A stretch of 64,000 bases of DNA from Exiguobacterium antarcticum DSM 14480 (GTDB taxonomy: Bacteria > Bacillota > Bacilli > Exiguobacteriales > Exiguobacteriaceae), in contig NZ_JMKS01000003.1 of assembly GCF_000685865.1 (NCBI RefSeq), positions 1,178,001 to 1,242,000 of the forward strand, in the 5' to 3' direction. Position 1 is the first letter of the stretch. Each line of letters begins with the position of its first letter. The position numbers were made by a program, and so were the translations under genes. A model generated the notes under the pieces. The model was not told where the DNA came from. It did no database searches and saw only the letters and a program-made list of their open reading frames with translations. Positions 1 to 64,000 of this stretch are shown piece after piece.

Positions 1-1018
1 TTGAAGCGACCGTCAAATCAAACACTTTTGCGACAGCCGTGCCGAGTGTCCCTGTGTACCGGACATCTCGACCCGTGATGATATCGGCGACGAGACGCCC
101 TTGACGGTTCGCCGGCCAAGCAAGCGGAACGTGGACCGGTTCACCCGTAATATAGTCTTTGACTTCAATCGCGTCACCAATCGCAAAGATGGAAGGGTCT
201 GAAGTCCGGAGTGTCTCGTCGACTTGAATCGTTTGTTTGATTCCGAGCTTAAGTCCGGCATCTGAAGCCAAGTTACTTTCTGGCATGACGCCGATCGACA
301 GGATGTTCATCTCCGTCTGAATGATTTTCCCACTCGTCAGCACGACCTGTGTACCGGCTTGCTCAAACCGTTCCACACCATCCTCTAAAATCAGATCAAC
401 CCCTTTGGCACGTAGATGTTCATGCACAATCGCAGCCATCTCCGGATCGACGGGTGCCATGACTTGATCCGCCATCTCAATCAATGTCACACGTGCACCG
501 CGCTCGACTAAGTTCTCCGCCATCTCAAGACCGATGAACCCACCACCGATGACCGTCGCATGGGATGGACGGGTTTCGTCGACGTATTGACGCATCTTGT
601 CAGTGTCCGGGATATTCCGTAACGTAAAGACGTTCGTCGCTTCCGTCAACCCCGGGATGCCCGGCCGGATTGGTTTTGCTCCTGGTGACAGGATTAGATG
701 ATCGTATGTTTCTTCATATTCTTCTCCCGTCTCCACTTTACGAATGATTACGGTTTTTTGCTCACGATTGATTCGGATTGCTTCAGACAAATTCCGGACA
801 TCCAGATTGAATCGTGCGTTCATGCCTTCAGGAGTTTGAACCAATAATTTATTTCGGTCTTTAATGACGTCACCGATATAATACGGTAGACCACAATTCG
901 CAAAAGAAATTTCCTTACCCCGCTCTAATAGAATGATTTCTGCCGTTTCATCCAATCGACGTAATCGTGCTGCTGCAGTTGCCCCACCTGCTACTCCACC
1001 TACAATGATTGTTTTCAT
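1..1018 (-). CDS. CoA-disulfide reductase / NADH oxidase family flavoprotein, 3' end outside window
   Basis: The first 339 residues are present and the C-terminus lies beyond base 1. The start ATG at 1018 follows AAGGAGG at good spacing. The N-terminus has the FAD-binding GGVAGG motif and a single redox-active Cys42 in the context SFANCGLPYYIGD, the signature of single-cysteine pyridine nucleotide-disulfide oxidoreductases (CoA-disulfide reductase, NADH oxidase, persulfide reductase). A second nucleotide fold (VIGGGFIGLEMAE) and the conserved IFAIGD motif follow. Family members reduce CoA disulfide, CoA persulfide or oxygen with NAD(P)H; a C-terminal rhodanese domain, if present, would lie outside the window. 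The GLPYYIGD variant is more like CoADR than the water-forming oxidase at 12229, and the operator in its promoter suggests sulfur or metal control. Confident family, uncertain substrate. Confidence 0.85.
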   Translation of the reverse strand, partial: MKTIIVGGVAGGATAAARLRRLDETAEIILLERGKEISFANCGLPYYIGDVIKDRNKLLVQTPEGMNARFNLDVRNLSEAIRINREQKTVIIRKVETGEEYEETYDHLILSPGAKPIRPGIPGLTEATNVFTLRNIPDTDKMRQYVDETRPSHATVIGGGFIGLEMAENLVERGARVTLIEMADQVMAPVDPEMAAIVHEHLRAKGVDLILEDGVERFEQAGTQVVLTSGKIIQTEMNILSIGVMPESNLASDAGLKLGIKQTIQVDETLRTSDPSIFAIGDAIEVKDYITGEPVHVPLAWPANRQGRLVADIITGRDVRYTGTLGTAVAKVFDLTVAS

Positions 1019-1063
1019 CTTGTCTTCCTCCTTGAGTAGAATCCATTATTGTCTATGTGTACC

Positions 1064-1092
1064 AATATACCCATTCAGGTATACCTTTTCAA
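1064..1092 (-). promoter_or_regulatory. Promoter of the CoADR-like gene with CsoR/CstR-like operator
   Basis: On the minus strand a -35 TTGAAA (1092-1087) and -10 TATATT (1069-1064) are 17 bp apart. The spacer and the edge of the -10 contain the 16-bp sequence ATACCCATTCAGGTAT (1067-1082), whose outer five bases are perfect inverted repeats. ATACC-N6-GGTAT resembles operators of the CsoR/CstR family of copper or persulfide repressors, and CstR regulons often include CoADR-rhodanese genes. The repressor assignment is inference. Confidence 0.5.
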
Positions 1093-1227
1093 GTTATCTG
1101 TTCGTTCATTCACAAAGATGTCTTGCTTTAAAATGAAAATGTTCCTTTGAGGATAACGGACATTAGTTGCAATTCCATCTGAAATGCTTGAAACTGAGAT
1201 TACAGTATCTATAAGGGGGATTTTTAA

Positions 1228-1755
1228 ATGGACCAGGATCGTAACTCAAAAGACACGAACGATAACAAAGTCACACCGATTAACCAAAACAGTCAGCCAG
1301 AAACAAATGAGAACGGCGTCACAGCTGTTCAGCAACAGTATCTGGAAGAGTTCCAAGCTTTCTTAGTCGAAAAAGGCATCCCGATGGAAGCACGTGAGAA
1401 CGAAACACATGTCTTCTTCATGACACAAGAAAAAACGCCATCTGGTGCTGAACCGATGATGATGATCGTCTTCAGCAAAACAGCAACGGATGTCGAATTG
1501 TTCGCTCGGACGATTACACATGTACCAGACGGTGTCGAAGATTTACCTATCTTAAATGCTATCAACGACTTTAACCAAGAGTTCAAATACTTCCGTGTCG
1601 TTCTCGACAGCGACCGTGATGTGACGATTGCTTCGACGATCGACTTGGATCATGGCTTTAATCCGGCAGCGATCTTTGGTCACTCGGTCATGATGTTCCA
1701 AGCTTCTGACGAAGTATTTGCGTATCTCACGAAACTGTATGACCAAGTTCAGTAA
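1228..1755 (+). CDS. YbjN-domain-like protein
   Basis: A 175-residue soluble protein. The first 30 or so residues are polar and rich in Asn, Asp, Lys and Gln with no hydrophobic stretch. The remaining part alternates short strands and helices in the manner of YbjN/type III secretion chaperone-like folds (VQQQYLEEFQAFLVEK, then MMMIVF, then a paired helix ending in FAYLTKLYDQV). The start ATG follows AAGGGGG. It stands alone, with a terminator just downstream. YbjN-like proteins are proposed to help fold or sense partner proteins, but no catalytic residues are visible and no function can be assigned. Confidence 0.6.
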   Translation: MDQDRNSKDTNDNKVTPINQNSQPETNENGVTAVQQQYLEEFQAFLVEKGIPMEARENETHVFFMTQEKTPSGAEPMMMIVFSKTATDVELFARTITHVPDGVEDLPILNAINDFNQEFKYFRVVLDSDRDVTIASTIDLDHGFNPAAIFGHSVMMFQASDEVFAYLTKLYDQVQ

Positions 1756-1766
1756 AACATCACCTT

Positions 1767-1803
1767 AAAATGGCTTCCGAGGCTTCTCGAGAGCCATTTT
1801 TTT
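1767..1803 (+). terminator. Rho-independent terminator after the YbjN-like gene
   Basis: Arms AAAATGGCT (1767-1775) and AGCCATTTT (1792-1800) form a hairpin followed by further T residues, 12 bases after the stop codon. Confidence 0.85.
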
Positions 1804-1818
1804 CATTTTAAAGTTCAA

Positions 1819-1847
1819 TTGACAATGAGAATTATTCTCGCTATAGT
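1819..1847 (+). promoter_or_regulatory. Fur-controlled promoter of the iron/glycan operon
   Basis: A consensus sigma-A promoter: -35 TTGACA (1819-1824), 17-bp spacer, -10 TATAGT (1842-1847). The spacer and the -35 edge are occupied by GACAATGAGAATTATTCTC (1821-1839), a good match to the 19-bp Fur box with the inner TGAGAAT-ATTCTC inverted repeat. Fur-Fe(II) bound here would block RNA polymerase, so the eight genes downstream should be induced by iron limitation. Confidence 0.85.
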
Positions 1848-1906
1848 TAGATTTGTGAAAACAACATCATTTTATCAACTAATTATATATTCTGGGGGAA
1901 TCGATT

Positions 1907-3088
1907 ATGAAAAAACGAATTAAGGTAGCATCACTCTTCATTACGGCAGGATTACTTGCTGCTTGTGGCAACAGCGAAGAAACGACGACGGCTCCGAAAA
2001 AAGAGAAAACAGAGCAAACATCGGAGACGAAAACCAACGCCGGTATTGCGGCAACGACTTTAAAAGATGAATTGACGATTTTCAGTTCTATCAAGGCGGA
2101 GCTCGACAAAGCAAAAGAAGGTCAAGCCATCGACTGGAAAATGGTTACGACGAGTTATGACTCAAAATTAAAAGGCGGCGTCTCGACCGCTGCTCCTGAA
2201 ATCGAAGAAGTCATCAGTTCCGCATTGGCGGGTGTCGAATCAAAAGAACTGGATGAGAACGTTGCCCGTCAACTTGTCGACAAAGGCATTCAGTCTTACT
2301 TCTATAAACTCCAAAAATCAACACAAGCGACAGCAGAAGAAGCCGTTGCGGCCGGCAAAACGGACGAAGCGACAGCTGCACTGAACGATATTAAAGACAT
2401 GTCAGAAACGGTCTTCATCCCGACTGCCGAAAAACGGGATGCAAGTTACGGCTTTAAAAACGAAGACTCCATCGCTCAAGCCATCAATTCTGGGTTGACG
2501 GCACAGGAAGAAGCGATCACGGCGAAAAAGCCTGCCGATTTCAACGTGGCTAAACAGCTAACGGATAAATCAATCTACCGGTCGTTCTACCTTGCATCTC
2601 TCGGTTATGCGCAAAAAGTAGAAGAAGGCGTTAAAGCAGGTACAGATGAGAAGGAATTACAGATGGAGCAAGCCGAAGGATATGGTTTCTTGCTTGCTAT
2701 TGAGGAATCACTGGCTGGTGGAGATGAAGAAGCAGTCACTAAACTAAAAGATCTTTATGATTTCTCAAAAACAAAACCTGAAGGTATTAAGTACAAAGAA
2801 GTGGAGAGCTTATTTGCCAAAGCATTAACTGCAAAAATTGACGGATACCACGAAGAAACACAAGAAGCACTTGAGAAAAAAGATGTTGATACGGCACGGG
2901 TCGAAGCGATGGAAGCAAACATGTTCGTCATTGCGATGAAACCGACACTTGAGAGTCGTCTCGGAAAAGAACAAGCCAGCACAGTGCTGTCTGACGCCAA
3001 TGACTGGTATGCAATGGTTGAAAAAGGCGACGTGAAAGCTGAAGAGACAGGCAAGAAAGTCATTGACGCTTTAGAGCCGCTTAACTAA
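1907..3088 (+). CDS. Extracytoplasmic alpha-helical lipoprotein, first gene of Fur-controlled FTR1 operon
   Basis: A 393-residue protein with a lysine-rich n-region, a hydrophobic core and the lipobox LLAAC, so it should be lipidated at Cys20 and anchored outside the membrane. A low-complexity Thr/Lys/Glu linker follows. The rest is strongly helical and acidic and contains an internal duplication: about residues 117-160 (NVARQLVDKGIQSYFYK) and about 216-260 (NVAKQLTDKSIYRSFYL) align well by eye. It plausibly captures or presents iron for the FTR1 permease encoded six genes downstream, in the role EfeO plays in EfeUOB systems, but it is not a clear EfeO and the imelysin-type His-x-x-Glu motif was not seen. 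GGGGGA precedes the start, and the Fur promoter lies about 60 bases upstream. Confident as a lipoprotein, inferred as an iron-uptake component. Confidence 0.7.
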   Translation: MKKRIKVASLFITAGLLAACGNSEETTTAPKKEKTEQTSETKTNAGIAATTLKDELTIFSSIKAELDKAKEGQAIDWKMVTTSYDSKLKGGVSTAAPEIEEVISSALAGVESKELDENVARQLVDKGIQSYFYKLQKSTQATAEEAVAAGKTDEATAALNDIKDMSETVFIPTAEKRDASYGFKNEDSIAQAINSGLTAQEEAITAKKPADFNVAKQLTDKSIYRSFYLASLGYAQKVEEGVKAGTDEKELQMEQAEGYGFLLAIEESLAGGDEEAVTKLKDLYDFSKTKPEGIKYKEVESLFAKALTAKIDGYHEETQEALEKKDVDTARVEAMEANMFVIAMKPTLESRLGKEQASTVLSDANDWYAMVEKGDVKAEETGKKVIDALEPLN

Positions 3089-3113
3089 ACGACTGGAAAT
3101 GGAGGGGCGCGAC

Positions 3114-4034
3114 ATGCAAATTGGAATCACAGGTGGCGCAGGTTTCATTGGAGCGGCCCTCGCGCTTCGCCTTCAAGCGAGTGGTCATACCGTTAGTGTC
3201 ATCGATGCTTTCACAGATTATTATGACGTTAAACTGAAACTGGAACGGGCTCATCTTTTGCAACAGCACGGGATTGAGGTCATTGAAGGGAACGTGCATG
3301 AGGATATGGCGACTTGGTGCGCCTCCCGTTCCTTTGCCGCCCTGTTTCATCTCGCCGCCTTGCCCGGTGTACCCGGCTCGTTGGCGGAACCGCACCGGTA
3401 CATCGAGGATGATATCGCGATGACAGTGACCGTTCTTGAAGCAGCGCGCACACATTCCATTCCGCATCTGTTTTTTGCTTCTTCATCCTCCGTCTACGGT
3501 GAACAGACGGGTGCACTTGTTGAACATCAAGCAACCGGACAAGTGATGAGTCCCTACGCGGCAGCGAAATACAGTGCTGAGACATTTTGTCAGGCCTATC
3601 AGAATCTGTACGGTCTACAAATCGGCATCTTCCGCTTCTTCACTGTCTATGGTCCGTACGGCCGACCGGATATGGCGCTGTATCGGTTCATCGAACACGC
3701 CTTACACGGTCAACCGTTGACGGTTTTCGGTAAACCGGTTCGAGACTTCACTTATATTGACGACATCACACGGGGAATGGAACAAGCGCTGGAAGCACAG
3801 GCAACCGGTATTTTCAATCTAGGTGCCAACCGTCCGGAGTCAGTTCAAGACGTTGCAGCAATGCTCGGTAAACGGTTTGACGTGCCGGTAGCATTTGCTC
3901 CCGCACGGGCGGGAGATGTTTCAATGACATGGAGTAACACCGATGCGGCAAGGCAGACGTTCGGTTATGTTCCATCCGTCACGCTCGCTGATGGAATTGA
4001 ACGGATGATCACATGGCATCTCGATCGCCTGTGA
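3114..4034 (+). CDS. NAD-dependent UDP-sugar 4-epimerase family protein
   Basis: A 306-residue extended short-chain dehydrogenase. It shows the Rossmann motif GGAGFIG (7-13), SSSSVYG with the catalytic Ser (about 124), YAAAK (148-152) with the catalytic Tyr/Lys pair, and RFFTVYGPYGRPDMA, typical of UDP-glucuronate or UDP-glucose 4-epimerases. An earlier in-frame ATG at 3099 overlaps the ribosome binding site GGAGGGG (3101-3107), so 3114 was chosen. It should convert a cytoplasmic UDP-hexose or UDP-hexuronate for the glycosyltransferases in the same operon. The next gene starts inside its 3' end. Exact sugar unknown. Confidence 0.85.
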   Translation: MQIGITGGAGFIGAALALRLQASGHTVSVIDAFTDYYDVKLKLERAHLLQQHGIEVIEGNVHEDMATWCASRSFAALFHLAALPGVPGSLAEPHRYIEDDIAMTVTVLEAARTHSIPHLFFASSSSVYGEQTGALVEHQATGQVMSPYAAAKYSAETFCQAYQNLYGLQIGIFRFFTVYGPYGRPDMALYRFIEHALHGQPLTVFGKPVRDFTYIDDITRGMEQALEAQATGIFNLGANRPESVQDVAAMLGKRFDVPVAFAPARAGDVSMTWSNTDAARQTFGYVPSVTLADGIERMITWHLDRL

Positions 4035-4870
4035 TACGTGGGGCTGCGGGCGTCTTTCTGACGTTTGCAGCTCTTTTTTTACTCGTTCGTTTTGGACTGG
4101 AACTGCCTGTTGTTTACGACGATCTCCAAACCCTGTTGACATCTTCCTGGACAGTTGCCGCTACCGTCACCTATGCTTTCGCCTTTTATTTACGGGCGCT
4201 TGCTTGGCGAAACGCCGATGAAAAAACAGGTCCCACTGCGGTCTATCTGACGAGTCTCTATCTGGGACTCGCCATCAATCACCTCTCCCCCGTCAAACTC
4301 GGGGAAGCAGTGCGTTTGCTGACCGCACGCGCCATCGGTAGTCCGATGAAACGGACAACGGCGATTTTTGTCGCCCAACGCGGCATCGACCTATCCGTAC
4401 TCGGTCTTTTCGTCGCTACCGGGTTATTATTAGGACAGACGGTATGGGTGGCCGGGGTCGCCTGTATCCTCGGTCTACTCGCACTACTGCTGGTCCGTCG
4501 ATTCATCAAAACGATTTATCCGTTGATCGGCTATGGTGCACTTGCTTGGATGTGTGAAGCCGGCGCTGTTTTTTGCCTCTTTCAAGGTGCTGACGTCACC
4601 GTCGCTTTTCCGATTGTTCTAATCGCAATGAGTGCGGGCGTCTTATCCGGGATTGCCCAGTTTACGCCGGGTGGACTCGGGACGTATGAACTTGCGATGG
4701 GGACCGTCTTGCAGTTAGCGGATGTTCCACATCCCTATGAACTTGCCTTGATGACACATGTCTTTAAATACGCTTTTGCCTTTTTGGCCCCTCTTTATGT
4801 AGGTGTCCGACACTTCAAAATCGTGAAACAACTCTTCAACCAGTTTAAGGAGCACGATCAGAAAGGATGA
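4013..4870 (+). CDS. UPF0104 / AglD-like multi-pass membrane protein (lysylphosphatidylglycerol synthase TM family)
   Basis: A 285-residue protein with roughly seven or eight hydrophobic segments, starting 22 bases inside the epimerase gene. The conserved family features NHLSPVKLGEAVRL (about 90-103) and the late GIAQFTPGGLGTYE (about 213-226) are both present; these occur in the UPF0104/LPG_synthase_TM family, which includes AglD and the flippase part of MprF. In polyprenyl-linked glycosylation clusters this family is commonly found with DPM1-type glycosyltransferases. It may flip or help transfer a lipid-linked sugar across the membrane; that role is inference. No MprF catalytic domain is attached. 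Confidence 0.75.
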   Translation: MASRSPVIRGAAGVFLTFAALFLLVRFGLELPVVYDDLQTLLTSSWTVAATVTYAFAFYLRALAWRNADEKTGPTAVYLTSLYLGLAINHLSPVKLGEAVRLLTARAIGSPMKRTTAIFVAQRGIDLSVLGLFVATGLLLGQTVWVAGVACILGLLALLLVRRFIKTIYPLIGYGALAWMCEAGAVFCLFQGADVTVAFPIVLIAMSAGVLSGIAQFTPGGLGTYELAMGTVLQLADVPHPYELALMTHVFKYAFAFLAPLYVGVRHFKIVKQLFNQFKEHDQKG

Positions 4871-4875
4871 CATTG

Positions 4876-6309
4876 ATGAAAAGTGCTTCCCGTTTTGAAA
4901 AAATTGCTGCACGCATGTGGAACTTATTGAATGAAGGAAAACCGTTCACTCCCATTTTTACGATCGGTGTTTTCCTCAGCTACACTTTGTTGTTCCAACA
5001 GACCTTAAGTGGTGTTGGCTTTGGCTTTTTGCTGACACTTCCGTTACTGCTCTTATATTGGAAGTTTGATTTCCCGCTCTTTCTACGGAATTACCTGTGG
5101 CTTCCGTTGATTGTCTGGTTCTTTATCGAAGGTACCGACTCTCGACTACTCCCCTTGTTCGCGTATGGAGCAGGTCTCTATTTCTTCTTTACGGTCTTTT
5201 TCTGGGGAACGATTTATTACCATCTCCGGATCGGGACAGATTGGCTTAACTTCACTCGTTTCTGGAAGTTAGTCCTCAAAAACAGTGACTCGACGAGTGG
5301 GAATGCCCAAGAACAACTACCGAAAGTCGGTCTGTTACTCGCCTATTGGCAAACCGCCTCAATCGAACAGACCCTCGACTGGTCTTATCTTTGGTTCCCA
5401 CTTGGGCTGTTCGTGTTCGCTTGGATCTTGCATCATTACCTGTTTGACTGGAAACCAAAGCTCCCGACCGAAACGACCGTCGATGCACCGATTCCGACAT
5501 CTAATAAAGTCTATGTCCTGATTGTCGACGGGATGCGAAAAGATCGGTACATGGCAGCAGACACGCCGTTCCTCGAACGCCTCCGGCAGGAAGGCACCGA
5601 GTACACGAACATGGAGACGGTCTATCCGGCTCGAACAGTCGTCTGTTTCAGCTCGATGTTCACCGGTGCCCGCCCGGAAGAACACGGGATCCATTCGAAC
5701 ATGGTCTGGAATACGACGGGTGTCAAAACCGATACTGTCTTTGACCGGTTGCGCGACGTCGGGAAAACCGGTAAGATTCTCGGAATCGCTCATCTCGTTG
5801 ATGCGTTTGGTGCGAAGGACGTCCACACGGTGACAGCCGTCATGCATAATGATGTCGCGGATCGGAACATCATCGACCGGGCCAAACAAATCGTCCACCA
5901 AGAAGATCCGGACTTACTGGCGATTCAACTGATCGGGACCGATCAGACCGGGCACAGCCGCGGAACACTTTACTCCGAATATGTCCAAAAAATCGAAGAA
6001 GCGGACGCCTTACTGGCTGAATTTTGTGAGGAACTCGATCGGCTCGGGAAGCTCGACGATGCGACACTGATCGTCATGGCGGATCATGGACAAGCCGACG
6101 GCATCGGCGGTCATGGTCACCTCGATGAAGGCGAACGGTTTGTTCCGTTTTGGATGTACGGCAAACACATCCATGCCGGTCTGAAAGTGGATACGCACCG
6201 GCATATCCTGTCACTTGGACCCACTGTTTCGAAGCTGCTTGGTGCCGATATCCCGCACGACAGCCGGGGTGTCTTGCTTACGGAAGCCTTTAAGGAGGAA
6301 TCCTCATGA
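4876..6309 (+). CDS. Membrane-anchored phosphodiesterase of the alkaline phosphatase superfamily
   Basis: A 477-residue protein from the ATG at 4876; an ATG at 4867 abuts GAAAGG with no spacer and was rejected. The first 190 or so residues contain about five hydrophobic segments. The remainder is a type I phosphodiesterase/nucleotide pyrophosphatase domain: VLIVDGMRKD (metal-binding Asp), PARTVVCFSSMFTG with the likely nucleophile Thr, PEEHGI, LIGTDQTGH and VMADHGQADGIGGHGHLDE near the end. Such enzymes cleave or transfer phosphate or phosphoethanolamine-like groups on lipids and glycans. The first gene's stop and this region are almost contiguous, and the next gene overlaps by four bases, so it belongs to the iron-regulated operon. 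Substrate unknown. Confidence 0.8.
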   Translation: MKSASRFEKIAARMWNLLNEGKPFTPIFTIGVFLSYTLLFQQTLSGVGFGFLLTLPLLLLYWKFDFPLFLRNYLWLPLIVWFFIEGTDSRLLPLFAYGAGLYFFFTVFFWGTIYYHLRIGTDWLNFTRFWKLVLKNSDSTSGNAQEQLPKVGLLLAYWQTASIEQTLDWSYLWFPLGLFVFAWILHHYLFDWKPKLPTETTVDAPIPTSNKVYVLIVDGMRKDRYMAADTPFLERLRQEGTEYTNMETVYPARTVVCFSSMFTGARPEEHGIHSNMVWNTTGVKTDTVFDRLRDVGKTGKILGIAHLVDAFGAKDVHTVTAVMHNDVADRNIIDRAKQIVHQEDPDLLAIQLIGTDQTGHSRGTLYSEYVQKIEEADALLAEFCEELDRLGKLDDATLIVMADHGQADGIGGHGHLDEGERFVPFWMYGKHIHAGLKVDTHRHILSLGPTVSKLLGADIPHDSRGVLLTEAFKEESS

Positions 6310-7037
6310 AAAAAATCGTCGTTTTTTTACCGGCACATAACGAAGAAATTTCCTTACCGCTTGTGCTTAAACGAATCCCGACTAACATCGATGGACTTCC
6401 TGTTGAAACGATCGTCATCGATGACGGATCAACCGATGCAACGTCCGAGATCGCCCGGCAACACGGAGCAATCGTCTACCGCTTTGAACACAACCATGGT
6501 TTAGGTGCCGCCGTCCGCGAAGGACTTCGCCAGTCTTACCAACACGGGGCGACTGTCGCCGTCATGATTGATGCGGATAACGAATATCCGGCCGATCAGA
6601 TTCCGGATGTCGTCCGGCCGATCCTTTTGGACGAGGCAGACTACGTGTTTGGTTCCCGTTTTCTTGGAACCGTCGACGGCATGCGCCTGTATCGGTATAT
6701 CGGCAATCATGTCTTTACCTGGTTACAGTGTGTCTTATTAAAACGTCGGATTTACGATGGACAAAGCGGCATGCGTGCCTTTTCCCGTGCGGCGTGTAAA
6801 CACGCGGAAATCATCCACGACTATAACTATGCCCAAGTGCTGACATTGAATCTTGTTCGAAAAGGGTTCCGGCTGCATGAAGTCCCGATTCGTTACCGTG
6901 TGCGGGAAGCCGGAAAGTCCTTTATTCGCTTGAATTATATCCAGCGTGTCCTCCCTGCGATTTACCGGGAGTGGCGTCGCCCGATCGTCCCACTGTCGTC
7001 TGAAGAACGTTTTGAACGAAAGGAGCATCTCGGATGA
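6306..7037 (+). CDS. DPM1-type family 2 glycosyltransferase
   Basis: A 243-residue protein overlapping the upstream gene by ATGA. It has FLPAHNEE at the N-terminus, VIDDGSTD (38-44), the metal/nucleotide-binding DAD (89-91) and DGQSGMRAFSR, the pattern of dolichol/polyprenyl-phosphate mannosyl- or glucosyltransferases. It lacks the C-terminal membrane helices of GtrB/ArnC proteins and resembles the short soluble DPM1 class. It probably transfers a sugar from a nucleotide donor to polyprenyl phosphate at the inner face of the membrane, providing the donor for the GT-C-like enzyme at 8698. Donor and acceptor are inferred. Confidence 0.85.
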   Translation: MKKIVVFLPAHNEEISLPLVLKRIPTNIDGLPVETIVIDDGSTDATSEIARQHGAIVYRFEHNHGLGAAVREGLRQSYQHGATVAVMIDADNEYPADQIPDVVRPILLDEADYVFGSRFLGTVDGMRLYRYIGNHVFTWLQCVLLKRRIYDGQSGMRAFSRAACKHAEIIHDYNYAQVLTLNLVRKGFRLHEVPIRYRVREAGKSFIRLNYIQRVLPAIYREWRRPIVPLSSEERFERKEHLG

Positions 7038-7771
7038 GAAAACCGCTTTTCATCACCGTCATTGCCTTCTTGTTCCTGATCATCACCCCGTTGCCGGCAT
7101 TCGCCTACAGCTACGGCGATCCCGGAAAGGAAGCGTTCGCGGAAGCCTATAAGCAGTTTGAAGAACAGCTCGACCAAAACGATTACACGTTAGCCAGAGA
7201 AACAATTGATGCCTACGACAAGGAGTTTACGCTCTATTTCCCGGAAGCAAAAGACAAAATCGATGCAGCCTTAGCAGAGAAAGATGCCGATTCAGCAAAA
7301 CAAGCCTATCGGGTCGCCCTGCGCCAAAACATCGAACGTCGCCTTCACTTCGCACAGGAACAATTCGATGATTTTGGACAGGCGAAGTTATTGCTTGCCA
7401 AAGCGCGTGGCACGTACGATGTACTTGCGCCTTACGTCAAGGAAAGTGAGGGTGCAAAGACAAGTGATTCATTGTATACTGCTTTTGATGATTCACTTGC
7501 CGCTCTTGGAAACCCCGGTTTGTTCGGGGTCGGGAAAAAAGCAAGCGATCGAAAAACATTTGATCAAAACATTAAACAGATTGAAGATACGGTCACCCCG
7601 CTGTTCGTTTTGCCGGGTGAGGAGAAGACCGGTGTCTTCGATGAAGAGGATTCGATTTTCGGTCAATCCTTTGGGACGGATGACATTTGGAAAACGGTCG
7701 CCATCAGTCTCGTCATCATCTTAATCGTCATCGTCATCATCGGTCAGCGTAAGAAACGACGCGCTCAATAA
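7034..7771 (+). CDS. Secreted, C-terminally membrane-anchored helical protein next to FTR1
   Basis: A 245-residue protein with a signal peptide (hydrophobic stretch 5-22 ending PAFAYSYG), an acidic and helical extracytoplasmic region of about 190 residues, one hydrophobic helix near 222-238 (ISLVIILIVIVIIG) and a short basic tail QRKKRRAQ. It overlaps the glycosyltransferase by four bases and is followed by the FTR1 gene after 12 bases. Many bacterial FTR1 proteins carry a helical extracytoplasmic domain fused to the permease; this gene could be the separate equivalent. It may bind iron or oxidise/deliver it; no haem CxxCH or cupredoxin motif is visible. Function inferred from position only. 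Confidence 0.65.
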   Translation: MRKPLFITVIAFLFLIITPLPAFAYSYGDPGKEAFAEAYKQFEEQLDQNDYTLARETIDAYDKEFTLYFPEAKDKIDAALAEKDADSAKQAYRVALRQNIERRLHFAQEQFDDFGQAKLLLAKARGTYDVLAPYVKESEGAKTSDSLYTAFDDSLAALGNPGLFGVGKKASDRKTFDQNIKQIEDTVTPLFVLPGEEKTGVFDEEDSIFGQSFGTDDIWKTVAISLVIILIVIVIIGQRKKRRAQ

Positions 7772-7783
7772 GGAGGAAGATAC

Positions 7784-8701
7784 ATGGATTTTCAGGCGTT
7801 TTTAATCACTCTTCGCGAATGTCTCGAAGCCGTCTTGATCGTCGGCTTGATTCTCGGTTACCTCGATCGGCTCAATGCACCACAATATAAAAAATGGGTC
7901 TACGCCGGTGTCGGACTTGCCTTACTCGCGAGTTTAGGTGTCGCCTTCCTGTTCCAAGTCGTCTTTACGAGTTTCGCCAGTTTCGGCAGCGATACGTATT
8001 TACGTCTTGGGATCATGATCATCTCTGTCTTCCTCTTGACCCACATGGTGCTGTGGATGGGCAAAGAAGCAAAGGAAAATCAGAAGGCCTCACAAGCAAA
8101 AGTCGCGGCTGCCGTCTCGACGGGTAGTGCGATCACGATGATTGTCCATTCGTTCCTCGTCATCGTCCGTGAAGGCATTGAAACGGTTTTCTTCTTCGCC
8201 GCCATCTCGGGTGGAGAAATCGAAAAAGTCTTAACGAGTTATGGTGCCGTCTCCGGTCTCCTGCTCGCCTTGATCTTCGGTTACTTGTTCGTCTCTGGGA
8301 CGATGAAGATTCCCGTCAAACGCTTTTTCCAAGTGACCGGCGTCTTGATTCTGTTCATTGCTGCCGGCATGCTCGTCCAGACGATTGGCCGGTTCCAAGA
8401 TCTTGGTTTACTCGGCAGTCTGTTGACGAATGCGGACGGTACACCGGCTGCCCTCTACAACATCGTCGCCTTCATGCCGGAACACTACATTGATCAGGTC
8501 CAGTATTTGCGGGATACGGGCAACACGACGTTGATCAGCGGTCAAATCGGTACGTTCATGGCTGCGATGTTCGGCTACAGTCATAATCCGTCCATCGAAC
8601 AAGTTTTCGCCTGGTGGGGATACTTCGCTTTCGCCGGCTTCATGTTGATGCGTCAAAATCGCGCGCCAAAAACCGTCAAGAAACTGAAGGAGGTCTCGTG
8701 A
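7784..8701 (+). CDS. FTR1/EfeU-family high-affinity iron permease
   Basis: A 305-residue integral membrane protein with about seven hydrophobic segments. Both REXXE iron-transport motifs of the FTR1 family are intact: RECLE at residues 11-15 and REGIE at 129-133. AAGGAGG precedes the ATG. Members take up Fe(III) produced by a coupled oxidase, or Fe(II), through the cytoplasmic membrane. In EfeUOB operons the partners are EfeO and the DyP peroxidase EfeB; neither an EfeB nor a multicopper oxidase gene is present here, and the operon instead carries sugar-transfer genes. The Fur box at 1821 supports iron uptake as the role. Confidence 0.9.
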   Translation: MDFQAFLITLRECLEAVLIVGLILGYLDRLNAPQYKKWVYAGVGLALLASLGVAFLFQVVFTSFASFGSDTYLRLGIMIISVFLLTHMVLWMGKEAKENQKASQAKVAAAVSTGSAITMIVHSFLVIVREGIETVFFFAAISGGEIEKVLTSYGAVSGLLLALIFGYLFVSGTMKIPVKRFFQVTGVLILFIAAGMLVQTIGRFQDLGLLGSLLTNADGTPAALYNIVAFMPEHYIDQVQYLRDTGNTTLISGQIGTFMAAMFGYSHNPSIEQVFAWWGYFAFAGFMLMRQNRAPKTVKKLKEVS

Positions 8702-10092
8702 CGGTTCGAAGCGGTCATCCACAACGACGTGGACGATCGCTTTTTTTCATGGCTGTCTTGCTGATACTCGGTTGTCTCGCAGGACGCCTCTATTGGGTCA
8801 GCCCTTACGTTGCCAGCTACGATATCGCAAACTTCACCTTAGCGGTCGGACAATACGATTTAGCCAATTTACAGCCGCACTTCCCCGGGTATCCGTTTTT
8901 TATTTTGCTTGCGACGGGGCTCGCACGACTCGGACTTGATCCCGTCCGTGCCCTTGGCGTTGTCTCGACGCTCGGCTTTGCCAGTGGACTGATTCCGCTG
9001 TACCTGCTGTTCAAACGCAGACGATTCGATGCGGTTCGTCTGCTGGCTGCTTTTACGGTCGTGTCGACGGCTTCCCTTGTCGTCTTGTCCGCGACCGGGA
9101 TGTCGGACGGTCTCGCACTCGGTGTTCTTTGTTGGTTTCTCTGGAGTGTCGAACGCGCCCGGCATCATCATTTCCGTCTCCTGCCGTATATCCTGTTCGG
9201 ACTGTTGATGGCGACCCGCTTATCCTATGCACCGTTTGGGATCATCCTCTTGTTTTTACTGTGGCAAGTGCGGCGTGACGCTTGGCAAGTGGTGTCAGAG
9301 ATGGCAGTCCTGCTCCTCGCCCAACTCGCCTGGCTGTTACCGGTCGCCTTCTCTGTCGGCGGACCAGCTTCCTTTGCCCAATTGTCACTCAGCTTCGTGA
9401 CGGGTCATTTCTCGGACTGGGGAGGCACGGCGCAAACGGATGAAGCCACCCTGTTGGAACGACTTGGATTGACAATCAAACAAATGGTTTGGCATGGTCT
9501 TGGATTTGCCACTTGGATTGGTCTCGGATCGGGATTGTTGTTTTGCCAACGTTTCCGTTCGTTCCCGCTCTGGTGGAGCGTTACAGGAGCCGGTTATTTT
9601 CTCTGGGTCTGGTTTGCCCAAAACATCGATAAACCGCGGCATGTCTTACCACTCGTCTTACTGCTTGTGGTTTTACTCGTTCGACATCTGTCGGTCCGTT
9701 GGCTCGTTCCGTTTTTATGTATTCAATTGCTGATCGGAAGTACCGCTTTGTATCAACAAGCGACTACCAAACCGGCTACGATTCAGCTGGCGGAAGCCAT
9801 TACCGGTTTACCGGCGTCCGCGACCATCTTTACGGATGAAGAAGAACGTCAGTTTTTGATGGCGCGTCCTGACGCTACGATCGTCCCGATTGGATCCGTC
9901 AGCAAATGGCGGGCGGAACCAAAATCACAGGGAGTCTACCTGACCGGACGATTGCTCGAACGGTTACGGGCGGCAGATGTATCGATCGAAGTGACGGAAG
10001 TTTTCTGCTTTACGAGCGATCCCCGGTTCGAACCGGAGGATGCGGAAGCGCGGTTATACAAGTTGAAATTGAATGAAGAAGTTCCGAGATAA
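8698..10092 (+). CDS. GT-C-fold-like polytopic membrane glycosyltransferase
   Basis: A 464-residue protein. GTG at 8698 overlaps the FTR1 stop codon as GTGA and is preceded by AAGGAGG, which decides the start. There are ten or more hydrophobic segments and a first extracytoplasmic loop with acidic residues (SYDIANF) and PHFPGYP, followed at the C-terminus by an extracytoplasmic soluble tail. This is the layout of GT-C enzymes (ArnT/PMT/DPM-sugar-dependent transferases), which move a sugar from polyprenyl phosphate to an acceptor outside the cell. It is the last gene of the operon. The acceptor could be a lipid, wall polymer or one of the exported iron-uptake proteins; this is inference. No specific family name is certain. 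Confidence 0.65.
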   Translation: MTVRSGHPQRRGRSLFFMAVLLILGCLAGRLYWVSPYVASYDIANFTLAVGQYDLANLQPHFPGYPFFILLATGLARLGLDPVRALGVVSTLGFASGLIPLYLLFKRRRFDAVRLLAAFTVVSTASLVVLSATGMSDGLALGVLCWFLWSVERARHHHFRLLPYILFGLLMATRLSYAPFGIILLFLLWQVRRDAWQVVSEMAVLLLAQLAWLLPVAFSVGGPASFAQLSLSFVTGHFSDWGGTAQTDEATLLERLGLTIKQMVWHGLGFATWIGLGSGLLFCQRFRSFPLWWSVTGAGYFLWVWFAQNIDKPRHVLPLVLLLVVLLVRHLSVRWLVPFLCIQLLIGSTALYQQATTKPATIQLAEAITGLPASATIFTDEEERQFLMARPDATIVPIGSVSKWRAEPKSQGVYLTGRLLERLRAADVSIEVTEVFCFTSDPRFEPEDAEARLYKLKLNEEVPR

Positions 10093-10187
10093 AGATTCTG
10101 TTTTTCCTTATTTTTTTCAGATGATTAGCAAATTATCACTTCTCAACTTATTAGTTGAAGTGAACATAAAAAACCACTCTTTTCCAT

Positions 10188-10302
10188 GCGCTTTCCTCAG
10201 GCGAGATACAAGCCAGTTTTCCTGCCTCCATGAGGCAGAAAATCGGGTCTTATTTGTCTCTGACAGCGCAAGTCGATTGCGTTTTTTCCTGTAGGAGTCG
10301 CG
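10188..10302 (-). repeat. Intergenic structured repeat, copy 1
   Basis: Read on the minus strand it begins CGCGACTCCTACAGG, has a small hairpin with arms near TTGCG/CGCAA, a variable central hairpin (arms at 10217-10228 and 10232-10242) and ends CCTGAGGAAAGCGC. The ends match the copy at 43469-43585 almost base for base while the central stem differs entirely. The same head sequence recurs at 10390 and 21761. Confidence 0.75.
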
Positions 10303-10367
10303 TGAAGCGAGTGATTTTTTGAATCCAGGTTCTTAATGTGTCGATCTTAACAGCTTAACAAAACGTC

Positions 10368-10494
10368 GTTGAGAAGCAGACAAGACGAAGACTCCTGCGG
10401 GAAAAGCGGAACAGATGAGACCCCGTAAGTCGCGCAGGCGACGCGGAGGCTCACGTTTCGCCCGCGGAAAGCGAAGTCTTGTCTGCGTATCAAC
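10368..10494 (+). repeat. Intergenic repeat with inverted ends, copy 2
   Basis: The ends are inverted: GCAGACAAGAC (10376-10386) and GTCTTGTCTGC (10476-10486), each flanked by a further matching GTTGA/TCAAC. Inside are the head GACTCCTGCGGGAAAAGCGG, a GAGACCCCG block, a GGAGGCTCACG block and the tail GCCCGCGGAAAGCGAAG. This resembles a class of short intergenic repeats widespread in Bacillaceae. No open reading frame is credible in 10093-10531; the interval holds this copy and the one before it. Confidence 0.75.
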
Positions 10495-10531
10495 GAATCT
10501 TGAACCGAATTCGAAGTACTTCCCTCATCAT

Positions 10532-11092
10532 TCAAGTTGCATACGGTCGTTCCATATAATCAAATTGTCCGCCACTGATTTCAATCGTCTTGACCGGGAC
10601 GAATCCAAGACGCCGATACAGGCGTTGCGCACCAGCATTCGTCTGATCGGCATTTAACGTAAACGCCCGTAATCCACGCCGTTCCCCTTCATCCGCCGCT
10701 GCCTGCAGCAGCTCAGACCCAATTCCTTTTCCACCATATGCCGCATCAACCGACAACGTATCCAGATAAAAGACGTTTCCTTCCGTCTCTTGATCAATCT
10801 GCACCTCTTGTCCTGTCCACGCGAGCAGCTGACGTTTAATCGGTTCATCCAACTGTGCCGCATCCACTCCCGCGTATGCGATGACGATGCCGACGACACG
10901 CCCGTCGAGTTCCTTGACGAGAATATTCTCGTGACTGAGCCGGTTTCCCGTTTGCGTAACGAACAGCGCGAGCCGTTCCAAAATTAATTCCTTTTCCTGT
11001 GTTCCGGTCAGCGTTTCAGCAATTTCATGAATCGCCTGTTCAATCAACGGTGCGATTTGATCCGCGTCATTAGCAGTTGCTTGTCTAATCAT
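10532..11092 (-). CDS. GNAT-family N-acetyltransferase
   Basis: A 186-residue protein. The central part contains the acetyl-CoA-binding region (YLDTLSVDAAYGGKGIGSELL, motif A with the GxGIG loop) and the C-terminal ALYRRLGF-type motif (here AQRLYRRLGFVPV) of GNAT enzymes. It should acetylate an amine on a small molecule or protein N-terminus in the cytoplasm. GAAAGGGG lies before the ATG at 11092. The gene is transcribed in the same direction as the YitT-like gene upstream, from which it is separated by a terminator. Substrate unknown. Confidence 0.85.
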   Translation of the reverse strand: MIRQATANDADQIAPLIEQAIHEIAETLTGTQEKELILERLALFVTQTGNRLSHENILVKELDGRVVGIVIAYAGVDAAQLDEPIKRQLLAWTGQEVQIDQETEGNVFYLDTLSVDAAYGGKGIGSELLQAAADEGERRGLRAFTLNADQTNAGAQRLYRRLGFVPVKTIEISGGQFDYMERPYAT

Positions 11093-11133
11093 TTATTTGG
11101 CCCCTTTCTTCTACACTCTTTTATCGTAAAACA

Positions 11134-11165
11134 AAATCCCTCCTGACGTCAGGAGGGATTTGTTC
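11134..11165 (-). terminator. Terminator of the YitT-like gene
   Basis: A 28-base perfect palindrome with arms AAATCCCTCCTGAC (11134-11147) and GTCAGGAGGGATTT (11148-11161), lying just after the YitT-like stop on the minus strand. It is followed on that strand by TTTTGTTTTA. Confidence 0.85.
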
Positions 11166-11168
11166 ATT

Positions 11169-11780
11169 TCATTTCAGTTCAGCTACTGGAACCGGTACAA
11201 CGACTGGTTCACGTGTCATGACGGAAACAACACGACCTGCGATTGCAACGGCAAGTAAGGTGTATAACGTCAGACTAAGCGGTAAATAGACGAGTGAGAT
11301 GACGAGGACGATGGCATCTAATCCAAATAAGATCGTTCCGATTGATAACCCCGTCAACTTACTAAGTCCCATCGACAAGAGATCGTCTCCTCCGGTCGCT
11401 GCGCCACTTTTCAAGACAAGTCCTAAACCGTATCCTGTCACGATTCCGCTGGCGACAGCCGCAATCAGTGTTGCCGGCCAAGCCTGTTCCGGAAAATGAA
11501 ACAGATCCAGACGGTACCACATCTCATAAAATAATGAGAGGGCTCCGGCTGATACGAGTGCTTCACTGACAAACCGTTTGCCTTTAAAATACAAGGCGCC
11601 GATGAAAAATGGAATATCGAGCACGATCATTGAAATGGACGGATTGATGTCAAAAAAATAACGTCCGAGTAACGACAGACCAATAAATCCGCCTTCTGCC
11701 AAGCCAAATTGTTCATTCAAGGTATAGTAGCCGAATGCCATGAGTAGCGTCCCGCTTAAGATGGTGATGATTCGTTTCAT
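11169..11780 (-). CDS. YitT/YczE-type integral membrane protein
   Basis: A 203-residue protein with five or six hydrophobic segments. It shows the family features of a Gly-rich N-terminal helix (GTLLMAFGYYTLNEQFGLAEGGFIGLSLL), a conserved aromatic/Pro loop with DIPFF, and SGAATGGDDLLSMGLSKLTGLSIG in the second half. These are typical of the YitT/YqfU/YczE membrane family. It lacks the C-terminal DUF2179 domain present in many YitT proteins, ending shortly after the last membrane segment. Substrate or function is unknown. It is preceded by a 210-base structured leader that hides its ribosome binding site (see 11781-11990), so expression is probably controlled at translation. Confidence 0.75.
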   Translation of the reverse strand: MKRIITILSGTLLMAFGYYTLNEQFGLAEGGFIGLSLLGRYFFDINPSISMIVLDIPFFIGALYFKGKRFVSEALVSAGALSLFYEMWYRLDLFHFPEQAWPATLIAAVASGIVTGYGLGLVLKSGAATGGDDLLSMGLSKLTGLSIGTILFGLDAIVLVISLVYLPLSLTLYTLLAVAIAGRVVSVMTREPVVVPVPVAELK

Positions 11781-11990
11781 GTGTTAGTGTCCTCTCCCGT
11801 ATCTTAAATGGGAGAGGGTGTAGTTGTTCCGTTTGGGTATTCATCTATTTTCGCTCTCCCTGATTTTTTTCAAGCCATTACCTTCCTGTTCCATGAAGAT
11901 TGGCACTGCTAAAAATCAGGTAAGCTGAATAGATGATTTGTCCTCTCGGTATCCATCGGTTTCCACCCTTTCGTTTCGTTTTTGTTCTCC
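11781..11990 (-). ncRNA. Candidate riboswitch-like leader of the YitT-like gene
   Basis: On the minus strand three nested helices can be drawn: P1 AATAGATGA/TCATCTATT (11928-11936 with 11841-11849), P2 AAAAATCAGG/CCTGATTTTT (11911-11920 with 11859-11868), and a hairpin from TGGC/GCCA (11901-11904 with 11874-11877) containing GAAG/CTTC. Downstream, CCTCTCCC (11817-11810) pairs with GGGAGAGG (11798-11791), which is the only ribosome binding site, ending 10 bases before the start codon. A second GGGAGAG (11860-11854) next to P2 could pair with the same CTCTCCC. The two pairings are mutually exclusive, the arrangement expected of a translational switch. No known riboswitch class was recognised. 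Confidence 0.5.
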
Positions 11991-11995
11991 ACTTT

Positions 11996-12001
11996 ATTAT
12001 A
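11996..12001 (-). promoter_or_regulatory. Probable -10 element for the YitT leader
   Basis: TATAAT on the minus strand (12001-11996). No convincing -35 is seen 17 bases upstream (GTTTCA-like). It would give a leader of about 210 bases. The rest of 12002-12140 shows nothing recognisable. Confidence 0.45.
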
Positions 12002-12142
12002 ACCCGAACTTCAGAAACTGAAACAGTTTTACACGTTTTTAACAGAAACGATACAGATGAACGGATACATCTATCCTAATATCCACTTTTGCTCACTCAT
12101 TCACAATTTAGACATTATTATGCTCAACGCTGAACAAAGTAC

Positions 12143-12203
12143 TTGAAAACGACATTGTGAAGTAATACACTAAGACTATCAAATGAATGTGATATTAATC
12201 ACA
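12143..12203 (+). promoter_or_regulatory. Promoter and Rex/FNR-like operator of the NADH oxidase gene
   Basis: -35 TTGAAA (12143-12148), 17-bp spacer, -10 TACACT (12166-12171). Just after the expected transcription start lies TGTGATATTAATCACA (12188-12203), with arms TGTGAT and ATCACA. TGTGA-N6-TCACA is the core of both Rex and Bacillus FNR sites. Its location over the start of transcription suits a repressor, and Rex, which responds to the NADH/NAD ratio, commonly controls NADH oxidase genes. Confidence 0.6.
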
Positions 12204-12228
12204 AACAAACAAAAAGGGGACTTTACTC

Positions 12229-13581
12229 ATGAAAGTAGCAGTCATCGGATGTACACACGCAGGAACAGCAGCAGTCAAAGAATTGGCTTCCCAACACGAA
12301 CAACTGGACATCACTGTTTACGAACGAAACGATAACGTGTCTTTCCTTTCTTGTGGTATCGCGCTTCATGTCGGCGGTGTCGTCGAACATGCTGAATCGT
12401 TGTTTTACTCTTCACCAGACGAATTAGCTGAACTAGGTGCCGATATGCGCTTAAAACATGATGTCCTAGAAATCGATAGTACTAACCAAACGATTCTCGC
12501 TAAAGATCTTGTCACCGGTGAGACCGTTCACGATACGTATGACAAATTGATCATGACGACCGGTTCTTGGCCAATCATTCCGATGTTACCAGGCATCGAG
12601 CTCAACCAAATCGAACTCTGTAAAAACTACCACCATGCGCAAACGATCATTAAAAAAGCAACGGATGCCCAGCGGATCACCGTCGTTGGTGCGGGTTACA
12701 TCGGAGCAGAACTCGTTGAAGCGTTCGAGGCATACGGTAAAGACGTCACGTTCATCGATAGTGCCGATCGTATCTTAAATAAATACCTGGATCGTTCGTT
12801 CACGGACATCATTGAAACCGAATTGACAGATCGTGGAATCCGCCTCGAACTGAACCAAACCGTCCAAAGTTTCACAGGTGTCGATGGCAACGTCACACAA
12901 GTCGTCACAGATAAAGGAACGTTTGAGACGGATCTCGTCATTCTCTGTGTCGGCTTCCGACCAAGTACGGAATTGTTAAAAGGACAAATCGACATGTTGC
13001 CGAACGGTGCCATCATCGTCGACGACTATATGCGGACGAGTAATCCCAACATCTTCGCTGCCGGTGACAGCTGTGCCGTCTATTACAATCCGGCCCGGAC
13101 ATACGCGTATATTCCACTTGCCACAAATGCCGTCCGGATGGGAACACTCGTCGGAAAAAACTTACTTGCCCCAACGATTCGTTATCAAGGAACACAAGGC
13201 ACATCCGGTCTTCGGTTGTACGATTTAAATATCGCTTCGACCGGTCTGACGGAAGATGCTGCTCCTTTCTTTGGTCTTGAAGTAGCAAGTACGACGGTCA
13301 AAGATGCCTATCGTCCTGAATTCATGCCGACAGCTGAAGATGTCCAATTGAAACTTGTCTACGAAACAGGAACACATCGTGTCGTGGGTGCGCAGATCAT
13401 CTCAAAAGTCGACCTGACACAAGCGATGAACACATTATCCGTCGCGATTCAAAACGAGATGACACTCGAGGAACTCGCTTTCGTCGACTTCTTCTTCCAA
13501 CCGCACTACAACAAACCGTGGAACTTACTGAATCAAGCGGCTTTGCAAGGGATGAAAGAACTGACATCGGAACGTGTCTAA
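12229..13581 (+). CDS. nox: NADH oxidase (single-cysteine flavoprotein, Nox family)
   Basis: A 450-residue FAD protein. It has VIGCTHAGTAA at the FAD-binding N-terminus, redox-active Cys42 in SFLSCGI (the form seen in water-forming NADH oxidases and NADH peroxidases, as opposed to the SFANCGLPY form at base 1018), a second nucleotide fold VVGAGYIGAELVEAF, NIFAAGDSCAV, and the C-terminal dimerisation domain ending with PHYNKPWNLLNQAALQ. It should reoxidise NADH with O2, probably to water via a Cys-sulfenic acid. It is monocistronic with its own promoter and terminator. Confidence 0.85.
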   Translation: MKVAVIGCTHAGTAAVKELASQHEQLDITVYERNDNVSFLSCGIALHVGGVVEHAESLFYSSPDELAELGADMRLKHDVLEIDSTNQTILAKDLVTGETVHDTYDKLIMTTGSWPIIPMLPGIELNQIELCKNYHHAQTIIKKATDAQRITVVGAGYIGAELVEAFEAYGKDVTFIDSADRILNKYLDRSFTDIIETELTDRGIRLELNQTVQSFTGVDGNVTQVVTDKGTFETDLVILCVGFRPSTELLKGQIDMLPNGAIIVDDYMRTSNPNIFAAGDSCAVYYNPARTYAYIPLATNAVRMGTLVGKNLLAPTIRYQGTQGTSGLRLYDLNIASTGLTEDAAPFFGLEVASTTVKDAYRPEFMPTAEDVQLKLVYETGTHRVVGAQIISKVDLTQAMNTLSVAIQNEMTLEELAFVDFFFQPHYNKPWNLLNQAALQGMKELTSERV

Positions 13582-13605
13582 TTAATCAATGACTCAATCT
13601 TTTTA

Positions 13606-13642
13606 AAAATCGGAGTTCACACACGTGGACTTCGATTTTTTT
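13606..13642 (+). terminator. Terminator after nox
   Basis: Imperfect hairpin with arms around AAATCGGAGT (13607-13616) and ACTTCGATTT, followed by a T run to 13642. Confidence 0.75.
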
Positions 13643-13737
13643 ATTTGTCATGCAATCGTCCCCTACAATCTGTTGCTACAGCCTTGTTGGAGACCCTTTT
13701 CCATTTGCTGAAAACTTCACTTGATTAATCAATTGAC

Positions 13738-13762
13738 GTTTAGACGTGAATTGACAGGGAAG
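13738..13762 (+). promoter_or_regulatory. Sigma-B-like promoter of the SDR gene
   Basis: GTTTAG (13738-13743), a 13-base spacer and GGGAAG (13757-13762) match the general stress sigma-B pattern GTTT-N13/14-GGGWAW well. A sigma-A -35 TTGACA (13751-13756) is embedded, but no good -10 follows at 17 bases. The downstream gene resembles a known sigma-B regulon member (GSP39), which supports the reading. Confidence 0.5.
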
Positions 13763-13807
13763 ATATTACTTATGCAAATGAAACCATTATCTAGGAGGAA
13801 TCAATTC

Positions 13808-14692
13808 ATGTCACAGTCTAACAATCCGCTTACACAGTATTTCAACGATGATTTCCCAAAACAATATCAGGATGCACCGGCTGTTCAGGCAAAAATGGAA
13901 CCGGTCCCCGATTGTGGTGAAGAAAGTTATAAAGGATCAGGCAAATTAACAGGGAAAAAAGCCTTGATCACAGGCGGCGACTCCGGAATCGGGCGCGCAG
14001 CTGCCATTGCTTATGCACGTGAAGGTGCAGATGTTTTTCTCAACTATCTACCGGAAGAACAACAAGACGCTGAAGAAGTTAAAGCACTTGTCGAAGCAGC
14101 AGGTCAAAAAGCATACTTACTGGCGGGCGACCTCAGTGATGAAACATTCTGTCAGCAACTCGTCAAAGAAGCACACGAATCACTTGGCGGAATCGATATT
14201 CTTGCCCTTGTCGCCGGCAAACAACAAGCCGTCGAGGACATCATGGACCTGTCGACGGAACAACTTCGCAAAACATATGAAATCAATGTCTTTTCGCTGT
14301 TCTGGGTCGTCAAAGCTGCTCTGCCGCTATTAAAAGAAGGAGCTTCAATTATCACGACGACTTCGGTCCAAGGATACAATCCAAGTGCAAACCTGCTTGA
14401 TTATGCATCTACGAAGTTTGCGATCAACGGATTTACACGCGGACTTGCGAAACAAGTTGCGCCAAAAGGCATCCGTGTCAATTCCGTCGCACCGGGTCCA
14501 ATTTGGACGCCCCTACAAATCTCAGGTGGCCAACCGAGCGAAAATATTCCGGAATTCGGACAAGACACACCACTAAAACGGAGTGGACAACCGGTCGAGC
14601 TTTCGGGCGTTTATGTGTTCCTCGCTTCAGATGACGCCAGTTATGTGACGGCACAAATTTATGGTGTCACAGGCGGAATTGAACTCGCTTAA
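13808..14692 (+). CDS. SDR-family oxidoreductase, general stress protein 39-like
   Basis: A 294-residue classical short-chain dehydrogenase. The first 45 residues are the N-terminal extension typical of the GSP39/YhdF/YhxC group ([20 protein letters not shown], then [13 protein letters not shown]). [10 protein letters not shown] binds NAD(P), and the active site has TTTSVQGY and YASTK. The longer frame from 13721 was rejected because AGGAGG at 13793 sits just before the ATG at 13808. Substrate unknown; Bacillus homologues are general stress proteins, consistent with the upstream promoter. Confidence 0.85.
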
Positions 14693-14712
14693 TTGAATGC
14701 TAGAGTAAAAAG

Positions 14713-14745
14713 CGGTTTTGATGGCGACATCAAAATCGTTTTTTT
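14713..14745 (+). terminator. Terminator after the GSP39-like gene
   Basis: Hairpin CGGTTTTGATG / CATCAAAATCG with a GCGA loop, followed by TTTTTTTT. Confidence 0.9.
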
Positions 14746-14813
14746 GTATGAGTTGCTTCTGCCGGTCTGATTTAGTCTAATGAAGGTATACATATAATTA
14801 GGAGATGATTCAT

Positions 14814-15365
14814 GTGACAGAAAAAGAAAAGATGATTCAAGGCCAGTTGTATTTAGCTGGGGATGCCGAGCTTGTCGCTGATCGAAAGCGCGCTCAGAAG
14901 CTTTGCCATCAATTCAACCAACTCGGCATCGAAGAGTTACCTGCTCGAAAACTTCTCCTCCAGCAACTGTTCCAGACGGAGCAAACGGATTTCTACATTG
15001 AACCGTCTTTTAAATGTGATTATGGCTATAACATCACGCTCGGTGCCCGCTTTTATGCCAATTATGATTGTGTCCTGCTCGACATTTGTCCGATTACGAT
15101 CGGCGACAACTGCATGCTTGCGCCGGGCGTCCACATCTATACGGCGGCTCATCCGCTCGATCCAGTTGAACGCAACAGCGGTTATGAATTCGGAAAACCG
15201 GTCGTCATTGGAAACAACGTCTGGATCGGCGGACGTGCCGTCATCACTCCGGGTGTGACGATCGGGGACAATGCCGTCATCGCGGCCGGAAGTGTCGTCG
15301 TCAAGGATGTCGCTCCGAACACTGTCGTCGGCGGGAATCCGGCCCGTTTCATCAAACCGATTTGA
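14814..15365 (+). CDS. maa: Maltose/galactoside O-acetyltransferase-like protein
   Basis: A 183-residue left-handed beta-helix acetyltransferase. Hexapeptide repeats run through the second half ([72 protein letters not shown]), with the catalytic His in TAAHPLD. The frame opens at 14805, but that ATG touches the AGGAG; GTG at 14814 is nine bases from it and gives the usual family length. It transfers acetyl from acetyl-CoA to a sugar hydroxyl in the cytoplasm. Stand-alone gene. Confidence 0.85.
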
Positions 15366-15465
15366 TTTCTCATCAAATTTTAATCTAATCCTCAGTCTCC
15401 TCTCACTTGCGGGCGCTATTCTAAGAATAAGAAAAGCAGCTACCACTACTGAGGAGGAAATCATC

Positions 15466-16359
15466 ATGACAAACGAAAAACGTACGGATAAGCAAAAAAA
15501 GAATTTTGTAAAACGCGGTCTCGCTTCAATCGCCATCACAGGAACGGTGTTAACAGGTGCCGGAGCCTTCTTACTATTCACCGGTCCAGGACACAATCTC
15601 GTCAATTCAACGGTCACGACTTCCGGGCAAGTCGAACAGAAAGTCGAAGCGGCTTCGACAAAAGTCTCGAGCAACGTCAAACAATCACTTCCGAGCGCGT
15701 TTCGTGAGGACGATCAAGAAGTGGAAGGAACGTTAAAAGAAGTATCTGATACATCAGTGACACTCACACAAAATGGTTCGGATCAGTCGTATTCGTTTGC
15801 CTCATCTGCTGACATCGAACAAGCTAAGGCTGGTGACTGGATTCAACTTGAGCTCACGCAAGATGGTCTTGTCCGTGAACTCGAACGGGAAGAGGATCGT
15901 GATGGTCGAGATGACGATTCATCCGACGATGACCGCAATGAAGTCACCGGTGTCGTCAAAGAACTGTCCAATGAACAAATCGTTTTGACTCAAAATGGTT
16001 CGGATCAAACGTACCGTTTCATCGAGCGAGCAGAGATCGACCAAGCGCAAGCCGGTGACAACGTCAAACTTGAACTGACTCAAAACGGTCTCGTCCGAGA
16101 GCTCGACCGGGAAGATGCAAATGATCGAGACGACCGGAACGATGACCGTCAAGAAGACGATGCAGCTGAAGACCAAGACATCCGTGGTGCATTGGTCCGT
16201 GTGACGGACACACAAGTCGTCATTGAACAAAACGGTAAAAACGTGACGTTTGAACGTGCGCAAAACATGGAACAGGATAATGATGTACAGGTTGATTCAC
16301 AAGTCGAACTTGAGTTGAACGGATCTAAGCAAGTGACAGAAATCGACGAACAGTCGTAA
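15466..16359 (+). CDS. Membrane-anchored acidic protein with three beta-type repeats, linked to a two-component system
   Basis: A 297-residue protein from the ATG after GAGGAGG (15452); the longer frame from 15271 is rejected. A basic N-terminus and one hydrophobic helix (about 21-41) act as an anchor or uncleaved signal. The outer part holds three repeats of about 65-70 residues, separated by very acidic Asp/Arg/Glu linkers. Repeats 1 and 2 share LTQNGSDQ and LVRELxRE; repeat 3 is shorter (VVIEQNGKNVTFE). The strands-plus-hairpins pattern resembles small OB-like domains of the DUF5666 type. It lies 11 bases before a response regulator gene, so it may be a sensor or target of that system. No known function. 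Confidence 0.7.
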   Translation: MTNEKRTDKQKKNFVKRGLASIAITGTVLTGAGAFLLFTGPGHNLVNSTVTTSGQVEQKVEAASTKVSSNVKQSLPSAFREDDQEVEGTLKEVSDTSVTLTQNGSDQSYSFASSADIEQAKAGDWIQLELTQDGLVRELEREEDRDGRDDDSSDDDRNEVTGVVKELSNEQIVLTQNGSDQTYRFIERAEIDQAQAGDNVKLELTQNGLVRELDREDANDRDDRNDDRQEDDAAEDQDIRGALVRVTDTQVVIEQNGKNVTFERAQNMEQDNDVQVDSQVELELNGSKQVTEIDEQS

Positions 16360-16370
16360 GGAGGAAGTCT

Positions 16371-17054
16371 ATGGCACCGACCATCTTAATCGTCGAGGAC
16401 GATTCGAAAATCGCCCGCCTACTTGAACTGGAGTTAAACCACGCTGGATACGCGACGCAGGTCGCCTTCAACGGTAAAGATGGCTTAGTAGCTGCTGAGA
16501 ACGACATCGATCTCGTCTTACTTGACGTGATGATGCCGGAGCTCAGCGGCTTCGAGGTGCTTCGACGGCTTCGCGGAAAAGGTAATCCGGTTCCCGTCAT
16601 CTTATTGACGGCACGAGGCGAAGTGTATGACAAGGTTGCTGGTCTTGATCTCGGCGCCAATGATTATGTGACGAAACCGTTTGAAATCGAAGAATTGTTG
16701 GCCCGGATCCGGGCCTTACTCCGCTTGACGACACGTGCCGCCGTCGAATCCAATCAGTTGCATTATGCCGATGTCTTACTGGATTTGGACCGGCATGAAG
16801 CGTTTCGCAACGACGTCCCACTTGATTTGACTCCGCGCGAATTTGATTTGTTATCCTACTTGATGGAAAACAAGGAACACGTTCTGACGCGCGAACAAAT
16901 TCTGAACCGTGTCTGGGGGTATGATTATTTCGGTGAAACGAATATCGTCGACGTCTACATTCGCTATTTACGTAAAAAAATCGATCGCAGTCGATCGCCT
17001 CTGATCCAGACGGTTCGTGGAATCGGCTATGTCTTAAGGGAGGAAACAGGATGA
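16371..17054 (+). CDS. OmpR-family response regulator
   Basis: A 227-residue regulator. The receiver domain has the acidic pair at 10-11, phosphoacceptor Asp52 in LLDVMMPELSG, and Lys in VTKPFE. The C-terminal winged helix shows LTPREFDLLSYLMENKEHVLTREQIL and VDVYIRYLRKKID. It should bind direct repeats in promoters when phosphorylated by the histidine kinase encoded immediately downstream, with which it overlaps by ATGA. GGAGG precedes the start. Confidence 0.9.
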   Translation: MAPTILIVEDDSKIARLLELELNHAGYATQVAFNGKDGLVAAENDIDLVLLDVMMPELSGFEVLRRLRGKGNPVPVILLTARGEVYDKVAGLDLGANDYVTKPFEIEELLARIRALLRLTTRAAVESNQLHYADVLLDLDRHEAFRNDVPLDLTPREFDLLSYLMENKEHVLTREQILNRVWGYDYFGETNIVDVYIRYLRKKIDRSRSPLIQTVRGIGYVLREETG

Positions 17055-18316
17055 AGTTACGGACAAAATTGGCGTTATCGGTCACGCTGTTTACGACGCT
17101 TCTGTTACTCCTGTCCTTTTTAGTCGTCACTTACGTCGTCCGGGATCATCTGATCGAATCTCGATTCACCCAACTCGAGCAGGCAGAAGAGCTGATGGAG
17201 GATGATTCCTCGACCCGTGCCTTGCTGACATTACATGAAGACTCTGTTGTTTTGTCACGCGTTGATGGACGTTGGGTCATCACGAACGATGAAGAGGATG
17301 ATGATTCTGCCACGGTCAATGGAGACGTCCAGGCGCGTGATCTTCCCGGAATTCCGACGACACGAGACGAACCGTTTAAATCTGGAAACTGGTTTGGTGT
17401 TGTCCACCAAGATCAAGCCTATCTGTTTGAAGATGATACGGTCGATGATACGATTTCAACCTTGATCTTCGCCTTCTCGATCGTCTTGCTCGTCGCTCTC
17501 ATCATCGCCTTTCTCAGCAGTTTCTTTATTGCCTATCAGACGTTACGCCCACTTCGTCAACTCAGTCAGACGATGGAACGGATTTCTGACTCGGGCACAC
17601 TCGAGACCGTTCCGGAACAACAAAATGATGAAATCGGCCAACTTGGTAAAGTCTTTAACCGGATGATCGGACGGGTCGATCAAACGATGGAGCAGCAACG
17701 GCAGTTCGTCGCCGACGTCTCCCATGAGATGAAGACGCCGCTGACCGTGATTGAAGGATACGCGAAATTACTGAAACGCTGGGGCAAAACGAATCCGGAT
17801 GTCCTGGAGGAATCGATCAGTAACATCCTGAACGAAACGCATACGATGCGGAGCGGACTGATCGAGCCAATGCTCGAATTGTCACGACTCGGATACGGAG
17901 AAACGACGACGGAAACCATTGATCTCAAACAACTGGGAACGGAAGTCGCTGACCGGATGCACCATGCGTATGCGGTCGACCTTCGAGTTGATGCAACCGG
18001 TACCGTCATCGCGAACCACGAAGCACTCGTCCGTATTTTGACGATCTTCATCGACAATGCGATTAAATATGCGAAGGATCCAGAACTCCATCTCCGACCG
18101 GACCGCTTAGAAGTTCGTGATCGCGGAACGAACTTATCTGCTGAACAACGGAAACGTCTGTTTGATCGATTTTACCGGCTGGATGAAGCACGCGACCGCT
18201 CTGGCAGCGGTCTTGGACTTTCGATTGCCGCCGCGTTAGCGGAGCACCATCATCTATCCGTCGGAAGTGAAGCACGTTCTGGCGGTGGAAGTTGTTTCTA
18301 CATTACGTTCCATTGA
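17051..18316 (+). CDS. Membrane sensor histidine kinase
   Basis: A 421-residue HAMP-type kinase: first membrane helix 7-30, an extracytoplasmic sensor of about 105 residues with a strongly acidic run (NDEEDDDSATVNGD), second helix about 137-161, HAMP, then DHp with phospho-His225 in DVSHEMKTPL and an ATPase domain (IDNAIKYA, VRDRG, GSGLGLSIAA). The G1 box is short (DRGTNLS) but the other boxes are intact. The acidic sensor could bind cations or basic peptides. Cognate to the upstream regulator by overlap. Confidence 0.9.
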   Translation: MKLRTKLALSVTLFTTLLLLLSFLVVTYVVRDHLIESRFTQLEQAEELMEDDSSTRALLTLHEDSVVLSRVDGRWVITNDEEDDDSATVNGDVQARDLPGIPTTRDEPFKSGNWFGVVHQDQAYLFEDDTVDDTISTLIFAFSIVLLVALIIAFLSSFFIAYQTLRPLRQLSQTMERISDSGTLETVPEQQNDEIGQLGKVFNRMIGRVDQTMEQQRQFVADVSHEMKTPLTVIEGYAKLLKRWGKTNPDVLEESISNILNETHTMRSGLIEPMLELSRLGYGETTTETIDLKQLGTEVADRMHHAYAVDLRVDATGTVIANHEALVRILTIFIDNAIKYAKDPELHLRPDRLEVRDRGTNLSAEQRKRLFDRFYRLDEARDRSGSGLGLSIAAALAEHHHLSVGSEARSGGGSCFYITFH

Positions 18317-18394
18317 CACCTGAAACGAAACTTTCCTTTGTCATTTAGCGTACACTAGAGGTAGTAGTCAGATGATGAAGGAAGGTTATGAACG

Positions 18395-19474
18395 ATGGAT
18401 AAAAAACGCTGGGGAGGCCTAGCCGTCGCAGGTGCATTTTTGCTTTCGAAAGGTAAAGTCCTACTCGCTCTCTTAAAGTTCTCTAAATTTGGCGGAACGT
18501 TAATCTCGTTCGGCATTTCGTTATTGTTTTATGCACAAATTTTTGGCGTCTGGTTTGGTATCGGTTTGCTGTACCTCCTGTTCATTCACGAGATGGGGCA
18601 CTTAGCTGCTGCAAAACGGCTTGGCTTCAAGACGGGACCGGCGATTTTTATTCCGTTCATGGGTGCTGTCATCGGTATCAAGGATACGTTCCGGACACCA
18701 AAACAAGAAGCGATTTTAGCTTACGGAGGTCCGCTTGCCGGATTACTGTCCCTGATTCCGCTTTTGATTGGTTATGCGTTGACGGGAAACGAGTTTTGGC
18801 TCGTCATTTTCCACTTGGGGGCTTTGTTGAACCTGTTCAACCTGTTGCCGGTCAGTCCGCTTGACGGTGGACGGATTTTAGCTGGTCTGCCGATCGTCGT
18901 CTGGGTAGCGGGTCTCGCTGCACTGATTGCCTACGGCATCACGCATTTCAGCATCATCCTGTTACTCATCGCCTTCTTAGGCGGCAGTGCCGTCTGGAAA
19001 CGATACCGTTTCGCGAAACAATACGAAGACAATAAATCCGTCCTGATGTTGTATCGTGCCGCCCGCAGTCGTGTCCTTCAAGCGAAAGTCGAGCAGGAAC
19101 AACTGGCGGCAACGGAAACGGCTGCCGAACCGACAATCGATGAAATCGACGACACACCGAGTTCCACGTATGACCCGATTGCCTGGTCACTCCGGCACGA
19201 TCTCCAAGATTTACGTAGTGCCAGTCCGGAAGAAGCAAAAAGTGCTGCTGACGACTTGTTACGTTATCAATATGATTCCGCCAATGACTATGATGCGTTA
19301 CTACGCCGGCTTGATCAACGGATCGAACCATTGATCGAAGCTGAAAAATCGGTCGAATATCATCAGATGCCGAAAAAACAACAGACAATTACGTTAGTCG
19401 CTTACTTGGCGCTTGGCGCAATTCTCTTCATTGCCTTTGAATACTCAAAAGGATATCTTCCGACTCCGTCTTAA
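18395..19474 (+). CDS. Site-2-protease-like M50 family membrane metallopeptidase
   Basis: A 359-residue protein with about six hydrophobic segments in the first 200 residues. The zinc motif HEMGH is at 65-69, and the third ligand is in LDGG (156-159, context NLLPVSPLDGGR); both are intact. The C-terminal 140 residues are a cytoplasmic, charged helical region with one final hydrophobic segment (TLVAYLALGAILFIAFEYS). Members cleave membrane-embedded substrates such as anti-sigma factors. It lies 78 bases after the kinase gene and could act on the envelope signalling system, but no anti-sigma gene is nearby. Confidence 0.8.
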   Translation: MDKKRWGGLAVAGAFLLSKGKVLLALLKFSKFGGTLISFGISLLFYAQIFGVWFGIGLLYLLFIHEMGHLAAAKRLGFKTGPAIFIPFMGAVIGIKDTFRTPKQEAILAYGGPLAGLLSLIPLLIGYALTGNEFWLVIFHLGALLNLFNLLPVSPLDGGRILAGLPIVVWVAGLAALIAYGITHFSIILLLIAFLGGSAVWKRYRFAKQYEDNKSVLMLYRAARSRVLQAKVEQEQLAATETAAEPTIDEIDDTPSSTYDPIAWSLRHDLQDLRSASPEEAKSAADDLLRYQYDSANDYDALLRRLDQRIEPLIEAEKSVEYHQMPKKQQTITLVAYLALGAILFIAFEYSKGYLPTPS

Positions 19475-19494
19475 AAAGCAACTCTGTGAAACAG

Positions 19495-19527
19495 GCATTC
19501 CTCCAGTTGTGGGTGGGATGCTTTTTT
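19495..19527 (+). terminator. Terminator after the M50 peptidase gene
   Basis: GCATTCCTCC pairs with GGTGGGATGC across a short loop and is followed by TTTTTT. Confidence 0.8.
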
Positions 19528-19643
19528 GGATAAAAAAATCATTTTGCACATTGCCTGATTCGATTGCTTGCATCCGTTCATCGAAGCGACTAATCTGAAT
19601 GAAAATCAATCTACCTGTTTTAAAAAAAGGAGGCTCTCCTCAT

Positions 19644-21035
19644 ATGATGAATAAAAATACAGCCCGACTAGGAGAAGCACCCATTAATAAACTTCTGATC
19701 GGGCTGTCGCTGCCGGCGATGATTGGTATGCTCGTGACAGCACTTTACAATATCGTCGATACGATTTTTGTGGCCCAAGGCATCGGGACTGTTGCCGTCG
19801 CTGCCGTCGGAATCGCCTTTCCCGTCCAGCTCGTCTTGATGGCGATCTCCAATTCGGTCGGAATCGGTGGGGCGGCAATTGCTTCCCAGCGGCTTGGTCA
19901 AAAAAATCTGGATGGTGCGAGTCGCGCCTATGCCAACGTCTTGATGGTTGTCTTCGTCGTCAGTATGCTCGCGATCGTAGCTGCCTTCATCTTCGTTGAA
20001 CCGTTATTGCGTCTGTTCGGAGCGACACCTGAAATCATGCCGTACAGCATCGACTTCTTACGTGTCCTGTTACTCGGGTCCCCGTTCTTCATGCTGACGA
20101 TGGCATCAAGCGCCATGTTGCGGGCGGAAGGCCGCGCCAGTTATCAGATGCGTGTCATGCTGACGACGGTCGCCATCAATATCGTCTTGACGCCACTGTT
20201 TATCTTCGGACTCGACTGGGGGATTCAAGGAGCAGCACTCGGGACGGTCGTCGCCCAAATCGTTGGTTCCGTCTTGATTTTCCGGTTCTTTTTCACAAAG
20301 GCAAAAAAGACGAGTTTGATATTGAATCGAGAAGCATTCCGCTTTGATCCGAAACTGGTTGTCCGGATGGGTCAAATCGGATCATCCTCTTTCATCATGC
20401 AAGTCTCGCAGTCCGTTTTGTTCATCACGGTCAATCATATGTTGGTTCGCTATGGCGGGACGACGGAACTGGCGACATTTGCCGTCATCAATAAATTCAT
20501 GGCACTGGTCGGCATGCCGATCATGGGGATTGTCCAAGGGATGCAGCCGATTGTCGGCTACAATTTCGGATCAAAACAGTTTGACCGGATGTCACAAGCC
20601 ATCAAACTGGCCATCCGCTACGGCTTGACGTTATCGATCACGCTCTGGCTGTTGATTCAACTGTTCCCCCGTTTTTGGGTCGGGATGTTCACGGAAGATA
20701 CGACGTTACTTAACGACGGTTCGACGGCGATGCGGATTCTTTTTGCGATTTCGTTTGTCTATGGCATTCAGATGATCATCAACGGGATGTATCAATCGCT
20801 CGCCAAGGCCCGGGTCGCCTTGTTCCTGTCCCTCTCTCGGCAAACGTTATACACGATTCCACTCGTCTTGATCTTGCCCCTCTTTTTCGGAGTGCAAGGG
20901 GTCTGGTTCGCTTTCCCGATCGCCGATCTGATGGCCGTCTTGACCGCCGTCGTGTTTGCCTATCGTGACCGGATCATGCTCTTTAAACCGGACGAATACG
21001 CGGAACCGGAAGCAAAAGCCATTCAAGCAAAATAA
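19644..21035 (+). CDS. MATE-family multidrug/sodium antiporter
   Basis: A 463-residue protein with twelve predicted membrane segments in two homologous halves. Diagnostic stretches include LSLPAMIGMLVTALYNIVDT at the N-terminus, AMLRAEG in the first half, and GIVQGMQPIVGYNFGS in the second half, which places it near the MepA-like group. It should export cationic drugs or metabolites using an ion gradient. The frame opens at 19599, but AAAGGAGG at 19627 fits the ATG at 19644 (or 19647). Monocistronic. Confidence 0.9.
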   Translation: MMNKNTARLGEAPINKLLIGLSLPAMIGMLVTALYNIVDTIFVAQGIGTVAVAAVGIAFPVQLVLMAISNSVGIGGAAIASQRLGQKNLDGASRAYANVLMVVFVVSMLAIVAAFIFVEPLLRLFGATPEIMPYSIDFLRVLLLGSPFFMLTMASSAMLRAEGRASYQMRVMLTTVAINIVLTPLFIFGLDWGIQGAALGTVVAQIVGSVLIFRFFFTKAKKTSLILNREAFRFDPKLVVRMGQIGSSSFIMQVSQSVLFITVNHMLVRYGGTTELATFAVINKFMALVGMPIMGIVQGMQPIVGYNFGSKQFDRMSQAIKLAIRYGLTLSITLWLLIQLFPRFWVGMFTEDTTLLNDGSTAMRILFAISFVYGIQMIINGMYQSLAKARVALFLSLSRQTLYTIPLVLILPLFFGVQGVWFAFPIADLMAVLTAVVFAYRDRIMLFKPDEYAEPEAKAIQAK

Positions 21036-21077
21036 CCAACAACCCGTTAACCTACACGTTGACGGGTTGTTGGTTAT
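21032..21077. terminator. Long hairpin after the MATE gene
   Basis: Perfect 16-bp arms ATAACCAACAACCCGT (21032-21047) and ACGGGTTGTTGGTTAT (21062-21077) overlapping the stop codon. The T tract is weak, so termination efficiency is uncertain. Confidence 0.65.
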
Positions 21078-21144
21078 GTTTATCAAAAGGCGAACATGCA
21101 TTCCGAAGCGAAATACGGTATGCTGTTAAAAAAGGAGGGATGGT

Positions 21145-21720
21145 ATGCCACAACCGTATACACTCGCGATTGATTTTGAAACGGCCAATCGGAACAGCCG
21201 CAGCATCTGTGCCTTCGGATGGTCTGTTTTATCCGCGGGACGAGTCGTGACGAGCCAACAAGTCTTAATCAATCCGGAGGAAGATTTTGATGCCGGCAAC
21301 ATCCGGGTCCACGGCATTCGACCGAGTAACGTTTGGGATGCGCCGGCCTTACCGGAAGCAATGGCAACACACGGCCTATTTGAATTGATTGAGAACGCAG
21401 AGCTTGTCGTCGCCCACAACGCCTCGTTCGATATGGGTGCACTCCAAAAAGCGATTCAAAAGTACGACTTGTATCAAATGCCGTCTTTTCAGTACGGCTG
21501 TACGGTCAAGTTATCCCGCAAACTGTATCCGTGGTTGCCGAACCACAAGTTAAATACGATGGCGGAGTTTTTAAATGTCTCGTTTAAGCACCATGATGCC
21601 AAAGAAGATGCCTACATCTGTGCCTTGTTGCTGCAGGATATGCTGGACCGGACAAATATCGAACATCCGGTCGAATTGCATCGCTTTTGTGGTGTCCGGA
21701 TGGGCGAAGTCGCCTACTAA
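21145..21720 (+). CDS. DEDDh 3'-5' exonuclease (DNA polymerase III epsilon-like)
   Basis: A 191-residue exonuclease domain protein. The acidic catalytic residues are visible: Asp10 and Glu12 in AIDFETA, Asp in AHNASFD, and the His/Asp pair in HHDAKEDA. It is a stand-alone domain with no polymerase or helicase attached. AAAGGAGG precedes the ATG. It probably trims DNA or RNA 3' ends during repair or turnover; replication proofreading is less likely for this Gram-positive, where PolC carries its own exonuclease. Confidence 0.85.
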   Translation: MPQPYTLAIDFETANRNSRSICAFGWSVLSAGRVVTSQQVLINPEEDFDAGNIRVHGIRPSNVWDAPALPEAMATHGLFELIENAELVVAHNASFDMGALQKAIQKYDLYQMPSFQYGCTVKLSRKLYPWLPNHKLNTMAEFLNVSFKHHDAKEDAYICALLLQDMLDRTNIEHPVELHRFCGVRMGEVAY

Positions 21721-21754
21721 TAAAGCTTTTTACTCTGGGATGACTTATATCCTC

Positions 21755-21880
21755 ACGCGACGACTCCTGCAGAAAAGAATCGTTTGTTCGCTCGAAATCG
21801 CTTCCTAGGGAAAAACAAGCAGGAGCGACCCTGCAGCGAAGCGAAGAGGCGCGATGCTTGTCCCAGGAAAACGATTCGAG
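21755..21880 (+). repeat. Intergenic repeat, copy 3
   Basis: Starts with GCGACGACTCCTGCAGAAAA, the same head as the copies at 10188, 10368 and 43469. Inverted arms GAATCGTTT (21777-21785) and AAACGATTC (21869-21877) enclose a second pairing of ACAAGC with GCTTGT around a GC-rich core. No gene is credible between 21721 and 21995. Confidence 0.65.
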
Positions 21881-21938
21881 GCGAAAAAAAACGATTCTTC
21901 TCGTTTAAGAGAAAAATCGCATTTTGTCTTCAGTCTGA

Positions 21939-21967
21939 GGTGGCAGATTTGAAATCTGCCACCTTTT
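21939..21967 (+). terminator. Hairpin terminator after the exonuclease region
   Basis: GGTGGCAGATTT (21939-21950) and AAATCTGCCACC (21952-21963) pair perfectly and are followed by TTTT on the plus strand. Confidence 0.75.
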
Positions 21968-21995
21968 AAGTCGACTTTTTTAGTCTTTTTATCGT

Positions 21996-23111
21996 TTATT
22001 TCGTTGTTTGTTTGATCGGGAACCAGCCCGGACGACCTGTAATTCCAGCCCAGAGTGCATCCGGTACGACAAGTTCTGCTTGTGTCGACGGATCAAGTTC
22101 AGTCCGGATCGAATCCGTTTCGCCCGCTTCGACTTTTTCGACCCATTTCGGTTCCATGATCAACTCACGACCAAGGGCGACGAGTGGCACGACTTCAAGC
22201 GAACGCTCGACTTCTTCCGGTGTATGGAGTGAACCGACACCGATGACAGGAACCTGTTGCCCTACACGCTCTTGCACAAGGCTGATCGGTGAACGAGTTT
22301 CGTTTTGATCACGAATCGATCCAGCAAAGAAGTCCATGACCGACACATGCAAGTAGTCGAGGTCTTTTTTCGCAAGTGCGTCGACGAGTTGCATCGTGTC
22401 GTCTAGTGTAATCCCTGGGTTTTCGACTTCTTCTGGTGAGAAGCGGTAACCGACGATGAACGACGGATCTTGTTTTGCGACAGCTTCGACCGCATCGACG
22501 ACTGCGAGTGGGAACGCAAGGCGTTTTTCGAGACTGCCCCCCCATTTGTCGTCACGACGGTTTGAATGCGGTGAGACGAATTGTTGAATTAAGTACGTAT
22601 TCGCACCATGAATCTCCACTCCATCAAAGCCGGCTTCCATCGCGCGACGTGTTGCTTGACCAAACGCCTCGATGATGGCTTCGACTTCTTCCGCTTCAAG
22701 TGCCCGCGGTGTCATTGCGCCTTCACGTTCTGGTGCAACGGCACTCGCACTGACTGTTTGTCCACCGACGAGTTCTGGCGGTGCCATACGACCGGCATGG
22801 AAAATTTGCAGAATTGCTTTTGCGCCTTGATCTTGAATCGTTGTTGCGAGACGTTTTAAGCTCGGAATCAATTCGTCGCGCTCTGCCCCAAATTCATTCG
22901 GGAATCCTTGACCGTCTGCCGTGACGTTGGCACACGCTGTGATGACAGCACCGACACCACCTGAACGTTCTGCATAATAAGCGAGTTCCGCTTCCGAGAC
23001 CTCACCGTTTTCTTCAGCCGCATAGTTCGTCATCGGCGCCATCATGATCCGGTTCTTTAGAGTCACTCCGTTTGGAAGTGTAAACGTATCAAACATCTTT
23101 TTAGTAGCCAT
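21996..23111 (-). CDS. NADH:flavin oxidoreductase / old yellow enzyme family
   Basis: A 371-residue FMN TIM-barrel protein. Features include KNRIMMAPMTNYA at the N-terminus, LQIFHAGR, FDGVEIHGANTYLIQQFVSPHSNRRDD (the substrate His-x-x-Asn pair), and ALGRELIMEPKWVEK in the phosphate-binding region. It should reduce activated C=C bonds with NAD(P)H, perhaps for detoxification. AGGAGG is nine bases before the ATG at 23111. It resembles B. subtilis YqiG more than YqjM by eye. Single-gene unit. Confidence 0.85.
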   Translation of the reverse strand: MATKKMFDTFTLPNGVTLKNRIMMAPMTNYAAEENGEVSEAELAYYAERSGGVGAVITACANVTADGQGFPNEFGAERDELIPSLKRLATTIQDQGAKAILQIFHAGRMAPPELVGGQTVSASAVAPEREGAMTPRALEAEEVEAIIEAFGQATRRAMEAGFDGVEIHGANTYLIQQFVSPHSNRRDDKWGGSLEKRLAFPLAVVDAVEAVAKQDPSFIVGYRFSPEEVENPGITLDDTMQLVDALAKKDLDYLHVSVMDFFAGSIRDQNETRSPISLVQERVGQQVPVIGVGSLHTPEEVERSLEVVPLVALGRELIMEPKWVEKVEAGETDSIRTELDPSTQAELVVPDALWAGITGRPGWFPIKQTTK

Positions 23112-23211
23112 TAAAGCATATCCTCCTCTGAAATCTTAACTTGAATATCGTCAGTATACGCCCGTGTTCCGTCAAATGACTAATGATGTGCCTAGCCGAT
23201 GCTCAGCCAGA

Positions 23212-25320
23212 TCATCCAATACGATGTTTACGTTTTCTCCGTCCACCCGGCCACCACCAGTTCCAATGCCCAAACAGTTTCATCAACGCCGGAACGAGGA
23301 ACATCCGGACGATCGTCGCATCGATGAAGATCGCAAGCGCGATACCGACGCCAAGTTGCTTGATCGGACTGACTCCTGTAAAGGCAAATGCCCCGGTGAC
23401 GACAATCATGATCAAGGCAGCAGATGTGATGATTTTACTTGTCTTCGCAAGCCCCATTTCCGTCGCAAGATCGTTATCGCCTGTTTCTTCATAGTACTCC
23501 TCCATCCGCGAGACCAGAAAGACTTCGTAATCCATCGAGAGACCGAACACGAGTGAAAAGATGAAGACCGGTGTTAAAATCCCGATCGTTTCTGCCGGGA
23601 ACACGAGACCTGATTCAAAGATGATGACGAGTAGACCAAACGTTGCTCCGAGGCTCAGCAAATTCATCAGGATCGCTTTGATCGGAATCAGAATCGATTG
23701 GAACGCAATCAACAAGATGATGAATGTCGCCAGTAAAACGATTCCAAGTGCGAGTGGCATCTTCGAATAAATTTCATCATAAATTTCTTGATTAAAGGCT
23801 GCAGGTCCTCCGACTTGATATCCTTGCTCGCGGATTTCGCGGACCCAGGCCTGGGACGTCTTATCTCCAGGATCCCCTGTTAAATTGACATTCACCCGGG
23901 CGACTCCACTGTCGAAGGTGATCAAGGAAGCGAGTTGTTGTTTTCCTTGATCACTAGCGACGATTTGGGAGACATCTAGCCCGCTTGCTTCTGCGAGTGA
24001 TGCTGCCGATACCACACCGCGTACGCCTTCGTCTGCCTCCAGACGTGTCGTCAATGCTTCCAGCTGCTCAAGTCCTTGTTCTGTTTGAAAATCAGCTTTT
24101 AGCAAAACAACGGCATCCGTCCCATCATTGCCAAACGTTTTTTCCCAAGCTTCGAACGCAAGGCGCGATTCATAGTCTTCTGGTAAAGCACTCGCTTGTG
24201 GAATATTCAGTTCCAAGTCACGGAGTGGGATTAAGCAAGGTAACAGTAAGAGTAACGAAAACAAGGTAATCGCAACGGGACGCTTCATCACGAAACGGGC
24301 CAGCTTTCGCCATCTGACTTCTCCTTGTTCCGAATCCGTTTTAAAAATCCGTCCTTTTTCCAGCCATTTACCTAAAAGGGCCAGCAAGGCGGGAAGTAAT
24401 GTGACTGCACTGACGACTGCTCCGAGTACCGACACTAACGTTCCGATCGCGACAGCTTGAAAAACATCGACATCAATCACAAGTAGTCCTGCCAGACCTA
24501 CGAATACACAAATCCCCGAAAATAGGATCGATCGTCCGGCTGTTGCAACGGACACTTCAGCCGATGTCGTGATGGACCGTCCGCCTGCTCGTTCTTCCCG
24601 AAAACGATTGACGTACAGCAAGGAAAAATCGATTCCCAGTGCGAGGGAAATCATGGCGACGGCATTTAAGACAAAGATCGATAATTCCTGTTGACCGGCA
24701 ATAAAATAAAGTGTTCCTGCACCAAAGATGAACGTAACGAGTCCCATGATGAGCGGTAAGATGGCAGCAAGTGGTGTTCCGAACACAACAAGTAACACGA
24801 GCAATGCTGCAGGAACACCAATCAATTCCGCTCGGACTAAATCATTTTTCGAAGCTGTGTTCAAATCATCGACGATCAACGGTTCCCCGGTTAGCCGGAT
24901 GGAGCTGCCGTTACGCGGATCAAGTTTTTCTTGCACCGCGCTCACCCACGATGGTTCAATGTTGGGTATACCAATCGATACATATCCTTTCCCGTCCTTC
25001 AAGGCGTCCGGATTCTCCTTTAATCCAACGACCTGCCCGACCCCTTGAATCGTTCGAAACATCGCGACATGACGGTCCATGTCTTCTCGGATCGTGTTCT
25101 CTTCGCCTTCAAACAACACGATGATTTGATGGGGGTCTTGATTGAACTCACGCTCCAATACCCGTTCCACTTGCTGAAATTCACCGTCCCGTGTAAAACC
25201 ATTTCCTTTGAGTTGATCCGGAAGTTGAACTGCAAAATAACCGAGTCCGATTAAGACGATCAACCAGATCACACTGATACTTTTTCGAAAACGCACTACT
25301 TGTCGGCCAAACCGTTCCAT
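23212..25320 (-). CDS. MMPL/RND-superfamily exporter
   Basis: A 702-residue protein with twelve membrane segments in two halves, each with a large extracytoplasmic loop (about 50-165 and 380-510). The family residues GIDFSLLYVNRFREE (segment 4) and GLSMDYEVFLVSRMEEYYEE (segment 10) contain the conserved Asp-Tyr/Phe proton-relay sites. The basic C-terminal tail is GGRRKRKHRIG. It probably exports a lipid or hydrophobic compound with proton motive force. GGGGGAG precedes the start. No TetR or MarR regulator sits beside it. Confidence 0.85.
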   Translation of the reverse strand: MERFGRQVVRFRKSISVIWLIVLIGLGYFAVQLPDQLKGNGFTRDGEFQQVERVLEREFNQDPHQIIVLFEGEENTIREDMDRHVAMFRTIQGVGQVVGLKENPDALKDGKGYVSIGIPNIEPSWVSAVQEKLDPRNGSSIRLTGEPLIVDDLNTASKNDLVRAELIGVPAALLVLLVVFGTPLAAILPLIMGLVTFIFGAGTLYFIAGQQELSIFVLNAVAMISLALGIDFSLLYVNRFREERAGGRSITTSAEVSVATAGRSILFSGICVFVGLAGLLVIDVDVFQAVAIGTLVSVLGAVVSAVTLLPALLALLGKWLEKGRIFKTDSEQGEVRWRKLARFVMKRPVAITLFSLLLLLPCLIPLRDLELNIPQASALPEDYESRLAFEAWEKTFGNDGTDAVVLLKADFQTEQGLEQLEALTTRLEADEGVRGVVSAASLAEASGLDVSQIVASDQGKQQLASLITFDSGVARVNVNLTGDPGDKTSQAWVREIREQGYQVGGPAAFNQEIYDEIYSKMPLALGIVLLATFIILLIAFQSILIPIKAILMNLLSLGATFGLLVIIFESGLVFPAETIGILTPVFIFSLVFGLSMDYEVFLVSRMEEYYEETGDNDLATEMGLAKTSKIITSAALIMIVVTGAFAFTGVSPIKQLGVGIALAIFIDATIVRMFLVPALMKLFGHWNWWWPGGRRKRKHRIG

Positions 25321-25352
25321 CGTTCATCGCTCCCCCTCTTTTCGCATACAAG

Positions 25353-25390
25353 AAACACATCCTTCGCCTGATATGACAAAGGATGTGTTT
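25353..25390 (-). terminator. Terminator of the gene at 25389-26183
   Basis: AAACACATCCTT (25353-25364) pairs with AAGGATGTGTTT (25379-25390), overlapping the stop codon; a short T-rich stretch follows on the minus strand. Confidence 0.6.
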
Positions 25391-26183
25391 ACGTCTTTTG
25401 AAAAATCTGTAGCCACGTATTTCCGAAATTCGACGAGGTCGAGACGATTGCAAGCCGTTGTGCTGCTTCATCCAACAATACCGTCTTGAGCAGCACCGAT
25501 GATTGACAACCATCAAATTTGAATTTCAGCTGGTCTTTTTCATATAGATAAAAACGAGTCGCATCCGTAATTGAAAAGAGATGCTGTCGACTGTCCACAA
25601 GCAAATATTCATCATACTCCGAAAACGGAATAATCTGTTCTTGTTCTGTGACAGCATCCCAAATGACATATCTCGACTGTGTCAGGTCATAGGAAATCAT
25701 CGTCCCTGGCACAATCAGACGTTCAAACGCAAACCGTGGATCATATCCACGCTCAATCAGGCGTCCCAGTAAAGGAGCTTCATCGTAATCAGAAAATGTT
25801 CCTTCCTGTTTTTCAAAACAATATCGCACGACATCGGTCTCAGCTGAATACATAAAAATGCTGTCATCTTGCCATTCATACAGGTTACTGAACCACGCAT
25901 CTGCAAAAACGGCGGGGCGATCCATATACTGAAGACGTCCGTCTCTTAAATCAAGTAAACCAAAGATTGATGTTTCTTCAAAAACGATGAACACACGGTA
26001 TCCGTCTGGTTCAAAATACCAGGTAAAGGGAATATACGCACATGCTGTTTCCCATCGTATTCTCAAGTCTGAATCACATTTCGTAAATCCGCCTTGATCT
26101 CGATATAAAATCAGATCATCACCAAACCGATCGAATAGTGAAACAGACTCATGGAGCAACAGCTCAGCGGCTGGTTTATACAT
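25389..26183 (-). CDS. Unrecognised protein, possibly beta-propeller-like
   Basis: A 264-residue soluble protein from the ATG at 26183, eight bases after AGGAAG; GTG at 26192 and ATG at 26189 are too close to it. It has repeated short strands separated by Asp/Tyr/Trp-rich turns (LILYRDQGGF, SIFGLLDLRDGRLQYMD, SIFMYSAETDVVRYC, SRYVIWDAVTEQEQI, ATRFYLYEKDQLKF), suggesting a WD/kelch-like beta-propeller, but no family was recognised. No signal peptide. Isolated, convergent with nothing. Function unknown. Confidence 0.6.
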   Translation of the reverse strand: MYKPAAELLLHESVSLFDRFGDDLILYRDQGGFTKCDSDLRIRWETACAYIPFTWYFEPDGYRVFIVFEETSIFGLLDLRDGRLQYMDRPAVFADAWFSNLYEWQDDSIFMYSAETDVVRYCFEKQEGTFSDYDEAPLLGRLIERGYDPRFAFERLIVPGTMISYDLTQSRYVIWDAVTEQEQIIPFSEYDEYLLVDSRQHLFSITDATRFYLYEKDQLKFKFDGCQSSVLLKTVLLDEAAQRLAIVSTSSNFGNTWLQIFQKT

Positions 26184-26298
26184 ACGCATCACTTCCTACT
26201 TCTTACGGTATCAACCTTCGCTGTTTCTAGCTACTGTCGATGCGCTCGGCGAGCACGTCCTGTATACTAAAACTAAACCAAAAGGAGGAACCTTTATC

Positions 26299-26478
26299 AT
26301 GAAACCCCTACAACTATCAGCAGATACCGCTGTCGAACTTTCAAAACGTCTCAATGTGCCACTCGAACAGTTGATGCACATGCCACGACATATCTTGATT
26401 CAAAAACTGGTCGAATTAGAAAGTGAACAATCTAAATCATCCACTGAAGAGGAAACACCACCCTCAAAAGAACTATGA
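26299..26478 (+). CDS. yycC: YycC-like small protein
   Basis: A 59-residue protein after AAAGGAGG (26281-26288). The sequence starts MKPLQLSADTAVELSKRLNV and continues PLEQLMHMPRHILIQKLVEL before an acidic, Ser/Thr-rich tail, which closely fits the short Bacilli YycC-like family as I remember it. The amphipathic first half could be a small helix-turn-helix-like or protein-binding fold. Function is unknown in the family. It ends in a terminator shared with the opposite gene. Confidence 0.75.
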   Translation: MKPLQLSADTAVELSKRLNVPLEQLMHMPRHILIQKLVELESEQSKSSTEEETPPSKEL

Positions 26479-26483
26479 CTAAA

Positions 26484-26529
26484 AAATGCCCTTCTCTCTT
26501 GCGATCATCGCTTGAAAAGAAGGGCATTT
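26484..26529. terminator. Bidirectional terminator
   Basis: AAATGCCCTTCT (26484-26495) pairs with AGAAGGGCATTT (26518-26529); A and T runs flank it, serving yycC on one side and the M50-like gene on the other. Confidence 0.8.
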
Positions 26530-26542
26530 GCTATTCATCCGA

Positions 26543-27025
26543 TTAAGCTTGTGGATTGTACTTCGATTTTCCGTAACGGAAGACGTTGACGATTGCTTTC
26601 CCATCACTCGGATATCCGTTTGGATGATCGATCGGGAACAGCGAAAAGAAGATGAAGTAAAACGAGAAGTAGGCAAATTGGTACGTAAAAATCGAAGCCT
26701 CGAACACACCGGCATAAATCAGACCATTGACGATGAGGATACTGATTAAGTTAAAAATCGCGCCACCGGCATAAACGGTAATGTTCGTAAATTTATTTTC
26801 ATGACGAAGCGCCTCGTACTGGCACCATCCGTCCCAAAAGTAGACACGATTCAGACGGATCGGTCCGACCCGTAACAAGGATTTTCCGGATCCGATATTG
26901 ATTTCCATGTTACCGCCAAACAAACGTGCAAAAAAGTAATGCCCCATTTCATGGATCAATGTGACAATCGGTAATAACAGAAAAAACGAGAAGAAAAATT
27001 TCCAGATATCATTAAAACCAAACAT
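26543..27025 (-). CDS. Small M50-like membrane peptidase
   Basis: A 160-residue protein from the ATG at 27025; the longer frame begins with a TTG without a ribosome binding site. It has about four hydrophobic segments, with zinc motif HEMGH at 25-29 inside the first. Further on, PNGYPSDGKAIVNV supplies a Asp-Gly that could be the third-ligand motif (in place of LDGG). It is shorter than usual site-2 proteases and has no PDZ domain. It may be a minimal intramembrane protease; substrate unknown. Confidence 0.65.
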   Translation of the reverse strand: MFGFNDIWKFFFSFFLLLPIVTLIHEMGHYFFARLFGGNMEINIGSGKSLLRVGPIRLNRVYFWDGWCQYEALRHENKFTNITVYAGGAIFNLISILIVNGLIYAGVFEASIFTYQFAYFSFYFIFFSLFPIDHPNGYPSDGKAIVNVFRYGKSKYNPQA

Positions 27026-27186
27026 ATAAGACGTACATCCTTTCAAAAACCAACACTCTAGATACTACTTTTATAGTATGTTCCCCGAAGTCCCAAAATG
27101 AAACAGAAACCACTTGAAATCATTAAATCAATTCGATGACAATGCAACACGACTGTCATGTTTTTCGTCCACCTATTCATTTCAAC

Positions 27187-27224
27187 AAAAAAATCGAAGT
27201 CCACTTAAAGTGAACCTCGATTTC
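27187..27224 (-). terminator. Terminator of the pullulanase gene
   Basis: Imperfect hairpin with arms around AAATCGAAGT and ACCTCGATTT, followed by T residues on the minus strand. Confidence 0.7.
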
Positions 27225-27262
27225 CCCAGCATCCCATTTGTCTCAAACAGATTGTGCTTTAT

Positions 27263-29275
27263 TTAGTTTTGTTTCTTTCGTCGTTTGCTCGCCGCATACA
27301 ATAAACCAAGAACCGTCAGCGCGGCTCCACCTGCGACCGCATACTTCTTATAGTCCGACTTCCGTTCTGCAATCACCGTCGTCGTCAACGCTTTGACGAC
27401 GATTTCTTTTTCTTCATGCAGACGGGGTGCATGGATTTTCACGGTGCCTTCTTCGACGAGGACTTCAAATTCTCCGCTCGGTAACGTGATTGTCACATCC
27501 TGCTCTGTCGCGTTGTGATAGACACGTTGCCGTTCGACATATCCTTCATACGTCCGTTTCAGTTCGTAGGCGATGATGCCTTCTCCCTCTTCAAGAAAAC
27601 GGAGATGTTTACGAATCATCGCGGTGTTTTCTAACCGGAACATCGGATATTGACGACGCATGGCGATCAACCCTTTGACGTATTCGACACTATAACGGAA
27701 TTGATCCGCCCGTTCGTAATCCAGTCGATTCACGACTTCACCCGCATTGAAGCTGTCGCGAATCCCGTTTTTCGTCCGGAAGAATTCTTGTCCTGCGTGT
27801 AAAAATGGAATGCCTTGTCCTGTCAAGATGATGGCATTTGCAAGCATCTGTCGCTTCCTGCGAATCTCATCCGTATCTTCCGGGCGTGAGATCAACAGTT
27901 TATCCCAAATCGTTAAATCATCGTGTGCTTCGACGTAAGAAACGACTTGGTTCGGTTCCTCCGCGAATCCTTGTGAAGATACGTTACCAGCGATACCGCG
28001 TTTGACTTCACTTGTCCGCTCGAAAGCACCACTGATGAATCCGCGATCCGTCGGTGTCTGGACATCTCCTTTGATCCCGTCACGTAACCCATTGTTGAAG
28101 TGCGCGATTCCCGGCATTTGTGGTGCATTAAAGTAATTGGCTTTCTGTTCCGGTGCTAGTGGCGTATCGAGATCCCACCCTTCGCCGATAATCAAAATCG
28201 AAGGATCAATCCGATCGAGGGCGTGACGCACTTGATTCATCGTCTCAACATCATGTAACCCCATCAAATCAAATCGGAATCCGTCGAGGTGATATTCCTT
28301 TGCCCAGTAGGTCACGCAATCGAGGATGAACTTCCGCATCATGAAACGTTCTGATGCCGTATCGTTTCCGCAAAAACTGCCGTTCGACAGCGTACCATCT
28401 GCTTCGTGACGATAAAAGTATCCAGGTACGAACTGACCAAGTGGTGCCGTTTCCGCGTCATACACATGATTAAAGACGACATCCATCACGACACGGATCC
28501 CCCGGTCATGCAAAGCCTGAATCAACGCTTTCAGCTCACGGATCCGGACTGTCGGATCGTCCGCGTTTGACGCATACGAACCTTCCGGCGCAAAATAATT
28601 GACGGGATCATATCCCCAATTGTAGTTGTCCGGATCATTCATGACCGATTCATTCACTGAACCAAAATCATAGATCGGCAGGAGTTGGACATGGGTCACT
28701 CCCAGGTCTGCTAAATAATCAAGCCCGGTCAAGCCACCAGTCGGCGTCCGTGTGCCTGCCTCCGTCAATCCGCGGAACGTGCCTCGTTCGATGACACCAC
28801 TCGCCGGATGGCTTGTCGCGTCTCGGACATGTAGTTCATAGATGACTGCATCTTGTGAGGAATGGAACAACGGGCGTTCTTCAATCCAACGGTCCGGTTG
28901 TATCGTGGACGGATTGATTAATGCCCCCCGTTTGCCATTCGTCCCGACTGCTTTTGCGTAGGGATCCACTGCTTCGATCTTTTGTCCGTTGATGCTGGCT
29001 TGAAACGTATAAAAGTAACCTTCATACACAGCACGATCCAGTTCAACGACGAATGTCCCTTTCGTATCTGGCGTCAGTTCGATTTCTTCGACTTTTCTTG
29101 CCCGTAATGTCCGGTACAGTCGAATCGCAACACGTTCTGCCGTCGGCGCCCACAGGCGGACCCGTATCATCGTCTCGTCAAACGTTGCTCCTAGATCCGT
29201 TCCTCTATAGGCATATCGCTCATCCAACTCTTCTGGTGTGAGCGTCAACATATCTGCTGTTTGTTTCAAAGCCAT
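27263..29275 (-). CDS. pulA: Type I pullulanase with C-terminal membrane anchor
   Basis: A 670-residue GH13 enzyme. An N-terminal CBM48-like beta domain (about 25-105) precedes the barrel. The type I pullulanase signature YNWGYDP is at 218-224; the catalytic residues are Asp336 (GFRFDLMG), Glu365 (IIGEGWD) and Asp452 (VEAHDD). It should hydrolyse alpha-1,6 bonds of pullulan, glycogen or maltodextrin. There is no signal peptide, yet the last 30 residues contain one hydrophobic helix (about 645-662, AGGAALTVLGLLYAA) ending in a very basic tail SKRRKKQN. Such a tail anchor is unusual for this family and would place the enzyme on the inner membrane face. No other starch genes are adjacent. Confidence 0.85.
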   Translation of the reverse strand: MALKQTADMLTLTPEELDERYAYRGTDLGATFDETMIRVRLWAPTAERVAIRLYRTLRARKVEEIELTPDTKGTFVVELDRAVYEGYFYTFQASINGQKIEAVDPYAKAVGTNGKRGALINPSTIQPDRWIEERPLFHSSQDAVIYELHVRDATSHPASGVIERGTFRGLTEAGTRTPTGGLTGLDYLADLGVTHVQLLPIYDFGSVNESVMNDPDNYNWGYDPVNYFAPEGSYASNADDPTVRIRELKALIQALHDRGIRVVMDVVFNHVYDAETAPLGQFVPGYFYRHEADGTLSNGSFCGNDTASERFMMRKFILDCVTYWAKEYHLDGFRFDLMGLHDVETMNQVRHALDRIDPSILIIGEGWDLDTPLAPEQKANYFNAPQMPGIAHFNNGLRDGIKGDVQTPTDRGFISGAFERTSEVKRGIAGNVSSQGFAEEPNQVVSYVEAHDDLTIWDKLLISRPEDTDEIRRKRQMLANAIILTGQGIPFLHAGQEFFRTKNGIRDSFNAGEVVNRLDYERADQFRYSVEYVKGLIAMRRQYPMFRLENTAMIRKHLRFLEEGEGIIAYELKRTYEGYVERQRVYHNATEQDVTITLPSGEFEVLVEEGTVKIHAPRLHEEKEIVVKALTTTVIAERKSDYKKYAVAGGAALTVLGLLYAASKRRKKQN

Positions 29276-29436
29276 GCACCCCTTTCATTTCATGGTTTTT
29301 ATTATAGCAAAATTTCACACGGGTGAACGTTTCGACTGTCCACCTTTGTCGTTCTTTTCCTGTAACTTCATTGAGAAGACAGAGCATTTCCGGACAAATA
29401 TGCTAAAATGGTTGTGGAACGAAAGGGGAGATTTAA

Positions 29437-29931
29437 ATGGCAGCAAAAGATAATTCATTTGATATCGTGTCACAAATCAACATCGAGGAAGTCAAAAATG
29501 CGATGCAAGTCGCTTTGAAGGAAATCACGAACCGCTTTGACTTTAAAGGCTCTAAAAGTGATATGAAACTAGAGAAAGAGGATTTGATCCTCATCTCGGA
29601 TGACAACTTCAAACTCGATCAAGTGAAGGATGTCTTGACAGCAAAACTCATCAAACGTGAAGTACCGACAAAAAACCTGCAGTATGAAAAAGTCGAACAG
29701 GCCGCTGGTAATACCGTTCGTCAACGCGTCATCCTCAAAAGTGGGATTGACCGCGATGATGCGAAAAAAATCAACAACGCCGTCAAGGAATCGAAACTCA
29801 AAGTCAAAACACAGATTCAAGACGATCAAATCCGTGTCACGGCCAAATCACGTGATGACCTGCAACAAGTCATGCAAATCGTCCGTGAGTTATCGTTATC
29901 GGTTGACGTCCAGTTCATCAACTTCCGTTAA
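29437..29931 (+). CDS. yajQ: YajQ-family nucleotide-binding protein
   Basis: A 164-residue protein covering the whole UPF0234/YajQ fold: [19 protein letters not shown] at the N-terminus, [19 protein letters not shown], and [21 protein letters not shown] in the second half. YajQ homologues bind nucleotides and, in Xanthomonas, cyclic di-GMP. A diguanylate cyclase is encoded at 35726, but no direct link is seen. GGGGAG precedes the ATG. Confidence 0.95.
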
Positions 29932-29935
29932 CCAG

Positions 29936-29976
29936 AAAAATCCCCTTTCTCCAAGCTGGAGAAAAGGGATTTTTTT
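29936..29976. terminator. Bidirectional terminator between yajQ and the SDR gene
   Basis: Arms AAAATCCCCTTTCTCCA and TGGAGAAAAGGGATTTT around a three-base loop, then T residues. Confidence 0.85.
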
Positions 29977-29980
29977 ATAC

Positions 29981-30763
29981 TTATTGAGCCGTATAACCAC
30001 CATCAAGCACAACGGCTTGACCGGTCACACCCGCCGCTTTATCACTTGCTAAGAAGATCGCATAGTCCGCGATTTCTTTTACTTGTAATAAGCGGTGTTG
30101 TGGCACCAACGGATAGATGACTTCTTCAAGTACACGGTCGAGTGGCACGTTGCGTGTCTCTGCGAGAGAAGACAATTGTTTTTGAACGAGTGGCGTATCG
30201 ACATAACCCGGGCAAATCGCATTGACGGTAATGCCGGACGTTGCACCTTCCAGTGCTGCGACCTTCGTCAAGCCGATGACGCCGTGTTTTGCGCTATTGT
30301 AAGCCGCTTTACCGGCAAATCCGATCAGTCCATTAATCGATGACATATTTAAGATTCGACCGAATCCCTGTTTTTTCATGATCGGGAAAACATATTTCGT
30401 ATAAAGGAACGGTGCCCGTAACATGATGCTTTGCAGTAAGTCGAATTTTTCAGTCGAGAATTCTTCGATTGGTGAGACGTGTTGCATCCCGGCATTATTG
30501 ATGACGATATCGATGCGTCCGTAATGGCTCATCGTCTGTTCGATGCTCGACTGGATGGCGACTTCGCTCGTCACATCCCCCGCTACGGCAAAGGCTTCGA
30601 ATCCTTTACTTTGGAGTGCCTCCGCCGCTTGTTTCGCAGCGTCCTCTTGTAAATCGACGATGACGACTTTTGCGCCTTCTTGGGCAAATTCTTCCGCGAT
30701 TTCAAGACCAATCCCACTCGCTGCTCCCGTAATCAAGGCTACTTTTCCTTCAAGTTGTTTCAT
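29981..30763 (-). CDS. 3-hydroxybutyrate dehydrogenase-type SDR
   Basis: A 260-residue short-chain dehydrogenase from the second of two ATGs; AGAGGAG is nine bases before it. Features: TGAASGIG, NNAGMQHV, SSINGL, YNSAKHG and INAICPGYVDTPLVQKQ, the last closely matching D-3-hydroxybutyrate dehydrogenases together with EEVIYPLVPQHRL. It should interconvert 3-hydroxybutyrate and acetoacetate with NAD. The LysR gene opposite probably regulates it. Confidence 0.85.
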   Translation of the reverse strand: MKQLEGKVALITGAASGIGLEIAEEFAQEGAKVVIVDLQEDAAKQAAEALQSKGFEAFAVAGDVTSEVAIQSSIEQTMSHYGRIDIVINNAGMQHVSPIEEFSTEKFDLLQSIMLRAPFLYTKYVFPIMKKQGFGRILNMSSINGLIGFAGKAAYNSAKHGVIGLTKVAALEGATSGITVNAICPGYVDTPLVQKQLSSLAETRNVPLDRVLEEVIYPLVPQHRLLQVKEIADYAIFLASDKAAGVTGQAVVLDGGYTAQ

Positions 30764-30832
30764 CTTCATCTACTCCTCTTTGCTCGTTTGTTTCCTTTAC
30801 TGTACGCTTAGACAACGAATAATAAAAATGAA

Positions 30833-30859
30833 TACTTGTTATGATATATATAACCTGTA
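30833..30859. promoter_or_regulatory. Palindromic LysR-type operator candidate
   Basis: GTTAT-N7-ATAAC (30838-30854) with outer TAC (30833-30835) and GTA (30857-30859) also matching, in the 100-base divergent region between the dehydrogenase and the LysR gene. It fits the T-N11-A type of site. Confidence 0.5.
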
Positions 30860-30868
30860 CGAATAGGA

Positions 30869-31762
30869 GTGAAGAGAATAGATTTTCGCCAATTGGAATA
30901 TTTTACGGAAGTCGCCCGATTTAAAAGTTTTACGAAGGCGGCCGACCATCTCCATGTGACTCAGCCGACGCTCAGCAAGATGGTGCGTCACTTAGAGGAA
31001 GAACTCGACATCGAACTGTTTGACCGGAGCAAGCGGCAAATCGTCTTGACCGATGCCGGTGCGACCTTACTGACAGAAGGCGAAAAGATCTTAAATCAAT
31101 TGGCCGACTTACCGTCTCATCTCTATGACGTCATGCACTTGACGAAAGGTACGATTCGGATCGGTGTCCCACCTTTGATTGGATCGCTATTTTTTCCACG
31201 TCTCTTACGTCAGTTCAAGGAACGGTATCCGATGATTGCGATCGAGATAACGGAAGCCGGCGGACATGCGCTCGAAAAAGCCGTCGTTGCCGGAGAGGTC
31301 GATTTGATTGCGACGGTTTTTCCAGCTGACGAACATTTGACCGTCTTTCCATTTATCGAAGAAGAACTTCATTTGTTTTTACCCGAACAACATCCGTTAG
31401 CGCGTCAGTCGATTTTGTCCTTAGATCAAGTGGCAGACCTTCCTTTCGTTTTGTTCAATGAAACGTTTTCGCTCCATGATGTCGTCTTACAGGCGTGTGA
31501 AGCAGCCGGTTTTCAACCGAACATCGCACACGTCAGTTCACAGTGGGACTTCCTTTGCCTACTCGTCGCGGAAGGAAATGCGGTGACACTGCTTCCCCGC
31601 TCGCTTGCCCAACAAATGACGATCAAAGGTGTAAAGACGATTCCATTAACGGTACGTGTTCCTTGGCAACTGGGTGTCGCCGTTCCGACCGGTCGATATC
31701 AATCGTATGTCACCCGCGAATGGATCCGATTCGTCCAAGAAATCCATTCTAAAAATGAATGA
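30869..31762 (+). CDS. LysR-family transcriptional regulator
   Basis: About 297 residues. The N-terminal winged helix-turn-helix is DFRQLEYFTEVARFKSFTKAADHLHVTQPTLSKMV, followed by an effector-binding domain with IRIGVPPLIGSLFFP. The reading frame opens with GTG at 30869, but AGGAG (30865-30869) overlaps that codon. An ATA at 30878 lies eight bases after AGGAG exactly where LysR proteins normally start (xDFRQLEYF), so translation may begin at a non-standard codon. It is divergent from the hydroxybutyrate dehydrogenase gene and probably controls it. Confidence 0.85.
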   Translation: MKRIDFRQLEYFTEVARFKSFTKAADHLHVTQPTLSKMVRHLEEELDIELFDRSKRQIVLTDAGATLLTEGEKILNQLADLPSHLYDVMHLTKGTIRIGVPPLIGSLFFPRLLRQFKERYPMIAIEITEAGGHALEKAVVAGEVDLIATVFPADEHLTVFPFIEEELHLFLPEQHPLARQSILSLDQVADLPFVLFNETFSLHDVVLQACEAAGFQPNIAHVSSQWDFLCLLVAEGNAVTLLPRSLAQQMTIKGVKTIPLTVRVPWQLGVAVPTGRYQSYVTREWIRFVQEIHSKNE

Positions 31763-31769
31763 TATGTAT

Positions 31770-31800
31770 AAAAACCATGTATTTGTAGCATGGTTTTTCT
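31770..31800 (+). terminator. Terminator after the LysR gene
   Basis: AAAAACCATG (31770-31779) pairs with CATGGTTTTT (31789-31798). Confidence 0.8.
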
Positions 31801-31849
31801 TCCTTTAAGATAAGTTGTATCGTTCACAACAGAAAGGAAGTTATTCACT

Positions 31850-32263
31850 ATGGCAACGCACTTAGACAACCGACACGAAGTCGGGATGAAAAAATTAAAC
31901 GAGTTTACAGATACAAATTCTGCTCAATCGACCCATGAAAAAATTGCCGAGTCCTTAAAAGATATTGCACCGGCTGTCGGCGAATGGATCACGGATTTTG
32001 CATATGGCGAAGTTTATAGCCGGAATGGTCTTGTGAATCGGGACCGTGCAATCGTCACGATCGCTTCACTTGTCACACAAGGGACAGAACCGCAGCTTGC
32101 TCTTCATATCAATACGGGTCTGACGGCTGGCTTGACTGGAAATGAAATCGTCGAAGCCATCATGCACCTTGTTCCCTATACAGGTTTCCCACGCGTCTTG
32201 AATGCTCTTGAAGTAGCCAAAGTCGTTTTCGCTGAGCGTGGTGTCACGGTCGATCCGGCTTAA
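31850..32263 (+). CDS. Carboxymuconolactone decarboxylase-family protein
   Basis: A 137-residue helical protein of the CMD family: GEVYSRNGLVNRDRAIVTIASL, then QLALHINTGLTAGLTGNEIVEAIMHLVPYTGFPRVLNAL. The CxxC of AhpD-like members is absent, so it belongs to the gamma-carboxymuconolactone decarboxylase-like branch. No aromatic catabolism genes surround it, so the actual substrate is open. AAAGGAAG precedes the start. Confidence 0.85.
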   Translation: MATHLDNRHEVGMKKLNEFTDTNSAQSTHEKIAESLKDIAPAVGEWITDFAYGEVYSRNGLVNRDRAIVTIASLVTQGTEPQLALHINTGLTAGLTGNEIVEAIMHLVPYTGFPRVLNALEVAKVVFAERGVTVDPA

Positions 32264-32326
32264 TTGGAAATAGGATGAGATGTAGCAGACGCAGGGTATA
32301 CTCTTATTACAAGGGAGTGATGCCTC

Positions 32327-32920
32327 ATGCAGTATGCACTCATTACGGATTTGCACAGTTCATTACCCGATACCCGCGCCGTATTGACGGCGATTCAACA
32401 GACCGCTCCTCAAGCCATCGTTTTTTCACTGGGGGATGTTCATGAATGCCATATCGGGAAAAAACGGGCGAAACGATACACGTTCGAAGAAACCGAACAG
32501 ATCGTGACGCTCGATCCAGATTTTTTAAAGTTATTATTTTTTGAGACATTACTCGGTAATCAAGAAGAACGGTTGCTGTCGCTGATTCCGGTCGGGGCGT
32601 CAAGTACGCTTGACCAACTCCGTTCCTCAGACCGCCTCAAACAAACCGAGTCTGCCTTGTTCCTTCATGGTGACCAATTGAAGTGGAGTTACGATTTAAC
32701 ACCAGATACGTCTCCCTATAAAGAGCGTCTGTTGTTTTTCGGTCACAGTCATGTCCGCGGACTGTTCAAAGACGGAAAACGGCTGAAAATTCAACTGGGT
32801 GTTCCGATTTCCACCAAGCGTGGATACTATGCCATCAATGTCGGACCGGTTCTCGTCGAGCGGGAATGGCTGCTTTATGATACGACGGCCGAAACCATCA
32901 CGTTCCATCAAACGAGATAA
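32327..32920 (+). CDS. Calcineurin-like metallophosphoesterase
   Basis: A 197-residue single-domain phosphoesterase: ITDLHSS supplies the first Asp-x-His, FSLGDVHECH the second Asp, LLGNQE the Asn, and FFGHSHVRG the GHxH motif. These are the two-metal-site residues. The domain is short with an insert around 90-130. Substrate unknown. AAGGGAG precedes the ATG and a long terminator follows. Confidence 0.8.
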   Translation: MQYALITDLHSSLPDTRAVLTAIQQTAPQAIVFSLGDVHECHIGKKRAKRYTFEETEQIVTLDPDFLKLLFFETLLGNQEERLLSLIPVGASSTLDQLRSSDRLKQTESALFLHGDQLKWSYDLTPDTSPYKERLLFFGHSHVRGLFKDGKRLKIQLGVPISTKRGYYAINVGPVLVEREWLLYDTTAETITFHQTR

Positions 32921-32931
32921 GTCTCTAGACG

Positions 32932-32980
32932 AACAACCCCCTGCTCTACTCACATCACGTGAACAGAACAGGGGGTTGTT
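32932..32980. terminator. Terminator between the phosphoesterase and the gene at 33005
   Basis: AACAACCCCCTG (32932-32943) pairs with CAGGGGGTTGTT (32969-32980), with further pairing inside. Confidence 0.8.
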
Positions 32981-33004
32981 GTGTGTTTCGTATCTCACCG
33001 ACTC

Positions 33005-33610
33005 TTACAGGTGGCGAACGAGTGAAGCACGGACTAAATCCACTTGCGTGAACTCCGTTTTATCGGCAAACTGATTCACGACACGGCGCACTTCACCTTG
33101 GCGACGAACGAAGCTTGTCGGTACAGGCGTTTTCCGGACGAGTTGCTCATACAACGTCGTCAATTGATGATCATCGATGACTGTTGTCATTTGATCAAGG
33201 AACAACAAGACATGCAGACGGTTCAAGTAATCCCATGGTTTATCTTCTGAGCGGAACTCGTTCCGTGCCAACCATTTCTTCAGACCAATCGCATCGATTT
33301 GGTTGAGCGTCTCTTTTGTCCGTGGTGCTTTCCATAATGCCAGCAGTTCACCTAATTTTTTACGTGTCTGCTTTTTCACCATGAAGAATTCAAAATTTCC
33401 TTTTGTTTCGAGTGCATCCCCACCGATTGGAGCGATTTGATCCGCTCCTGGTGCTGTGACGAAATCAAACACGAAATCGACCGATTCACCGGGAAGCCAT
33501 GCGGCAACTTTTCCGTGGAAGTCAGCGATGAAGGCAACTGATTCAGCCAAGTCTTCCTGATTCATTTGTGTAGATGCGTGCTGTAACCGTTCCATTGTCT
33601 CTTTGTTCAT
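33005..33610 (-). CDS. Unrecognised protein downstream of argS
   Basis: A 201-residue soluble, mostly helical protein with many Lys/Arg and Asp/Glu. No family was recognised. It has no membrane segment and no visible catalytic motif; notable are FIADFHGKVAAWLPGESVDFVF near the N-terminus and a C-terminal VRRVVNQFADKTEF. It starts 30 bases after the argS stop in the same direction, so it is probably co-transcribed with argS from the T-box-controlled promoter. Function unknown. Confidence 0.6.
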   Translation of the reverse strand: MNKETMERLQHASTQMNQEDLAESVAFIADFHGKVAAWLPGESVDFVFDFVTAPGADQIAPIGGDALETKGNFEFFMVKKQTRKKLGELLALWKAPRTKETLNQIDAIGLKKWLARNEFRSEDKPWDYLNRLHVLLFLDQMTTVIDDHQLTTLYEQLVRKTPVPTSFVRRQGEVRRVVNQFADKTEFTQVDLVRASLVRHL

Positions 33611-33640
33611 ATAATAACCCCATCTTTAATCTGATTTATA

Positions 33641-35323
33641 TTACATTTCTTCTGGAGCACCGACACCAAGCAGGCGTAATCCTTCCATCAATACAATCGT
33701 AACCGATTTCACGAGTGCAAGGCGAGATTGTTTTTCTGCATCTTCTTCTAGGACACGGACTTGTCCATAATATTTGTTGAAGCTTTGAGCTAAATCAAGC
33801 ACATACCGGCTGATGATTGACGGTTCGCGACGTGTAAACGCCCGGTCGATCACAGTTGAGAACTGGTTCAGCATCGATACGACGCCCCACGAGTAATCAT
33901 CCGCACTTCCGACAAACGCCGATCCATCGTATTCCCCTTTACGAAGTAAGGAATTTGCCCGCGCATTCGTATATTGGACATACGGACCCGTTTCTCCTTC
34001 AAATTTAAGCATTTGTTCTAAATCAAATTCGATGTTGTTCATCCGCTCATTTTTTAAATCATGGAAAATGACGGCGCCGACACCGACTTCGCGTGCCGTC
34101 TGTTCGGCATTCGCCAAGTTTGGATTTTTCTCGGCGATGTTTTGCTTCGCAACATTGATCGCATCTTGTAACACTTCTTCCAGGAGGACAATCCGTCCCT
34201 TACGTGTCGACATTTTTTTGCCATCTTTCATGATCAGACCAAACGGCACATGGTGCATGCCATACACATTTTCAAACCCAAGTTTTTTCAAGACCGCAAA
34301 CAGCTGTTTGAAGTGAAGTGCTTGTTCCCCACCAACAACATAAAAGGCTTGCTCGAAACCGTATGTCTCAAGACGGTAGACCGCAGCCGCCAAATCACGT
34401 GTCGCATATAACGTCGCACCGTCTTTCTTCTTGATCAAGGCCGGAGGCATCCCTTCTGCTTCGAGATCGACGACCATTGCGCCTTCCGATTCAACTAACA
34501 ATTCTTTTTCTTCGAGCAGATCAATGACGTGTTGCATCTTATCGTTATAGAACGCTTCTCCGTTCAAACTGTCGAAGCTGACACCAAGCATTTGATAGAC
34601 GCGGTTGAACTCGACGAGCGACACTTCACGGAACCATGTCCAAAGTGCCGTCGCTTGTTCGTCACCCTGTTCGAGTTTTTTGAACCAAGCACGCCCTTCG
34701 TCTTCTAGAGCCGGGTTCTCTTCTGCTTCTTCGTGGAAACGGACGTACAATTTAAGCAGTTCCTTGATCGGCTCAGCGCGGACGTCTTCTTCTTTGCCCC
34801 ACATGTTGTAAGCGACCATCAGCTTACCAAACTGTGTTCCCCAGTCCCCCAGATGGTTGATGCCGACGACGTCGTATCCTTTTTTCCGTGAAATCTGATT
34901 TAAGGCATTCCCGATGACCGTCGAACGTAAATGACCCATCGAGAAAGGTTTCGCAATGTTCGGTGATGAGAAGTCGGTGACAATCGTTTTTCCGGTCGGC
35001 TCGCTTGATCCGTACGCTTGTTTTTCTTCCAAGACACGTTTGACGATCTCCCGTGAGACGATTTCCCGATTTAAGAAGACGTTGACGTATGGTCCTGCTG
35101 CTTGGACGTTTGAGAACAATGGATTATCGATTTTTTCAGCCAACTCCGTCGCAATCATCATCGGTGCTTTGCGGAACGCTTTAGCGAGTTGGAAACAAGG
35201 GAAAGCTAAATCCCCATGATCTTCGTGTTTTGGTTGTTCAATCAATTGTTCAATCTCTTCTTGCGATAACGCATCACCAATCACGTCATGTAATACTTTG
35301 GCATATTGTTGCTTATAACTCAT
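33641..35323 (-). CDS. argS: Arginyl-tRNA synthetase
   Basis: A 560-residue class I synthetase of the short Bacilli type. The HIGH-equivalent is in SSPNIAKPFSMGHLRS (normal for this subgroup), the KMSK-equivalent is KDGKKMSTRKG, and the C-terminal DALR-like anticodon-binding domain ends NKYYGQVRV and beyond. It charges tRNA-Arg in the cytoplasm. GGAGGG precedes the ATG. The T-box leader at 35346-35606 couples its expression to uncharged tRNA. Confidence 0.95.
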   Translation of the reverse strand: MSYKQQYAKVLHDVIGDALSQEEIEQLIEQPKHEDHGDLAFPCFQLAKAFRKAPMMIATELAEKIDNPLFSNVQAAGPYVNVFLNREIVSREIVKRVLEEKQAYGSSEPTGKTIVTDFSSPNIAKPFSMGHLRSTVIGNALNQISRKKGYDVVGINHLGDWGTQFGKLMVAYNMWGKEEDVRAEPIKELLKLYVRFHEEAEENPALEDEGRAWFKKLEQGDEQATALWTWFREVSLVEFNRVYQMLGVSFDSLNGEAFYNDKMQHVIDLLEEKELLVESEGAMVVDLEAEGMPPALIKKKDGATLYATRDLAAAVYRLETYGFEQAFYVVGGEQALHFKQLFAVLKKLGFENVYGMHHVPFGLIMKDGKKMSTRKGRIVLLEEVLQDAINVAKQNIAEKNPNLANAEQTAREVGVGAVIFHDLKNERMNNIEFDLEQMLKFEGETGPYVQYTNARANSLLRKGEYDGSAFVGSADDYSWGVVSMLNQFSTVIDRAFTRREPSIISRYVLDLAQSFNKYYGQVRVLEEDAEKQSRLALVKSVTIVLMEGLRLLGVGAPEEM

Positions 35324-35345
35324 TTCGTTCCCTCCAACAGTTTAT

Positions 35346-35606
35346 TTTTTCCAATAAAAAACGCCCTTTGCGCAACACGCAAAGAGACGGAATGACCGCG
35401 GTACCACTCTTCTTGGTGTCAAACATGTGACACCCACTTTAACTGGTGATAACGGGGATCCCCCGGCTACGCCTGATCAGATTGATTCGGATAGCATCTC
35501 GGAAGTGCGCTTCACGGTTTTTGTTTCATTCAGGCTTCCACCATTCCCTGATTCGCTGGCTGATCAAATCATCCCGTTACTTTCTTCGTCATCGATTGTT
35601 GATATC
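35346..35606 (-). promoter_or_regulatory. T-box leader of argS
   Basis: On the minus strand the conserved T-box sequence AGTGGTACCGCGG lies at 35408-35396. It is followed by the terminator arms CTTTGCG and CGCAAAG (35366-35384) and a T run. Upstream, GGTGGAAGCC and an AGTAAC stretch fit Stem I landmarks. Uncharged tRNA would pair with the T-box and prevent termination. I could not fix the specifier codon by eye; the gene predicts an arginine codon. Confidence 0.9.
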
Positions 35607-35612
35607 TTTCAC

Positions 35613-35641
35613 ATTATACGCAATCCCTCTCATTCTCTCAA
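35613..35641 (-). promoter_or_regulatory. argS promoter
   Basis: -35 TTGAGA (35641-35636), 17-bp spacer, -10 TATAAT (35618-35613) on the minus strand, giving transcription from about 35606. Confidence 0.75.
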
Positions 35642-35725
35642 CCTTATTTTTTTTGTAAATCTATCATCATATTTTCCACAAAACGGGTATAAGTAGGAAA
35701 GGACTGCTAAAGGAGGGGACGCCCT

Positions 35726-37402
35726 ATGGTCTACTATCAAAAAGTGGCGCGCACTGGTTGGCTTGTCTTGTGTCTCGTCGTGATTATCCTTACCTTCACT
35801 TTATGGATGTACCCGACACTTCTCGACTTTCCGCTCTCGTTCGGAAATGCGGCCTATCTACTGGCACTGATCATCTTGTTTCAATTCGATAATGTCCGTC
35901 GCGGCGGCATTTATTATACATTTCAAGAAGGGATCATCTTATTCATCTTCCTCAACTATGGCTTATTGCCATCAATCCTTCTCAGTCAGATTGGCATTCT
36001 AATCTTTCAATTTTTCTCGCACAAACAAGAAATTCGCTTAAAACGCTTTTTATATTTGTATCCGATTAATGTCTTGTTTGATTTGTTCTATCTCGCTTGT
36101 CCATCACTCGTTTACTTAGCTCTCGGCGGACCGATTGGAACCGGTTTTACCTACTCGGAAGCCTTAGTTCCATTTTCAGGCTATTTGGCGACCGTCCTGA
36201 CCGTCTCTTACGTGCAGTGCCGTTTCGTCAACCGCGTTCTCTTCTTAAGATACGACTGGACTCGCCTCGTTCGCCTACAGACACTTGTCTACGGTATCAG
36301 TATGCTGAGTGCCTTTCTTGGCATCTGGTTTTATGATGAGAACCCCCTCATCGCTGCCTCTGTCTCGACACTGATCCTATTTTTATTCAAACGATTACTG
36401 CAACAGCGTGGCATGACACTTGAAGCAATGGAAAATGCCAAACGGTTTGATGACGCCAAAGAACATCTGCTGATTTCCCGTTTTGAACGCGAGGCCATCG
36501 ACTCGTTACTACTTGATTTACCCCACTTACTTGATTTTTCAGAAGGATGGATCTCGATTCAGCAACAACGTAAACAGGTCATCTATAATATCCGGACAAA
36601 AACCATCATCGATGTCCTTCCATTGTTTCACTCGTTATCCGCGGAACAACTGCAGACCCCAATCATCCATGGTCTACGATTTGACTGGGGAAAGGATATC
36701 CAGATTGCCTTACCGGTCGACCGTCACTCGATGCTTGCGATTCCTTCCATCACAAGCGAGGATGTTGATGTCTCCATCGTTTTGTTCCATCAAGTAGCAG
36801 ATGCGTATGATGAAACGAACGCCGATGAACTAGCACGCCTGCTCCGTATCTTTTGCCGTGTGTTGCATCGTTCACAGGAAACGTATCAACTGTATGCTGA
36901 AAGCCGGACGGATGCTTTAACGGAACTCGCTAACAGCCGGGCTTTTTATGAAGAAGGGGCGCATCAATTTGCTGCTGACCATTATCCGTTGTCGATCATC
37001 TTGTTCGACATCGATCATTTTAAATATGTAAATGATACGTATGGTCATAAAGTTGGGGATTTGGTCTTACGTGAACTCGGCCGGCGCATCTTATCCTTAC
37101 AGCAAAAACAACCGGCGATGTTTGCTGCCCGTTACGGTGGTGAAGAATTTGTCTTATTGATTCATCATTGTCCACAAAATCAAGCGATTGACTTAGCAGA
37201 ACAAGTTCGGCATGCTGTCCTTGATCGGCCTTTCGTCGTCGAGGGACACCGTCTATCGATTACGATCAGTCTTGGTGTCGATACGGTCAACCAGCCCTAT
37301 GAACGTTCTTTTGAAGAATCACTCCGTCAGGCCGATCATGCTCTTTATGTAGGTGGAAAACACAATGGTCGAAACTGTACTGCACATTACGCGAATCTCT
37401 GA
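35726..37402 (+). CDS. Membrane diguanylate cyclase (GGDEF)
   Basis: A 558-residue protein. The first 235 residues hold six or so membrane segments of the MASE/5TM-type sensor, followed by a linker region (about 250-380) that may be a degenerate GAF-like domain, then a GGDEF domain (about 390-555). RTDALTELANSRAFYEE and ILFDIDHFKYVNDTYGH are intact, and the active-site loop reads GGEEF (YGGEEFVLL). It should make cyclic di-GMP. No EAL domain is present. AAGGAGG precedes the ATG, and the next gene starts seven bases after the stop. Confidence 0.9.
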   Translation: MVYYQKVARTGWLVLCLVVIILTFTLWMYPTLLDFPLSFGNAAYLLALIILFQFDNVRRGGIYYTFQEGIILFIFLNYGLLPSILLSQIGILIFQFFSHKQEIRLKRFLYLYPINVLFDLFYLACPSLVYLALGGPIGTGFTYSEALVPFSGYLATVLTVSYVQCRFVNRVLFLRYDWTRLVRLQTLVYGISMLSAFLGIWFYDENPLIAASVSTLILFLFKRLLQQRGMTLEAMENAKRFDDAKEHLLISRFEREAIDSLLLDLPHLLDFSEGWISIQQQRKQVIYNIRTKTIIDVLPLFHSLSAEQLQTPIIHGLRFDWGKDIQIALPVDRHSMLAIPSITSEDVDVSIVLFHQVADAYDETNADELARLLRIFCRVLHRSQETYQLYAESRTDALTELANSRAFYEEGAHQFAADHYPLSIILFDIDHFKYVNDTYGHKVGDLVLRELGRRILSLQQKQPAMFAARYGGEEFVLLIHHCPQNQAIDLAEQVRHAVLDRPFVVEGHRLSITISLGVDTVNQPYERSFEESLRQADHALYVGGKHNGRNCTAHYANL

Positions 37403-37408
37403 AAGGTC

Positions 37409-38197
37409 GTGAACACCTTGTCAATCATTGAAATTGAACGTACACTCCCGACACTTGAGCTCCCACGGACGATTCGGATTTATCGCCCGACAGAGTTGCC
37501 GGCTGACGAAGCACTTCCGGTCATCTATATGCACGATGGGCAAAATGTCTTCAGTGGTGAAACCGCTTCGTTCGGAAAAGGTTGGGAAGTACATCATGCC
37601 CTGCACGCCGTGAAGCTCCATGCGATGATCGTCGCCATCGATAGCCCGGATGACGCGATGGACCGCTACGACGAATATGCACCTTGGACCGATGAAGCCT
37701 TATTGATGCGCACCGCTTATCCTTCACACCGGACAACAATCGGAGGGCATGGCAAACGATACATGGACTGGATCGTTCACGAACTAAAACCTTATATCGA
37801 TGAACACTATGCTACTGTTCCGACGGATACGACCATGATCGGCAGTTCGATGGGCGGGGTCATTTCGCTTTATGGTTTGTTCGCCTATCCGGAAATCATC
37901 ACACGTGTCGCGGCTCTCTCGACTGCAGGATGGGCTAATTTTTCCTCCCTTCTTGAATTCATCGAACGTAGTCCAAATTTGTCGGAGCAACATCGTTGTT
38001 ATATGGATGTCGGAACAAAAGAAATCAGCGGACCGATGACCGAAATCGACTACTTACACACAAATGACGTGCTCGCTCAGGCTGTCCGGCGAAAAGTAGA
38101 AACGGCACGATATGAAGTCATCCCGGACGCCATCCATCATGAAACGGAGTGGGCAAAACGAATGCCGGACATACTCCGGTTCTTATTTTCTTCCTAA
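37409..38197 (+). CDS. Esterase-like alpha/beta hydrolase
   Basis: A 262-residue hydrolase of the putative-esterase (esterase D/Fes-like) group: YMHDGQNVFSG near the N-terminus, the nucleophile elbow GSSMGG, and a late IPDAIHHETEW containing the probable catalytic His. GTG at 37409 is only two bases from AAAGG; TTG at 37418 is better spaced, so the true start may be three codons later. Related proteins hydrolyse carbohydrate or siderophore esters. It is probably co-transcribed with the cyclase gene. Confidence 0.8.
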   Translation: MNTLSIIEIERTLPTLELPRTIRIYRPTELPADEALPVIYMHDGQNVFSGETASFGKGWEVHHALHAVKLHAMIVAIDSPDDAMDRYDEYAPWTDEALLMRTAYPSHRTTIGGHGKRYMDWIVHELKPYIDEHYATVPTDTTMIGSSMGGVISLYGLFAYPEIITRVAALSTAGWANFSSLLEFIERSPNLSEQHRCYMDVGTKEISGPMTEIDYLHTNDVLAQAVRRKVETARYEVIPDAIHHETEWAKRMPDILRFLFSS

Positions 38198-38202
38198 ACG
38201 AC

Positions 38203-38244
38203 AAACAGACTGCCTGGACCCGATCGGGTCCGGACAGTCTGTTT
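38203..38244. terminator. Terminator between esterase and trhO
   Basis: AAACAGACTG and GGACCC on the left pair with GGGTCC and AGTCTGTTTT on the right around GATC; the hairpin can serve both strands. Confidence 0.8.
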
Positions 38245-38258
38245 TGATGACGTACCAC

Positions 38259-39185
38259 TTAGTTGACGAGTTCTTCCGTCTGTTCTTTTACGTAACGATT
38301 CCGTGGGTGTTCCCGGCATTCATCTGAGCAAGAGCGCATGACTTTAGGTTCACACTCTTCACAACAGAAGTGTTGACGATTACATTCTGGATTTGCACAG
38401 TTCACATACCGTGTTTCATCTTTTCCACAGTAGTAACACGTCGAGACGACCGTTGGATTGACTTCATTGACAGGTACTTGGATGCGCTCATCAAATACAT
38501 ACAGTTCGCCTTCCCAATCTTCTCCACGCGTTGCTTCGTCTTTCCCATACATGACGACGCCACCTTTCAGATGGAAGATGTCATCACTACTTTGACGTTT
38601 CCGGAAATAAGCCGTGAATTTTTCACAACGGACGCCGCCCGTGCAATACGTCAGGACTTTTTTCCCTTCAAACAGGTGTTCATTTTCGTCGAGCCATTGT
38701 GGAAATTCACGTGATGCATCAACATCTACTTTGACCGCATTTTTAAAATGACCGAGATCGTATTCATAGTTGTTTCGAACATCGAGAATGACCACATCTT
38801 CGTTTTGCATCATGTTTTTCCACTCTGCAGGTTCAAGATACGTCGCGTGTTCTTCCGGCACGTTGAATTCATCTTCAAAACGCCATGTCACGAGCTCACT
38901 CTTGTAACGGACAAAGATTTTTTTGAAGGCATGCTCGTCGACCTCATCGATTTTGAACTCGATGTCACTAAACCGTGGGTCCGCAAGCAAGTCTTGCATG
39001 TACTGTTCTGTCTGCTCGACTGTTCCGGACAACGTTCCGTTGATGCCTTCCGGTGCGATCAAGATTCTTCCTTTGATGCCGAGCTCTTTGCAATACGCAA
39101 GGTGCTCCTTTGTTACTTGTTCCGCATTGTCGATTGGAACATACTTATAAAATAATAGTACGCGATAAGGTTTCATAATCCTCAT
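38259..39185 (-). CDS. trhO: tRNA uridine(34) hydroxylase, rhodanese family
   Basis: A 308-residue protein: N-terminal acylphosphatase-like domain (YRVLLFYKYVPI, then GRILIAPEGINGTLSG), rhodanese domain with active-site loop CTGGVRCEK, and a C-terminal cysteine-rich tail (CYYCGKDETRYVNCANPEC, then CCEECEPK) that probably binds zinc. This matches the TrhO/YbfQ (UPF0176) family that makes 5-hydroxyuridine at tRNA position 34. Either of two ATGs (39185 or 39176) could be the start; GGGGG lies near the first. Confidence 0.9.
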   Translation of the reverse strand: MRIMKPYRVLLFYKYVPIDNAEQVTKEHLAYCKELGIKGRILIAPEGINGTLSGTVEQTEQYMQDLLADPRFSDIEFKIDEVDEHAFKKIFVRYKSELVTWRFEDEFNVPEEHATYLEPAEWKNMMQNEDVVILDVRNNYEYDLGHFKNAVKVDVDASREFPQWLDENEHLFEGKKVLTYCTGGVRCEKFTAYFRKRQSSDDIFHLKGGVVMYGKDEATRGEDWEGELYVFDERIQVPVNEVNPTVVSTCYYCGKDETRYVNCANPECNRQHFCCEECEPKVMRSCSDECREHPRNRYVKEQTEELVN

Positions 39186-39202
39186 TGGCCCCCATGTCAG
39201 TT

Positions 39203-39271
39203 TTTTGCAGTAAAACGAACGTTGGCGAACGAAGCGTCATAGCTATTAGCTAGCTGGGAACGCCTGCAAAA
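39203..39271. other. Possible structured element upstream of trhO
   Basis: TTTTGCAG (39203-39210) is complementary to CTGCAAAA (39264-39271), enclosing small hairpins such as CGTT/AACG and AGCT/AGCT. It lies in the 230-base gap between trhO and the VTT-domain gene and would be in the trhO leader on the minus strand. No known class recognised. Confidence 0.3.
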
Positions 39272-39415
39272 CGCACCCATTTAAGTATGATACCAACTTC
39301 ATTTGAATTGCACAATTGCTATGTTATCAATAACGATTACATAAAGCCTCTCCCTTTCTGACGACGAAAGAGTTAAAATAGAAAATAGTAGTTTATTTTG
39401 TAAGGAGGATTCCGA

Positions 39416-40060
39416 ATGCTCCAAACCGTCCGTCAGTGGATCGAACAGATGATTACGTTTCTTCAGGATCTTCCAGGTGGAGCTTCGACTGGATTAATCG
39501 CCCCGTTTCTTGAATCCTTGTTTCCATTCCTTCCGTTAGTCTTGATCATTTCTGCTAACGCAGCGACATATGGTTTTTGGATGGGTGTACTCGTCTCGTG
39601 GGTCGGAAGTATGCTTGGTTCACTTGTCGTTTTCGCTTGTATTCGTTATTTATTTCGCCGTCCCGTCACACGGTGGCTTGAGCAACATAAAGGCGCACAA
39701 CACTGGATTGAACGTGTCCGGCATATGAGTCCGATTTCACTCGGTTTCTTCTTTTCACTCCCGTTCATGCCGGCATTCATCATTACATCCATTTCGGCGA
39801 TGATTCAGCTATCGCTTCGGACGTACTTGATTGCTGCCGGAGCAGGTCGATTGATTGTCGTCATTATCTTTTCCTTAATCGGTAAAGAATGGTCCACTTT
39901 TTTGGAACGACCGATTCGACTTGTCTTCCTGTTCCTGATTTTACTCGCCATCTGGGGAGTCAGCCGTGGGGTCGAAGAAATCATTAAACGACGTGCCCTT
40001 GCCCGTCGTTCAAAAGTACTCCGTGAGATTGAACAAGACATCGAACACAATAATAAATAA
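39416..40060 (+). CDS. TVP38/TMEM64 (VTT-domain) family membrane protein
   Basis: A 214-residue protein with five or six hydrophobic segments. LIAPFLESLFPFLPLVLII, SWVGSMLGSLVVFACIRYLF, and PFMPAFIITSISAMIQLSLRTYLIAAGAGR fit the DedA/VTT fold, a family with members that scramble lipids or move undecaprenyl phosphate. The last 25 residues are a basic, helical cytoplasmic tail. AAGGAGG precedes the ATG. Substrate unknown. Confidence 0.7.
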   Translation: MLQTVRQWIEQMITFLQDLPGGASTGLIAPFLESLFPFLPLVLIISANAATYGFWMGVLVSWVGSMLGSLVVFACIRYLFRRPVTRWLEQHKGAQHWIERVRHMSPISLGFFFSLPFMPAFIITSISAMIQLSLRTYLIAAGAGRLIVVIIFSLIGKEWSTFLERPIRLVFLFLILLAIWGVSRGVEEIIKRRALARRSKVLREIEQDIEHNNK

Positions 40061-40071
40061 CTTATCCGCCA

Positions 40072-40115
40072 AAGCGACAGACCTCTTTCATCCATCAAGA
40101 GATCTGTCGCTTTTT
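40072..40115. terminator. Terminator after the VTT-domain gene
   Basis: AAGCGACAGA pairs with TCTGTCGCTT, followed by TTT. Confidence 0.85.
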
Positions 40116-40223
40116 GATTCTTCTTTTTCTGTCAGATTTTCGAGTCCTTTCAGACACAGGACTTTTGAATCATTTTCGCAACTGATTATTATATAAAAAT
40201 ACCGTTCACACTTTGTTCAACAT

Positions 40224-40267
40224 TGGAAACGCTTACATTAAATTGGTAAGACCAATACTAGTATAAT
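40224..40267 (+). promoter_or_regulatory. cre site, PdhR-like GntR box and -10 before the symporter operon
   Basis: TGGAAACGCTTACA (40224-40237) matches the CcpA cre consensus with one mismatch. It is followed by ATTGGTAAGACCAAT (40242-40256), an inverted repeat identical in form to the PdhR/LldR-type GntR operators known from enteric bacteria, and then a -10 TATAAT (40262-40267) with only a weak -35 (TTAAAT-like). The layout suggests dual control by carbon catabolite regulation and by a GntR repressor sensing an organic acid. The GntR gene itself is not in the window. Confidence 0.6.
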
Positions 40268-40358
40268 TTCAGATTTTACCTTCATTAAATTAGGATAGAT
40301 TTTCCAACAAGACTGTCTTTATAATGAATTTAAATTCATTTTTAAAGGAGGCGTCCCT

Positions 40359-40685
40359 ATGCACCAAGTATCGGAATCGACGAAGACGGAGACGACACGC
40401 TCCGCACAGACGATTGTCGAAAGTGCTTCATTTAGACAACTGATGCACGAAAAAAACAGCTTTATCCTTCCTGCGATTCTGTTTTGTCTTATTTTTTATT
40501 TTGCCCTTCCCATCATGACAAGCTATTTTACATTTTTAAATCAACCGTTGATCGGAGATATCACGGGTGCTTGGTTATTTGCTTTCCTTCAATTCATCAT
40601 GACATGGACGTTCTGTACCCTCTATAACAAAAAAGCCCGTTCGTTTGATCGATTGGTCGAACAGATCAAGGAGGAGTCACGATGA
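40359..40685 (+). CDS. DUF485 membrane protein, symporter partner
   Basis: A 108-residue protein with two membrane helices (FILPAILFCLIFYFALPIM and about 70-90, AWLFAFLQFIMTWTFC) and a basic tail KKARSFDRLVEQI. This is the DUF485/YjcH-type subunit that usually precedes an ActP-type symporter. It overlaps the next gene by four bases. AAAGGAGG precedes the ATG. Confidence 0.9.
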   Translation: MHQVSESTKTETTRSAQTIVESASFRQLMHEKNSFILPAILFCLIFYFALPIMTSYFTFLNQPLIGDITGAWLFAFLQFIMTWTFCTLYNKKARSFDRLVEQIKEESR

Positions 40686-42238
40686 ATTATACAGCTGTCG
40701 TCCTTTTTGTAGCGATTGTCGGTTTGACACTCGTCATTACATATTTTGCTGCCCGTAAAACCAAAACAGCCAACGACTTTTATACAGCGGACGGCGGGCT
40801 GACCGGAGCCCAAAATGGAATGGCCATCGCTGGTGATTACATGTCGGCTGCTTCCTTTTTAGGAATTGCCGGCATGATTGCCTTAGCCGGATTTGATGGA
40901 TTTTTTTATTCGATTGGTTTCCTCGTTGCTTATCTCGTCGTGCTGTATCTCGTCGCAGAACCGTTGCGGAATTTAGGGAAATATACAATGGCGGATATGA
41001 TTGCTGCTCGCTTTAACGCTTCAAAAGTCCGTGGTATCGCCGCGATGAACTCGATTGTCATCTCGATTTTCTATATGATTGCCCAGCTTGTCGGAGCCGG
41101 TGCCTTGATCGAGCTGTTGCTAGGTATCCCGTACACAACGAGTGTCATCATCGTCGGTATCCTGATGACGGTCTACGTCGTCTTCGGTGGCATGACCGCG
41201 ACGTCGTGGGTGCAAATTATCAAAGCCGTGCTCTTGATGGCCGGAACAGCCGTCATCTCCTTTATGGTATTTGCGAAGTTTGATTTTTCAATCATGAAGA
41301 TGTTTTCTGAAGTCAAACAAGCGACACCACTCGGCGATTCGTTCTTAAATCCAGGTAATAAGTTTAAGTTACCGCTCGATACGATTTCCTTGAACTTGGC
41401 GCTTGTCCTCGGAACAGCCGGACTGCCACATATCTTAATTCGTTTTTTCACCGTCAAGGATGCACCAACTGCCCGTAAATCCGTTGTTTATGCAACATGG
41501 ATCATCGGTGCGTTTTATATCTTAACGATTTTCCTTGGTTTTGGAGCTGCCGCGTTTGTCGGTTCGGAAGATATCATTGCCGCAAACGCTGCTGGAAACA
41601 TGGCAGCCCCCTTGCTTGCTCAAGCACTCGGCGGCGACTTACTCTTTGCCTTCGTAGCTGCCGTCGCCTTTGCGACGATTCTCGCCGTAGTTGCCGGACT
41701 GGTTTTGTCTGCCGCTTCCGCCTTTGCCCATGACTTCTACAGTCACATCTTACGTAAAGGACAGGCGACGGAAAAAGAACAGATGACGGCTGCTCGGTTG
41801 GCCTCGATTGCCGTCGCGCTCGTTTCGATGGTCTTGGCACTGTTTGCCCAATCCATGAACGTCGCCTTTTTGGTGTCGCTTGCCTTTGCTGTTGCGGCAA
41901 GTGCCAATTTGCCGGTCATTCTCCTTACGATTTTCTGGCGCCGTTTCAGTACTGGCGGAGCCGTCACCGGAATGATCGTCGGACTTTTTTCTTCTCTGAT
42001 TCTCGTTGCGCTCAGTCCTAATATCTGGGCAGTCGACGGTTCAGCCTTGTTCGTCGGGGAAGCCCTATTCCCACTGGCGAATCCAGGAATCGTCTCGATT
42101 CCACTTGGTTTTCTAGGTGCGATCATCGGGACGCTTGTTACAAAATCCGACGAGGTTGCCGGTAACTTCGAACGGATTCTCGTTAAAGCCAATACCGGCA
42201 TCGATACAGCGACGGAAGTGGCTGCATCCAAAGAATAA
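40682..42238 (+). CDS. ActP-like sodium:solute symporter for short-chain organic acids
   Basis: A 518-residue transporter with thirteen or so membrane segments, of the solute:sodium symporter family. The N-terminal RKTKTANDFYTADGGL, GMAIAGDYMSAASFLG and the R-x-x-N region LAEPLRNLGKYTMADMIAARF are typical of acetate/pyruvate carriers (ActP, MctC, YwcA). Together with DUF485 it should import acetate, pyruvate or a related acid with Na+ or H+. The PdhR-like operator upstream supports such a substrate. Confidence 0.9.
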   Translation: MNYTAVVLFVAIVGLTLVITYFAARKTKTANDFYTADGGLTGAQNGMAIAGDYMSAASFLGIAGMIALAGFDGFFYSIGFLVAYLVVLYLVAEPLRNLGKYTMADMIAARFNASKVRGIAAMNSIVISIFYMIAQLVGAGALIELLLGIPYTTSVIIVGILMTVYVVFGGMTATSWVQIIKAVLLMAGTAVISFMVFAKFDFSIMKMFSEVKQATPLGDSFLNPGNKFKLPLDTISLNLALVLGTAGLPHILIRFFTVKDAPTARKSVVYATWIIGAFYILTIFLGFGAAAFVGSEDIIAANAAGNMAAPLLAQALGGDLLFAFVAAVAFATILAVVAGLVLSAASAFAHDFYSHILRKGQATEKEQMTAARLASIAVALVSMVLALFAQSMNVAFLVSLAFAVAASANLPVILLTIFWRRFSTGGAVTGMIVGLFSSLILVALSPNIWAVDGSALFVGEALFPLANPGIVSIPLGFLGAIIGTLVTKSDEVAGNFERILVKANTGIDTATEVAASKE

Positions 42239-42246
42239 TCCCCTCG

Positions 42247-42285
42247 ACGGCTCCTTCAACCCCCTTGAAGGAGCCGTTCCCTTTT
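42247..42285 (+). terminator. Terminator after the symporter gene
   Basis: ACGGCTCCTTCAA (42247-42259) pairs with TTGAAGGAGCCGT (42265-42277), then CCCTTTT. Confidence 0.85.
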
Positions 42286-42345
42286 ACATTTTGCAGGTAG
42301 ATTGCCATACTTACCGTATTATAGATCGTGAAAGGAATGGCATAG

Positions 42346-43200
42346 ATGGACTTTTATTATTTTTTACCTCTCGGATTTTTCATTGGCATCATCTCTGGTT
42401 TTTTTGGAATCGGCGGTGGAATCATTCTGACTCCGTTATTGTTAATTCTTGGTTTTGCACCAAGTGTCGCCATCGCGACGAGTTTGATGCTGACATTAGG
42501 CTCAACAGTGTCGGGGACGTTATCCCATCTTCGTTTGAAAAATGTCGTTTGGCGTGACAGTCTGGTTGTCGGTTTAGTCGGTATCATCGGTTCGACGATT
42601 GCTACCCCCATCGTCCTTCAATTAGAAGAAGTCAATGGGGCGCATCTCGTCATTTCAGTGGTTTACATCGGATTGTTGTTATACTTCGCCAACAAGTTTT
42701 TACATCCGAAGTCCACTGATGGTATACAGACCGGTTGGAAAAATCGTTACCTCGCCCTCGGCTTCATCGGTTTATTTGCTGGATTCATCTCGTCTTTACT
42801 CGGAGTCAGTGGTGGATTCATCATCACGCCGTTGCTCGTCGGGATTGCCGGGTATGAACTCAAACGTGCGGTCGGGACAAGTATCGCCTCGGCTTTATTA
42901 ATCGTCCTGTCCGGACTCGTCAACTATACGGTTGCAAGTACCGATGTTGACCTTGTCGTTGGCATCATGTTGATCATCGGGGCATTACTCGGTGCGCCGA
43001 TCGGTGCGAAACAATTAGCTCATTTTGAAAGTCCATTCGTCAAAAAATATTTGGGGATCTTCTATTTGACCGTCGCCTTAAGCGTGCTCCTTGAAGTACT
43101 TCATTTCAATACGGCTTCGCTGATCGTACTCGTGACGCTCAGTCTCGTCTTTTTGATGACGTTGGTCGTCTATAGTAGAAAACGCTCGACAAAACCTTAA
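42346..43200 (+). CDS. TSUP (TauE/SafE) family membrane permease
   Basis: A 284-residue protein with eight predicted membrane segments in two similar halves: GFFIGIISGFFGIGGGIILTPLLL in the first and GLFAGFISSLLGVSGGFIITPLL in the second, the diagnostic GxGGG and GVSGG repeats. The family exports or imports sulfite, sulfonates or organic acids. AAAGGAA precedes the ATG. No sulfur genes are adjacent. Confidence 0.9.
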   Translation: MDFYYFLPLGFFIGIISGFFGIGGGIILTPLLLILGFAPSVAIATSLMLTLGSTVSGTLSHLRLKNVVWRDSLVVGLVGIIGSTIATPIVLQLEEVNGAHLVISVVYIGLLLYFANKFLHPKSTDGIQTGWKNRYLALGFIGLFAGFISSLLGVSGGFIITPLLVGIAGYELKRAVGTSIASALLIVLSGLVNYTVASTDVDLVVGIMLIIGALLGAPIGAKQLAHFESPFVKKYLGIFYLTVALSVLLEVLHFNTASLIVLVTLSLVFLMTLVVYSRKRSTKP

Positions 43201-43300
43201 CTAACCTCGCCACCTAGCGCGTGTCAGAAAAAAAACATTCCCTACAAAAACGAATGGGACTGACTCAAACGTGAGGACATCTCTCGATTAAAAGGAATGA

Positions 43301-43349
43301 AGGGAGGTGGATTTTCGGTGTTTGATCCGGAAATCCACCTCCCTTTTTC
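43301..43349 (+). terminator. Strong terminator in the 43201-43640 gap
   Basis: AGGGAGGTGGATTT (43301-43314) pairs with AAATCCACCTCCCT (43331-43344), followed by TTTT. It lies 100 bases after the permease stop. Apart from this and the repeat below, the gap holds nothing recognisable. Confidence 0.85.
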
Positions 43350-43468
43350 TTCGTGAACAATAAGAATTTGCATCGAAATGACCGTTAGAACGATTGATTT
43401 TGGTCTGACTTATGAGTCAGCCGCATTCATGTTTCCGTGACATTTTTTTAAGACGAAATCACGCGTTT

Positions 43469-43585
43469 ACGCGACTCCTACAGGAAAAAGCGCAAGGTGA
43501 CTTGCGCTGTCAGAGACAAACAAGGCCCGGCGATCTGTCCGAATGGGCAGATCGCCGGGCCTTGTTTCTAGCCTGAGGAAAGCGC
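43469..43585 (+). repeat. Intergenic structured repeat, copy 4
   Basis: Head CGCGACTCCTACAGGAAAAA, small hairpin AGCGCAAG/CTTGCGCT (43489-43508), a perfect 20-bp central hairpin (arms 43518-43537 and 43548-43567) and tail GCCTGAGGAAAGCGC. It is the inverse of the copy at 10188-10302, with the same flanks and an unrelated but equally well-paired central stem. Confidence 0.8.
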
Positions 43586-43640
43586 GTGAGAGAAGCGTGA
43601 TGGCGTATACGCAACTAAGTTATGTCCCAGCCTCCTTTTT

Positions 43641-45017
43641 TTACGCTACGTTTCGAATCGTACCTGCCTCATACAGTTTTGTATGATCAATGACGACTTT
43701 CGAAAGCAACAACATACCAATTAAATTCGGAATCATCATCAGCCCGTTGGCGATGTCTGCAACCAGCCAAAGCGGCTCAAGATTTGCAATCGCACCGTAA
43801 CAGGCAGCAACCGCAAAGATGATCCGGTACGTTTCGTTAAACCGTGTAGCACCACTCAAATACTCCAAACATTTTTCTCCGTAGACGTACCATCCGATAA
43901 TCGTCGAATACCCAAAGAAAAATACCGAAAATGCAACAATCCAGGCTCCACTGGCACCGAGGACACTCGTAAATGCTGCCGATGTCAACGCAGCACCCGA
44001 TAAGGACGCATCATGGACTACACCTGACAACTCCCCGCCGGAAGGATCCCAAAATCCGGTCGTCATCAAAACAAGCGCCGTCATCGTACAGACGATGATC
44101 GTCACGATGAACGTACTGGTCATCGAAATCAATCCTTGTTCCGCAGGACGTTCACTCTTAGCCGATCCCGCAATCAGGGCAGCCGTCCCAAGACCGGCTT
44201 CGTTCGTGAAGATTCCGCGCGCGACTCCGACTTGCATCGCAACCATGATGGAAATACCCGTGAACGCCCCCGCCGGCGCAAGCGGTTCAAACGCATATTG
44301 AACGATCAATCCAAGTGCCGGTAGAATTTGATCCGCCTGAATGAACAGAATCAATAATGCCGCACAGATGTAAAGCAGACTCATCACTGGTACAAAAACC
44401 GTTGAGATGGCGCTGACACGTTCTAGACCACCACGGATCGAAAAATAGACCGCAATCGCTAATACGATCCCGAAGACGAGTAATGGCACTTGGAAGGTTT
44501 GATTCAATACGGTCGACATCGCATTCGCCTGAACCGTGTTCCCGACACCAAACGATGCGATTAAGCCGAAAATAGCAAAGGCAACCGCTAACGGTTTGAA
44601 TCCTTTTCCAAGTCCTTTTTCGATGTAATACATCGGTCCACTGACGACTTCACCACGATCATTTCGATCGCGATAAATGATCGCCAGTAAACTTTCCGCA
44701 TACTTCGTCGCCATTCCGATCAGTCCGATGATCCACATCCAAAAGACGGCCCCCGGCCCTCCCATCGTCAAGGCAACGGCGATTCCCGCAATGTTCCCGT
44801 TTCCGATCGTCGCAGCAAGCGATGTCATCAACATTTGAAAGCTACTGATTTCTCCTTCTCCTTGTTCTGACTTGGTCAAAGCAAGTTGAAACGCTTGTTT
44901 TAACCGCCGAAATTGTAATCCACGTAAACGAATCGTAAAGTACAGTCCTGTCCCGACCAACAAGACCATACTGGGAATCCCCCAAATCCATGATGAAATC
45001 AGTTGTAACACATCCAT
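43641..45017 (-). CDS. Alanine/glycine:cation symporter (AGCS family)
   Basis: A 458-residue transporter with eleven or so membrane segments. Family landmarks are GLYFTIRLRGLQFR, LAATIGNGNIAGIAVALTMGGPGAVFWMW, PMYYIEKGLG and GVARGIFTNEAGLGTA. It should import alanine or glycine with Na+ or H+. The gene is divergent from the AdeR-like activator and near alanine dehydrogenase, which supports alanine as substrate. GAGAGGAT precedes the start. Confidence 0.9.
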   Translation of the reverse strand: MDVLQLISSWIWGIPSMVLLVGTGLYFTIRLRGLQFRRLKQAFQLALTKSEQGEGEISSFQMLMTSLAATIGNGNIAGIAVALTMGGPGAVFWMWIIGLIGMATKYAESLLAIIYRDRNDRGEVVSGPMYYIEKGLGKGFKPLAVAFAIFGLIASFGVGNTVQANAMSTVLNQTFQVPLLVFGIVLAIAVYFSIRGGLERVSAISTVFVPVMSLLYICAALLILFIQADQILPALGLIVQYAFEPLAPAGAFTGISIMVAMQVGVARGIFTNEAGLGTAALIAGSAKSERPAEQGLISMTSTFIVTIIVCTMTALVLMTTGFWDPSGGELSGVVHDASLSGAALTSAAFTSVLGASGAWIVAFSVFFFGYSTIIGWYVYGEKCLEYLSGATRFNETYRIIFAVAACYGAIANLEPLWLVADIANGLMMIPNLIGMLLLSKVVIDHTKLYEAGTIRNVA

Positions 45018-45103
45018 GTTTTTTGATCCTCTCTCTCTTAACCTCTACTCTGTCGCTCACCTTATCACAAGTTTGTTTATTCTTACAATCCGTATCGAAA
45101 ATT

Positions 45104-45133
45104 TTTGTGATTTCACACAAACAAAGATATACT
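45104..45133 (+). promoter_or_regulatory. adeR promoter with inverted repeat at -35
   Basis: -35 TTGTGA (45105-45110), 17-bp spacer, -10 TATACT (45128-45133). The -35 is part of TTTGTGA-TT-TCACACAAA, an inverted repeat that resembles the one at 46382-46407 before ald. Confidence 0.55.
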
Positions 45134-45174
45134 AACTACATCAGATGTTTTAGAGAGAAAGAAGGAATGCTTTT

Positions 45175-46392
45175 ATGCTAGAAGCGACATATCATTCGCT
45201 TGATGATTTAGCAGAGGCCATCGGCATTGCACTCAATGCACCGATTACGATTGAAGATCGAAATCATCGTCTGCTCGCCTACAGTACACATACGGTCGAT
45301 ACGGATCCCGCCCGGATCGCAACCATCATCGGTCGACGGGTTCCAGAGTCGGTCATCGATCAGCTTTGGAAAGATGAAGTCATTCAAAATCTGGCTGCAC
45401 AAGATGAACCCCTCATCATTTCAGCTCGGACCGGTGTTGGTCTGAATGACCGTGTGGCGATTGCGATTAAACAAGATGCTGAAATTCTCGGCTACATTTG
45501 GTCAATCGCTCGAAGCACTCCTTTTTCCACAAAAGAATTAGCTGATTTAAAGACAGGCGCCTTACTTGCCCAACGGCAGTTGCTTGCAATCGATATGCAA
45601 AAAAAACGCCAAGAAGAAAAATCAGAACAATTCTTTTTTGAATTGCTTCATGAAGAAATGCCAGAATCAGAAATCTTAAAAACCTTCTCGAAACTCCACC
45701 TGGCACCACCCGGCATCAGTCGTTTGATGGTGATTCGTTTTTCGGAAGCCATCACGCCGCGTCTTGCTGATCGTCTTCGTTATTTGTTGACGATTCAGCA
45801 AACGGTTCGACCGCTCCTCTATGCGTATGATGAAACAGATTTCATTTTGTGGATCAGCACAAACGATCAAGACGTCCAACACGAACGGCTTCAATTTGAT
45901 GCCTTCATCCACTCCTTTCGCCAAATGCTTGCGGAACGTTTCGGTTATACGAATTTTATTTCCGCGAGTAGTGAGGTCTTTACCGGTGTTCAGTCGATTC
46001 CCGAGCGTTACGAAGAAACTGGAATCGTCTTGCGGTTGAAGGATGCCTTTCCCTTTGAGTTGGATGCGGTGACCCGGTATGAACGACTTGGCTTATTCCA
46101 ACTGTTGCCGATCTTTTCCGAGCGCTTGCGCCGACGAACCGTCCGTCTCGAAGAAATCGAACGTCTCCGTGCATATGACGGGAAACATGCGGCTTCTTTA
46201 TGTGAAACATTAGAGTGGTTTTTACACTACGACGGGAACGTCAAGCAGGTGGCTTCCCATCTGCACGTCCACCCAAATACGATCCTGTATCGGATGCGCC
46301 GGATTGAAGAAGAGGCCGGCATCCGGATGGAGTCCCTGCCGGAACGGGCACTCCTTTACTTGTATCTAAAAGCAGACCGTTATCCTTTGTGA
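45175..46392 (+). CDS. adeR: PucR/CdaR-type regulator, probable AdeR
   Basis: A 405-residue regulator. The N-terminal half starts with LDDLAEAIGIALNAPITIEDRNHRLLAYSTH, a sensor-like domain of the CdaR/PucR type. The C-terminus carries the PucR helix-turn-helix (HYDGNVKQVASHLHVHPNTILYRMRRIEEEAGI). In B. subtilis AdeR of this family activates the alanine dehydrogenase gene; here the gene lies directly upstream of ald and divergent from an alanine symporter, so the same role is likely. The assignment by context is inference. Confidence 0.8.
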   Translation: MLEATYHSLDDLAEAIGIALNAPITIEDRNHRLLAYSTHTVDTDPARIATIIGRRVPESVIDQLWKDEVIQNLAAQDEPLIISARTGVGLNDRVAIAIKQDAEILGYIWSIARSTPFSTKELADLKTGALLAQRQLLAIDMQKKRQEEKSEQFFFELLHEEMPESEILKTFSKLHLAPPGISRLMVIRFSEAITPRLADRLRYLLTIQQTVRPLLYAYDETDFILWISTNDQDVQHERLQFDAFIHSFRQMLAERFGYTNFISASSEVFTGVQSIPERYEETGIVLRLKDAFPFELDAVTRYERLGLFQLLPIFSERLRRRTVRLEEIERLRAYDGKHAASLCETLEWFLHYDGNVKQVASHLHVHPNTILYRMRRIEEEAGIRMESLPERALLYLYLKADRYPL

Positions 46393-46407
46393 TTTTTCAC
46401 AAAGGAT
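46382..46407 (+). promoter_or_regulatory. Inverted repeat before ald, candidate AdeR site
   Basis: Arms ATCCTTTGTGA (46382-46392) and TCACAAAGGAT (46397-46407) around TTTT, overlapping the adeR stop codon. The ald -10 TATACT (46457-46462) has no proper -35 (AAGTCG), as expected of an activated promoter, and the repeat is centred about 74 bases before the likely transcription start. It might alternatively be a weak attenuator hairpin, but the following T tract is poor. Confidence 0.5.
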
Positions 46408-46512
46408 TGCTTGTATTTTTGAAATCGCCGATAAAGTCGTACGCTTTCATTTCTCGTATACTGAAGGGGAAGTGATACATTGTTTGTTTATTCGCGAAAG
46501 GGGATCGCATTT

Positions 46513-47637
46513 ATGATCATCGGAGTATTAAAGGAAATTAAGAATAATGAGAACCGTGTCGCGTTAACGCCTGCTGGGGTAGCGGCTTTAACGGGTCAAG
46601 GGCATACGGTCATCATCGAAACAGCAGCTGGTATGGGAAGCGGCTTTACGAACGAGGAATATATGCAAGCCGGTGCGCAAATCATCGAGACAGCGGCTGA
46701 AGTCTGGGCAACTGCTGAACTGGCATTAAAGGTCAAAGAGCCAGTGGCTTCTGAATACCAATACTTCCGCCCGGAACTCACATTGTTCACGTACTTGCAT
46801 CTCGCAGCAGAACCTGAATTGACACGGGCACTCGTCGATTCAAAAATCACAGCGATTGCGTACGAAACGGTCGAAAAGAACCGGACGTTACCACTACTGA
46901 CGCCGATGAGCGAAGTGGCTGGTCGGATGGCGTCACAAATCGGGGCCCAGTTCCTTGAAAAACCACACGGCGGCATGGGCATTCTGTTAGCTGGCGTACC
47001 AGGTGTCCGTCGCGGTAAGGTCACGGTCATCGGTGGTGGAGTCGTCGGAACAAACGCAGCGAAACTGGCTGTCGGTCTTGGTGCCGATGTTACGATCATC
47101 GATGTGAGTCCGGAACGTCTCCGTCAACTCGATGACATCTTCGGCAATTCAATCAACACATTGATTTCAAATCCGTATACGATTGCAGAAGCAGTCGCTG
47201 AAAGTGATCTTGTCGTCGGTGCTGTCTTGATTCCTGGAGCGAAAGCGCCAAAACTCGTCACGGCTGAGATGGTCGAACGAATGAAACCAGGTTCGGTCAT
47301 CGTCGACGTTGCGATTGACCAAGGTGGAATTTTCGAAACGGTCGACCGGATCTCAACACATGACGATCCGACGTACGAAAAATTCGGTGTCGTCCATTAT
47401 GCCGTCGCCAACATGCCGGGTGCGGTTCCCCGCACATCGACACTCGCCTTGACGAATGCAACGCTTCCTTATGTGCTTGAACTTGCAAACAAAGGAACAC
47501 ACCGTGCACTTGCCGAGAATACGTCCCTCGAAAAAGGGTTGAATGTCGCACAAGGATTCGTCACGTACGAAGCCGTTGCACGCGACTTAGGTTACACGTA
47601 TAAATCGGTTGAGGATGTCCTACACTTGCACGCTTAA
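46513..47637 (+). CDS. ald: Alanine dehydrogenase
   Basis: A 374-residue enzyme: [20 protein letters not shown] (with the substrate Arg), VKEP with the conserved Lys, the family His in YLHLA, and the Rossmann signature [13 protein letters not shown]. It oxidatively deaminates L-alanine to pyruvate and ammonia with NAD. The frame extends upstream to 46480, but AAAGGGG (46497-46503) fits the ATG at 46513 and the family length. Followed by a strong terminator. Confidence 0.95.
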
Positions 47638-47650
47638 TGTCATAACATGC

Positions 47651-47697
47651 AGACAAGAAACAGTCCGTTGCGCGAAGCAACGGACTGTTTCTTGTCT
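47651..47697 (+). terminator. 21-bp hairpin terminator after ald
   Basis: Positions 47651-47671 and 47677-47697 are perfect inverted complements (21 bp) with a five-base loop; the right arm is T-rich (CTGTTTCTTGTCT). Confidence 0.8.
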
Positions 47698-47746
47698 CAG
47701 ATATCCTATATGATGAAAAGATAACAAGACATAAGGTGGATTAGAT

Positions 47747-48610
47747 ATGACACATACGTTACACGCACAATCAAACGACATCACGATTCCGTTTGCGGAA
47801 CTTGACCTCTTGAATCATCTGACTTCTGAAATCGAAGTGGATCGACTGCATGAAAAAATTCAATACCTTCAGAATGTATCACCGACTCATCCCCTTCCGG
47901 GCATCGCACTTGCTTATGATTTGTTTCATGCAAAAAAATTTTCAGCAGCACGTCAACAAATCGACCAAGCACGTGACAAGACGGGAGATCATGTTCGGGC
48001 CCACCTGCTTCTTGGTTTAATGAGCGAAGTAGAGCAATTTCAGCACGAGGCGGAACAACATTTTTTGACTGCCCTCAAGCTTTTCCCTGACGAACCGATT
48101 GTTCACCGCCACCTTGCCGTTCATTATTACGACCGTGAATTTCATGGTGAGGCTGCGCATCACGCTCTGCAGTATTTGAAAAAAATCGGACCTGGCGGAG
48201 AAGGGACACTGATGACCATCGATATGATGCAGTCGATGCCAGGTCATGACGAGTATGTCTTGGAATCTCTCTATGCGTTACTCATTGAAATTCCTGAACA
48301 TCGACATGACATGGTGTTTCACGCGATTGCCGCCAACAATACCGAAATGCGGTATGACCTCTTCTGTAAGAGACTTGACGGTGAACCGGACGAAGTGACT
48401 ACAGCTCAGCTTGATTCACTTCTTTCCTTGATGGTCGAACACAGTATGTGGGCAGCCATCTACGATCAATCCGACGAACGGATGTACCACAAGATTTTCA
48501 CTGACATTTGTCGTGACCTGACGTTCCGTCACGGCGGTTTACGCGCCATCCCACTGTATCTATCCATCCGGTCACGGTACTGGGTCAATCGTCTGCTGCA
48601 CCGCAGATGA
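47747..48610 (+). CDS. TPR-like protein of unknown function
   Basis: A 287-residue helical protein. The centre contains tandem helix pairs of tetratricopeptide type: PLPGIALAYDLFHAKKFSAARQ, ARAHLLLGLMSEVEQFQHEAEQHFLTALKLFPDEP, and VHRHLAVHYYDREFHGEAAHHALQY. The C-terminal third is rich in His, Met and aromatic residues and ends in a basic WVNRLLHRR. No signal or membrane segment. It was not recognised beyond the TPR resemblance. It is convergent with the phytol-kinase-like gene, their stop codons being almost adjacent. Confidence 0.65.
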   Translation: MTHTLHAQSNDITIPFAELDLLNHLTSEIEVDRLHEKIQYLQNVSPTHPLPGIALAYDLFHAKKFSAARQQIDQARDKTGDHVRAHLLLGLMSEVEQFQHEAEQHFLTALKLFPDEPIVHRHLAVHYYDREFHGEAAHHALQYLKKIGPGGEGTLMTIDMMQSMPGHDEYVLESLYALLIEIPEHRHDMVFHAIAANNTEMRYDLFCKRLDGEPDEVTTAQLDSLLSLMVEHSMWAAIYDQSDERMYHKIFTDICRDLTFRHGGLRAIPLYLSIRSRYWVNRLLHRR

Positions 48611-48611
48611 C

Positions 48612-49259
48612 TTAAAGAGCGAACGCGACGAGAGCACCAATCGTCAACGGAATCAGCAAGTTATCGGTATCACGGTACGAAACGGCTTCGATCAACGTTG
48701 CGATGTTGGCAAGTAAAAATCCGTAGCTGACGGCGAGCCAAGACGGTAATTCATAAAATAAGAACGTCACGGTCAGGACGAGGAATGACGCGAGAAACAT
48801 CGCGATGCTCCCTTCAAATGAGCGCTGGATTTGTCCACGGGTATAAAATGTCTTTCCGATTTTTTTCCCGACGAGTGCGGCTAATCCATCTCCCCAGGCA
48901 AGAACCATACTCCCCGCGACAAGAGCCATCGGTTCCTGTTCGAAAAACAGGAAGACTAATACTGCTAGTGATGCCGGGTAATAGACTGTCCCGTAGGAAA
49001 TCCGTTCGACCTGATTCATTTGCCCGGTCCCTCGTTTTAAGGTCACAAGATTAACAATTATAAAAAAGAGTAGTGGGACAATCGCGATATACCAATGATT
49101 GATCCAAGCTAGTGCCAAAAAGACCCAATGTCCGACCGCGATATGAATCCATTTTCGAATCGTTTCTGGTTGTGCCTGTCTTTTTCGCCCGATCCATTCC
49201 AGTAGCATTAAGACGATTCCAACGATGACGACTGTTCCAATTGCAGCAATCCACTCCAT
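48612..49259 (-). CDS. Phytol/dolichol kinase-like membrane protein
   Basis: A 215-residue protein with about seven membrane segments. The conserved polar motifs RKWIHIAVG near 35, VLAWGDGLAALVGKKIGK near 120-137 and IQRSFEGSIA place it in the SEC59/DGK1/VTE5 polyprenol kinase and CDP-diglyceride synthetase superfamily. It probably phosphorylates an isoprenoid alcohol or diacylglycerol using CTP. GGGGGA precedes the ATG. Substrate not determined. Confidence 0.75.
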   Translation of the reverse strand: MEWIAAIGTVVIVGIVLMLLEWIGRKRQAQPETIRKWIHIAVGHWVFLALAWINHWYIAIVPLLFFIIVNLVTLKRGTGQMNQVERISYGTVYYPASLAVLVFLFFEQEPMALVAGSMVLAWGDGLAALVGKKIGKTFYTRGQIQRSFEGSIAMFLASFLVLTVTFLFYELPSWLAVSYGFLLANIATLIEAVSYRDTDNLLIPLTIGALVAFAL

Positions 49260-49375
49260 GCGAATCCCCCTTTTTCTGCTACTTCTATTGTACTGTGTTC
49301 GATTGGCGTTTGCTCTTTCGAACCTTCATTTGTTAACATAAGGTCAAATGACGTTCTAGAGAGGAAGTATTCTGA

Positions 49376-49996
49376 ATGTATGATGCTCAAGCAGTTCAAA
49401 CGTTATCCAGCTGCCTACTTCGTTTAAAAGAAGGTAAAGGAATCGGTCCGCTCGTTTCGGAAGAAGAAACCGAGCTTCCGAAAGTAATAACCCGCCTTAA
49501 ACAATTTGATTCCACTAAAAATGGTTTGTCCATCAATGAGATCGTTCATCTTGCCAACGCCTTGATCGGGGAACATATGTCGGCAACAACGATTCAAAAC
49601 TGGACGAAACGTGAAGTCCGTGACATCATCGGTGTTCCGCACCGTGGTAAGAAGTATTCCATCAATCAAGCAGCTATCATTTACTTACTCGATGATTTGA
49701 AGCATCTCTTTTCATTAGAAGAAACACGGGAATTATTGACGATTGTCTTTAAGAACCCAAACATCGATGAAGATGACTTGATCAGTCCGCTTGATTTTTA
49801 TCTCGTCTATACCCAACATTCGGAAACAAGCGGTCCGATTGAATTGACGGAAAAACGCCTGAGACGGTCGTTAGAACGAATCAACGCATATCGCCCTGAA
49901 ACGGTCCACGTGCTTCAGCTCTGCCTCTACGCACGCCGTATCTCGCATCTGACGCACGAAGCGAAGCAACGCCTCCAGCAAGTCTTGCAGACTTAA
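49376..49996 (+). CDS. DUF1836 protein with MerR-like helix-turn-helix
   Basis: A 206-residue protein. LSINEIVHLANALIGEHMSATTIQNWTKREV and then DIIGVPHRGKKYSINQAAIIYLLDDLK form a MerR-like DNA-binding region followed by a helical domain, matching the DUF1836 family. B. subtilis YkrK of this family is a repressor of htpX, so this too may be a transcription factor. AGAGGAAG precedes the ATG. Targets unknown. Confidence 0.75.
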   Translation: MYDAQAVQTLSSCLLRLKEGKGIGPLVSEEETELPKVITRLKQFDSTKNGLSINEIVHLANALIGEHMSATTIQNWTKREVRDIIGVPHRGKKYSINQAAIIYLLDDLKHLFSLEETRELLTIVFKNPNIDEDDLISPLDFYLVYTQHSETSGPIELTEKRLRRSLERINAYRPETVHVLQLCLYARRISHLTHEAKQRLQQVLQT

Positions 49997-49998
49997 TC

Positions 49999-50040
49999 AA
50001 AAAAGATGCCCTTCCGTCTCACGGAAGGGCATCTTTTTTT
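49999..50040. terminator. Strong bidirectional terminator
   Basis: AAAAGATGCCCTTCCGT pairs with ACGGAAGGGCATCTTTT around CTC, with A and T runs at both sides. Confidence 0.9.
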
Positions 50041-50044
50041 GGGA

Positions 50045-50521
50045 TTAAACCGCTGTCAGCGATTTATAGTTGACGGTATTCGTTAGACTTTTTAAGACAG
50101 AGAGCAGTTCGTACATCGAAAGTTTGTCCGCATCTTTGACGAGACGGTATTCATCGCCGTCTTGCAGCAATTCTGCGACGACTTCTCCCGCTGAACTCCG
50201 TACTGAGAATTTTCCTTTTGTCAGGTCGAAGGAAATGGTATACGTGCCACGTTCATACACGTTATACTCACATTTCTTCGAGAAGAGTGAAAATTTCTCA
50301 CGCATTTGACCTACTTCTTGACCATCGTGGTTCATCACGACCCATTTCTTACATGTCGGGATGAACTTACCAAACGCTACCCCTCTACCTTCACCATTCA
50401 TTACTTGGACACGACCTGTTTCGTCGTGTTGAACCGCACCAATCATTTGGTGGGACTCATCATAAATCGCGGCATGACCTTGCGAAAAAACGCAACCCTG
50501 CACATAGACAACTTTGCGCAA
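50045..50521 (-). CDS. Small beta-rich protein, possibly tubby/LURP1-like
   Basis: A 158-residue protein from a TTG at 50521, eight bases after GAGGAG; the frame extends to a GTG at 50539 that overlaps the ribosome binding site. The sequence is a series of short strands with Gly turns (QMIGAVQHDETGRVQVM, KWVVMNHDGQEVGQMREKFSLF, YTISFDLTKGKFSVRSSAGEVVAELLQ), like the tubby C-terminal/LURP-one barrel. A hydrophobic region is not seen. Family call is tentative and function unknown. Confidence 0.55.
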   Translation of the reverse strand: MRKVVYVQGCVFSQGHAAIYDESHQMIGAVQHDETGRVQVMNGEGRGVAFGKFIPTCKKWVVMNHDGQEVGQMREKFSLFSKKCEYNVYERGTYTISFDLTKGKFSVRSSAGEVVAELLQDGDEYRLVKDADKLSMYELLSVLKSLTNTVNYKSLTAV

Positions 50522-50692
50522 CAGAAATTCTCCTCTCACTGCTAAAAAGTGCTGGTAGTTCGTCCCCAGTATATTTAGACATTCCGAATAAATTGATTTT
50601 CTTTATCTGACTGATATTTCGTTAACGAAAATGATTATTACACCGTTTGAACAAATTGACAACCCCCTTTTGTCGACAATCATTCGACAATG

Positions 50693-51220
50693 TTAGCGAA
50701 AGCCACTCTCATGGGCAAATTCCAGTAATTCGTTTCGATCAATCAAGCGAATCCGGTTCGGTTCAGCTAAGCGATAAGCGGCTTCCGTATAAGTCGAGTT
50801 CGTCACGACCCACCCCTCGTCCATTTCGTAAAACGGGACGGCGGCTGCCACTTGTTGAACCGCTTCAAGACCAACGGCTGACCCGTATCGTTTCGCTTGA
50901 ATCGCAATCCTATACCCTTGTGCGTCTTCAATCAACAAATCTGCTCCGAAATCTCGTGAGGCCGGTGTCAACTCGACACGATACCCGGCTGTTTCAAAAA
51001 GCTCGACTAACCATTCCTCAAACTCGCGCCCTTCCATCCGGTCCAAGCGATTCGCAAGCGACGGTGTCAGGAAGGAAAGGATTAAAAAGAGTGTACACCC
51101 TACTATACTGATAATCAAGATTAAAGGTTCCCAAGAACTCGAAAAAAAATAAGCGCCAACTGCTCCGCTCCCTGCAAACAGCAAGGCGATCATTCTTCGT
51201 TTCGTCCGTTTCTGCATCAT
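50693..51220 (-). CDS. Membrane-anchored Mrr-like restriction endonuclease-fold protein
   Basis: A 175-residue protein. The upstream part of the frame (to 51274) lacks a ribosome binding site; the ATG pair at 51220/51217 follows GGAGAGGGAAAGGG. Two hydrophobic helices (about 10-50) are followed by a PD-(D/E)xK nuclease domain: GREFEEWLVELFETAGYRVELTPASRDFGADLLIE (Asp) and IAIQAKRYGSAVGLEAVQQV (the QAK motif). This is the Mrr_cat family. Membrane-anchored Mrr-like proteins are known in Gram-positives, but their function is not established. Not linked to a methylase here. Confidence 0.8.
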   Translation of the reverse strand: MMQKRTKRRMIALLFAGSGAVGAYFFSSSWEPLILIISIVGCTLFLILSFLTPSLANRLDRMEGREFEEWLVELFETAGYRVELTPASRDFGADLLIEDAQGYRIAIQAKRYGSAVGLEAVQQVAAAVPFYEMDEGWVVTNSTYTEAAYRLAEPNRIRLIDRNELLEFAHESGFR

Positions 51221-51443
51221 TTCCCTTTCCCTCTCCTGTCTGTAAATTGATTTCATGTGACTTATGTACAGCAAACCGAATATGTTTATTGCCTTGACCT
51301 CATCATACTAAATTTGCGCTTGTCTGGTTCATTCAAAAGGAACGTCGTCAATCGACGGAGAATATATAGAGAATACGTCTCTATCGCTAGTGACTTTTTG
51401 ATGCGAACAAACCTATCGCTTATCTTTTTTAAGGAGGCAGCTC

Positions 51444-53585
51444 ATGGCAGAACATTCATCTCCTTCTTCCAGCAAAGTCATCCATGCAACGTTACGCGCT
51501 CTCGAAGAACCTGTCGTGTTAGTTGATCGACGAGGTGTGATCGACTTTGCGAATCCTGCATTCCATAAACAATTCATGACCTCATCCACTGACGATTCCT
51601 TAAGTTCATTTTTCGGAGTCGACGAAACAACTTTCCCGATTTCTGACCGTACCGAACTCGTCGCACCACCCTATACCCTAACGATTTCTCCAGTCGAACA
51701 GACGGATTTCTTTTTAGTGACCATCAAGTCCCTTGATCTCAACCAACTGTTGAGTTCAACGCTCGATGCGAGTCTTCTCGTGACGGATTCCAACTTTCTC
51801 ATCACTGCCTTAAATGAAACGGCGAGCACGATGTTCGGATTTGATAATCCGGAGCTTCTCCATAAAATGACGCCAATCTCCTTACACGATCGGAACGAGT
51901 TCCAACTTCGAAAACAACATCTCGAACAATTGAATTTAAAAAATCTGACAGACGAGGATATTCTTCTGTTACATGGACGAGATACGGAAAATGAATGGAC
52001 GTATCATCGAAAAGATGGTTCTCATTTTCATGGGCGCCTCTACATGACCCGGCTTGCGGAAGGTGGCTTCTTCTTATTCATCACGGATATCAGTGCTCAA
52101 AAACAAGTCGAGACACACCTCGCCAAAAGTGAACGTCGGTTCCGATTGATTGCGGAATCCGTTCTGGAAGCTGTCATTTTCCACGATAACGGCATCATTC
52201 TTGATGCTAACCGGGCAGCCGAGATCATTTTCCGGACTAAACTTGAGCTGATGAAAGGTCACCGGATCCTCGACTTTATCCAACCTGAGTTTCAAGAGTC
52301 CGTCATTCGAAGAATCACTGCCCATTACGAAGAACCTTACGAAGTCATCGGACGACGGGCAGATGAAACATCCGTCGAAATCGAAGTATTCCCACGTGAA
52401 ATCACGTACGATAAAACACGCATGCGTGTCGCCGTCGTCCGCGACATCAGTGAACGAAAAAAAATCGAAAAAATGTTAGAGCGTGAAAAAAATGCCATCA
52501 TGCGGCAACGGGATATCACCCAGTCGATTCTTCAAGCTTCGAACGAAGGTTTCTTATTGACGGAAGAAGACGGCAGTTTCATCTATATGAATGTCAAGGC
52601 ACGCAAACTGCTTGATGTCCCCGGTATCGCTCCAAGTAAGATTCAAGAACGGATCAGTATGATACCAAGTTTAGACTTAGCGACCCGTTATGCCATGCTG
52701 CAGCAAGTCGAAGAATTATTTGCAGGAAAACATTCTGAAATTTCCTTCCGTTTCACGTTACAACAACCGGATGAGTCCAGTAATCATTATTTTGAGTTTT
52801 ATGCGACGTCCATCAAAAAGGAAAAAAGTCGTTTTTCCCGACATGGTTTTTTATTCGTCTTCCGCGATCGGACCGAAGAACAAAAAATGGATCAAGTCAA
52901 AGATGAATTGGTCAGTACCGTGTCGCACGAATTGCGTACCCCCCTTTCCTCGATCCTCGGTTTCATGGAACTGTTACGTTATCGACAACCAACACCGGAG
53001 AAGACAAAACGGTATATCCAAATCGTTCATGACGAAGCCAAACGACTGACCACCCTACTGAATGATTTTTTAGACATCCAACGTATGGAAGGTGGCAAAG
53101 AGGAATATGCCTTCAAACCGTTTTCATTGCGCCAGCTTCTGCTCGAAACGATTGAACACTTTGGTGAGACGGCCGAGACCCATACAATTCATGTTCATCT
53201 GAACGATGATCCGATCCTGATCTTCGCAGACGAGGATAAGGTCAAACAAGTCATCATCAACTTGTTATCGAATGCGATCAAGTATTCACCTTCATCAGAC
53301 CATATCGATGTTCGACTCGAACAATCGGCGGATCAAGCGATTTTGAACGTAAGGGATTATGGACTTGGAATTCCTCAAAATGCTTTTGATAAACTGTTCA
53401 CGAAATTTTACCGGGTCGATAACTCGGACGTCCGGAAGATTGGCGGGACGGGCTTAGGTCTTGCGATTTGTAAGGAAATCATCGAATCCCATGGTGGCGC
53501 CATCTCCGTCGAATCAGAACTAAATCACGGATCCACGTTCACAATCGTGTTGGAACTTGATCCACGAAAGGATTTTGAAAAATAA
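51444..53585 (+). CDS. Cytoplasmic multi-PAS sensor histidine kinase
   Basis: A 713-residue kinase with no membrane segment. Four PAS-like regions can be seen: about 14-95, 105-220, 228-340 (with FHDNGIILDANRAAEIIF) and 355-478. The transmitter has phospho-His495 in VSTVSHELRTPLSSILGF, LLSNAIKY and VRDYGLGIP, and TGLGLAICKEII. No response regulator gene lies nearby. Its stop overlaps the start of the following SDR gene (TAATG), so it is translationally coupled to an enzyme. AAGGAGG precedes the ATG. Confidence 0.9.
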   Translation: MAEHSSPSSSKVIHATLRALEEPVVLVDRRGVIDFANPAFHKQFMTSSTDDSLSSFFGVDETTFPISDRTELVAPPYTLTISPVEQTDFFLVTIKSLDLNQLLSSTLDASLLVTDSNFLITALNETASTMFGFDNPELLHKMTPISLHDRNEFQLRKQHLEQLNLKNLTDEDILLLHGRDTENEWTYHRKDGSHFHGRLYMTRLAEGGFFLFITDISAQKQVETHLAKSERRFRLIAESVLEAVIFHDNGIILDANRAAEIIFRTKLELMKGHRILDFIQPEFQESVIRRITAHYEEPYEVIGRRADETSVEIEVFPREITYDKTRMRVAVVRDISERKKIEKMLEREKNAIMRQRDITQSILQASNEGFLLTEEDGSFIYMNVKARKLLDVPGIAPSKIQERISMIPSLDLATRYAMLQQVEELFAGKHSEISFRFTLQQPDESSNHYFEFYATSIKKEKSRFSRHGFLFVFRDRTEEQKMDQVKDELVSTVSHELRTPLSSILGFMELLRYRQPTPEKTKRYIQIVHDEAKRLTTLLNDFLDIQRMEGGKEEYAFKPFSLRQLLLETIEHFGETAETHTIHVHLNDDPILIFADEDKVKQVIINLLSNAIKYSPSSDHIDVRLEQSADQAILNVRDYGLGIPQNAFDKLFTKFYRVDNSDVRKIGGTGLGLAICKEIIESHGGAISVESELNHGSTFTIVLELDPRKDFEK

Positions 53586-54670
53586 TGAAACGAACTTATC
53601 TTATGACCGGTTTCCCTGGATTTTTGGCCACGAAGCTCATCGAACGACTGGCGCTTGTTCCGGAACAGATTGAGTGTTTTTATTTGCTTCATCTCAAACA
53701 TGAGCATACAAGCGCCGTCGCTCAAAAAAAACACTTTTTAAAAACGACTGCCTTACAGGATGAGCAACTGATCTTAATCGAAGGTGATATTACAAAGGAC
53801 GGACTGGGTTTGCCAAACGAGATTCGGCAAGAGTTGGCGTTTCGTGTCACCCACGTATTTCACCTTGCGGCACTGTATGATTTAGCGACTTCCTACGATA
53901 CGGCTTTTCGCATCAACGTCATCGGCACATCTAACGTGACACGGCTCGCCCATACCTTCACTCACTTAGAACGATACGTTTATTTCAGTACCGCCTATGT
54001 GTCTGGTCTACGGACGGGAACCGTGTTCGAAAACGAACTGACCCATCATACGGCCTTTAAAAATGCGTATGAAGAAACAAAATATCTCGCAGAGGTCCGG
54101 TTCCGAAAAGAAGTCGGGACATTGCCCTATACGATCATCCGTCCCGGTATCGTCGTCGGGCATTCCCAGACGGGGGAAACACCTAAATGGGATGGCGTTT
54201 ACTTCGTCCTAAACGCCTTACGACTGCTGAACAAATTTTCGCCGTTACCCTATGCAGGACGTGCGAACGCACTCGTCAATCTGGTTCCTTATGATTATGT
54301 CGTCAATGCGACCACCTATCTCAGTCATGCCCCGTCAGGCATTCAGAAGACGTATCATCTGACGGATCCATTCCCCCATGGTGCCCGAGCCATCTACGAG
54401 ATGTTGCATGTCGTCTACTACGGTTCGTATCCGCGTGGTGTCGTCCCGTTTCGTCTCGTCACATCGGTCTTGACGCCGCGTGTCACTAAGCGACTGCAGA
54501 TGCAACGACAGACGCTTGATTATTTTGTGCATCCGGTACGGTATGACACAAGTAATACGTTACGCGATCTCGATGGGACCGGTATCATCTGTCCTGATTT
54601 AGCAGAACTCATTCCTCGGCTAGTCACCTATTATAAAAAAAACCACCCACAGATGGAGGAGACGACATGA
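53585..54670 (+). CDS. SDR-family reductase resembling the male-sterility/thioester-reductase group
   Basis: A 361-residue extended short-chain dehydrogenase. The Rossmann motif is TGFPGFLATKLIERL, the active site contains YFSTAYVSG and YEETKYLAE (Tyr-x-x-x-Lys), and VTHVFHLAALYDL and IIRPGIVVG follow. The GFLATKL form is typical of NAD_binding_4 proteins that reduce acyl thioesters or modify sterol/lipid substrates, and also of sugar-type SDRs, so the substrate is open. It overlaps the kinase by one base and the next SDR by four. Confidence 0.75.
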   Translation: MKRTYLMTGFPGFLATKLIERLALVPEQIECFYLLHLKHEHTSAVAQKKHFLKTTALQDEQLILIEGDITKDGLGLPNEIRQELAFRVTHVFHLAALYDLATSYDTAFRINVIGTSNVTRLAHTFTHLERYVYFSTAYVSGLRTGTVFENELTHHTAFKNAYEETKYLAEVRFRKEVGTLPYTIIRPGIVVGHSQTGETPKWDGVYFVLNALRLLNKFSPLPYAGRANALVNLVPYDYVVNATTYLSHAPSGIQKTYHLTDPFPHGARAIYEMLHVVYYGSYPRGVVPFRLVTSVLTPRVTKRLQMQRQTLDYFVHPVRYDTSNTLRDLDGTGIICPDLAELIPRLVTYYKKNHPQMEETT

Positions 54671-55410
54671 ATGTTTTGATTACTGGCATGAACGGAACGG
54701 TCGCTCCCGTCGTAGCAGATGTCTTCCGGACACACGGCTATGACGTGACGGCATGGGATCGCTCCGTCGTCTCGACGACGGACCTTGCCCTCATGGAAGC
54801 GTTCATCGACCGGGTTCAACCGGACCTGTTACTTCATATCGGCATGGGATCGGCTGAATTCGCCGAGACGCTTGCACGTCTGTCGTTCGAACGAAACATC
54901 CCGTTCCTTTTCACAAGTACGGCATCTGTCTATGCTGATCATCAACAGGGTCCTCACGACCCTTCCATCGCCCCTGAAGCAGAAGATGAGTACGGTTTTT
55001 ACAAACGGACATGTGAACGACTCATCCAAGCTGTCAATCCGGATGCCTACATCGTCCGGATTGGTTGGCAAATCGGACAAGCGGCAGGTTCGAATAATAT
55101 GATCGACTACTTAGAACGTCATGCTGCGTCAGGAGAGATTCCTGCCAGTACAAACTGGTATCCTTCCTGCGCTTTCTTGGAAGACACGGCGGGTACGCTA
55201 TATACACTCATCACATCAGAGAGACCTGGTCTGTATCTCGCCAATGGCAATCGAGATCATTCATTCTTCGATATTGCAACCGCCCTTAATACGTTACATG
55301 GTTCGAAGTGGTCGATCACAGAAGACAACACGATTACACGCGACGACCGTATGCGTGATTACCGGGTTGTTCTCCGACCGATTACGGAGCGTCTCTCCTT
55401 GCCTTCCTAA
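54667..55410 (+). CDS. SDR-family NAD(P)-dependent epimerase-like protein
   Basis: A 247-residue extended SDR, smaller than the neighbour. It starts MNVLITGMNGTVAPVVADVF (GxxGxxA), has FTSTASVYADHQQ and YGFYKRTCER with the Tyr-x-x-x-Lys pair, and IVRIGWQIG. It resembles dTDP-4-dehydrorhamnose reductase (RfbD/RmlD)-type proteins. Cotranscribed with the kinase and the other SDR by ATGA overlap. Substrate unknown. Confidence 0.75.
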   Translation: MNVLITGMNGTVAPVVADVFRTHGYDVTAWDRSVVSTTDLALMEAFIDRVQPDLLLHIGMGSAEFAETLARLSFERNIPFLFTSTASVYADHQQGPHDPSIAPEAEDEYGFYKRTCERLIQAVNPDAYIVRIGWQIGQAAGSNNMIDYLERHAASGEIPASTNWYPSCAFLEDTAGTLYTLITSERPGLYLANGNRDHSFFDIATALNTLHGSKWSITEDNTITRDDRMRDYRVVLRPITERLSLPS

Positions 55411-55458
55411 AAAATGTCGTTCGATTCCGCTAAGCAACGGGATCAAACGACATTTTTT
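55409..55458. terminator. Bidirectional terminator after the SDR pair
   Basis: AAAATGTCGTT pairs with AACGACATTTT with further pairing inside (GATTCC/GGGATC), flanked by A and T runs. Confidence 0.85.
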
Positions 55459-55475
55459 TATGCTGTTCCTGAGAA

Positions 55476-56867
55476 TCAGCCAATCAACATATTTTCTTTT
55501 GGATAACGAATCGTCCGGTCATGTTGCGCAGCAAAGGTGAAAAGAATCGTCAACGAGCCAACGCGTCCGAGTAACATCATGAACATGATTAACCCCTTCC
55601 CCACACCATTCAGCTCTGCCGTCACGTTCAACGACAACCCTACTGTCCCAAATGCCGAGACAGTCTCAAAAAATAATCCTACGAACGAGATGTTGGGTTG
55701 CGACAATGCGAGTAACGTCGTAATCAAGGCAATGAACAAGAGACTGAAGACAGCAATCGCATACGCTTTTTGAACTGCCTGCGGCCGAACCGTCCGTCGC
55801 ATCAAGACTGTCTCTCGTTGTCCACGCAGATAGGTCCAGACGTTTTTCAAGATGACGGCCGCGGTCGTCACCTTGATACCGGACCCGGTCGAAGCGGAAC
55901 CCGCCCCGATGTACATCAGGACCATCATCAATCCAATCGAAAGCGGGACCATCGTCGTCAAATCAATCGTCTGAAAACCTGCGGTACGCGTCGTGACGAC
56001 TTGGAAAAATACGATGTGCAAAGCCTCAGAAAAAGAGGCTTCATGGAGTGAACCAAGATGCGAGAGCCACTCATAAATCATCATCGCGATGACACCAAGA
56101 CCGTTGATGACAAGCAATGACAAGACCATCAATTTCGAGTGAAGTGAAATTTTTTTAAAGCTGCGTTTCGCAGACAAATCGGCGATGACCGTAAAACCCA
56201 GTCCACCAATCATCAATAACGCTGCAATCGTCAAGATGAACGTCGTATCCTGCTGGAACCCCATCAGATTATCGCCCCATAAGGCAAAACCAGCATTATT
56301 GAATGCTGAGACTGCATGGAACAATCCATAATATAATGATTTTCCGAGCGTGTACTTGTATTGAATGAACAAGTCGAGGGCAATCAATAACATCCCAATC
56401 AATTCAACGACGACCGTCGTCAAAATGATGTTGCGGACAAGACGAATCGTGCCGCCCGGACTATCGAGATTAAACATCTCTTGTATGATGATCCGTTGAC
56501 GAATTCCGATTTTTCGTCCTGTCACACTCAACAGAACAAGTGCAATCGTCATGAAGCCCAGTCCACCAATCTGAATCAACAGCATCAGAATAATCTGCCC
56601 CAACAGATTATAGGCTTCCGCGATGTTGATCGGCGACAAACCAGTTACTGTACCGGCAGACGTCGCGACAAACAGACAATCAATAAACGAGACATCTTGA
56701 CCTGCCTGTTGAGCGATTGGTAACCACAATAAAAAGCCGCCCAATAAAATCGTTAATGTAAAACCCATCGCAATAAATCGAGCTGGTTTATCAAATAATT
56801 GATGATACACCACTTCTCCAAACCGCCCGAACATGGCTAATCGCGACCGTCTTTTATGTGAAAACAT
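55476..56867 (-). CDS. TrkH/KtrB-family potassium uptake channel subunit
   Basis: A 463-residue channel protein. Four M1-P-M2 repeats can be traced with filter-type sequences including TSAGTVTGL, AVSAFNNAGFALWG, TRTAGFQTID and VSAFGTVGLSL. AGGAGG fits the ATG at 56867; the frame from 56927 extends through it. It should form the ion-conducting part of a Ktr system with a KtrA/C regulator, whose gene is not in the window. KtrB versus KtrD was not resolved. Confidence 0.9.
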   Translation of the reverse strand: MFSHKRRSRLAMFGRFGEVVYHQLFDKPARFIAMGFTLTILLGGFLLWLPIAQQAGQDVSFIDCLFVATSAGTVTGLSPINIAEAYNLLGQIILMLLIQIGGLGFMTIALVLLSVTGRKIGIRQRIIIQEMFNLDSPGGTIRLVRNIILTTVVVELIGMLLIALDLFIQYKYTLGKSLYYGLFHAVSAFNNAGFALWGDNLMGFQQDTTFILTIAALLMIGGLGFTVIADLSAKRSFKKISLHSKLMVLSLLVINGLGVIAMMIYEWLSHLGSLHEASFSEALHIVFFQVVTTRTAGFQTIDLTTMVPLSIGLMMVLMYIGAGSASTGSGIKVTTAAVILKNVWTYLRGQRETVLMRRTVRPQAVQKAYAIAVFSLLFIALITTLLALSQPNISFVGLFFETVSAFGTVGLSLNVTAELNGVGKGLIMFMMLLGRVGSLTILFTFAAQHDRTIRYPKENMLIG

Positions 56868-57027
56868 ATTCATACTCCTCCTAGATGAAATGACCCAATC
56901 GCATCTATCATACTCCCTCAAAAACATTTGTTCTATTTAAATCTGCAATCCGCTAAACGTTTTCGTTTTTTTTTGGTAAAATAGATAAAAGTCGACGTTT
57001 AATCAGAAAAGGAGGTTGAAGGAAACA

Positions 57028-57267
57028 GTGGACCCTAGGACGGCTGACCATACGATTGAGGACGTCTGGCGAAGGCTAGAACGCCAATCACAATGGATGC
57101 CCGCACAGTTGTATTATCAATTCGAGGAATTATTATCGCTACATGTAGATCAATCAATTCTAAATGAATTGTATATTGCATTAAAAAAATACGATGTATT
57201 AACCGATATAGAGCGTGACGAACGAAACGAAAGCATTCAATTGCTTATCGACGAAAACGGCGCGTGA
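57028..57267 (+). CDS. Small unrecognised protein upstream of motA
   Basis: A 79-residue protein from GTG at 57028, 12 bases after AAGGAGG; a TTG at 57016 touches the ribosome binding site. It is acidic, helical and begins MDPRTADHTIEDVWRRLERQ, ending ESIQLLIDENGA. No family recognised. It is 97 bases before motA in the same direction and may be co-transcribed. Confidence 0.5.
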   Translation: MDPRTADHTIEDVWRRLERQSQWMPAQLYYQFEELLSLHVDQSILNELYIALKKYDVLTDIERDERNESIQLLIDENGA

Positions 57268-57364
57268 TTCTCGGTTTTTGGATTTCCGAGCAGAAGACGC
57301 CTCTTCTGCTCTTTTTATTTTTCGTTCACGATCAGACAACATGGGGAAAGGTGGCACAACTGAA

Positions 57365-58150
57365 ATGGATATCGTGTCGATTATTGGTATTATACTAGGG
57401 CTCATCACCCTGGTCGGAGGAATGTTTTTAAAAGGAGCTTCTCCTATCGCGTTGCTGAACCCGGCGGCGCTCGTCATTATTTTTGCCGGTACTGCGGCAG
57501 CAATCATGATTTCCTTTCCAAAGGAACGTTTAAAGATCATCCCTGCTTTGTTTAAAGTCATCTTCTTTGAGCAACAACTGATGACAAAACAAACGTTACT
57601 CCAACAGTTTTTAACACTCTCGACGCAAGCCCGAAAAGAAGGTTTGCTGTCGCTTGAAACAGCGCTCGAAGAAGTCGACAATGCCTTCATGCGACGCGGC
57701 GTCATGATGGTCATCGACGGTCAACCGTCAGAATATGTCGAAGACGTCATGACCCGTGATCTTGAAAACATGACCGAACGTCACCATGCGAACGCAAACA
57801 TCTTCACGCAAGCGGGTACATATGCTCCGACGCTCGGCGTCCTTGGAGCCGTCATCGGACTTGTTGCGGCCTTGTCTGATCTATCGGACATCGAAAAATT
57901 AGGTCATGCGATTTCCGGTGCATTCATCGCGACGCTATTCGGGATTTTTACCGGATACGTCTTGTGGTTTCCGTTTGCGACCAAGTTAAAGCAAAAGTCA
58001 GCCAGTGAAATTCAACTGTATGAAATGATGATTGAAGGTATTTTATCCATCCAGAACGGAGAATCTCCTAAAAACCTGGAGGATAAATTACTTGTCTATC
58101 TGACACCGAAGGAGCGTGCGACGTATGAAACGGAAAAAGAAGCCGCATGA
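57365..58150 (+). CDS. motA: Flagellar motor stator protein MotA
   Basis: A 261-residue stator subunit with four membrane helices. The start ATG at 57365 follows AAAGGTGG; the frame upstream to 57215 runs through the small gene in another phase. Landmarks: IIGIILGLITLVGGMFLKG, the cytoplasmic loop with RKEGLLSLE, and TQAGTYAPTLGVLGAVIGLVAAL with the conserved Pro of the stator channel. It conducts H+ or Na+ to drive flagellar rotation. Overlaps motB by 26 bases. Confidence 0.95.
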   Translation: MDIVSIIGIILGLITLVGGMFLKGASPIALLNPAALVIIFAGTAAAIMISFPKERLKIIPALFKVIFFEQQLMTKQTLLQQFLTLSTQARKEGLLSLETALEEVDNAFMRRGVMMVIDGQPSEYVEDVMTRDLENMTERHHANANIFTQAGTYAPTLGVLGAVIGLVAALSDLSDIEKLGHAISGAFIATLFGIFTGYVLWFPFATKLKQKSASEIQLYEMMIEGILSIQNGESPKNLEDKLLVYLTPKERATYETEKEAA

Positions 58151-58898
58151 CGAACACATTTCCGAAGGCTGGTTAATCCCTTATGCGGATTTACTTACCT
58201 TACTACTCGCTCTGTTCATCGTTCTTTTTGCATCAAGTAACGTTGATGCCGTAAAACTTAAAGCGATGTCTCAATCGTTTAGTTCCGTCTTCAACGGCGG
58301 GTCCGGCATGATTACGAACAGTTCCTTGTCGAGCTCACAGGAAGAAGAGGATTCGAAAAAGACGGATGCGCGCACGAAAGCTCAGAGCTATGAGATTGCG
58401 GAGCTCGAAAAAATCAAAGAAGAAGCGAATGACTACATCAAAAAACAGAAGCTTGAAAAAGACATCAAAGTCGAAGTCACGAACGAGGGCCTGGTGTTCA
58501 CGATTCGGGATCGGGCTCTTTTCTCCCCTGCCCAAGCCGACGTAAAGGGAGATGCGATTCAAATCGCTCAAGGCATGAGCACACTACTCGTCAAAGCGGG
58601 CCAGCGTCAAATTCAGGTTTCTGGTCATACCGATAACATTCCGATCAATACGGCGCAGTATCCATCGAACTGGGAGCTCAGTGCCGAACGGGCAATCAGC
58701 TTCATGCGGGCACTCCAACGTAATCCTCAACTGGCACCAAAACGCTTTACGGTAAGTGGATACGGAGAGTATCAGCCGATTTCCTCGAACCAGACAGAGC
58801 GCGGCCGGAGCCAAAACCGGCGTGTCGAAGTCTTGATTCGTCCGTTGATCGATATTAAAGCACAAAACGTATTAGAGGATCAGAATGCCACACCTTGA
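58125..58898 (+). CDS. motB: Flagellar motor stator protein MotB
   Basis: A 257-residue protein from the ATG at 58125, ten bases after GGAG; a GTG at 58116 is less likely. A basic start is followed by WLIPYADLLTLLLALFIVLFA with the ion-binding Asp22, a Ser/Glu/Lys linker, and an OmpA-type peptidoglycan-binding domain: VSGHTDNIPINTAQYPSNWELSAERA and RSQNRRVEVLI. It anchors the stator to the wall. The coupling ion cannot be read from the sequence by eye. Confidence 0.95.
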   Translation: MKRKKKPHDEHISEGWLIPYADLLTLLLALFIVLFASSNVDAVKLKAMSQSFSSVFNGGSGMITNSSLSSSQEEEDSKKTDARTKAQSYEIAELEKIKEEANDYIKKQKLEKDIKVEVTNEGLVFTIRDRALFSPAQADVKGDAIQIAQGMSTLLVKAGQRQIQVSGHTDNIPINTAQYPSNWELSAERAISFMRALQRNPQLAPKRFTVSGYGEYQPISSNQTERGRSQNRRVEVLIRPLIDIKAQNVLEDQNATP

Positions 58899-58960
58899 CA
58901 GTCCACTCCTACCACAACTAACTATAGGTTCAGGTACCGATCACTCAGCTTATATACTTA

Positions 58961-59001
58961 AACAGGTCCATTCCGAAGCGTTCGGAATGGACCTGTTTTT
59001 A
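58961..59001. terminator. Terminator between motB and the DUF420 gene
   Basis: AACAGGTCCATTCCGAA (58961-58977) pairs with TTCGGAATGGACCTGTT (58981-58997) around a three-base loop. Confidence 0.85.
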
Positions 59002-59002
59002 T

Positions 59003-59536
59003 TTAATAATACGGACGGATCATCACATAGACGATGACACCAGTCAGACTGACATACAACCAAAGCGGCATCGTAAAGCGTGTCCACTTCTTATGTTTTT
59101 CGAAATTCTGATTCAGCGCATGGGCAAGCGACATCAAGACGAGTGGAACGATGACCGCTGCTAAGATGATATGCGAAATCAGGATAACGAAATACAAGGG
59201 ACGGACAAACCCTTCTCCTCCGAATTTGGTCGATTCACTGACCGCATGATATGTCACGTACGATATCAGGAACAAGGTCGTCGTCGTCATCGCACCGCCG
59301 ATGAAACGGCGATGGTTGACCCGATTTCCCCGGCGGATTGAAATCCATGCTCCGAGAAGTAACATAAACGTAAAGCTATTGAAGATTGCGTTCAGAAAAG
59401 GCAATAGTGTCCAATCGAACCCATCACCGACCTGTAAGGGCGGCGCAAAAAATAACAGTGCGACCAACAGGTTGATGACAAGCGTCAAGATGATGACGAC
59501 TGGGACGAAATTACGTTTTTTAGCAGACTGCTGCAT
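59003..59536 (-). CDS. DUF420 membrane protein
   Basis: A 177-residue protein with five membrane segments. Conserved polar residues of the DUF420/YozB family are present: NAIFNSFTFMLLLGAWISIRRGN, VNHRRFIGGAMTTTTLFLISYVTYHA and LYFVILISHIILAAVIVPL, with His residues in the membrane. YozB-like proteins are linked by context to haem-copper oxidases in other Bacilli, but none is here. AAGGAG precedes the ATG. Probably expressed with the flavoprotein gene upstream. Confidence 0.8.
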   Translation of the reverse strand: MQQSAKKRNFVPVVIILTLVINLLVALLFFAPPLQVGDGFDWTLLPFLNAIFNSFTFMLLLGAWISIRRGNRVNHRRFIGGAMTTTTLFLISYVTYHAVSESTKFGGEGFVRPLYFVILISHIILAAVIVPLVLMSLAHALNQNFEKHKKWTRFTMPLWLYVSLTGVIVYVMIRPYY

Positions 59537-59539
59537 GCA

Positions 59540-60967
59540 TCATTCTCCTTGTTTCCAATCAAAGTATCGTTTTAACCATTTTGGTAATGGACCATCAAAC
59601 AAGCGTTCACGCCAGTACAGATCCGCTGCACGTTGGACGGCCGCTCCACGAATCGGGTACGGATGGACGACACGTGACAGTTGTCCGACTTTATCTTTGC
59701 GCGCCATCGCATACACGACTTCCTGCATCCATTCTCCCGCCTGTTCACCGATTGCGTGGGCACCAATCAATTTCCCACGTTTATCGGCAATCAGTTTGAC
59801 ACGTCCTTCGGTCCGACCATTGATGACAAACCGATCGACTTCATCAAGACCCGTTTGATAGACTTTGATATCATCATATTTCTGGCGCGCTTCCTCTTCT
59901 GTCAATCCGAGGTGGAAAAGTTCTGGTGTCGTGAACGTCACCCATGGTACCGCTCGGTAATCCGGTTTTGTGCGTAAACCGAACAAGGCGTTCGTGACAA
60001 CCGTTTTCCCTTCAAGACCGGCAACATGTGTAAACGGTAACGATTGGATCGTATCGCCGACGGCAAAGATGTGGCGTTGGTTCGTTCGAAGCGACGCATC
60101 GACTTGGACATATCCTTTTTCGACGCGAACACCCGCGCGGTCGAGACGTAACGCTTCGATCCGTGGTTTCCGTCCGACAGCGACGAGGACGGCATCCGTT
60201 TCAATGACACGTGATTCGTCTCCTGTTTTGACTGTCACTTCAATCCCACTCGCTGCTTTTCGGACACTTGTGACCGTCGTATTCAAGTGTAACGTCAATT
60301 CCTGCTCGATTTGCCGTTGCAATACTTCGACCATGCCTTTGTCTTCTTTCGACATCAGCGCTGTTGCTCCTTCGATGACCGTGACTTCTGTTCCGAGATG
60401 GGCATAGGCTTGAGACAGTTCGAGACCAATCGCGCCACCACCGATGACAAGTAATCGTTCTGGTCGCTCCGTCTGCTCGAAAATCGTTTCGTTCGTCAAA
60501 TATGAAATCGTGTCGAGTCCGTCAATCGGTGGAATGATCGGCTGCGAACCTGTTGAGATGACAAATTTCTCGCCGACGACGAGTTCTCCTGCCACTTCCA
60601 CTTCATTGGCACTCAAAAAACTGGCTTCCCCGATGTAGACATCGACACCTAAATCCTCAAATCGTTTTGTGCCATCATGGGATTGAATGATGTTACGTGC
60701 CCGGTCGACACTCGCTTTCGTTTTCGCATACACGGCGTCGCCGTTCAACGTGATGTTATATTTCGCCGCTGTCTGATTCATGACATGTACATCGTGTGCC
60801 GCTTCGATCAAGGCCTTCGACGGGACACAACCATAATGTAAACAGTCTCCACCTAAATGTGTATGTCGTTCAATCAACGCGACGTGCGCACCAAGACTGG
60901 CCGCTCCCGCTGCAATCGTCATCCCCGCTGCTCCGCCACCAATAACGACCAACTGATAACTTTTCAT
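59540..60967 (-). CDS. MerA-like FAD-dependent pyridine nucleotide-disulfide oxidoreductase
   Basis: A 475-residue class I disulfide reductase. VVIGGGAAGMTIAAGAASLG binds FAD, the redox pair is in GGDCLHYGCVPSKALIE (Cys-x4-Cys), VIGGGAIGLELSQAYAHLG binds NAD(P), HIFAVGDTI follows, and the dimer domain contains the His-Pro-Tyr-Pro (VVHPYPIRGAAVQ). Without the N-terminal HMA and C-terminal Cys pair of true mercuric reductases and without a lipoyl context, it belongs to the broad MerA/YkgC-like group; the last 35 residues are basic. Substrate unknown. It overlaps the DUF1499 gene by four bases. Confidence 0.85.
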   Translation of the reverse strand: MKSYQLVVIGGGAAGMTIAAGAASLGAHVALIERHTHLGGDCLHYGCVPSKALIEAAHDVHVMNQTAAKYNITLNGDAVYAKTKASVDRARNIIQSHDGTKRFEDLGVDVYIGEASFLSANEVEVAGELVVGEKFVISTGSQPIIPPIDGLDTISYLTNETIFEQTERPERLLVIGGGAIGLELSQAYAHLGTEVTVIEGATALMSKEDKGMVEVLQRQIEQELTLHLNTTVTSVRKAASGIEVTVKTGDESRVIETDAVLVAVGRKPRIEALRLDRAGVRVEKGYVQVDASLRTNQRHIFAVGDTIQSLPFTHVAGLEGKTVVTNALFGLRTKPDYRAVPWVTFTTPELFHLGLTEEEARQKYDDIKVYQTGLDEVDRFVINGRTEGRVKLIADKRGKLIGAHAIGEQAGEWMQEVVYAMARKDKVGQLSRVVHPYPIRGAAVQRAADLYWRERLFDGPLPKWLKRYFDWKQGE

Positions 60968-61341
60968 CGTGAAGCCTCCTTATAGCGTGCTGCAACCTCT
61001 TCCATCCGTTTCCGGTTGACACCCCAGTCTGAATAACCGACGCGCGAAGCGGACCGGAAATGGACTGTCTGAGATGCCTGGTCAAAATAAAATTCGACGT
61101 CATCTTTAAAACGAAACACTTTACTTGAGAAGACAGCATGAATGTAATCGGAATCTTCTTTGACGACCGTTACCCGATCAAGACTTTGAAGAATTCGCAT
61201 GATTTGAAACTTCGATTCTGCTAAAGTTCCTTTGAACGGTAAAGGTGCCATTTTCAACGCTTCTTTATCCGTCTGTGTCGATACCGCGTTTGGTTTTCCA
61301 GTGAGCGGACTTAATGTTCCATTCGATACGCCAAGTGCCAT
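60964..61341 (-). CDS. DUF1499 protein
   Basis: A 125-residue soluble protein from the ATG at 61341, seven bases after GGAGG; the frame to 61389 lacks a site. It contains NGTLSPLTGKPNAVSTQ at the start and a FKDDVEFYFDQASQTVHFRSASRVGYSDWGVNRKRMEEV domain, the pattern of DUF1499. Function unknown in the family. It is the first gene of a probable operon with the flavoprotein and DUF420. Confidence 0.8.
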   Translation of the reverse strand: MALGVSNGTLSPLTGKPNAVSTQTDKEALKMAPLPFKGTLAESKFQIMRILQSLDRVTVVKEDSDYIHAVFSSKVFRFKDDVEFYFDQASQTVHFRSASRVGYSDWGVNRKRMEEVAARYKEASR

Positions 61342-61438
61342 GACTGATTCCTCCATTCGTTTTGCCTTACAGTAAATCCTTATTCTCATTTTACTTTACC
61401 AGTTCGGTTTGGAAAGCGCTTCTCATTTGACTTTCTCG

Positions 61439-62824
61439 TTATGCTTTTGTGACCGGCAAAAGGATGGTCGCGATTGCGCCTCCTTCCGGCTGGTTGTCGA
61501 TGAATAACTTTCCTTCATGCGCTTCGACGAGTTCACGGCAGATGGCAAGCCCTAACCCCGTCCCTCCTTTTCCTTTTTGGACCTGATAAAACTTCTCCGT
61601 TACGTGCCGGAGATGATTTTTTGGAATACCGGGTCCTTCGTCACTAAAGGACAAGAACAAGACCCGTTCCGAGCGGACGAGACGAATCGTAATCTCACCG
61701 CCGATTGGTGAAAAACGGATTGCATTATCCAGTAAGTTCAAAAAGACTTGTTTCAAGCGGTTCTCATCGTATAATCCGACGACCTGAGCCGGGAGCTTGC
61801 GGACGATCCGGATGTTTTTTTCCTCCAGCTTCTGACGTAACTGGGCTGTCACCGTTTCAATGACTTCGGTGATGTTCACTTCCTGCCGATACAAAACCAA
61901 ACGACTTGTTTCGAGTTTCGAAAAATCGAGTAACTGTTCGACGAGCGAAATCAAACGCTCCGTCTCCGAGTGGATGATGCCCATTCCGAGCGAAGCCTCT
62001 TCCGGTAAACGTTCTGGTTCTGCCAGTAATGTTTCACTCCAGCCCTTGATCGAAGTGAGCGGCGTTCGCAATTCATGCGAGATTCCCGAAATGAACTCGT
62101 CCTTCAGCGTTTCCTGTTGTTTGATTTGTTGCCCCATGTAGTTGATGGTCCGGGCGAGTTCGCCTAATTCAAACGTGTACTCTTCATTGACTTTGACATC
62201 ATAATGTTGCTTCGCGATTTGATCGGACGCACCGATGACTTCTTGAATCGGACGAACGATGGACGAAACGAGACGGGACGAATAGATATACGCCAGCCCC
62301 CAGATGACGACACCCAACAATAGAATCGCTAAACAGATTTCAACGACGCGTTGATCAATTTTAGCAAGCGATGTCGTATAACGAAGTGCCCCGGTCGTCT
62401 GTCCAAACGACACGACGGGTTCCGTCACTTCGAGCAAATGTTCCTCCGTTGCCGGATCATCATACCGTTTCGTAATCGTGTTTCCTGCCAATAAACGACT
62501 GACTTCTTGTTTCGTCATATTCCGCTTCGAGACGAATCCGGTTGACGAGTAGCGTGGAATTCCTTTAGCATCTAAGACTTCGATTTCAGCATCTGTATAG
62601 GCATATGAATCAAGCACATCATGAATCGTTGCTTCTGAATCTTGAAAGTCATACGCAAGACCACTGTTCGCAAATAAAACTGCACTCGCATTCGCATGTC
62701 GTTTCAAGACGTCTGTCGCTGTCACATAATAGTAGTTATACGTCACGAACGATAAAATACCGATTACAAGCAAGACGGTCACGGTAATAATCGTCATGAA
62801 CCGCATCAAAATCTGTCGTTTCAT
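61439..62824 (-). CDS. PhoR/ResE-type membrane histidine kinase
   Basis: A 461-residue kinase: membrane helix 9-29, an extracytoplasmic PAS/CHASE-like sensor of about 130 residues, second helix about 162-181, HAMP, DHp with phospho-His250 in GISHELRTPLTSIKGW, and ATPase boxes LLDNAIRFSP, FSDEGPGIP and GTGLGLAICREL. It overlaps its response regulator by ATGA and has a weak ribosome binding site, so it depends on translational coupling. Confidence 0.9.
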   Translation of the reverse strand: MKRQILMRFMTIITVTVLLVIGILSFVTYNYYYVTATDVLKRHANASAVLFANSGLAYDFQDSEATIHDVLDSYAYTDAEIEVLDAKGIPRYSSTGFVSKRNMTKQEVSRLLAGNTITKRYDDPATEEHLLEVTEPVVSFGQTTGALRYTTSLAKIDQRVVEICLAILLLGVVIWGLAYIYSSRLVSSIVRPIQEVIGASDQIAKQHYDVKVNEEYTFELGELARTINYMGQQIKQQETLKDEFISGISHELRTPLTSIKGWSETLLAEPERLPEEASLGMGIIHSETERLISLVEQLLDFSKLETSRLVLYRQEVNITEVIETVTAQLRQKLEEKNIRIVRKLPAQVVGLYDENRLKQVFLNLLDNAIRFSPIGGEITIRLVRSERVLFLSFSDEGPGIPKNHLRHVTEKFYQVQKGKGGTGLGLAICRELVEAHEGKLFIDNQPEGGAIATILLPVTKA

Positions 62825-63513
62825 TTTTCATTACGCCATTTATAACCGTGTCCCCACAACGTTTCGATAAATTGAGGTTCAGCCGGGTTTTCTTCGATTT
62901 TTTGACGAAGACGACGGATGTTGACATCAACCGTCTTGCGATCACCAAAATAATTTTCACCCCAGACGGCATCTAATAATTCGTCACGCGACATGACTTG
63001 ATCTTCATTTTTGATGAAGTGACACAATAAATCATATTCCGTCGGTGTAACTTCCACATCAACGCCAGCTTTTTGAACCCGTTTCGCTCCAAGATCGATG
63101 CGAAACGGACCAGAAAGCAACTCACGGGGTTGTTTGCGGCGACGCAACGTCTCGACTCGCCGCAATAACGATTGAATACGTGCCAGCAGTTCGGCTGGAC
63201 TAAACGGCTTTGCGATGTAATCATCAGCCCCAACACTGAGTCCCATGACTTTATCCTCTTCCCGCGTCCGTGCCGTCAGCATGATGATTCCGACGACTTC
63301 ATCTTGGGAGCGTGCTTGTTCACAAACCGCAAACCCGTCGACTTCCGGCATCATGATGTCGAGTAATAAGATATCGAATGTCTGTTGTGCGAACTGTTCT
63401 AATGCTTCACGTCCGTTTTCCGCTTCAATCACTTCATACCCGGCGCGTTTTAAATTAATGACGATGAAACTACGAATCGCATGTTCATCCTCAGCCACTA
63501 ATATTTTTGTCAT
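62821..63513 (-). CDS. OmpR/PhoB-type response regulator
   Basis: A 230-residue regulator: VAEDEHAIRSF with the acidic cluster, phosphoacceptor Asp52 in LLLDIMMPEVDGF, Lys in AKPFSPAE, and a winged helix with VTPTEYDLLCHF, VMSRDELLDAVWG and KTVDVNIRRLRQKI. AGGAGG precedes the start. It is paired with the kinase immediately downstream; targets unknown. Confidence 0.9.
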   Translation of the reverse strand: MTKILVAEDEHAIRSFIVINLKRAGYEVIEAENGREALEQFAQQTFDILLLDIMMPEVDGFAVCEQARSQDEVVGIIMLTARTREEDKVMGLSVGADDYIAKPFSPAELLARIQSLLRRVETLRRRKQPRELLSGPFRIDLGAKRVQKAGVDVEVTPTEYDLLCHFIKNEDQVMSRDELLDAVWGENYFGDRKTVDVNIRRLRQKIEENPAEPQFIETLWGHGYKWRNEK

Positions 63514-63536
63514 CTTGTTTTCCTCCTGCTTTTACT

Positions 63537-64000
63537 TTATTCCACAAGTGCTACATTCGTTGCGTACTTTTCATAGGATTGGTTGGCAGTGATGACATAG
63601 ACGTAATCAATGCCTTCTTTGATTTTTTTCTTTTGATGACTGGCGATGTATTGATTTTTTGGAATGATTTCGAGTTCAAAATCAATCGTTCCAGTCTCGC
63701 GATTAATGAAACGCACTCGATTGTCTTTTTTCTCAATCGTCTCACGTGTCGCCCAATTAGCGGGGAATCGCATGACGAAATTGTATTCGAGATCAATGTA
63801 CTGTTCTTCGCGAAGTTCAAAACCACTTTCGAGAAACGGTTGTACGCTTGCACCATTCCATGCGTAGTAGGCTGTGATTTGTGGTTTTTCTTCCATCGAC
63901 CGTCCGATACTGCCCTTTGGTGTGTATTGATGGGCAAATTCTACGATGCCATCTTGATCTACATCTTTCGGAAATGTATACATCGGTTCGATGATTTCTG
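63537..64000 (-). CDS. Unrecognised protein, 5' end outside window
   Basis: The frame is open to the window edge, so the true start lies beyond 64000. The visible 153 or so residues include KDVDQDGIVEFAHQYTPK (a Ca-binding-loop-like DVDQDG), TAYYAWNGASVQPFLESGFELREEQYIDLEYNFVMRFPANW, and a charged C-terminus ending NVALVE. It is likely an extracytoplasmic or periplasmic-type protein upstream of the two-component genes in the same direction. Not recognised. Confidence 0.5.
   Translation of the reverse strand, partial: EIIEPMYTFPKDVDQDGIVEFAHQYTPKGSIGRSMEEKPQITAYYAWNGASVQPFLESGFELREEQYIDLEYNFVMRFPANWATRETIEKKDNRVRFINRETGTIDFELEIIPKNQYIASHQKKKIKEGIDYVYVITANQSYEKYATNVALVE

Follow-up and report, generated by a model that had tools for sequence, protein, structure and literature searches.

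Known iron-uptake systems built on an FTR1 permease, such as EfeUOB and Fet3-Ftr1, combine an oxidase with protein ligands. Polyprenyl-phosphate sugars feature in several known pathways: in ArnC/ArnT, a GT2 enzyme loads a UDP-glucuronate-derived sugar onto polyprenyl phosphate for a GT-C enzyme acting outside the membrane, the RgtE/RgtA-D galacturonate pathway follows the same logic, and Gram-positive three-component glycosylation (CsbB/GtcA/YfhO) employs a GT2, a candidate flippase and a membrane glycosyltransferase. Within the window examined here, a 64-kb stretch of the Exiguobacterium antarcticum genome, we found an eight-gene cassette with features of both kinds of system. Like EfeUOB or FepABC, it combines an FTR1-type permease with partner proteins outside the cytoplasm and has a Fur-type site, but a DyP peroxidase is missing, none of its proteins is clearly of the imelysin type, and it carries five extra sugar genes. 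The predicted sugar route is like that of ArnC/ArnT, yet it departs from both ArnC/ArnT and RgtE/RgtA-D in its Fur-type control, its linkage to an iron permease, its additional phosphodiesterase and UPF0104 protein, and its Gram-positive type envelope without lipid A; a lipid A acceptor is unlikely in such a host. In its combination of enzyme types it would also resemble CsbB/GtcA/YfhO, and the two differ in the cassette's iron control and in its predicted uronic acid in place of GlcNAc. Our preferred reading, to which we give slightly better than even credence, is that the cassette serves Fur-type-controlled ferric capture in which extracytoplasmic parts, or a surface glycan, receive a polyprenyl-linked uronic acid.

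The eight ORFs (1907-10092, forward strand) overlap or nearly touch, with intergenic spacings of +25, -22, -4, -4, -4, +12 and -4 bases from 5′ to 3′, and our ORF, promoter and Fur-box scans bore out the original prediction that they follow one sigma-A-type promoter with a Fur box. The promoter, TTGACA-17-TATAGT (1819..1847, +), matches the consensus at 11 of 12 positions and is the best of eight promoter-like sites scanned in 1700-10450, a number of sites that does not stand out from chance (6.6 in shuffled sequence, sd 3.0). Overlapping its -35 element and spacer is the Fur box GACAATGAGAATTATTCTC (1821..1839, +), which matches the consensus at 15 of 19 positions and is the sole Fur-type site in the window to score at least 15/19. 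Upstream, a terminator-like stem-loop (1781..1795, +) lies 3′ of the preceding gene (1228-1755); it comes from a consensus scan only, which found 15 such sites in the scanned region against 10.6 expected. An Rfam scan of the window gave one match at the gathering threshold, outside the operon, and none within it.

These genes form one conserved unit with conserved Fur-type sites. All eight are present in the same order in 32 of 42 cassette-type loci, and 24 of these 32 lie outside Exiguobacterium, which settles in the affirmative whether the order recurs beyond the genus. A Fur site of at least 15/19 precedes the lipoprotein gene in 37 of 40 loci (9 of 2000 shuffles), 32 of the 33 loci outside Exiguobacterium have a second one next to the anchor gene, and 98 of the 111 sites of this strength found across 831 kb fall in just these two slots, before the lipoprotein and before the anchor gene; Fur presumably binds at these predicted sites. 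Among 398 profiled genomes of the class, the phosphodiesterase (PDE) was found in 58, the anchor protein in 55 and the GT-C protein in 57, with all three in 54 genomes and any of them in 61; outside the window's own genus, 37 genomes had PDE and anchor protein, 4 PDE alone, 1 anchor protein alone, and 337 neither. Compact arrangements (n=49) took two forms, PDE-anchor-GTC (35) and anchor-GTC-PDE (14), the GT-C gene lay at most 10 kb from the anchor gene in 52 of 54 genomes, and five genomes carry both halves on separate contigs. Pairwise distances of sugar and iron genes were correlated (e.g. PDE-sec 0.89, sec-FTR1 0.95; lower for the lipoprotein, 0.46-0.73) in a comparison that covered 27-34 loci per pair, excluded near-identical Exiguobacterium and cannot tell vertical descent from joint transfer; no conclusion here is based on it. 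That the sugar genes are chance neighbours or hitch-hikers next to FTR1 has in its favour the general clustering tendency of bacterial genes and nothing more; because gene order and Fur-site placement recur, and given the 54/61 co-occurrence, the two arrangements and the halves on separate contigs, we rule this explanation out as having virtually no probability. We count against the preferred reading one locus reduced to lipoprotein, anchor, FTR1 and GT-C genes only (L039), and four genomes (G106, G140, G169 and G170) with a divergent PDE and no anchor protein.

On the iron side, the first gene (1907..3088, +) encodes an all-helical lipoprotein that is distantly FEA1-like and that we propose to be an iron-binding surface protein. 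Similarity of the FEA1 type was detected in 29 of 34 members at E <=0.01, and the window protein scored 33.4 bits against the FEA1-related NCBIfam model NF038033; it thus shares a proposed surface iron role with the phytotransferrin-related algal proteins FEA1 and ISIP2a but is a bacterial lipoprotein far under the curated family cut-off of 250, and its iron role is predicted. A fold search with its predicted model (pLDDT 88.3) gave no specific relative, the best matches (Z up to 11.3) being vinculin/catenin-type helical bundles that are common for helical proteins, and PDB searches with the lipoprotein and the anchor protein returned no hits or chance-level hits. Identity with EfeO/imelysin was rejected, as that alignment covered the signal peptide only. 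The lipoprotein linker was likewise dropped as a favoured O-glycan acceptor, since its Ser/Thr content is not conserved (2 to 12 per 35 residues among members).

The anchor protein (7034..7771, +) is a predicted secreted helical protein whose alignment and hydrophobic segments (residues 5-23 and 218-236) indicate a signal peptide and a C-terminal membrane anchor. With a limit of E = 1, weak imelysin matches were obtained for 8 of the 30 members, the strongest at 1.1e-4, with no match for the window protein, and profile comparisons with the EfeO (hhalign) and the EfeU of a separate EfeUOB locus (L053), the latter considering the anchor protein as a split-off N-terminal domain of EfeU, were not significant. 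The FTR1/EfeU-type permease (7784..8701, +; PF03239, 9.2e-40) has both REXXE motifs, as first predicted, at residues 11 and 129, and they are kept in 43/43 cassette FTR1 rows; against EfeU (NF041756) it scored 175.4 bits, under the cut-off of 255. None of the eight genes had a Pfam match to the DyP-type peroxidase EfeB, and without that peroxidase at the locus a classical EfeUOB identity was discarded. The reported absence of EfeB therefore holds for the cassette but not for the genome, where L053 holds a separate EfeU-EfeB-EfeO set including the DyP protein, making the cassette a second FTR1 system.

Turning to the sugar genes, we narrowed the predicted UDP-sugar epimerase to a UDP-glucuronate 4-epimerase-like SDR protein (3114..4034, +; start best set at 3114, the longest ORF beginning at 3099) on the basis of its PDB relatives (5u4q, 6zl6) and conserved residues. 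Residues equivalent to Pro85, Arg185 and Thr280 in the UDP-glucuronate 4-epimerase from Bacillus cereus, whose roles are given in PMC12338863, occur in 35/35, 35/35 and 34/35 epimerase rows (one gap). The cassette sugar is thus probably a uronic acid, and these residues point to galacturonate as the probable one. In further support of a uronic acid, 8 of the 42 loci have a UDP-glucose dehydrogenase-like gene next to the cassette. L061 and L063 carry one inside their sugar operons, which contain no epimerase, so that the sugar may be glucuronate there. In E. antarcticum such a gene is found elsewhere in the genome, outside the cassette; with the acceptor and the roles of the UPF0104 protein and the PDE putative as well, the original wording of a complete pathway goes slightly too far, though a coherent polyprenyl-phosphate-sugar route to a GT-C-fold enzyme stands.

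Loading of the sugar is assigned to a DPM1/ArnC-type GT2 (6306..7037, +; PF00535, 4.9e-23), a proposed polyprenyl-phosphate uronosyl synthase whose best PDB matches are dolichol-phosphate mannose synthase (5mlz, 5e-15) and ArnC (1.9e-9) and which scored 99.9 bits against the NCBIfam dolichyl-phosphate hexose transferase, under the cut-off of 375. The UPF0104/LPG_synthase_TM membrane protein (4013..4870, +; PF03706, 3.8e-20; TIGR00374 below cut-off) is a possible flippase; it was not found in loci L012 and L041 and so is not essential. Between these two genes lies that of a membrane-anchored NPP-type PDE of the alkaline phosphatase superfamily (4867..6309, +; PF01663, 1e-30; NPP relatives in the PDB), a family whose chemistry is phosphodiester cleavage. 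Its T257, D221, D359, H363, D406 and H407, which we take from NPP alignments to be the nucleophile and metal ligands, are invariant in 28 rows. Conservation of the PDE is high, with column identity averaging 65% compared with 43% for GT-C, 32% for the lipoprotein and 39% for the anchor protein, and its gene lies immediately 5′ of the GT2 in 40/40 loci holding both, which would suit a pathway that yields a released small glycoside or glycosyl-phosphate, with the PDE as an LtaS-like transferase and the product a soluble or wall-bound chelator; this we judge improbable, as it leaves the GT-C without a clear role and none of the eight genes would export or take up a soluble chelator.

The last gene (8698..10092, +) encodes a GT-C glycosyltransferase whose predicted model (pLDDT 88.6) folds like ArnT (5f15; Z 24.4, rmsd 5.6, 402 aligned), with PMTs and OST next. 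Asp42, after the first helix, is invariant in 32 rows; With a limit of E = 0.1, 13 of the 32 members matched PMT_2; the window protein gave no match, and the relative in L079 reached 44.2 bits, over the cut-off of 26.1. Protein O-mannosyltransferases among the fold relatives, and a GT-C gene that in most loci neighbours FTR1 or the anchor gene, would fit an enzyme that adds sugar to the anchor protein or the lipoprotein, a modification serving their folding, stability or positioning in the wall and not iron binding. Yet ArnT and GT-C enzymes that modify polymers or lipids are also among these relatives, and the GT-C gene sits inside the sugar operon in L024, L061 and L063, so we regard that role as rather unlikely.

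Loci where the sugar genes are separated from the permease bear both on the preferred reading and on a different function of these genes. There are six of these, and in three (L059, L061 and L063) the sugar-only operons keep predicted Fur-type sites of their own, scoring 16-17/19 ahead of the first gene, which strengthens the preferred reading; in the others, which we count against it, the score was 15/19 (L065), 14/19 (L024) and only 13/19 (L067). A search with the nine cassette profiles only also found four loci, L075, L077, L078 and L080, that have PDE and GT2 genes but lack the iron genes of the cassette, with Fur-like sites of 14/19, 15/19, 13/19 and 14/19, respectively, near the PDE start, three of these (14-15/19) just upstream. 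Together with the known teichuronic-acid-like cation binding in Bacillus, these loci favour a uronic-acid envelope polymer or glycolipid made as a general iron-starvation response serving cation balance or wall charge; its genes would share regulation with FTR1 and have no role in transport. We consider this unlikely in view of the proximity of GT-C and anchor genes and the joint occurrence of PDE, anchor and GT-C described above, and a transport role fits better with what happens when the permease is exchanged. In three genomes of another class of Firmicutes (L076, L079 and L081), the module lies beside a FutA-type ferric ABC transporter in place of FTR1, a replacement of the FutABC/FbpABC kind that is absent from the window cassette and is ferric again (E-values by PDB comparison 1.7e-102, 3.4e-99 and 9.5e-98, respectively), and the L079 genome gave no match to FTR1. 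The ferric assignment of the L076 and L079 binding proteins rests on the PDB comparison, their NCBIfam label being aminoethylphosphonate-type (below cut-off), which we count against the preferred reading. Searches for this ABC-transporter variant within its taxonomic order and family added no further genomes.

Under the preferred reading of glycan-assisted ferric capture, Fe(III) would be retained on the extracytoplasmic side by the lipoprotein and the helical anchor protein, which would hand it over to FTR1, or to the FutABC-type transporter in the other class. UDP-glucose dehydrogenase and the epimerase would provide UDP-glucuronate and UDP-galacturonate, and the GT2 would attach the uronic acid to polyprenyl phosphate. 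The loaded lipid would be flipped outward by a membrane protein, for which UPF0104 is a candidate, and the GT-C would transfer the uronic acid to an extracytoplasmic acceptor, with the anchor protein, the lipoprotein and a wall glycopolymer as the likeliest choices. The PDE may act on a lipid-linked intermediate or add a phospho-group, and the added carboxylates would concentrate iron close to the permease. The identity of the sugar, its acceptor and the iron function of the cassette are all inferred from sequence. The original interpretation is thus supported in part: the single unit with its Fur-type site, its spread beyond the genus and its sugar route hold up, and glycosylated iron proteins or an iron-capturing surface polymer are predictions. 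More tentatively, and with somewhat less than even confidence, we propose a new type of iron acquisition in which iron-starved cells coat their uptake apparatus, or the surface next to it, with an acidic uronic-acid glycan; this would act as an immobilised chelator of ferric iron feeding an exchangeable permease (FTR1 or FutABC-type).

Full-text searches of an open-access collection turned up no paper describing the cassette, subscription papers and preprints being outside that scope. The accessible part of a Clostridioides difficile Fur study (PMC6311696) names glycosyltransferase genes, apparently of other loci, and that of a report on a Psychrobacillus uronic-acid exopolysaccharide that adsorbs iron (PMC11376405) mentions no such operon. 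Our comparisons suggest that the cassette, present in many Firmicutes, is an apparently undescribed way of catching iron. If this is true, some bacteria employ glycans as parts of their iron-uptake machinery, the anchor protein, the phosphodiesterase and this branch of GT-C enzymes would each have a function assigned, and the siderophore-free holding of Fe(III) at a Gram-positive-type wall would become a direct genetic question.

The cassette in the window comprises eight plus-strand ORFs spanning 1907-10092 (lipoprotein, epimerase, UPF0104 membrane protein, phosphodiesterase, GT2, anchor protein, FTR1 and GT-C), separated by gaps of +25, -22, -4, -4, -4, +12 and -4 bases. A consensus scan placed a promoter (TTGACA-17-TATAGT) at 1819-1847 on the plus strand, in a region where promoter-like sites occur at chance level (8 found versus 6.6 expected); within it lies a plus-strand Fur site (1821-1839) that matches 15 of the 19 positions of the Fur box and is the sole site scoring at least 15/19 in the 64-kb window. 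Pfam matches among the eight proteins were to Epimerase, LPG_synthase_TM, Phosphodiest, Glycos_transf_2 and FTR1, with no family found for the lipoprotein, the anchor protein or the window GT-C. The window belongs to an Exiguobacterium genome: the FTR1 it encodes has the same sequence as the Exiguobacterium sp. KRL4 protein, and shares 99% identity with the E. undae protein and 97% with the E. sibiricum one. Beyond the last operon gene, we noted by eye GC-rich, self-complementary-looking DNA (10150-10500), of which 10370-10500 had no second copy in its own genome at E up to 0.001. Elsewhere in the window, a T-box leader (35380-35601, minus strand, 110 bits) stands immediately 5′ of a reverse-strand ORF (33641-35323) that by eye resembles arginyl-tRNA synthetase.

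FTR1 peptide patterns run over 84,980 species genomes yielded 46 loci, four of which (L044-L047) have FTR1 only, at 27-30% identity, the remaining 42 (L002-L043) being cassette-type. Comparing the window proteins with locus ORFs by BLASTP, we found all eight genes in the window's order in 32 of these 42 loci, with Exiguobacterium accounting for eight of the 32; the epimerase of L017 is divided between two ORFs. The departures from this arrangement were varied: contig ends truncate the cassette in L022 and L023, L009 is without the epimerase and has its phosphodiesterase spread over three ORFs, L012 has neither epimerase nor UPF0104, L036-L038 are without the short epimerase (L036 carries a longer one adjoining a dehydrogenase), L039 is reduced to lipoprotein, anchor protein, FTR1 and GT-C, and gene order is rearranged in L024 and L041. 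One contig labelled Chryseobacterium sp. ISL-80 (L042) bears a Bacillaceae-type cassette laid out as in Cytobacillus (L032), and its assembly is probably mislabelled or contaminated.

Because the scan of 84,980 genomes was seeded by FTR1, we also ran profile searches seeded without it. Among 398 genomes of the window's class, which we take to be Bacilli, profiles for the phosphodiesterase, anchor protein and GT-C were positive in 58, 55 and 57 genomes, respectively, all three together in 54 and any of them in 61; the phosphodiesterase was present in 29 of the 145 genera sampled. For the 379 genomes outside the window's own genus, 37 had both phosphodiesterase and anchor protein, four the phosphodiesterase alone, one the anchor protein alone and 337 neither (Fisher's test about 1e-45, with no correction for relatedness). 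The two genes lie within 10 kb of each other in 49 of the 54 genomes, in two arrangements (35 and 14), and on different contigs in the other five. Cassette-type phosphodiesterases (E <1e-240) occurred in 17 of 19 genomes of the genus, including the window genome, and in none of 19 sister-genus genomes. Fragmented GT-C genes, with the rest of the cassette missing, were seen in L072 (genome G366, contig C4; several stops) and L073 (genome G390, contig C1), perhaps reflecting recent loss.

Fur-type sites accompany this conservation on both halves of the cassette. The best match within 250 bases upstream of the lipoprotein gene reached at least 15/19 in 37 of the 40 loci having that ORF, a score attained by 9 of 2000 shuffled controls of the same stretches; the exceptions were L027 (14/19) and L024 and L041 (10-11/19), two loci in which the lipoprotein gene does not come first. 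A census of 831,419 bases from 41 loci gave 111 merged sites of at least 15/19. The lipoprotein gene accounts for 62 of them in 37 loci, and the anchor gene for 36 in 32 loci (every non-Exiguobacterium locus except L041). Among the remaining 13, two belong to the L010 lipoprotein gene, whose ORF had been given too early a start, and another six fall just inside the anchor ORF. With sites at both genes, most relatives outside Exiguobacterium appear to make two transcripts under Fur control, both of which carry iron and sugar genes; in Exiguobacterium, where the genes overlap, only the lipoprotein-side site was seen.

The sharpest test of iron control is offered by loci with separated iron and sugar halves. 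Sugar-only operons have predicted Fur sites of 17/19 in L061 (38 bases before a GT-C, phosphodiesterase, GT2 and UDP-glucose dehydrogenase ORF set), 16/19 in L063 (about 20 bases before GT-C, UPF0104, phosphodiesterase, GT2 and dehydrogenase) and 16/19 in L059 (about 170 bases before the likely start of the epimerase, followed by UPF0104, phosphodiesterase and GT2), while other separated sugar genes scored 15/19 (L065), 14/19 (L024) and just 13/19 (L067). Two further iron loci were observed. The window's own genome has a second set, EfeU-EfeB-EfeO (L053, contig C6:203000-217000, at 6741-10592), with a Fur site of 18/19 at 10532 and, by eye, two almost identical transposase-like ORFs nearby (4090-4875 and 5339-6124). 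A Peribacillus asahii plasmid encodes an FTR1 (L001, 9942-10891) near cytochrome c biogenesis genes, with a Fur site of 17/19 and the other cassette genes not present at the locus.

Turning to the sugar, the nearest PDB entries to the cassette epimerase were 5u4q and 6zl6, the latter presumably the Bacillus cereus UDP-glucuronate 4-epimerase. We matched 6zl6 residue numbering to the cassette proteins by counting along the alignment. A published study (PMC12338863) describes Arg185 as holding the UDP-galacturonate carboxylate, lysine and tyrosine as the galactose-enzyme residues at the Pro85 and Thr280 positions, and alanine at the Pro85 equivalent as a mark of UDP-xylose 4-epimerases. Equivalents of Pro85 and Arg185 are kept in 35/35 cassette epimerases and of Thr280 in 34/35 (one gap). 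A UDP-glucose dehydrogenase-like gene adjoins the cassette in eight of 42 loci. Five of the eight were compared with NCBIfam, and every one scored above the cut-off for nucleotide sugar dehydrogenases; TuaD was one of their best models but stayed below its own cut-off. The dehydrogenase is present and the epimerase lacking in the L061 and L063 sugar operons, and the window genome has such a dehydrogenase elsewhere (339.6 bits, under the TuaD cut-off). Together, the epimerase residues and dehydrogenase genes suggest UDP-galacturonate (or glucuronate) as the likely donor. Separately, L055, L056 and L057 (about 7800-11500) have a divergent phosphodiesterase followed by a protein of ~366 residues that, tested for L055, matches only parts of UDP-glucose dehydrogenase; by eye, recR- and tmk-like ORFs stand close to L055, a setting it shares with the complete sugar operons in L061 and L063. 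Such loci give the impression of a copy that was reduced or re-purposed.

The remaining enzymes belong to recognizable classes. The nearest relatives of GT2 are dolichol-phosphate mannose synthase and ArnC, and the phosphodiesterase, an NPP-type member of the alkaline phosphatase superfamily, lies immediately 5′ of GT2 in 40 of 40 loci having both; it is the most conserved of four aligned families (mean column identity 65%), with catalytic columns invariant in 28 rows. VIA-align comparison of the predicted GT-C structure (AlphaFold2, mean pLDDT 88.6) placed ArnT first (5f15, Z 24.4, rmsd 5.6, 402 residues), followed by protein O-mannosyltransferases and oligosaccharyltransferases; PMT_2 matched 13 of 32 GT-C members at E up to 0.1 and, above its cut-off, the GT-C protein of L079. 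UPF0104 appears dispensable, because BLASTP did not find it among the ORFs of L012 and L041.

On the iron side, both REXXE motifs are kept in 43/43 cassette FTR1 rows. The lipoprotein is confidently modeled as all-helical, and a fold search with this model returned no specific structural relative. Of 34 members, 29 match a FEA1-related lipoprotein model with E up to 0.01, the lowest being 2.7e-11; for the window protein the score is 33.4 bits, where the cut-off is set at 250. Since FEA1 and diatom ISIP2a (phytotransferrin) are described as algal iron-uptake proteins (PMC7676907), a possible iron-binding role for the lipoprotein can be taken as a lead only. In the anchor protein, a signal peptide precedes an ectodomain bearing the invariant motif LGNPGLFG, and a membrane helix lies at the C terminus; with E up to 1, imelysin was weakly matched by 8 of its 30 members, which is suggestive only.

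In some genomes outside the class, the permease itself differs. The phosphodiesterase was found in 12 of 398 phylum-drawn genomes, seven of them outside the window's class, and in three of these seven (L076, L079 and L081) another ferric-type transporter replaces FTR1: an ABC transporter adjoins a module of phosphodiesterase, GT2, anchor-like protein, lipoprotein-like protein(s), GT-C and UPF0104, which includes the epimerase in L076 and L079. The epimerase assignment is less certain there, because alanine replaces the Pro85 equivalent. The ABC binding protein is FutA-type, its top PDB relatives being iron-binding (E 1.7e-102 for L076, 3.4e-99 for L079, 9.5e-98 for L081), although the best NCBIfam names for the L076 and L079 proteins were aminoethylphosphonate-type, all below cut-off. 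All three loci show a permease ORF, and L076 and L081 an ATPase ORF as well (in L081 by eye and layout only). FTR1 had no match in the L079 genome and lies on a different contig in the L076 and L081 genomes; only 3 of the 13 genomes searched from the order of L079 have the phosphodiesterase. The other four matches (L075, L077, L078 and L080), from one family of another class, have the phosphodiesterase beside a GT2 ORF that is too long, and lack the iron genes of the cassette; Fur-like sites near the phosphodiesterase start scored 14/19, 15/19, 13/19 and 14/19, respectively, on a scale where 14/19 was reached by 80 of 2000 shuffled 250-base stretches. These loci may reveal the role of the phosphodiesterase-GT2 pair by itself.

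The original prediction, that iron starvation induces glycosylation of iron-uptake proteins or of an iron-capturing surface polymer, is therefore partly supported: the analysis establishes the gene set, its conservation, the Fur-type sites on both halves, the enzyme classes and, in three genomes, another ferric-type transporter in the place of FTR1, while we infer Fur binding, the identity of the uronic acid, pathway direction, the acceptor, iron binding by both extracytoplasmic proteins and the benefit of the glycan. The finding is also more general than that prediction knew. The likeliest role of the cassette is ferric capture: under iron starvation, polyprenyl-delivered uronic acid would decorate an extracytoplasmic acceptor. 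Overall, we regard it as a variant of FTR1-type iron uptake, with a fair chance that the contribution of the glycan amounts to a new principle.
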